A program made the translations under genes and the position numbers. Under the pieces are notes generated by a model, which saw only the letters and a list, made by a program, of their open reading frames with translations, was not told where the DNA came from and ran no database searches. Positions 1-21,733 of a DNA stretch of 21,733 nt are shown here, piece by piece (within the stretch, counting starts at the first letter, position 1; each line of letters starts with the position of its first letter). The stretch is from IMG/VR virus record IMGVR_UViG_3300028889_000036, positions 1-21,733 of that record; one strand, 5' to 3'. The DNA is from a virus.

Positions 1-33
1 CTGAAGAAGACCGGCGGAGGAAAGAAGGGGTGA
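1..33 (+). CDS. 3' end of an upstream phage gene (partial)
   Basis: The window opens inside a gene. Reading from base 1 gives a lysine/glycine-rich end, LKKTGGGKKG, and a TGA at 31-33. A second frame gives EEDRRRKEGVTE with a TGA at 39-41 that would overlap the next GTG start as GTGA. The lysine-rich reading is preferred because such tails are common on phage head proteins, but the choice is an inference. No function can be assigned from ten residues. Confidence 0.4.
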   Translation: MKKTGGGKKG

Positions 34-37
34 CCGA

Positions 38-430
38 GTGACCGAGCAGCCCGTAGAGCCGCAGGCGCACGCCGTCCGGATCGACGCCCAGCCCGGCCAC
101 GCCACCATCGCCATCGACGGCACGCCCCTCCCGGCCGGGACCGTCACCGGCTACACGCTCCAGCACGACATCGCCGGCGGGCTGCCCCTCGTCGTTCTCC
201 ACACCCGGCAGCCGGACGGCGTCGTCTTCGAAGGGCTGGCCCGGGTTGCTGTCGGCGTCACCCGCACACCGGGCGAGATCGTTGCCGGGTTCCTCGCCGA
301 GGTCGATCCGGAGATCCTCGACCAGCAGGCACTGAACCGGGCCGACTACGGGGGAGGGCCGGGCGCGACCGCCCGCGCCATGCTCGCCACCCTCACCGAA
401 TGGGCCCGCGGCGGAAAGGACGGCATCTGA
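38..430 (+). CDS. Conserved-type hypothetical protein of the head-tail joining region
   Basis: A 130-residue protein starting at GTG 38, seven bases after a purine-rich AAGAAGGGG ribosome-binding region. An earlier GTG at 30 runs into a stop after three codons. The first half looks beta-rich (VRIDAQPGHATIAIDGTPL, then LPLVVLHTRQPDG). The second half is helical, ending ARAMLATLTEWARGG. There are no signal peptide, membrane segments or catalytic motifs. It sits directly before the DUF6093-like gene and its stop overlaps that start by one base (TGATG), so it belongs to the virion assembly operon. A head-tail connector or neck accessory role is inferred from position only. Confidence 0.8.
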   Translation: MTEQPVEPQAHAVRIDAQPGHATIAIDGTPLPAGTVTGYTLQHDIAGGLPLVVLHTRQPDGVVFEGLARVAVGVTRTPGEIVAGFLAEVDPEILDQQALNRADYGGGPGATARAMLATLTEWARGGKDGI

Positions 431-870
431 TGGCCGGCCTCGACCTGTCCGGGATCGCCCGAATCGTCGAAGACCTCATCCTCCTGGACGTCGTGCGGTT
501 CGCCAGCCCATCCGGAGGGCAGCCCGTGTTCGACCCGGACACCGGCCAGTACGTCTACCCGGAGGGCGCCGTCCTGTACGAGGGGCTGGGCGCAGTGCAG
601 TCCGGGAGCCTGCCCGAGACGGCATCCGCGGTCGTCGCCACCCAGCCCTGGGTGAACGAGACCACGTCCAAGTACAAGGCGTTCACCCCGCTGTCGGCGC
701 CGATCGCCGGCCGGGACACGATCGTCACCGTCGTCGCCGTGCATGAGGGCGGCGACCAGACGCTCATCGGCCGGCAGTGGCGGGCCATGGACCCCTCACA
801 GGGCGGCACCCTCGGAGTGATCCGCGTGACCAGCCTGGACCAGATCCAGCAGACGTCGGGGGGTGGGTGA
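430..870 (+). CDS. DUF6093-like head-tail connector / head closure protein
   Basis: A 146-residue protein from ATG 430, translationally coupled to the preceding gene by TGATG. An in-frame start lies upstream at 400, but the coupled ATG fits the operon better. The N-terminus MAGLDLSGIARIVEDLILLD followed by a region containing PVFDPDTGQYVYPEG resembles the DUF6093 family found in Streptomyces phages between capsid and tail genes. The later part is beta-rich and contains GRDTIVTVVAVHEGGDQTLIGRQWRA, as in head-closure proteins. The likely role is closing the head and joining it to the tail. The family match is from memory of its sequence and position, and function is inferred from gene order. 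Confidence 0.75.
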   Translation: MAGLDLSGIARIVEDLILLDVVRFASPSGGQPVFDPDTGQYVYPEGAVLYEGLGAVQSGSLPETASAVVATQPWVNETTSKYKAFTPLSAPIAGRDTIVTVVAVHEGGDQTLIGRQWRAMDPSQGGTLGVIRVTSLDQIQQTSGGG

Positions 871-1268
871 TGGACCTCGAGGACCTGGGCCCGCGTCTGG
901 AGCGGGCAGCGGACCGGGTGGGCCCGGAAGTGAACCGCACGGTGCAGCAGCAGGCACGCCTTTTGCGCGCGATGATCCGGTTCAACGCGTCCGGCAGGCC
1001 CGGCCCGAACATCATCACCGGGGACTACTTCGACTCGTGGGGGCCCGCCCAGCCGTTCGCCGTACCGGACGGCGGGGGAGCGACACTCGGCACCACTAAG
1101 CCGCAGGGGCGGCGCCTCGAGTACGGCTTCATGAACATGTACGACAGCCTGGGACGGTTCTTCCGGCAGCCGCCGTACCCCCACGTAGAGCCCGCCGTAA
1201 ACGAGCTCTCCGACGAGTACAAGGACGCGTTCAAGGACGCCCTGGACCGCATCTTCGAGGGAGCCTGA
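870..1268 (+). CDS. HK97 gp10-like head-tail joining / neck protein
   Basis: A 132-residue protein starting at ATG 870, overlapping the previous stop (TGATG). A longer in-frame version from 777 would run deep into the upstream gene and is unlikely. The N-terminus (DLGPRLERAADRVGPEVNRTVQQQARLL) is a charged amphipathic helix. It is followed by GDYFDSW, an extended central region and GRRLEYGF, and then a C-terminal helix (VNELSDEYKDAFKDALDRIF). This helix, sheet, helix plan and the position just before the tail terminator fit HK97 gp10-type proteins. No single diagnostic motif was found, so the family call is tentative. Confidence 0.65.
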   Translation: MDLEDLGPRLERAADRVGPEVNRTVQQQARLLRAMIRFNASGRPGPNIITGDYFDSWGPAQPFAVPDGGGATLGTTKPQGRRLEYGFMNMYDSLGRFFRQPPYPHVEPAVNELSDEYKDAFKDALDRIFEGA

Positions 1269-1741
1269 TGATCGAGAGACGGCCCGTCACCCTCGGCCTC
1301 CAAACGCTCCTGGCCACGCTCACCGGGCGTCCCGTCGGCCTGCGCAGCATCCCCCTCACCGCTGCCGGGCAGCCAGTGCCGCCGCCGTACACGATCCTCT
1401 ACCCCCTCGACCGGACCGACGACACCAGCAGCCTCGCCGACAACCAGCGCGCTGCCGTCGTCGACTACCAGGCCACCTTCGTGTCCGGGCCCACCCCCGG
1501 CGTCCCCGACTCGCGCGGCGGGGACGAACAGGCGCAGTGGCTCACCGACAAGGGCTGGAAAGTCGTCGAACGCCCCACCAGCGGGGCCCTCGGCTACACG
1601 CACACCCTCAACGTCGGGACCGGCGTGAGCTGCTGGCGGCGGGAGGCGCGGGAAGCGGGGGGAACGTCCGACCAGAACGATGCCATCATCACGAGTGTGA
1701 TCCGCTACCGGCTCTTCCTCGAGGAGCAGCCGGCCGGATGA
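1268..1741 (+). CDS. Putative tail terminator / tail completion protein
   Basis: A 157-residue protein from ATG 1268, overlapping the previous TGA by one base. It begins MIERRPVTLGLQTLLA and continues with PPYTILYPLDR and a sheet-forming segment DYQATFVSG. It ends with TSVIRYRLFLEE. This resembles tail terminator proteins, which cap the tail tube and come right before the major tail protein in siphovirus genomes. That is exactly its position here. No catalytic motif is visible. The assignment rests on size, overall pattern and gene order. Its TGA at 1739-1741 overlaps an ATG at 1738 that opens a short ORF. Confidence 0.6.
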   Translation: MIERRPVTLGLQTLLATLTGRPVGLRSIPLTAAGQPVPPPYTILYPLDRTDDTSSLADNQRAAVVDYQATFVSGPTPGVPDSRGGDEQAQWLTDKGWKVVERPTSGALGYTHTLNVGTGVSCWRREAREAGGTSDQNDAIITSVIRYRLFLEEQPAG

Positions 1742-1830
1742 CAGGCCCTCACAGGGCGCGCACGACCGCACCGCGGCGGGACCCCACGCGGACGCCACCA
1801 CGCAGGTGGCCGCCACACCGACACGTGTAG
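1738..1830 (+). CDS. Possible 30-codon Arg/Pro-rich ORF upstream of the major tail protein
   Basis: An ATG at 1738 overlaps the stop of the tail terminator gene as ATGA and opens 30 codons ending with TAG at 1828-1830. A GAGGAG lies at 1721-1726. The product would begin MTGPHRARTTAPRRDP and is mostly arginine, proline, threonine and histidine. It matches no family known to me. In GC-rich DNA such short ORFs arise by chance, so coding is uncertain. Two things keep it in the list: the start is coupled in the same way as its neighbours, and the stop lies one base before a hairpin that competes with one covering the next gene's ribosome-binding site. Confidence 0.3.
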   Translation: MTGPHRARTTAPRRDPTRTPPRRWPPHRHV

Positions 1831-1831
1831 C

Positions 1832-1869
1832 AGGGGCCCCACTTCTTGGCCCCTATCCGCGAGGGGCCA
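1832..1869 (+). promoter_or_regulatory. Competing hairpins before the major tail protein start
   Basis: Three short blocks lie in a row: AGGGGCC (1832-1838), TGGCCCCT (1847-1854) and AGGGGCCA (1862-1869). The middle block can pair with the first (7 bp, 9-base loop) or with the third (8 bp, 7-base loop), but not both. The third block contains the AGGGG Shine-Dalgarno sequence of the gene starting at 1873, so the second hairpin would hide that site. The pairing is seen directly. Regulation of tail protein synthesis is an inference. Confidence 0.5.
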
Positions 1870-1872
1870 CCA

Positions 1873-2340
1873 ATGAGGTTCAACCGCAAGGGCACCACCA
1901 AGGTTTTCTTCGTCCCGACGATCGCCGCGACGACCCTGATCCCGACCGCAGCCGAGATCACTGCCGGTACTGACTACACCGCGCAGATCAACGCCATCGA
2001 CGGCTTCACCCTGGAGAACACGCCGATCGAGACGCCGGACATGGCGTCCACGTTCGTTTCGAAGATCGGCGGCGACGACTCCGCGGCCGACTCCAGCCTC
2101 ACCTTCTACGAGGACTCCACGCTCGACGACATCGAGACCGACCTGGCCAAGGGCACCAGCGGCTTCATCGTGATCATGTCGAAGGGGAACACGCCGGGCG
2201 CCAAGGGCATGGACGTTTACCCCGTGACGATCGTCAGCAACTCCAAGGCGTACACGACGGACAACGAGGCCGCGAAGATCACCGTCCAGTTCACGATCAC
2301 CGCGCGGCCGGTCTTCAACGAGACCGTTCCCACCACCTGA
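1873..2340 (+). CDS. Major tail (tube) protein
   Basis: A 155-residue protein starting at ATG 1873 with AGGGG at 1862-1866. A longer in-frame TTG start at 1846 has no ribosome-binding site. It begins MRFNRKGTTKVFFVPTIAA and continues with VSKIGGDDSAADSSLTFYED, TDLAKGTSGFIVIMSKGN and MDVYPVTIVSNSKAYT. This beta-rich pattern, with a conserved-looking K-G-T...IPTAAEI opening, is that of actinophage tail tube proteins that polymerise around the tape measure. Its position fits: between the tail terminator and the frameshifted chaperone pair. Unlike its upstream neighbours it is preceded by an untranslated or barely translated stretch with hairpins, which suits a highly expressed gene under its own control. 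Confidence 0.85.
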   Translation: MRFNRKGTTKVFFVPTIAATTLIPTAAEITAGTDYTAQINAIDGFTLENTPIETPDMASTFVSKIGGDDSAADSSLTFYEDSTLDDIETDLAKGTSGFIVIMSKGNTPGAKGMDVYPVTIVSNSKAYTTDNEAAKITVQFTITARPVFNETVPTT

Positions 2341-2366
2341 CCGCCGGCCGTACCACCCCCTCAGCC

Positions 2367-2423
2367 CCCGGCCGGGCCCGTGGCGTACACGGGAAGGGCG
2401 CCACCGCCCGGCCGGGCCTTCCC
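2367..2423 (+). repeat. Paired palindromic repeats and hairpins between tail tube and chaperone genes
   Basis: CCCGGCCGGGCC occurs twice, at 2367-2378 and 2407-2418. Between them CCCGTG (2377-2382) can pair with CACGGG (2388-2393) over a 5-base loop. GGGAAGG (2391-2397) can also pair with CCTTCCC (2417-2423). These structures lie after the major tail gene and before the AAGGA site (2425-2429) of the next gene. They could attenuate transcription or protect the 3' end of the tail message. Function is inferred. Confidence 0.5.
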
Positions 2424-2435
2424 TAAGGACCCGCC

Positions 2436-2969
2436 ATGACCAGCACCACCGCGTGGGACGCCATCCAGAAGCAGCTGGACGCCATGCCCAAGCCGACACA
2501 GGTACTCCGCCTGTGCTCCGACCCCGAGATCCGCGACCGCTACCAGCACGCCAAGCAGGCAGCCACGCGCGCCGAGGACTACCTGAAGTCACTGGGCAAG
2601 GACGCCGACAAGGATGCCATCGCCCTGGTCCGGAAGCAGACCCGGGAAGCGCAGGACGCCCTCAAGGAAGCTCAGTCCGAGTACGACGCGCACACCGTCA
2701 CCCTGACCTTCCAGGCGCTCGAGCGCGGCCAGCTCGAGGACCTCATCAAGGAGCACCCTCCCACCGAAGAAGAGGAGGAGAAGGACAGCGCAGAGTTCCA
2801 CTTCGACACGTTCGCCCCTGCCCTGCTCGCTGCTTCCTCCGCGGACGGGATGCCGCTGGAGTACGCCCAGCACGCGATGCGGACGTGGGCGCTGGACGAC
2901 TGGAAGTCCCTGTGGGGGGCCGCCTGGTCCGTGCAGCAGCGCAGGCGCACGGACCTGGGAAAAGGCTGA
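2436..2969 (+). CDS. Tail assembly chaperone, short (gpG-like) form
   Basis: A 177-residue protein from ATG 2436 with AAGGA six bases upstream. It is highly charged and helical: IRDRYQHAKQAATRAEDYLKSLGKDADKD, then a Glu-rich run PPTEEEEEKD, then FDTFAPALLAASS and a C-terminal segment with WALDDWKSLWGAAWSVQQRRR. Position and composition match the first of the two tail assembly chaperones encoded between the tail tube and tape measure genes, the lambda gpG type. These bind the tape measure protein during tail assembly and are not in the virion. The last sense codons before TGA form a slippery heptamer, so a share of ribosomes should continue into the following frame. Confidence 0.85.
   Translation: MTSTTAWDAIQKQLDAMPKPTQVLRLCSDPEIRDRYQHAKQAATRAEDYLKSLGKDADKDAIALVRKQTREAQDALKEAQSEYDAHTVTLTFQALERGQLEDLIKEHPPTEEEEEKDSAEFHFDTFAPALLAASSADGMPLEYAQHAMRTWALDDWKSLWGAAWSVQQRRRTDLGKG
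2957..2963 (+). other. Programmed -1 ribosomal frameshift site GGGAAAA
   Basis: The heptamer is placed as (CT)G GGA AAA in the zero frame, the canonical X XXY YYZ arrangement, and lies just before GGC TGA. Slipping back one base reads AGG CTG ATC and joins the 177-residue ORF to the downstream frame, which stays open to 3331. A 7-bp hairpin (AGTGGGG 3012-3018 with CCCCACT 3023-3029) lies about 48 bases downstream, farther than the usual stimulator spacing. Confidence 0.9.
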
Positions 2970-3331
2970 TCGATGATGCCGACTTCCGCGCCCAGATGGA
3001 GCTCTGCCACAAGTGGGGCATCCCCCACTCGCAGTTCCGCGGGCATGGCGACGGCACCTGGACCGACCTCGACCGCCGTAAAGCCCTCGCATACGCCCAC
3101 TACCTCAAGCAGGTCTGCCCGACCTGCGGCACCCGCGCGGAGGAGTGGGACGAGGCACTCGGGGGTGACGAGGACGCCTACCGGGCCACCACCCACCGCT
3201 GCATCGGCTGCCAGATCCTCGCCGACCGGCAGAAGGAAGTCCCCGACGGAGATGAGGGGCACGGCGTGAAAGTCGCCCTCATCCCCACCAGCATCGCCGC
3301 CGCACTCGAAGTCCAGCACCACCACCGCTAG
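2963..3331 (+). CDS. Tail assembly chaperone extension (gpT-like part, made by -1 frameshift)
   Basis: This frame encodes 122 residues after the slip at 2957-2963, so the fusion protein would be about 298 residues (2436-2963 joined to 2963-3331). It continues RLIDDADFRAQMELCHKWGIPHSQF and contains two cysteine pairs, CPTC and CIGC, separated by a region with EEWDEALGG. That is a likely zinc ribbon. No convincing independent start and ribosome-binding site precede it, as expected for a protein made only as a fusion. By analogy with lambda gpGT it would help load the tape measure and recruit tail tube subunits. The zinc site is inferred from the cysteine spacing. Confidence 0.85.
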   Translation, partial: RLIDDADFRAQMELCHKWGIPHSQFRGHGDGTWTDLDRRKALAYAHYLKQVCPTCGTRAEEWDEALGGDEDAYRATTHRCIGCQILADRQKEVPDGDEGHGVKVALIPTSIAAALEVQHHHR

Positions 3332-3352
3332 CCGAGAGGAAGGAGCCCGCCC

Positions 3353-6300
3353 GTGTCCGAGTGGAATCTCAGTGTGCGCCTTACCGGGCAGGGCTCCGAC
3401 CTCTCCCGCACCCTGCGCCGCCTGTCCACCGACGCCAACGCGGCCTCCCGCAACGTCCAAGCCCTCCGCCGCGACGTCCAGCAGCTCCGCCGTGACGCCC
3501 GCCAGCCCATCCGCATCCGCCTGGACGTCGATGCCGCGCACCTGCGGGCCGACGTCCGTGCCGCGCTCGCCACCGCCGGATCCGGGCAGGGCATCGGTGT
3601 CCGCCTGAACGTGGACGCGGCACACCTGCGCGCGGACGTGTCCACGGCGCTAACCACCGCAGGATCCGGGCAGCGGCTCGGAGTACGCCTGGACGTGGAT
3701 GCCGCGCACCTGCGGGCCGACGTTGCTGCCGCTCTGACCGCTGCCGGGGCAAGGCAGAGCCTCTCCGTGAGGCTGGGGGTGGACGCTGCCCGCCTGCGCG
3801 CGGAAGCCCAAGCCGCAGTCCGGACCGCATCCGCCGACCTGGACATGACGGTCGACCTGAACATCAACAGCCGCGGCATCACCCGCCTCCGGGCCGGAGC
3901 CCGGGACGCCGCGCATTCCCTGAACACGCTCCAGCGGGCCGCCCGTGAAGCGAAGAACGAGCTGGAGGAACTCGAGGGGCGTGCCCTCACCACCGCGGCA
4001 GCGATACGCCGCATCAACACCGCCGCAGGCCGGGCACGGGGCCGCCTGGACGACATGTCATCCAGCACTCGCACGTTCCGTACCGACCTGGATGACCTGG
4101 ACGGCTCCCTCACCCGCGTCGGCGGCAGCCTCAGCGGGCTCCGTGGGCGCGTGGGCGGACTCGGAGGCGGTAGTGGTGGGGGAGGGCTCCGCAGCCTGGG
4201 ACTGGCCGGGCTGCTGCCCATCGCCACCGCCGCCGTCCCCCTGCTGGCCGGCCTGTCCACGAGTCTGGCGCCGCTGCCCGGCGTGTTCGCCGCGGCTACC
4301 GTCCCGGCTGCCGCGTTCGGCATCGCCCTGGCCGGGCAGATCGAACCGCTCTCCGAGGTCGCCGACGCGGAAACCAAGTACCAGGAAGCCGTCCGCGAGC
4401 ACGGCAAAGCCTCCGCGGAGGCGATGGAAGCCCAGCTGAAGTACCAGCAGCTGCTCGCCGACCTGCCCCCCGAAGCGCAGAAGGCCGCCATCGCCCTGTC
4501 CACCCTGAAGGGCAACTTCGGGGACTGGTCGGATCAGATGTCCGGCTTCACCATGCAGCCGCTCACCAAGGGCATCACCGTCCTCGACCAGCTCATCCCC
4601 CGCCTCACCCCGCACGTGAAGACGGCCTCCACCCAGCTGGACCGGCTCGTCACCGTCGCCGGCGGCGCCGTACAGACGCCCGGCTTCGACGCGATGGCGA
4701 ACAAGTTCGCCGACTTCACCGACCGGCAGCTGGACGAGATGACCGATGGCGTCATCCACTTCCTACGCGTCCTGTCCGAGGGCGGGCAGATCACCAGCGG
4801 GCCCCTCGCAGAGTTCATGGCCTACGCCCGGCAGAACGGGCCAGCCGCCCGGGAGGCGCTGTCGGCGATCTCGGATGCGGTGGTGACGTTGATGCGCGCC
4901 GCGGCGGAGGCCGGCCCGACCATGCTCACCCTCGTCACCGCGGCGGCCCGTCTGGTGGCCGCGCTGCCGCCCGAACTGGTCGGGATCATCCTCCAGGTGG
5001 CGACTGCCCTGAAGCTCCTCCAGCTGTCCGGGGCAGGATATGTGGCGCTCGCCGCTGGTCTGGGCCGGGTCCGTACGGCGGTTGCCGCGCTCGGCACCAC
5101 CGCCGCCACCGCCGGTGGTGGCCTCGCCGGTCTACGGGCCGCGTTCCTCGCCCTCGGTACAGCCGCGAAGGCGTCCGTCATCGTCGCCGGTATCGGCCTG
5201 CTGGTCTACGCGCTCTCGGAGCTGTCAGACATGGGCAGGCAGGCCCCGCCGGACGTCGACAAGCTCACCAGCAGCCTGGCCAAGCTGGGGGCGACCGGCA
5301 AGGTCACCGGCGAGGCCGCGAAAGCGTTCGGTAAGGATCTGGGGGACCTGCACGAGAGGGTCCGCGCCCTGACCGACCCGTCCACCGCGGACGACGTACA
5401 GCAGTGGATCGTCAGCCTGGGCGGGCTCGCCAACTGGGACTCCACCCCGGTCAAGGAAGCCAAGGAGAACATCGACGCCATCGACAAGTCCCTGGCCAGC
5501 CTGGTCAAGAACGGCCAGGCCGACATTGCCGCGGAGGCGCTGAAGCGGCTCACGGCGGAGTACGGCAAGGGCGGCCGTGATACTGGCCAGTTCACCAAGC
5601 AGCTGGACGACTACAAGTCGGCGATGGCGGACGCCGCGTTCGAGCAGGAGCTAGCCGCGGCCAGCATGGGCCTGTTCGGGAAGGCCGCGCAGGACACTAC
5701 GGCGAAACTCGCGGCGCAGAAGCAGTCCGCGGACGGCCTGCGACAGGCCATCGTCGCCCTGAACGACGTCAACCGGGCCGCCGGCAGTGCGATGTCCGCG
5801 TTTGAGCAGTCCATCGACGACACCACCAAAGCCATCAAGGACCACGCCAGCGCACTGAAGATGCGCGACGGTGAACTCGACCTCGGATCGCAGAAGGCCC
5901 GCGACGCCGAAAAGGTCCTCTCCGACCTGGCCGCCAACACCGATGCCGCCGCCACGGCCGCCCGGGAGCAGGGCAAGAGCTGGGAGTACGTGTCCGGGAT
6001 CCAGGAACGCGGCCGGCAGGCATTCATCGACGCCGCCGACGCGATGGGCCTGTCGAAGGCGCAGGCTGAAGCGCTCGCCGACTCCTACCTCGGCATCCCC
6101 GACGAGAAGACCACCCGCGTGGAGATGCGGACCGAGGACGCCATCGCCGGCCTTGATGCGGTCATCGCCGCGATCGAGAAGACGCCGGAGAAGAAGTCCG
6201 TGACCGTGGACGCCCTCACCTCGGATGCCGTCAACCTCCTCGAGGGCCTGGGTTACAAGGTGACCGAGCTGAAGGACGGCCGGTTCAAGGTCACTGCCGA

Positions 6301-8080
6301 GACCGGGACGGCGAAGAGCAACCTGGAGGAGCTGAAGGGCCGCCGGGACGGCCTGGCCGACAAGACGATCACCATCGACGCGGCGACCTCCAACGCCATC
6401 CGTGACCTCCAGTCGGTGCAGGAGAAGGTTGCCGGCACCAAGGGCAAGACCATCACGATGAAGGCGCCCACCGCGGAGGCGCGTCAGCAGCTGGAACTCC
6501 TCGGCTTCAAGATTCGTGACACCAAGGGCAAGAACGTCGTCATCAGCGTGCCGACGGGTTCGCAGCGCGCCAACGTGGGTGCGCTCGCTTCCGCTATCGC
6601 CGCGCTGCGGAACAAGTCCGTCACGATCACCACCACGTACCACGAGCGCTACATCATCTCGTCCACCGGCGAGGTGAGGAACCGCAGCAAGCTGAAGCCG
6701 GGCCACATGGCCGACGGTGGAGTGGTCGACTACTACGCGGACGGCGGGATCCAGCGCGGCGGCGTCCGGCACTTCGCCGGCGGCGCCGAGAACCACGTCG
6801 CGCAGATTGCCCCGGCCGGATCGTGGCGGGTGTGGGCGGAGCCCGAAACGATGGGTGAGGCCTACATTCCCTTCGCCCCGTCCAAGCGGATCCGCTCCCG
6901 GGCCATCGCGGAAGAGTCCGTGCGCCGCCTCGGGGGCGACCCCGCCGCCATCGCCTGGAACGCCGACGGCAGCATCACCGACTGGCGGTACGACCCCACC
7001 TCCGGCTCCCTGTACTCGCCGTCCGACGCCGGATCGGCCGGCCGGAAAACGAAGAAGGTCAAGGGCAAACAGGTCGAGTACTTCGACCTCGGGGCGGTCG
7101 AACGGAAACTCGTCTCCAACGCCCGCGCCACCGCGGCATGGAACCGCAACCTCGAGAAGGTCGCCGACATCGCCGGCGGTGACGTCGCGCAGGCCCTCGC
7201 CTCCATGGGCAAGGAGGGTGAGGCCCTCGCAAAGAAGATGGCCAACGGGTCAAAGAAGTACGTCGCCCAGATGTCCGCCGCCCTGAGGGATTTGCAGAAG
7301 ACGGCCCGGGCCACTCTCACCGACTACACGGTGCAGATGCAGCACGCCACGAACGTCAACGACATCTTCGCGAAGAACCTCGCGAAGCTGGCCGCGCAGG
7401 GCTACGGCGATCTGGCCGGGCAGCTGGCCGCGCAGAACGATGAGGCGGCGCAGCAGCTCGCCGCGGCGGCTGTCCGTGACAAGTCGAAGGCGTCGAAGGC
7501 GAACACGCAGGCCAAGCGGGCGAACAATGCACTCACCTCCGATCAGGTGCAGGCGCTGGTGCAGATCATCGCCGCGATCAAAACGAAGACGACCGGCATC
7601 CATGACGTTGCCGGTGCCACCGGTCTGGGTGAGGACGAGATCATCGCCGTCGGCAACAAGGCCAAGGGCCAGATCATGAGTTCGCTCGGTTCGCGGGCCG
7701 GGCGGTTCATGTCCGACCTGAAGAAGGCCAACGCCCATCAGGCGTACGCGGACGGCGGTATCCGAGCGGGCCTGTACGCGACCCGCGGAGGGATCATCCG
7801 CTTCGCTGAGCCGGAAACGCACGGGGAGGCGTATCTGCCGCTCAGCCCCTCCAAGCGGCGCAGCGCCCTCCCGGTCCTCGCCGACGTCGCCACGAAGTTC
7901 GGGCTCGGCCTGACGGACGCCCGCGCCACACGGCCGGTCGTCATCGTCCGCGAGTCCACCCCCACCCACGTCACCGTGACCGCCGTCCGCACGGGGGCGT
8001 CCGCATCCGACATCGGCGCGCAGGTCGGACGGAGCGTGCGCCGCGCCCGCAGGGGAGGGGTGGCCGCCCGTGCCGCTTGA
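3353..8080 (+). CDS. Tape measure protein
   Basis: A 1575-residue protein starting at GTG 3353 with AAGGAG at 3340-3345. It is by far the longest gene and follows the chaperone pair, which identifies it as the tape measure that sets tail length and is ejected with the DNA. Residues 56-167 are four 28-residue repeats (RLDVDAAHLRADV type). About residues 180-250 are coiled coil. Hydrophobic, membrane-active segments lie near 283-328, 524-600 and 606-624. Residues about 922-1096 hold imperfect strand-helix-strand repeats (KSVTVDALTSDAVNLLEGLG type). The motif AEPET(M/H)GEAY(I/L)P..PSKR appears twice, at 1162-1179 and 1485-1502. No lytic enzyme domain was recognised. Its end overlaps the next gene by 11 bases. 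Confidence 0.95.
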   Translation: MSEWNLSVRLTGQGSDLSRTLRRLSTDANAASRNVQALRRDVQQLRRDARQPIRIRLDVDAAHLRADVRAALATAGSGQGIGVRLNVDAAHLRADVSTALTTAGSGQRLGVRLDVDAAHLRADVAAALTAAGARQSLSVRLGVDAARLRAEAQAAVRTASADLDMTVDLNINSRGITRLRAGARDAAHSLNTLQRAAREAKNELEELEGRALTTAAAIRRINTAAGRARGRLDDMSSSTRTFRTDLDDLDGSLTRVGGSLSGLRGRVGGLGGGSGGGGLRSLGLAGLLPIATAAVPLLAGLSTSLAPLPGVFAAATVPAAAFGIALAGQIEPLSEVADAETKYQEAVREHGKASAEAMEAQLKYQQLLADLPPEAQKAAIALSTLKGNFGDWSDQMSGFTMQPLTKGITVLDQLIPRLTPHVKTASTQLDRLVTVAGGAVQTPGFDAMANKFADFTDRQLDEMTDGVIHFLRVLSEGGQITSGPLAEFMAYARQNGPAAREALSAISDAVVTLMRAAAEAGPTMLTLVTAAARLVAALPPELVGIILQVATALKLLQLSGAGYVALAAGLGRVRTAVAALGTTAATAGGGLAGLRAAFLALGTAAKASVIVAGIGLLVYALSELSDMGRQAPPDVDKLTSSLAKLGATGKVTGEAAKAFGKDLGDLHERVRALTDPSTADDVQQWIVSLGGLANWDSTPVKEAKENIDAIDKSLASLVKNGQADIAAEALKRLTAEYGKGGRDTGQFTKQLDDYKSAMADAAFEQELAAASMGLFGKAAQDTTAKLAAQKQSADGLRQAIVALNDVNRAAGSAMSAFEQSIDDTTKAIKDHASALKMRDGELDLGSQKARDAEKVLSDLAANTDAAATAAREQGKSWEYVSGIQERGRQAFIDAADAMGLSKAQAEALADSYLGIPDEKTTRVEMRTEDAIAGLDAVIAAIEKTPEKKSVTVDALTSDAVNLLEGLGYKVTELKDGRFKVTAETGTAKSNLEELKGRRDGLADKTITIDAATSNAIRDLQSVQEKVAGTKGKTITMKAPTAEARQQLELLGFKIRDTKGKNVVISVPTGSQRANVGALASAIAALRNKSVTITTTYHERYIISSTGEVRNRSKLKPGHMADGGVVDYYADGGIQRGGVRHFAGGAENHVAQIAPAGSWRVWAEPETMGEAYIPFAPSKRIRSRAIAEESVRRLGGDPAAIAWNADGSITDWRYDPTSGSLYSPSDAGSAGRKTKKVKGKQVEYFDLGAVERKLVSNARATAAWNRNLEKVADIAGGDVAQALASMGKEGEALAKKMANGSKKYVAQMSAALRDLQKTARATLTDYTVQMQHATNVNDIFAKNLAKLAAQGYGDLAGQLAAQNDEAAQQLAAAAVRDKSKASKANTQAKRANNALTSDQVQALVQIIAAIKTKTTGIHDVAGATGLGEDEIIAVGNKAKGQIMSSLGSRAGRFMSDLKKANAHQAYADGGIRAGLYATRGGIIRFAEPETHGEAYLPLSPSKRRSALPVLADVATKFGLGLTDARATRPVVIVRESTPTHVTVTAVRTGASASDIGAQVGRSVRRARRGGVAARAA
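3518..3853 (+). repeat. Four tandem 84-bp repeats inside the tape measure gene
   Basis: Four copies of an 84-bp unit encode 28 residues each. The first three contain RL(D/N)VDAAHLRADV followed by an alanine-rich helix and a Gly/Gln turn, and the fourth is more diverged (RLGVDAARLRAEA). The DNA is similar as well as the protein, for example a gccgcgcacctgcgggccga block near 3533 and 3702. This suggests duplication by unequal recombination. Confidence 0.9.
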
Positions 8081-8963
8081 GGACTGGCAGTACGACGTGG
8101 GCGGTGTCGTCATCGGCGCCGGTACCAGCGTGCAGGTGATCGAGACGACCGGTCTGGGCCGGCCCCCGGTACGGGAGTCGGACGTCGACCAGCCCAGCAT
8201 GGACGGGCAGTTCGCAGGCCCCGACTACTGGGCCGGTCGGCAGATCCAGATCGATGCTGCCATCAAGGTTCCCGGCAACCCGGGTGCCTGCCATGACGTG
8301 GTGGCCGCGTTGCAGGCGGTCACCGACCAGGCGAGTGTGCGGCTGGTGGGCGGGCAGGGCCTGGCCTTGCGCATCAAGCGGCCGGGCCGTCCGGTGAAGC
8401 GGCTGACGGTGCGGGCCCGGAAGCTGGACCCGGAGTACGGGCGGGTCATCCACGGCTATGTGCCCCTGGACATGGAGTTCCTCGCCCACGACCCGACCTT
8501 CTACGCCGACGAGCAGTCCACCACCGAACTCCCGCTCGGCTGGCTGACCGGCGGAGGGTTCGCCGCCCCCGTGACCGCGCCGATCTACGTGCAGGACGGC
8601 ACGGTCGCCGCGGACCGGCCCGGCTGGGTCACCAACCAGGGGGACGCCGACGCCTGGCCGATCCTGCGGGTGTTCGGGCCGTGCGCCACCGTCACCATCA
8701 CTCACGTCGCCTCCGGCCGCAGCCTCTCCTTTCCCACGCTGACCGTCCCGGTCGGCCGGTGGATCGAGATCGACACCCGGCCCGGCTACCGCACCGTCAC
8801 CTGGGACAACGGCGGCAACGCCTCCACCTACCTGTCCCCGGCGTCCCGTATCGACCTGTTCTCCATCCCGCCCGGCACCAGCGAGATGCGGTGGACCGCC
8901 TTCGACTCCACCAACAGTGCCCGCCTCCGCGTCACCTGGCGCGACGCCTACATAGCCCTCTAG
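8070..8963 (+). CDS. Distal tail protein (Dit-like)
   Basis: A 297-residue protein starting at GTG 8070 inside the tape measure end, with AGGGGAGGGG at 8051-8060 as ribosome-binding region. It begins MPLEDWQYDVGGVVIGAG and includes RPPVRESDVDQPSMDGQF and GPDYWAGRQIQIDAAI. Next come an alpha/beta stretch with RLTVRARKLDPEYG and LDMEFLAHDPTFYAD. The phrase on the first strands followed by FLAHDPTFY is typical of the N-terminal domain of siphovirus Dit proteins. The C-terminal half (VTITHVASGRSLSFPTL, IPPGTSEMRW) looks like the galectin-type beta domain of the same family. It would form the hexameric hub joining the tail tube to the baseplate. Gene order after the tape measure supports this. Confidence 0.85.
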   Translation: MPLEDWQYDVGGVVIGAGTSVQVIETTGLGRPPVRESDVDQPSMDGQFAGPDYWAGRQIQIDAAIKVPGNPGACHDVVAALQAVTDQASVRLVGGQGLALRIKRPGRPVKRLTVRARKLDPEYGRVIHGYVPLDMEFLAHDPTFYADEQSTTELPLGWLTGGGFAAPVTAPIYVQDGTVAADRPGWVTNQGDADAWPILRVFGPCATVTITHVASGRSLSFPTLTVPVGRWIEIDTRPGYRTVTWDNGGNASTYLSPASRIDLFSIPPGTSEMRWTAFDSTNSARLRVTWRDAYIAL

Positions 8964-8978
8964 AAGGAGAGCCGAATC

Positions 8979-9920
8979 ATGGCCTTGTTCCCCCGGCCCC
9001 TCCTCACCAACGGGGCCACCCACTCCGCGCAGCAGTTCCGCATGATGGTCAGAGACTTGGCCAACGGCGCGGAGGGCATCACCCAGGGCGACGACCTCAA
9101 GGTCACCCAGCGGTCCACCCCGGGCGGCGGTGTCACGGTCGGCGACGGCTCCGCCGTGGTCCGCGGCCGCGCGAACACTTTCCAAGGCCACTATTCGGCC
9201 TGCAACATCGGCGCCGTCAACGTCGACCTGGCGGCGACCGGGTCCGGGGCGGGACGCTCCGACATGGTGATCCTGCGCGTGGAGGACCCCGAGTACGAGG
9301 GCAGCATCGACCCGGTGACCGGGCAGGTCGCCTACTTCCAGGTCATCTCCAACGTGTCCTCCAGCGCGACGACGATCCCGGACGGGCGGACCGGTATCCC
9401 TCTCGCCCGGATCGACATTCCCGCGTCCACGTCGACCATTACCAACGCAATGATCACGGACCTGCGGAGGGTTGCGAACCCTCGCCGTCAGCGGACCGTC
9501 ATGACGCAGTCCCCGGCGAGCCAGAGCACCGGCATCGGCGGCTCCACCACCCCCAGCTACTTCTCCACCGCGGCCGGCTGGTCCATCGCCGTCCCCGACT
9601 GGGCGTCCAAAGCCATCATCAAAATCGACGTCAGCCCGATCCGGTACGCGCTCGACAACTTCTGGGGGCAGTTGTCCGCGACGTTCGGCGCCTCCCTCAC
9701 CGTCCAGCCGATCTTCCTCGACGACAACCAGGGAACCGGCATCCGCCGTATCGGGTCCGTCGTCGCCGACACCCTCACCATCCCCGCCTCCTACCGCGGC
9801 ACCACCCAGCTCCTGCGGGTCCGCGCGAACGCCGTGAACGCGGGGCAGGCCGGCCGGATCTATGTCGACTCGGGTACCACCCTCGTCGCGGACGTCCAGT
9901 TCGAGGAGGCGCCGCGGTGA
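8979..9920 (+). CDS. Baseplate / minor tail structural protein
   Basis: A 313-residue protein from ATG 8979 with AAGGAGA at 8964-8970. The N-terminal part contains NGATHSAQQFRMMVRDL and TPGGGVTVGDGSAVVRGR. It continues with SDMVILRVEDPEYEGS, IPLARIDIPAST and ITDLRRVANPR. This pattern is shared by upper-baseplate or receptor-complex proteins of Gram-positive phages, in which an N-terminal assembly domain carries a beta-rich C-terminal domain (here from about residue 180, TAAGWSIAVPDW onward). Location between Dit and the Gp37-like tail protein supports a baseplate role. Receptor binding is possible but not shown. Its stop overlaps the next start as GTGA. Confidence 0.7.
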   Translation: MALFPRPLLTNGATHSAQQFRMMVRDLANGAEGITQGDDLKVTQRSTPGGGVTVGDGSAVVRGRANTFQGHYSACNIGAVNVDLAATGSGAGRSDMVILRVEDPEYEGSIDPVTGQVAYFQVISNVSSSATTIPDGRTGIPLARIDIPASTSTITNAMITDLRRVANPRRQRTVMTQSPASQSTGIGGSTTPSYFSTAAGWSIAVPDWASKAIIKIDVSPIRYALDNFWGQLSATFGASLTVQPIFLDDNQGTGIRRIGSVVADTLTIPASYRGTTQLLRVRANAVNAGQAGRIYVDSGTTLVADVQFEEAPR

Positions 9921-11020
9921 GCGTAGCGCCGCCGGTGCGGGTCCTCACCCGGCACGCCCTGACCGGGGCGTGGCTGTCGACCGCGCTGCCGGTCACCGGC
10001 CTGGAGTACGGGCCGGAACTGTCCGGGCCCGGCTCGCTGGGCGGCACCCTGTCCCCGCGGCTGCTCGCCTCCAACCCGACGCTGGCGGATCCGGGGACGA
10101 CGGAGATCTATGTGGAGTCGGACGGGCAGCTGGAGTGGGGCGGCCTCGTCTGGGACGTCCGCGCGGAGGGCTCCGAGTACCGGCTAGAGGCGGCGTCGTG
10201 GTCCTCCTACCTCCAGAAGCGTTGGGATCTGGACGGGGAGCACGGCGGCCGCGGCCCGTACACGTATGCCGACCGCTGCCAGGTCATCCGCAACATCTGG
10301 ACCTACGCGCAGTCCATCCCCGACGGCGACCTGGGAGTGACCGTCGACTCCACCACGTCCACGTCCACGATCGGCACGCCGTCCGACGTCCACCACTCCC
10401 ACTGGTACGACACCAAGAGCCTCGGGGACCAGGTCGACGAACTCGTAGGCGACCAGGGCACCCCCGAGTACACCTGCACCAGCACCTGGAACGCGGACAA
10501 GACAGGCGTGGTCAAGCGGATCCGGCTCGGCTGGCCGCGCCTCGGAGCGCGCCGCCGCGACATCGAATTCTCGAGCGGCGTGAACATCGTGGAGGAGCCG
10601 GAGCAGACCCTTTCCGGGGACGACTATGCGCAGGTCGTCATCGGCACCGGCGCCGGCGACGGCAGCGCCAAGCTCAGGCAGATCTCCGCCGTCCGCAACG
10701 GGCGGCTGCGTCTCGAGGCGACCGCCGCATGGCCGGAGATCAACGGTAACGACGTCCTCAAGCAGCGCGTGGAGTGGGAGCGGGCCTGGCGTCAGACCCT
10801 CGGCCGGGTCGAGCAGGTCATCATCCGCGACACGCCTGCCGCACCGTTCGGCAGCTGGCAGGTGGGTGACGACGTCTACACGCGCATCCACAACCCCTGG
10901 ACGTCCTTCACGGGCTGGTGCCGGGTGACGGGCTGGTCCATCAAGCCGACCGCGCCGGGCGGGCCGCAGGCCGTCATCGACCTCAAACCGTCCGCCATGT
11001 ACACCTACGGAGGCCAGTGA
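9917..11020 (+). CDS. Siphovirus Gp37-like tail protein (tail-associated)
   Basis: A 367-residue protein from GTG 9917, overlapping the previous TGA. The frame stays open far upstream, to 8681, but that part lies across two other genes and is not coding. It begins with PVRVLTRHALTGAWLSTALPVTGLEYG and includes EIYVESDGQLEWGGLVWDVR, ASWSSYLQKR and VIRNIWTYAQSIPDGDLGV. It ends with GDDVYTRI and GWCRVTGWSIKP. The layout resembles the ReqiPepy6 Gp37-like family, which occupies the tail-associated (Tal) hub position after Dit. No protease or lysozyme motif is visible. It would form part of the central baseplate. Confidence 0.75.
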   Translation: MSVAPPVRVLTRHALTGAWLSTALPVTGLEYGPELSGPGSLGGTLSPRLLASNPTLADPGTTEIYVESDGQLEWGGLVWDVRAEGSEYRLEAASWSSYLQKRWDLDGEHGGRGPYTYADRCQVIRNIWTYAQSIPDGDLGVTVDSTTSTSTIGTPSDVHHSHWYDTKSLGDQVDELVGDQGTPEYTCTSTWNADKTGVVKRIRLGWPRLGARRRDIEFSSGVNIVEEPEQTLSGDDYAQVVIGTGAGDGSAKLRQISAVRNGRLRLEATAAWPEINGNDVLKQRVEWERAWRQTLGRVEQVIIRDTPAAPFGSWQVGDDVYTRIHNPWTSFTGWCRVTGWSIKPTAPGGPQAVIDLKPSAMYTYGGQ

Positions 11021-11022
11021 CG

Positions 11023-13368
11023 ATGGATATCGGCCGGAAGCTCGCCGACATCGAGCGGCGCCTTGCCGCGGTGGAAGGCTCCGCACGCCTGTCCCACGCG
11101 GCCATCGACAACACCTCGGTAGAGGTCCGCGACAGCACGGGTAGTCTCCGCGGCCTGCTGGGGTTGCAGCAGGACGGCACGACCGCCGTGAACATCGTGA
11201 ACGGGCCGCCGCCGCCCCAGCCCACCGTGCCCGTCCTCACGTCCGTCCTCGGAGGGGTCGCCGCATCCTGGAACGGCGCCTTCGAAGGCGGGGCGACCCT
11301 GCCCCTGGACTGGCAGCGCATCGAAGTCCACGCCAGCCCCACCGACGGTTTCACCCCGGACGCGTCCACGCTCCGCGGCACGATCGAAACCCCGCAGGGC
11401 TCCACCGTCGTCGTCGTCACCAGCGTGCCCGTCTATGTGCGGCTGCTGGCCCGCACCACCTCCGGGACCGCCTCCACCCCGTCCGGGCAGGCCGGCCCCG
11501 CCGGGCCCGCGCAGGTCGTCGCGGACGACATCCTCGACGGCATCGTCACCACCAGCAAACTCGCTGCGGGCGCCGTCAACATCAACGCGCTCACCGAATC
11601 ATTGGCCGACACCGCCTCCCAGCGGTACGTGGACGCCATGGGCGACCCCACCGCGTGGACCGTCCTCCAGAAGTCCCCGGGCGGCACCCTCAGCTTCCTG
11701 TCGGGGGTGGCTGACGCGCCGACCGGGGACACGGTCGCGCAGGCCACCGGCTACCACGTCATCCGCGGGAAGGTGCAGATCCCTTACGACCCGGACGTCC
11801 TGTACCGGGTGTCCGTGCGGGTACGCACCACCGCCCCGTCATCGTCGGGCACCGACTCCCTGTACCTGGGTGTTCTCGGTATCGCCGCGGACGGGGTGAC
11901 CTATGTGAACCGGACGGGTGCAGCCGCCTACACCACCCAGCATCAGATAGCGGCGAACGGCGCCTCGCTGCCCACCACAGCGGGGTTCGTGACGTATACG
12001 GGCTATGCGATGGGGCGGGCCGCGTCCGGGTCGACGGCGTCTCCGGACCCGCGGTCGCCGGGCGCCGTCCACTCCAACGTGCGGTTCATCGCGCCGCTGA
12101 TGTTCTTGAACTTCGCGTCCGGGTCGTCGGGGGATACGGGCACGATGCAGGTCGACGCTTTCACGATCGAAGCGTTGAAGACGGGTGTGGTCGGCTCGTC
12201 GAATCTGATCGCCGGGTCGGTGACGACGGCCGCTCTGGCCGCGGACAGTGTGACGGCGACGAAGATCCTGGCGGGGTCGGTGGAGGCCGCGAAGATCGCG
12301 TCGGGTGCGGTGACCACGGAGAAGCTGGACGCGCTCGCCGTGACCGCCGACAAGATCGCCGCGAATGCGATCACCGCCGAAAAGATCCTCGCCGGGGCGG
12401 TGACCGCGACGTCCCTCGCCTCCGACGCCATCACCGGCAAGACCATCACGGGCGGCACGATGACCGGCGCAGTCGTCCAGACCGCGACGACCGGGCAGCG
12501 CATCACCCTCAACGAAGGCAACGCCAACAAAATCATCGTCTACAACGCTGCCGGGACCGCGATCGGTGAACTGTCCGCCGCCGGCCTCCTCGTCAAGGGC
12601 ACCGCCGGGGCCGTGCTCCACCTGGACCCCAACAACACCTACCCGAACCTGCGGATGACCAACTCCGCCCTCACCAACGCGGCGGTCATCAACGTCGTCG
12701 AAACCACCCCCGGCGCCGCCGACCTCGGCATGAACACCGGAAAGTTCACCGGAAGCGGATATACCGACATGAAGTGGCGAACCTTCATGGGTGCCGACTT
12801 CGCGGTCATTGAGCGCATCCGTGAATCCGACTCCGTTGGCTACAACATCGGCGGACGCCTCGACCTGCGAGCCACCAGCGCCTCCATCGGATACCGGAAC
12901 ACCACAGCCTCCACCGAAAACTGCACCCTGTTCCTCCTGGCCAACCGCTCACAACTCGACGGAGGGCGCCTGGAGGTGTACCCCCCGGCCTCCGCCAACT
13001 CAGCCGTGTACGTCCAGGCCGATACGGCCCACACTGGGCACCTGCTGAGACTGCGGCGCGACCTGGACCGATTCACGGTCGACAAGGACGGCAACACGAC
13101 CATCACGGGGAAACTGTCCGCTGCGAACATCAGCTCGGGACGTATCACCATCACTCCCAGCGCCGCAAACACGCCGACCAGCGCAAACGTGACCGGCCTC
13201 AACCTGACCGGCACCCCCCGCATCACGGTCTCTCCCAACACGAGCCTGCCCGGCACGCAGGTCACCGGAGTGAGCTTCACCAACGCCACCACCACCGGAT
13301 TCACCGTGTGGCTGACCCGCACCAACACCACGTCCACCGGCATCGATTGGATGGTCATCGCGGAATGA
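11023..13368 (+). CDS. Tail fibre-like minor tail protein
   Basis: A 781-residue protein from ATG 11023 with GGAGG at 11009-11013. An in-frame upstream start at 10918 lies inside the previous gene and is not favoured. Residues 1-30 form a coiled coil (KLADIERRLAAVEG). About 60-150 resembles an FN3-like domain (GVAASWNGAF, FEGGATLPLDW, VPVYVRLLART). A short collagen-like GQAGPAGPA follows. About 390-486 is a run of degenerate ten-residue repeats (AGSVTTAALAADSVTATKIL and similar), a pattern seen in trimeric fibre shafts. The C-terminal part is beta-rich and ends GIDWMVIAE. It is probably the host-recognition fibre or its base. The specific receptor cannot be told. It overlaps the next gene by four bases (ATGA). 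Confidence 0.8.
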   Translation: MDIGRKLADIERRLAAVEGSARLSHAAIDNTSVEVRDSTGSLRGLLGLQQDGTTAVNIVNGPPPPQPTVPVLTSVLGGVAASWNGAFEGGATLPLDWQRIEVHASPTDGFTPDASTLRGTIETPQGSTVVVVTSVPVYVRLLARTTSGTASTPSGQAGPAGPAQVVADDILDGIVTTSKLAAGAVNINALTESLADTASQRYVDAMGDPTAWTVLQKSPGGTLSFLSGVADAPTGDTVAQATGYHVIRGKVQIPYDPDVLYRVSVRVRTTAPSSSGTDSLYLGVLGIAADGVTYVNRTGAAAYTTQHQIAANGASLPTTAGFVTYTGYAMGRAASGSTASPDPRSPGAVHSNVRFIAPLMFLNFASGSSGDTGTMQVDAFTIEALKTGVVGSSNLIAGSVTTAALAADSVTATKILAGSVEAAKIASGAVTTEKLDALAVTADKIAANAITAEKILAGAVTATSLASDAITGKTITGGTMTGAVVQTATTGQRITLNEGNANKIIVYNAAGTAIGELSAAGLLVKGTAGAVLHLDPNNTYPNLRMTNSALTNAAVINVVETTPGAADLGMNTGKFTGSGYTDMKWRTFMGADFAVIERIRESDSVGYNIGGRLDLRATSASIGYRNTTASTENCTLFLLANRSQLDGGRLEVYPPASANSAVYVQADTAHTGHLLRLRRDLDRFTVDKDGNTTITGKLSAANISSGRITITPSAANTPTSANVTGLNLTGTPRITVSPNTSLPGTQVTGVSFTNATTTGFTVWLTRTNTTSTGIDWMVIAE

Positions 13369-13718
13369 GCAGCGAAACCGAACCCACACAGCCCGCGCCC
13401 GAAGCAGATCAGGCCACCACAAGCGATCTGCCCCCAGCAGAACCGCCGCCCATCATCGAGCCCGACCCGGAGGAGGACCCCACCCCGCCGCCGCCCCCGA
13501 AGGAGCCGGGCGAGCTGAATGTCCAGGTCGAGCCGGCCACCTGGTACGAGGTGACGTCCGCGTGTGCCACGAGCACCTGCGTCAACCTCAACACGACCAC
13601 AACGGAGCCGATGGTGTACTCCAACGCCGGCGCCCTGCGTCTCGTGTGCGGCCCGTGCGGAAAGGACCGGCCCATCCTCGACTACACCAAGCTCGACCCG
13701 CAGCCCGAAATGACCTGA
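13365..13718 (+). CDS. Small proline-rich protein with four cysteines
   Basis: A 117-residue protein from ATG 13365, coupled to the fibre gene by ATGA. The first half is acidic and proline-rich (LPPAEPPPIIEPDPEEDPTP). The second half holds CATSTC and CGPC about 30 residues apart, which looks like a small zinc ribbon, and ends LDYTKLDPQPEMT. No enzyme motif is seen. It is the last gene before a strong terminator, so it belongs to the structural operon. It may be a minor virion or fibre accessory protein. Function is unknown. Confidence 0.75.
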   Translation: MSSETEPTQPAPEADQATTSDLPPAEPPPIIEPDPEEDPTPPPPPKEPGELNVQVEPATWYEVTSACATSTCVNLNTTTTEPMVYSNAGALRLVCGPCGKDRPILDYTKLDPQPEMT

Positions 13719-13730
13719 CCCCTCGGGCCT

Positions 13731-13763
13731 GGGCGGCCGGGGGAACACTCGGCCCGGCCGCCC
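13731..13763 (+). terminator. Intrinsic terminator after the structural genes
   Basis: A perfect 11-bp stem, GGGCGGCCGGG (13731-13741) with CCCGGCCGCCC (13753-13763), closes an 11-base loop and starts 12 bases after the stop at 13718. No T run follows, which is common for high-GC actinobacterial terminators. The rest of the gap up to 13875 shows no clear gene or promoter. Confidence 0.75.
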
Positions 13764-13875
13764 CTACCCTGATCACAGGGCGACCCTCCGCCCCGGCTCC
13801 ACCCCCGAGGGACGGCCACACGCAGTGGCCCGCCACCACACAAACCTGGGCGCGGGGAGTCTAGGAGTCCGGGCA

Positions 13876-14262
13876 ATGCCCGAGCCGACCGAACAGCAGG
13901 ACGGGCCGAAGGCTGCCCGGAAGCAGACCGCCGACACCCCCGACGCGACCCCCGGCCCCGTCGCCGAACCCGCGGCCGCGGACACCGGCAGGTACGAGCC
14001 CTACCCCGGCCGCGACTTCTTCCACGGCGGCCGGCACTCCCCCCTCTTCACCGCGATGGCCGCCCGCCTCGCCGCCGAAGGCGCCACCGACGGCCGCCAC
14101 CTCGGCCCTGACTGGACCACCGCCCACCGCGACGCCTTCGCCAAGTGGCAGCGCACGCTGCGTCCCAGGGAGGGCGGCGACGTCACCGGCATCCCCGACC
14201 AGGTCGCCTGGGACAAGCTCCAGATCCCCCGCGTCACACCCCTTCCCCCGCAGGAGCACTAG
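13876..14262 (+). CDS. Peptidoglycan-binding-type protein of the lysis block
   Basis: A 128-residue protein from ATG 13876, with AGGAG at 13863-13867. A GTG at 13825 in the same frame lacks such a site. After a Pro/Ala-rich N-terminus it has YEPYPGRDFFHGGRHSPLF, then AMAARLAAEGA, DWTTAHRDAFAKWQRTL and IPDQVAWDKLQIP. This order resembles Streptomyces PG_binding_1-type repeats (short helices with WQR...G..G IPG..W..L). It probably binds cell wall. There is no signal peptide and no catalytic domain. Its stop codon abuts the amidase start, so the two are co-translated and may act together on the wall. Confidence 0.65.
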   Translation: MPEPTEQQDGPKAARKQTADTPDATPGPVAEPAAADTGRYEPYPGRDFFHGGRHSPLFTAMAARLAAEGATDGRHLGPDWTTAHRDAFAKWQRTLRPREGGDVTGIPDQVAWDKLQIPRVTPLPPQEH

Positions 14263-15177
14263 ATGGCCACACCGCTGGCTGCCAGCAAGCTGCTCACGGC
14301 ACTCACAGCCGAGGGCTGCAACGTCGTCGAATACCGGTCGTGGCGCACCCACAACCGCAACCACATGGGCTCCTGGGGGCCCGTCAACGGCGTAATGATC
14401 CACCACACCGTCTCGTCCGGTGAGGACTCCTCTGTAGCGCTCTGCTACAACGGGCACGCCAACCTGCCCGGACCGCTCTGCCACACCGTCGGCGGCAAGT
14501 CCGGCAAGCTGTACATGGTCTCCGCCGGCCGCGCCAACCACGCCGGATCCGGCGACGCCGACGTCCTGCGCGCCGTCATCAACGAGACCACCCTGCCCGC
14601 CGACAACGAGGCCAACACCGACGGCAACGCCCGCTTCTACGGCCTGGAGATCGTCAACCTCGGCAACGGCAAGGACGAGTATCCGGCCGTCCAGTACGAC
14701 GCCGCCGTCCGCTGGGCGGCAGCGATATGCCGCGCCCACGGCTGGGGTGCCGCCTCCGTCATCGGCCACAAGGAATGGCAGCCCGGAAAGATCGACCCCC
14801 ACGGCCCGGTCGAAGACCGCGGCAGCTTCGACATGAACGCCTTCCGCCGGGACGTCGCCGAACGGCTCACGCACTCCGCGTCCTGGTCTCCCGGCGCCAG
14901 CACGCCCGCACCGTCGAAGCCGGCCCCCACCACTCCCACGCTCCCGGAGGGCGACGGGAGACTGTCCGACCAGATCAGCCTGGGCGACTGGGTGAAGAAG
15001 CAGTGGCCCAAAGACAAGGGCCTCTCCGACGGCCGCATCACCGTGAACACCGCCCTCGGCTCCGGCTACGCCCACAGCCGGCGTGCCGCCGAAGCGACCG
15101 ACGAGATCCTCAAGCAGCTTGCCGTGCTGCGTACCGAAGTCGCGCAGATCCGCGCGGCCGTCACCAAGGGAGCCTGA
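14263..15177 (+). CDS. Endolysin, N-acetylmuramoyl-L-alanine amidase (Amidase_2/PGRP type)
   Basis: A 304-residue protein from ATG 14263 with AGGAG at 14252-14256. It cuts the amide bond between N-acetylmuramic acid and L-alanine in peptidoglycan. The catalytic domain fills about residues 20-195. It contains GVMIHHTVS (His47/His48), ANHAG (His93), FYGLEIVN (Glu129) and VIGHKEWQPGKIDP (His169, Asp178), the expected zinc-binding and active-site pattern. A Pro/Thr/Ala linker at about 211-226 leads to a C-terminal region of about 75 residues with a coiled-coil end (DEILKQLAVLRTEVAQIRAAV). That region is not a wall-binding domain I recognise. There is no signal peptide, so it should need a holin. 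It lies directly before the holin candidate. Confidence 0.93.
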   Translation: MATPLAASKLLTALTAEGCNVVEYRSWRTHNRNHMGSWGPVNGVMIHHTVSSGEDSSVALCYNGHANLPGPLCHTVGGKSGKLYMVSAGRANHAGSGDADVLRAVINETTLPADNEANTDGNARFYGLEIVNLGNGKDEYPAVQYDAAVRWAAAICRAHGWGAASVIGHKEWQPGKIDPHGPVEDRGSFDMNAFRRDVAERLTHSASWSPGASTPAPSKPAPTTPTLPEGDGRLSDQISLGDWVKKQWPKDKGLSDGRITVNTALGSGYAHSRRAAEATDEILKQLAVLRTEVAQIRAAVTKGA

Positions 15178-15179
15178 AC

Positions 15180-15560
15180 GTGAAGATCTTCGCCAGAGAA
15201 CCCGCTCTCCTCCTCGGCCTCATCGCCGCCGGCGTCAAGCTGATCGGCTACGAGGCCAACGTGTCCGCCGGCGTCCAGACCGCCATCAACGCCGTCGCCG
15301 CAGGTGTCGTCGCCATCATCATCGCGTTCGTCGCCCAGAACGGCGCCTGGGGTGCCGCGATCCTCCAGACCGCGCAGGCCGTCATGAGCCTGTTCGTCGG
15401 CCTCGGACTGGACTGGTCCGCCGACCGGCAAGCCCTGTGGATGGCGTCCATCGCCGCCGGGCTCGCTGTGGTGGAGCGGTTCATCGTCACCCCGCCGCTA
15501 CCGATCACGGCCCTGGAGCAGTCCAGCCCGCTCGCCAAGCGCGGCCCGACCGCGGTCTAG
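15180..15560 (+). CDS. Holin candidate (membrane protein)
   Basis: A 126-residue protein from GTG 15180, two bases after the amidase stop, with AGGGAG at 15167-15172. It has about three or four hydrophobic segments: ALLLGLIAAGVKLIGY, AINAVAAGVVAIIIAFV, ILQTAQAVMSLFVGLGL and WMASIAAGLAVVERFIV. The C-terminus is short and polar with two positive residues (SPLAKRG). Small size, several membrane spans and position right after the endolysin are the usual signs of a holin, which opens the membrane so the endolysin can reach the wall. No specific holin family is claimed. Confidence 0.75.
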   Translation: MKIFAREPALLLGLIAAGVKLIGYEANVSAGVQTAINAVAAGVVAIIIAFVAQNGAWGAAILQTAQAVMSLFVGLGLDWSADRQALWMASIAAGLAVVERFIVTPPLPITALEQSSPLAKRGPTAV

Positions 15561-15580
15561 ACCCCCACCGATGACCACCC

Positions 15581-15619
15581 GGCACGCCCCCCACCGACTG
15601 GCAGCGGCCAGGGCGTGCC
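15581..15619 (+). terminator. Hairpin after the first holin candidate
   Basis: GGCACGCCC (15581-15589) pairs with GGGCGTGCC (15611-15619). The 21-base loop can itself form CTGGC-AGCG-GCCA. It lies in the 92-base gap after the holin stop (15560). It could be a terminator or attenuator. The next gene has its own AGAGGAG ribosome-binding site. Confidence 0.55.
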
Positions 15620-15652
15620 ACCACACCCCCCACACACAAGAGGAGCGGTCCG

Positions 15653-15988
15653 GTGAGTGACCTGTCGGCCGTCGGCGTCCTACTGCCGGGCGGGGCCGGG
15701 GCTATCGTCACCCTCATCGTGCTGCTCATCCTCAAAGGCCATCTCGTCTCACGCGCAGTCCTTGAGGACGTCCGGAAAGACCGCGACGACCGCATCGCCG
15801 AACTGGCGAAGGACCGCGACCTGTGGCGGGCTGCGCACCGAGAGAGCGAAGCTGCGCGGATTGAAGCGCAGAACCAGGTCGGTGAGTTGGTGGAACTTGC
15901 ACGCATCGCCGACCACGTACTGCGTGCCATGCGAGGGGAGGTGCCCGGGGATGCGATGGATCAGTCGGTTGCTGCGCCGCCGTCCTGA
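15653..15988 (+). CDS. Single-span membrane protein with coiled coil (lysis block)
   Basis: A 111-residue protein from GTG 15653 with AGAGGAG at 15639-15645. Residues about 7-28 form one membrane segment (VLLPGGAGAIVTLIVLLIL). The rest is a charged coiled coil (EDVRKDRDDRIAELAKDRDLW, then ESEAARIEAQNQVGELVELA). This shape recurs in Streptomyces phage lysis regions. By layout it could be an anchored lysis accessory such as a spanin-like or holin-partner protein, though classical spanins belong to Gram-negative hosts. Its end overlaps the next gene by 38 bases. Confidence 0.75.
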   Translation: MSDLSAVGVLLPGGAGAIVTLIVLLILKGHLVSRAVLEDVRKDRDDRIAELAKDRDLWRAAHRESEAARIEAQNQVGELVELARIADHVLRAMRGEVPGDAMDQSVAAPPS

Positions 15989-16184
15989 CCCCGCCCCGAG
16001 CAGTCCGGAAACGCCGGGGCATCGGGAAGCCGAGCATGCACTGTCCCGTGCCCGGCAGGCCAAACGGGAGATCCAGTCCTACTGGCCTGAAGTGAAGCAC
16101 CGTGCGGCGCGCTTCAAGAGTGAGCGTGAACAGAACCATTTCGCCGACCTCTTCCGTGCCGCTATGGAGGGAGACCGACGATGA
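15951..16184 (+). CDS. Small basic helical phage protein
   Basis: A 77-residue protein from ATG 15951, with GGAGG at 15937-15941. The frame is open upstream to 15657 but that part lies inside the preceding gene. It begins with a very basic MRWISRLLRRRPDPAPSSP and continues as charged helix (HREAEHALSRARQAKREIQS, EREQNHFADLFRAAM). It resembles a small family common in Streptomyces phage lysis regions, possibly DUF7620, a name I give from memory. It overlaps both neighbours, and its stop overlaps the next start as ATGA. Function unknown. Confidence 0.7.
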   Translation: MRWISRLLRRRPDPAPSSPETPGHREAEHALSRARQAKREIQSYWPEVKHRAARFKSEREQNHFADLFRAAMEGDRR

Positions 16185-16528
16185 ACTGGGCGCAGATGGC
16201 AAACCTCGCAGCATCGGGACTGGTCGCCCTGACCAGCATTGTTTTCGCGATCACCTACCACCTGCGGGCCCCGTGGCGGTCGACGCCGGTGGGCCGGCAT
16301 CTGATGGGGTTCACCCTCGCGATTGGCGCGCTGGGCGCGTACACGATCGCGATCACGATTTGGCCTGACGGTGTTGTGGCGTCGGCCTTGCGGACGGCTC
16401 GTACGACGCTGATGGTCGTGATTGCGGCTTTGATCGCGCAGCGGGTCTACATGGTGGTGACCGTGCAGCATCGGGGCGGGCTCCTTGAGGCGCCGCATGA
16501 TCAGCCGGGGCCGCCGCCTTCTGTCTGA
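16181..16528 (+). CDS. Putative holin-like membrane protein
   Basis: A 115-residue protein from ATG 16181, coupled to the previous stop by ATGA, with GGAGGGAG about eight bases upstream. It has three hydrophobic stretches: MANLAASGLVALTSIVFAITY, HLMGFTLAIGALGAYTIAITI and TLMVVIAALIAQRVYMVVT. The loop YHLRAPWRSTPVGRHLMGF is typical of the actinophage putative-holin family with the TxxPWW/RST...G..LM pattern. It would act in the cytoplasmic membrane. The window therefore has two holin candidates, and one may be an antiholin or regulator of timing. Which is the true holin cannot be told from sequence. Confidence 0.7.
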   Translation: MNWAQMANLAASGLVALTSIVFAITYHLRAPWRSTPVGRHLMGFTLAIGALGAYTIAITIWPDGVVASALRTARTTLMVVIAALIAQRVYMVVTVQHRGGLLEAPHDQPGPPPSV

Positions 16529-16588
16529 ACTGGAGTTCGAACCGTGGGTGCGGGCCCGCTCCCCGCCGGGGGTGGGCCTGTACGCCCG

Positions 16589-16594
16589 TACGAT
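16589..16594 (+). promoter_or_regulatory. -10 element TACGAT of a likely leaderless promoter
   Basis: TACGAT ends exactly seven bases before the A of ATG 16601, so transcription would start on the start codon itself. No Shine-Dalgarno sequence lies in between. A matching -35 is not recognisable. Confidence 0.55.
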
Positions 16595-16600
16595 GGCGGT

Positions 16601-16774
16601 ATGAGCACCCCCACCGCCGCAGACCGCCCGAAACCCCCTGCCCCGGAGTGCGCTCCGTCGCAGGTCGGACTGTGCGCAAGGTGCCAGCACCCGTGCCACC
16701 GGTACGGGCCCGGCGGGAACCCGTTGTGCGTGATCTGCCGCAGCGAGGTGGAAGCGGCCCGGACCGTCAAGTAG
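16601..16774 (+). CDS. Small four-cysteine protein (likely zinc-binding)
   Basis: A 57-residue protein from ATG 16601. A GTG at 16544 would add a Gly/Pro-rich stretch that overlaps the promoter, so the ATG is preferred. The core is LCARCQHPCHRYGPGGNPLCVICRSEV, with cysteine pairs CARC and CVIC and an extra CH. That is a compact zinc-ribbon or finger pattern. The N-terminus is Pro/Ala-rich. It appears to be read from its own leaderless promoter between the lysis genes and dcd. Role unknown. A small regulator or nucleic-acid-binding protein is possible. Confidence 0.7.
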   Translation: MSTPTAADRPKPPAPECAPSQVGLCARCQHPCHRYGPGGNPLCVICRSEVEAARTVK

Positions 16775-16802
16775 CCGGGGGAACAGTCGGGGCGGGCGGC
16801 CG

Positions 16803-16808
16803 TAGTGT
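16803..16808 (+). promoter_or_regulatory. -10 element TAGTGT of a likely leaderless dcd promoter
   Basis: TAGTGT ends seven bases before the first G of GTG 16815, the geometry for a leaderless transcript, and no ribosome-binding site precedes the gene. A clear -35 is not seen. Confidence 0.55.
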
Positions 16809-16814
16809 CGGCGT

Positions 16815-17399
16815 GTGCTCCTCTCCGACCGCCACATCCATGAGGCCATAGCCGCGGGCCGTCTCGGTATCAGCCCCTACGAGCCGGACACCATGCTCCA
16901 ACCCGCATCCATCGACGTCCGCCTCGACGACGAGTTCCTGGTCTTCGAGAATCATCGCTACGGCTTCATCGACCCTGCGCTCGAGCAGGAGGACCTGACC
17001 CGCAGGGTGCGGACCGCCGGCGGGGAGCCGTTCGTGCTGCATCCGGGGGAGTTCGTGCTGGCGTCCACGTTCGAGGAGGTCCGCATGGGTGACGATCTCG
17101 CCGCGAGGCTGGAGGGCAAGAGCTCGCTCGGCCGGCTTGGGCTGGTGACGCATTCCACGGCCGGGTTCATCGACCCCGGCTTCCACGGCCACATCACGCT
17201 GGAGCTTGCGAACCTGTCTGTTCTGCCTCTACTGCTCTGGCCTGGAATGAAGATCGGGCAACTCTGCGTCTTCCAGATGAGCTCGTCAGCAGAGTCGCCC
17301 TATGGTGCAAAAGGGCTCGGCTCCCGCTATCAAGGACAGCGCGGACCCACGGCTTCGCGTTCCTACCTGAACTTTCACCGCACCGTGTTGCCCAGGTAG
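16815..17399 (+). CDS. dcd: dCTP deaminase, probably the bifunctional dCTP deaminase/dUTPase form
   Basis: A 194-residue protein from GTG 16815. The family deaminates dCTP to dUTP for dTMP synthesis. The core motif at residues 102-130, [10 protein letters not shown] followed by [18 protein letters not shown], carries all residues expected from E. coli Dcd: Ser103, Arg107, Ala116 and Glu130. E. coli has His after the Ala, whereas this protein has Gly117 (TAGFIDPGF). That matches the bifunctional actinobacterial and archaeal enzymes that also hydrolyse dUTP to dUMP. The C-terminal SRYQGQRGP motif is present. It may raise the thymidylate supply during phage replication. It is complete and has a leaderless-type promoter. 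Bifunctionality is inferred from the motif. Confidence 0.95.
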
Positions 17400-17403
17400 C
17401 GTG

Positions 17404-17456
17404 TGGACGCGACGGTGCCCCGGACACTAGACCTGTCCGGGGCACCGTCACGTCCA
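17404..17456. terminator. Long bidirectional terminator between dcd and the minus-strand operon
   Basis: A perfect 16-bp stem, GACGGTGCCCCGGACA (17411-17426) with its complement at 17434-17449, closes a 7-base loop. It is extended past one C/A mismatch by TGGACG (17404-17409) with CGTCCA (17451-17456). It lies between the stop of dcd (17399) and the convergent stop at 17462, so it can end both transcripts. Confidence 0.9.
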
Positions 17457-17461
17457 GGAGG

Positions 17462-17776
17462 TCACTCCCCGGCGGTCGGCAGGACCCGGGCCGTTGCCTC
17501 AGTCAGCATCTCCTGGCCGTCCTCCCAGTGCTCGGGCACTCCCTGGATGAACTGGTCCAGGGCGGCGCGCAGGGCGATGGCCTGCTCCAGGTTGAGGTGC
17601 GGGTTCTTCCCGGCCACGGTGGGGCTGTCGTCGATGAACAGCCAGACGTGCGGGCCGCTGGCTGCGGAGGACTCCTGTACGCGGATGGTGTGGCCGTAGC
17701 TGGTCTTGATGGGGCCGCCCGCGTAGGTCAGGAAGCCGCGGTCGTTGGACGGGGTGGGGTTGGTGACGGGACTCAT
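17462..17776 (-). CDS. Hypothetical phage protein, last gene of the minus-strand operon
   Basis: A 104-residue protein from ATG at 17776, with GAGGAG in the junction element. The longer open frame to 17899 runs through the upstream gene. It contains GFLTYAGGPIKTSYGHTIRVQESSA, then GPHVWLFIDDSPT and a helix HLNLEQAIALRAALDQFIQG. The pattern of strands followed by a helix that ends the domain is seen in small Streptomyces phage proteins, but I know no function. A GTG in the element would give a five-residue longer form (MRSTTM...). Confidence 0.75.
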   Translation of the reverse strand: MSPVTNPTPSNDRGFLTYAGGPIKTSYGHTIRVQESSAASGPHVWLFIDDSPTVAGKNPHLNLEQAIALRAALDQFIQGVPEHWEDGQEMLTEATARVLPTAGE

Positions 17777-17797
17777 GGTTGTACTCCTCACTTCTCG
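17774..17797 (-). repeat. Gene-junction element, copy 1
   Basis: On the minus strand this reads CGAGAAGTGAGGAGTACAACC then ATG in two pieces: GAGAAGTGAGGA, which holds the previous stop TGA, and GTACAACC before the start. It joins the genes at 18099-17788 and 17776-17462. The 3' half differs most from the consensus. Confidence 0.8.
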
Positions 17798-18099
17798 ATG
17801 TTGTTGGTTTGGTTCTGGGCCTGGTCCAGCAGTCGCTGCACCCATATGCCGTGCCCCTGGACAGTGGGAGGCTTGGGGAGTTGGAAGTCGCCCCGGCATC
17901 CGCAGGCGCAGCCGTCCATCTTCCTCGCCCTGATCAGCTTCTTGGCCTTCGCCAGCACGACCTTCTCAGGTACCGGCCCCATCGCGGCTTCCAGTGCCGC
18001 GTGCACGTTCCAGCGCATGGCCACCCCAGCCGGGGCTGCTCCGCCGCAGGCGCGGACGACTTCCAGGAACAGTACGTCCGGGATGTCCTTGCACTGCAT
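17788..18099 (-). CDS. Small phage protein with CxCGC motif
   Basis: A 103-residue protein from ATG at 18099, preceded by GAGAGGCGG. It begins MQCKDIPDVLFLEVVRACGG, continues with RWNVHAALEAAMGPVPEKVVLAKAKKLIR and then GCACGCRGDFQLP. The layout (helical body that looks like a winged-helix fold, then a short cysteine-rich strand pair) suggests a small DNA-binding or scaffold protein. This is weak inference. The family recurs in Streptomyces phages as a hypothetical. It ends in EK and its TGA sits in junction copy 1. The gap to the upstream gene is 11 bases. Confidence 0.75.
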   Translation of the reverse strand: MQCKDIPDVLFLEVVRACGGAAPAGVAMRWNVHAALEAAMGPVPEKVVLAKAKKLIRARKMDGCACGCRGDFQLPKPPTVQGHGIWVQRLLDQAQNQTNNIEK

Positions 18100-18110
18100 G
18101 GTGCCGCCTC

Positions 18111-18362
18111 TCACCGCGTGGGCCATTGCTTGGCGAACTGCCGCTCCCGCATCTCCATCATGGTGAGGGTGATGCGCCACCGCTCTGCCGCTTCGAAGGT
18201 GGAGCACAGGCGGGTCAGCCTGATGCCCATGTGGTTGTCGCGGACACCCCACCGCTTGCGCCCCCACCATGTGCGGGTGGTGAAGACGGTGTAGCGGTCC
18301 GGGTGGCAGCGTCGTCCGCAGGCGAACGCCTTGTATGTGCTCGGTTCCTGCTCTTTACTCAC
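18111..18362 (-). CDS. Small basic hypothetical protein
   Basis: An 83-residue protein from GTG at 18362, overlapping the upstream stop as GTGA. The open frame extends to 18620 but only through other genes. It contains KAFACGRRCHPDRYTVFTTRTWWG, then RWGVRDNHMGIRLTRLCSTFEAAERWR and a basic C-terminus. CGRRC plus a later cysteine might bind zinc. The tryptophan/arginine-rich centre suggests contact with nucleic acid, but no family is recognised. Confidence 0.7.
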   Translation of the reverse strand: MSKEQEPSTYKAFACGRRCHPDRYTVFTTRTWWGRKRWGVRDNHMGIRLTRLCSTFEAAERWRITLTMMEMRERQFAKQWPTR

Positions 18363-18565
18363 GAGAGTTCCCCTTCCTGCTTGACGGTACGGGCGTCCGT
18401 GAGTTCGGCGACCTTGGACTCCAGCTCGCCGATCCTGCGGTCCTGTTCGACGATCAGTTCGGCGAGCTTGCTGATGCCCGAGGTCTGGTAGCCGAGGTAG
18501 GAGTCGTCCTCCGTGGGCGTGTTCACGCAGTCCCACAGGATCGACTCGATGTCGCGCTGCTGCAT
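18359..18565 (-). CDS. Small coiled-coil protein
   Basis: A 68-residue protein from ATG at 18565. A GTG at 18580 within the junction element would add MRTPT in frame, and the data cannot decide. It begins MQQRDIESILWDCVNTPTED and ends as a heptad-type helix (LAELIVEQDRRIGELESKVAEL). Its end overlaps the next gene by four bases. No function is recognised. It could be a small oligomerising partner protein. Confidence 0.7.
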   Translation of the reverse strand: MQQRDIESILWDCVNTPTEDDSYLGYQTSGISKLAELIVEQDRRIGELESKVAELTDARTVKQEGELS

Positions 18566-18586
18566 GGTCGGTGTCCTCACTTCTCG
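18563..18586 (-). repeat. Gene-junction element, copy 2
   Basis: Minus-strand GAGAAGTGAGGA + CACCGACC + ATG, the consensus form. It contains the stop TGA of the upstream gene (ending TTEK) and the start of the next. GTG AGG ACA CCG ACC ATG is open in frame. Confidence 0.85.
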
Positions 18587-18795
18587 GTGGTGCGGCCGGC
18601 GGTGACGTGAGCGACGCCAAGGGCGGCTACCTCGGCCCGGCTGTAGTTGTAGCGGAAGCCGTTCGAGGAGACCTGGATCTCACTCGGGCCGATCTTGACG
18701 ATCTGGTACTCGCGGGCTCGGCCCTGGGGGAAGGGGGAGCGGGGAAAGCGGATGTGGTCGCCTTCGCTGAAGGTCACACCGTTGATCTCGAACAT
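18577..18795 (-). CDS. Small beta-rich hypothetical protein
   Basis: A 72-residue protein from ATG at 18795. It reads MFEINGVTFSEGDHIRFPRS, then REYQIVKIGPSEIQVSSNGF and YNYSRAEVAALGVAHV, and ends TTEK. Alternating strands with GD and a final short helix resemble small SH3-like or KOW-like barrels. This is only a shape impression. The open frame to 18933 belongs to the upstream gene. The junction upstream is the shortened copy 3. Confidence 0.7.
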   Translation of the reverse strand: MFEINGVTFSEGDHIRFPRSPFPQGRAREYQIVKIGPSEIQVSSNGFRYNYSRAEVAALGVAHVTAGRTTEK

Positions 18796-18812
18796 CGTGT
18801 CCTCACTTCTCG
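18793..18812 (-). repeat. Gene-junction element, copy 3 (short form)
   Basis: Minus-strand GAGAAGTGAGGACACG followed directly by ATG. It lacks four bases of the consensus 3' part, so the GTG and ATG are not in frame here. It holds the stop of the gene ending ATEK. Confidence 0.85.
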
Positions 18813-18964
18813 GTGGCGCCGCAGCGGTGGCAGCGCGCGGGTTCGGTGACCGGGTAGTCATGCTCGGGGTGGGTGTTCTCGCCGCCGGGGCGGCAGTGGT
18901 CGGTGATCTCGGGGTGGGACTGCTTGGTGCCACCCACGGGCGGCTGGTAGGCGGGGTACGCCAT
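18803..18964 (-). CDS. Very small cysteine/histidine protein
   Basis: A 53-residue protein from ATG at 18964. It starts MAYPAYQPPVGGTKQSHPE, has DHCRPGGENTHPEHDYP, and ends PARCHRCGATEK. The CHRC pair plus the earlier Cys and His residues could bind one zinc. The large open frame to 19618 is a shadow of other genes. Its size makes coding less certain, but it has the junction elements at both ends and a plausible start. Function unknown. Confidence 0.6.
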   Translation of the reverse strand: MAYPAYQPPVGGTKQSHPEITDHCRPGGENTHPEHDYPVTEPARCHRCGATEK

Positions 18965-18985
18965 GGTCGGTGTCCTCACTTCTCG
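18962..18985 (-). repeat. Gene-junction element, copy 4
   Basis: Minus-strand GAGAAGTGAGGA + CACCGACC + ATG, identical to copy 2 in these 23 bases, and holding the stop of the gene ending HNEK. Confidence 0.85.
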
Positions 18986-19317
18986 TTGTGGTCGGCGCGG
19001 ATGACGCTGAGTGCGGCGCGGGCGTAGTCGGCGGGGGTTGCCTTCGGACCGTGGACGCGGGAGACGGCGGACAGCAGGGTCAGGTACAGCGGGTCTGTGT
19101 CGGCCGGGTCCTCCAGCAGTTCGAACGCTGCACTGCGGAGCCGAGCGATGGCGGCGCGGGTCTTCCGGCCGGCCTGGCCTCCGTGGTCGTGTTCGACGAC
19201 GAGTTCGGCGTGGGTGTCGGTGATGTGGGTGACGCGGAGTCGGCGGTCGCGGTCGAACATGTCGGGGGCTCGGTCCCTGTACAACTGTCCCTCGGCTACG
19301 GCAACGGCGGTGCTCAT
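18976..19317 (-). CDS. Hypothetical protein of the minus-strand operon
   Basis: A 113-residue protein from ATG at 19317. It begins MSTAVAVAEGQLYRDRAPDM, has an extended part RRLRVTHITDTHAELVVEHDHGG and a helical part (TRAAIARLRSAAFELLED). It ends YARAALSVIRADHNEK. No family is recognised. The strand-rich start with VVEHDH suggests a small regulatory or binding fold but nothing catalytic is visible. A GTG in the element would add MRKPT in frame. It sits between junction copies 4 and 5. Confidence 0.7.
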   Translation of the reverse strand: MSTAVAVAEGQLYRDRAPDMFDRDRRLRVTHITDTHAELVVEHDHGGQAGRKTRAAIARLRSAAFELLEDPADTDPLYLTLLSAVSRVHGPKATPADYARAALSVIRADHNEK

Positions 19318-19338
19318 GGTCGGTTTCCTCACTTCTCG
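19315..19338 (-). repeat. Gene-junction element, copy 5
   Basis: Minus-strand GAGAAGTGAGGA + AACCGACC + ATG, one base different from copies 2 and 4. It holds the stop of the gene ending VTEK. Confidence 0.85.
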
Positions 19339-19571
19339 GTGACGCGGCCGGCGTCCTGGGCCGCGCGGATCTCGTCGGCGTGCACGGTCTCGAAGTGCCA
19401 CCACCGGCCGCCCTCCCACTGCTCGATCCGGGCAGTGTCGGCGGGGCTACCCTCACCGAGCGAGGCTCGCACCAGGGTGTACGCCTTCGCCTCGCTGGTG
19501 TGGTCGGATTCGGCGCGCACGTCCGGGCCGGTGACGATGACGCGCCACGGCTTACGGGGCTTGGTCGGCAT
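19329..19571 (-). CDS. Small hypothetical protein
   Basis: An 80-residue protein from ATG at 19571, overlapping the upstream HTH gene by 20 bases. AAAGGGGA lies upstream of the start. It reads MPTKPRKPWRVIVTGPDVRA, with EAKAYTLVRASLGEGSPADT, RIEQWEGGRWWHFETVHAD and VTEK at the end. The strand-helix-strand pattern with conserved-looking WW is that of small phage proteins called hypothetical. Nothing catalytic is visible. It is the second gene of the operon. Confidence 0.7.
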   Translation of the reverse strand: MPTKPRKPWRVIVTGPDVRAESDHTSEAKAYTLVRASLGEGSPADTARIEQWEGGRWWHFETVHADEIRAAQDAGRVTEK

Positions 19572-19773
19572 CTGCTGTCCCCTTTCTCGTCTGTCGCTTC
19601 GGGTGCTTCTCGCGCCACTCGTCTACACCCTGCTCTGGCCAGAGGGACGTTCGACCAACCTTCTTGGGCTTTGGGAAGTCCGGTGAGCGGTTGGCCAGGT
19701 TGTACAGGCTCTGGCGGTTGATGCCGAGCCGTTCTGCTGCTTGGTCGGAGGTCAGGTAGCCGGTCAGGTCCAT
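19552..19773 (-). CDS. AlpA/excisionase-like helix-turn-helix protein
   Basis: A 73-residue protein from ATG at 19773, the first gene of the minus-strand operon. It contains YLTSDQAAERLGINRQSLYNLA, a MerR/AlpA-type helix-turn-helix at about residues 6-28. Then comes the wing FPKPKKVGRTSLWPEQGVDEW, typical of the HTH_17 excisionase family. The C-terminus is basic and flexible. It probably binds DNA, either as a recombination directionality factor or as the regulator of the divergent promoters. Its start has no ribosome-binding site but has a -10 at the leaderless distance. The palindromes at 19796-19837 lie just upstream and could be its targets. That link is inferred. Confidence 0.8.
   Translation of the reverse strand: MDLTGYLTSDQAAERLGINRQSLYNLANRSPDFPKPKKVGRTSLWPEQGVDEWREKHPKRQTRKGTADADQAP
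19569..19589 (-). repeat. Diverged gene-junction element
   Basis: Minus-strand CGAGAAAGGGGACAGCAG then ATG. It resembles the five junction elements (GAGAA, then GGGGACA) but lacks the stop codon because the upstream gene runs through it. Confidence 0.45.
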
Positions 19774-19779
19774 GGGGTC

Positions 19780-19808
19780 AGCGTAGGCGGGTCGGAGTAG
19801 CTTGACTA
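19780..19808 (-). promoter_or_regulatory. Promoter of the minus-strand operon
   Basis: On the minus strand TAGTCA (plus 19803-19808) is followed by 17 bases and TACGCT (plus 19780-19785). The last T lies seven bases before the A of ATG 19773, giving a leaderless transcript. The -35 part matches TTGACA at four of six positions and lies inside the first palindrome. Confidence 0.55.
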
Positions 19809-19810
19809 CT
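19796..19810. promoter_or_regulatory. Operator-like palindrome 1
   Basis: AGTAG-cttga-CTACT is a perfect 5+5 bp inverted repeat with a 5-base spacer. It overlaps the -35 of the minus-strand promoter. A repressor bound here would block that promoter. The repeat is seen directly and its binding protein is unknown. Confidence 0.6.
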
Positions 19811-19820
19811 GCTACGCTTA

Positions 19821-19837
19821 GAGTAGCCCAACTACTC
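19821..19837. promoter_or_regulatory. Operator-like palindrome 2
   Basis: GAGTAG-cccaa-CTACTC is a perfect 6+6 bp inverted repeat with the same 5-base spacer as palindrome 1. The two centres are 26 bases apart. A related GTAGCTAC block lies at 19863-19870, just before the rightward gene. Confidence 0.6.
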
Positions 19838-19870
19838 CAACATGTCTGCACCCTGAGAGGAAGTAGCTAC

Positions 19871-20485
19871 GTGGCGACAGTGCACGAGCAGATGGCCGCC
19901 AAGCTGATGGACCAGATGCTCTACAGCCCGAGCGCCGCGCAGGTCCTGGCCGAGACCCGTCAGGGCCTGCGCTCAGGTCAGATAGACGCTGCGTACAGGG
20001 ATCGCATCGGTCAGACGCAGCACAGGGCGGCCTACTGGCCTCCGGAGCAGGCCGCCGCCTTCCTGCGGGTACACACCGGGCTGATGTCGGGCGAGTTCGC
20101 CGTGGCACTCCTTGAGGTGGGCGAAGTGCCGGCCGGAGACGCCGACCGAAGCGTCAACGCGGAGCGGCTGGCCCGTCTGCACCCGGCGTTCGCCGCCCGA
20201 CTGGACGCCGAGCAGTCCAATGCAGAAGGCGACGGAGAGGTGCGCTGGTCGGCGTCCGTCCAAGCGCAGCGCTCCACGGGCCGGCCGCTCCCGGATGGCG
20301 CGCCACTCAGCCCGGAATTGAGCGTGTACGCAGTGCCGCCCGGCTGCGTCCCGTTGGAGATCGGCCTGACCTTCCCCAGCCGCACCCTGATGCACCTGCT
20401 CAAGCACGGTGGGGTAGCGCGCTGGCCGTACCAATCCACGGTGGTCGCACTGCTGCTGAACACCCAGACCGAAGGAGTCGCATGA
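19871..20485 (+). CDS. Unrecognised 204-residue protein, first gene of the rightward pair
   Basis: Starts at GTG 19871 with GAGAGGAA at 19855-19862. The frame is open to 19802, but an earlier start would run through the palindromes. The protein begins MATVHEQMAAKLMDQMLYSP and is helical at first (AAQVLAETRQGLRSGQIDAAYRD), continuing with YWPPEQAAAFLRVHTGLMSGEF. A middle acidic part is followed by a beta-type end with SVYAVPPGCVPLEIGLTF and HLLKHGGVARWPYQSTVVALLLN. I recognise no domain, membrane segment or HTH. It is translationally coupled by ATGA to the recombinase-like gene. The pairing and its place in the control region suggest a role in integration or in lysis-lysogeny control. That is inference only. 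Confidence 0.75.
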   Translation: MATVHEQMAAKLMDQMLYSPSAAQVLAETRQGLRSGQIDAAYRDRIGQTQHRAAYWPPEQAAAFLRVHTGLMSGEFAVALLEVGEVPAGDADRSVNAERLARLHPAFAARLDAEQSNAEGDGEVRWSASVQAQRSTGRPLPDGAPLSPELSVYAVPPGCVPLEIGLTFPSRTLMHLLKHGGVARWPYQSTVVALLLNTQTEGVA

Positions 20486-21315
20486 CCACACCCAACACCG
20501 CACGGACCTACGGCACGCAGCGTCGCCAGTTCCAGGCATGGTGCACAGAACGGGGTGTGGAGCCCAGCCCGTGTACAGCGGAGACGTTCACTGGCTACAT
20601 CGACTACCTGATCAACGAGCGCCGGATGTCGCCGAGCACGGTAGAACTCGCCTGGTACGCCATACGCACTTGGCAGCCGCATGGGCACTGGTTCGAGACC
20701 GCCACCGCCCGTGAACTGTGGGACCGCTGGAAGATGGAATGGGCCGCATCCGGTAGAGGCAAGCCCAAGACCGTGCCGATCACCGAAGAAGGACTGCGGG
20801 CGATGCTGGCCACCTGCCAGGACGATCCGGCAGGACTGCGGGACGGCTGCCTGATCACCCTGGCGTGGGGCACTGCCATCCTGCGGTCGGAACTGGCTCG
20901 CTGCATGGTGGACTCGGTTGGACTGATGGACGCCGGTGTACGCCTCCAGATGCCGGGCGCGCAGACGAGCGTCCTGGTGCGCGACAGCCAGGACCCGGTC
21001 ACCAGCGTGGTCCGCTTCACTGCGGGATGGCTGGCTCACCTCCGCCGCAATGGGCGGCACGACGGCTTCCTGTTCCCGCGCTGGGACCGGTGGGGAAACC
21101 TCAGCGAGAAGGCACTAACCGAGCAGACCCTGCACAGGGTCGTATGCGAGCGGGCTGAGGCCGCTGGCCTGGACACATCGGGGATCAGCTTCACCAGCCT
21201 CCGCGTGGGCAGGGCCACGGGGCGCGACACCGTCGCCTTCTCCGAGCCGGACGTGGAGACCTTCGGCCGGTGGCAGCCTCCGGCGTTTGAGGTGCTGTAT
21301 CGGCCTCACGCTTAG
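20482..21315 (+). CDS. Tyrosine recombinase-like protein with degenerate catalytic residues
   Basis: A 277-residue protein from ATG 20482 overlapping the previous stop by ATGA. Residues about 7-70 look like the SAM-like core-binding domain (TYGTQRRQFQAWCTERG, TFTGYIDYLINERRMSPSTVELAW). A catalytic-type domain follows from about 97. The usual G-L-R-x-S-E-L box is here TAILRSEL, so the first catalytic Arg position reads Leu. The HxLR box reads FTSLRVGRATG, with Thr for His but Arg kept. The end has FGRWQPPAFEVLYRPHA, keeping the Trp and a candidate Tyr nucleophile. No Lys is seen in the expected hairpin. It may be an inactive or unusual integrase, or a DNA-binding relative. It is about the length of compact XerC/D-type proteins. 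Confidence 0.75.
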   Translation: MTTPNTARTYGTQRRQFQAWCTERGVEPSPCTAETFTGYIDYLINERRMSPSTVELAWYAIRTWQPHGHWFETATARELWDRWKMEWAASGRGKPKTVPITEEGLRAMLATCQDDPAGLRDGCLITLAWGTAILRSELARCMVDSVGLMDAGVRLQMPGAQTSVLVRDSQDPVTSVVRFTAGWLAHLRRNGRHDGFLFPRWDRWGNLSEKALTEQTLHRVVCERAEAAGLDTSGISFTSLRVGRATGRDTVAFSEPDVETFGRWQPPAFEVLYRPHA

Positions 21316-21366
21316 GATCGTTCCTGACGAAGAATCGAACATCTCGAACACGATGCTAGGGGGAAC

Positions 21367-21630
21367 ATGAAGATCGACCCGCGACTTCTGGAGATCGACC
21401 AGTCGTCCCACGAACGCGAGCCGACCGACGTGGCCGTGGATCAGATGGCCGTCATCGTCGACAACCTCATCACGGGCTACCTCCGGAACCCGGAGCGCAC
21501 TGACGCCATGCTGCGCCGCGACGGACTCACGAAGACAGCGGACCGGCTGGTCGAGTTCTTCGGCCCCAACTGGTGGGAACGCATGGGCAACGGTGCCCTC
21601 GCTCCAGTTAATGTTCCATCTGAAGAGTGA
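21367..21630 (+). CDS. Small hypothetical protein after the recombinase-like gene
   Basis: An 87-residue protein from ATG 21367, with AGGGGGA at 21358-21364, a short spacing. It reads MKIDPRLLEIDQSSHEREPT, then DVAVDQMAVIVDNLITGYLRNP, TADRLVEFFGPNWWERM and a polar end VPSEE. It is acidic and helical, with no known motif. The 51-base gap before it holds a 9-bp-spaced direct repeat TCGAACA. Function unknown. Confidence 0.65.
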   Translation: MKIDPRLLEIDQSSHEREPTDVAVDQMAVIVDNLITGYLRNPERTDAMLRRDGLTKTADRLVEFFGPNWWERMGNGALAPVNVPSEE

Positions 21631-21654
21631 TCAACCGCGTAGCATCTCTCTCCG

Positions 21655-21660
21655 TATGCT
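21655..21660 (+). promoter_or_regulatory. Possible -10 element TATGCT before the last gene
   Basis: TATGCT lies 24 bases before ATG 21685. The -35 region (about 21631-21637, tcaaccg) is weak, so this is only a candidate. Confidence 0.3.
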
Positions 21661-21684
21661 CGATGCTCTCGAAAGGAACTCCGC

Positions 21685-21733
21685 ATGCCCATGCCCCTGC
21701 CGCACATCGAGATGGACGACCCCCGCGTGCTCG
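21685..21733 (+). CDS. Start of a further gene (cut by the window end)
   Basis: ATG 21685 follows AAAGGA (21672-21677) with normal spacing and stays open to the window edge. The visible start is MPMPLPHIEMDDPRVL, too short to identify. An internal ATG at 21691 is in the same frame and could be used. Confidence 0.5.
   Translation, partial: MPMPLPHIEMDDPRVL

Follow-up and report, generated by a model that had tools for sequence, protein, structure and literature searches.

A repeated gene joint as a candidate recombination seam in the small-gene arrays of Streptomyces phage-plasmids

Introduction

Whether phage genomes become mosaic through illegitimate events or through homologous recombination at boundary sequences is an old question. 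In lambdoid phages, short conserved sequences at gene junctions could mediate the exchange of modules by homologous recombination (PMC3029335, PMC2327257). Since most junctions show no boundary sequence, this route has been left without clear cases (PMC3029335). Repeated elements next to phage genes are known from other systems as well. The start-associated sequences (SAS) of cluster K mycobacteriophages, which Pope et al. proposed to serve translation initiation, have the 13-bp consensus GGGATAGGAGCCC, and the 17-bp inverted repeats called ESAS lie upstream of about half of the sites (PMC3203893). For T4-like phages, promoter-stem-loop (PeSL) cassettes have been proposed to allow modular shuffling (Arbiol 2010 and Comeau 2014, as they are cited in PMC4503421).

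Here we describe an array of small genes in which nearly every junction has the same sequence, the neighbors on its two sides are almost fully changed from relative to relative, and homology breaks at that sequence, which we call the joint. Our literature search found no paper on the joint; the papers retrieved with the core sequence were unrelated by title, none was retrieved for pCQ4, and most subscription journals were outside the scope of the search.

Results

The window, by which we mean the whole stretch of 21,733 nucleotides analyzed, contains an operon of nine small genes on the minus strand, running from 19.77 to 17.40 kb (Table 1). An earlier note on this DNA had reported five near-identical elements at gene junctions, and the joint core GAGAAGTGAGGA indeed has five exact copies in the whole window, all of them on the minus strand and all at gene junctions; the reversed control pattern of GAGAAGTGAGGA had no match in the window. 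With up to 3 mismatches, a 23-mer hit the window three times and 100 shuffled sequences not at all, and a 16-mer hit it five times against a shuffle mean of 0.21. The consensus from the window and 44 other loci is (gaccgcgccac)CGAGAAGTGAGGACACCGACC-ATG. It consists of the last codons ..GAG AAG of the upstream gene, a TGA stop codon overlapping the Shine-Dalgarno (SD)-like GTGAGGA, the spacer CACCGACC and the ATG. The window joints have the GAGGA ribosome-binding core and an ATG 7 or 11 nt past the upstream stop; this gap is 11 nt in 100 of 131 joints, with the SD core 8 nt before the ATG, and ranges from 5 to 12 nt. Because each joint copy contains AAG TGA, five unlike upstream proteins all end in EK, as had been claimed.

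Two further claims of the earlier note hold in part. A GTG is in frame with the ATG in four of the five window copies, the exception being the copy with the 7-nt gap at 18793, but in 28 of 131 joints of the relatives the gap puts the GTG out of frame, so that the second start is incidental and not a general feature. The proposed sixth, diverged copy (joint 0) is real but decayed, and the joint no longer supplies the stop of the upstream gene. Apparently decayed joints are also found at L006 4844-5060 and L057 ~4549, where the stop is lost or shifted and the upstream protein continues through the spacer to terminate at the ATGA of the next start, with the tail DRATEERGHRP.

Table 1. Features of the array region and its borders in the window
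Feature	Position	Strand	Details
Tyrosine-recombinase-like, left border, divergent	20482..21315	+	PF00589 1.9e-4, below cut-off; XerC/D models; syntenic in relatives
HTH_17/excisionase-like, first gene of operon	19552..19773	-	Pfam HTH_17 2.1e-8; PHROG excisionase
Joint 0	19569..19589	-	ACGAGAAAGGGGACAGCAGATG; decayed, stop lost, HTH frame reads ~20 nt through
Gene A, KPxKPWRV family (fam 3)	19329..19571	-	Family in 9 arrays
Joint 1	19315..19338, core 19326-19337	-	One mismatch, AACCGACC
Gene B, DUF6354 (fam 13)	18976..19317	-	PF19881 2.6e-46; 86.1% to L015 joint-to-joint
Joint 2	18962..18985, core 18973-18984	-	Exact consensus
Gene C, MAYxAYxPPVGG family (fam 12)	18803..18964	-	86.4% to pSAM1 joint-to-joint
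Joint 3	18793..18812, core 18800-18811	-	Short form, gap 7: GAGAAGTGAGGACACGATG
Gene D (fam 27)	18577..18795	-	Relative in L029
Joint 4	18563..18586, core 18574-18585	-	Exact consensus
Gene E, small, coiled-coil-like	18359..18565	-	Weak SlyX match, below cut-off
Gene F	18111..18362	-	4-nt overlap with gene E, no joint
Gene G (phrog_5135)	17788..18099	-	7.6e-20
Joint 5	17774..17797, core 17785-17796	-	GAGAAGTGAGGAGTACAACCATG; exact core, diverged spacer, gap 11
Gene H, last gene (phrog_3849)	17462..17776	-	2.1e-11
22-bp perfect hairpin, array end	17405..17455	-	-49.6 kcal/mol, z -8.65
dCTP deaminase, convergent right border	16815..17399	+	TIGR02274 7.3e-61

Differences between related array genes are concentrated at third codon positions (1977, against 996 and 945 at the other two), and the array genes are thus real coding sequences. 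A PADLOC search of the array proteins returned only weak HTH matches. The operon junctions at 18359/18362 and 18097-18113 are without a joint; at the former, the overlap between genes E and F is GTGA, and these two genes may therefore move as one unit. The hairpin behind gene H is a probable terminator, and 34 arrays end in similar hairpins. At the other border, the recombinase-like protein was scored with the general Phage_integrase and Xer models; its Pfam match stops short of the C-terminal end of the profile, and the protein may be degenerate.

The window is a fragment of a Streptomyces phage-plasmid of about 90 kb, with pSAM1 and pCQ4 among its relatives. It matches 33 Streptomyces plasmid records, of which the best among the matches listed are 86 to 94 kb long. 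The joint is present in 24 Streptomyces plasmids, many of them circular and 84 to 94 kb in size, and the annotated joint plasmids examined have capsid, tail, lysin, ParAB and replication genes and hence are phage-plasmids (pSAM1, pCQ4). In the full-size records the place of the array is constant, from an HTH/tyrosine-recombinase-like gene to a terminator adjoining dcd or tail-fibre genes, and a few joint copies lie on other large plasmids (L054, L055 and L057). A search of 50,697 records of cultured phages with a 35-mer of the joint gave no match at this sensitivity. The 16-mer was present in 6 of 393 genomes of the genus Streptomyces, and the 20-mer in 8 contigs of a collection of 84,980 species genomes, where a match in Nitratireductor (L028) was taken as chance; with the joint this rare in genomes, we rejected the idea that it is a chance or host feature. 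The loci were gathered via the joint itself, and joint-rich arrays are consequently over-represented and joint-poor ones under-sampled. We left out L028, L036, L042, L046 and L047 as non-array matches and L021, L064, L065, L010, L030, L031, L034 and L048 because they duplicated, or were parts of, records in the sample. Some phage-plasmids also have a few joints grouped tens of kilobases away from the main array, at about 1.55 kb in G017 (L070) and about 48.2 kb in G008 (L013). In the pCQ4 (L053) annotation, the first array gene (4131-4526) is a Phd/YefM-type antitoxin, and galE lies just past the array.

The earlier note had suggested searching actinophage genomes for the element at junctions of different genes, and in the relatives this is where we found it. 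With the window counted, our non-redundant sample comprised 45 loci, a few of the records giving two each; in these loci, 126 joints are flanked by genes on both sides, and gene families were clustered from trimmed genes with coverage rules. The 126 joints correspond to 122 distinct family-family adjacencies, which means that gene order is almost fully shuffled and the joint constant. Families seen at least three times have nearly as many different neighbors as occurrences; gene C, for example, occurs in three arrays and each time has a different gene before it, as illustrated by the strings f03=f13=f12=f27=... in the window, f03=f24~f33~f01=f12=f10=f16 in pSAM1 and f00=f04=f12=f17 in L009. 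The earlier note had also held that lack of conservation at equivalent junctions in relatives would speak against its proposal. The element is conserved in the relatives, though not at equivalent junctions; since an exchange model predicts conservation of the element and not of the junction, that comparison is the wrong test.

Homology between arrays also breaks at the joint. The nucleotide homology tracts inside arrays have 202 ends, and 146 of these lie in the joint of both loci; with rotated joint positions as the null, the mean was 8.3 and the maximum 24 (the tract pairs are not independent). For tracts of at least 90% identity, the count is 23 of 25 ends. Twenty-five tracts span from joint to joint, and their measurable flanks have identities of 0.48 to 0.61, at or close to those of unrelated stretches, compared with a mean of 0.53 and a 95% point of 0.59 for unrelated sequences. 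The best case is a 290-nt tract of 99.7% identity between L007 and L009, which begins between the C and the GAGAAG of the joint, ends just before the next start and lies between neighbors that are unrelated in the two loci. Two window genes have joint-to-joint partners of this kind, gene B in L015 and gene C in pSAM1. Spacer variants showed no difference in linkage to the upstream and downstream families (0.83/0.82/0.81) and therefore gave no means of locating the crossover.

Conservation of the joint is at the level of DNA. The spacer is exact in 51 of 97 cases, with a mean pairwise identity of 0.81 compared with 0.33 for 123 other pSAM1 starts, and it is still 79 to 96% conserved per base after the best joint of each locus is removed. 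In the coding tail, synonymous sites are frozen (ACC 96% versus 66%, CGC 85% versus 48%) and the encoded residues vary. EK tails are found in 6 of 7 cases, compared with none of 123 pSAM1 genes outside the array. They are also present in 10 of the 34 array-final genes of hairpin-terminated arrays, and in L020 and L025 TGAGGACACC persists where no further gene follows. The frozen synonymous codons, together with final genes that keep the 5' half with nothing to start, show that the constraint acts on DNA. In most of the EK-ending final genes the stop half is kept and the SD half decayed, which implies that elsewhere the SD half is maintained by selection for starting a gene. The tail half of the joint travels with the preceding gene.

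Among the full-size records, four encode RecT, seven Rad52 (one below the cut-off) and two ERF. These sets do not overlap, so that 13 of 25 full-size records have an annealing protein; about half yielded no known annealing protein, and in the window fragment that region is not included. The annealing-protein genes are about 5 to 9 kb from the array in pSAM1 and pCQ4. The Bet/RecT gene of pSAM1 (52972-54204) and the Rad52 gene of pCQ4 (67011-67865) occupy a similar place, adjoining DNA cytosine methyltransferases.

Discussion

Our analysis of sequences makes it likely that the joint combines a translational-coupling signal with a homologous-recombination seam in a variable small-gene array of Streptomyces phage-plasmids. 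Its 5' half encodes the last residues of the upstream gene (..xTEK) and the stop, and its 3' half gives the next gene an RBS (GTGAGGA) and the fixed spacer up to the start codon. Because the joint supplies both, every gene is flanked by the same direct repeat of about 20 to 35 bp, which would be common to all members of the phage-plasmid pool. When two phage-plasmids meet in one cell, annealing or strand exchange between these repeats could swap, insert or delete whole genes in register, and the product would be an intact, translationally coupled operon with stop, RBS and start restored. We hypothesize that the crossovers take place inside the joint by homologous recombination, an exchange visible here through its products, and that phage RecT, Rad52 or ERF proteins and/or host RecA probably perform it. 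The earlier note had proposed that such a joint could let small genes be exchanged by homologous recombination; the shuffled neighbors, the tracts ending in the joint, the DNA-level constraint and the annealing-protein genes of about half of the full-size records together strongly support this proposal. Tuning of reinitiation, the other role that it had suggested, is a possible second function of a joint that presumably couples translation. Published minimal lengths of homology, about 30 bp for RecA or Red and as little as 5 to 13 bp for rare joining by RecET (PMC2327257), are on the side of recombination at the joint. What counts against it is that strict identity extends over 20 to 24 bp, a length that falls short of, or comes close to, the minimum at which RecA pairs efficiently.

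Inside identical repeats no breakpoint can be located to a single base, which leaves the selection of illegitimate events at gene boundaries as an alternative to be weighed. One rival explanation is purely translational: a strong coupling or reinitiation signal made of stop, SD and spacer is kept or copied, and shuffling is a separate process of illegitimate recombination at gene ends. The uniform distance between SD core and ATG, the prevailing 11-nt gap and the decay of the SD half where no gene follows are what it would lead us to expect. It does not account for the identity upstream of the stop (GAGAAG and the frozen ACC and CGC) or for EK tails on last genes, and illegitimate events would yield truncated or double joints, whereas single, in-register joints are the rule. 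We therefore regard it as rather unlikely. Selection of the (A/T)TEK tail in the protein, for example for stability, might be suspected from the five unlike EK proteins of the window and the EK-ending last genes. We rejected EK as a protein-level signal on the evidence of codon freezing, since it is the synonymous codons that are constant and the residues that vary; conservation moreover runs past the stop into the spacer, EK ends are absent from the other pSAM1 proteins, and we consider this explanation extremely improbable.

The attC sites of integrons are imperfect inverted repeats that fold on one strand. An integron-like, site-specific cassette system, with the joint as the substrate of the divergent tyrosine recombinase next to the array, is suggested by the presence of tyrosine-recombinase genes in 27 of 28 records, by their usual location in full-size phage-plasmids (2 to 5 kb upstream of the array, in opposite orientation) and by cassettes that are single genes in one orientation. 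However, the joint and its edges have neither inverted repeats nor a fold (z 0.2 to 0.5), the spacer varies in length, and there is no attI-like copy near the recombinase, the best upstream match being at most 14/20, the same as in control regions. The Pfam score of the window recombinase is under the cut-off, and at the recombinase end, instead of the most variable families, we see those that recur most often as first genes. We judge such a system very unlikely, and hold equally little expectation of a dedicated exchange system, an integron-like gene-capture array whose joint, stop codon, RBS and spacer in one, would be recognized directly as a recombination site by the syntenic tyrosine recombinase or by a different phage-encoded factor. 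Homologous recombination at the joint thus is our preferred explanation: with the joint near-constant and the genes between shuffled almost freely, it is very likely a shared seam for swapping single genes with the operon unbroken.

The joint would then be a natural design for leaving an operon readable whichever genes are swapped. It is also a signature for finding accessory small-gene arrays of Streptomyces phage-plasmids, and circular members such as pSAM1 offer a tractable system for a direct test.

How does the joint relate to the described systems? The earlier note had likened it to the SAS of cluster K phages. The likeness is functional: both are repeated in one orientation in a non-structural region, just upstream of the ATG of unrelated genes, contain an SD-like AGGA and are rare or absent in host genomes (PMC3203893). 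The consensus sequences are unrelated and have only AGGA in common, the joint lacks the inverted repeats of the ESAS (PMC3203893), and its sequence takes in the stop, as the note had remarked, together with the coding tail of the upstream gene, and reaches the ATG. With neither consensus nor ESAS shared, the joint is not a member of the cluster K SAS. The PeSL elements, as described in the citing source, are likewise short regulatory intergenic cassettes proposed to mediate modular shuffling, but they are transcriptional (promoter/terminator), whereas the joint is translational and partly coding; the joint does not fold, and a search for sigma-70-type promoters, by which Streptomyces promoters may be missed, found none in the region. 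With integron arrays the locus shares promoterless small genes, a divergent tyrosine recombinase alongside and one repeat per gene; it differs in having neither an attC fold nor an attI-like site and in a joint that carries stop and RBS.

The closest match is with the boundary sequences of lambdoid phages. As judged from sequence comparison, the joint is a boundary sequence in the descriptive sense, in that the same short sequence stands between different gene pairs (122 adjacencies at 126 joints) and homology between relatives breaks there (146 of 202 ends; null mean 8.3), and, like those conserved junction sequences, it could mediate exchange by homologous recombination. Unlike them, one sequence serves nearly all junctions of the array, the units are single small genes, and the signals for translation are part of the sequence itself.
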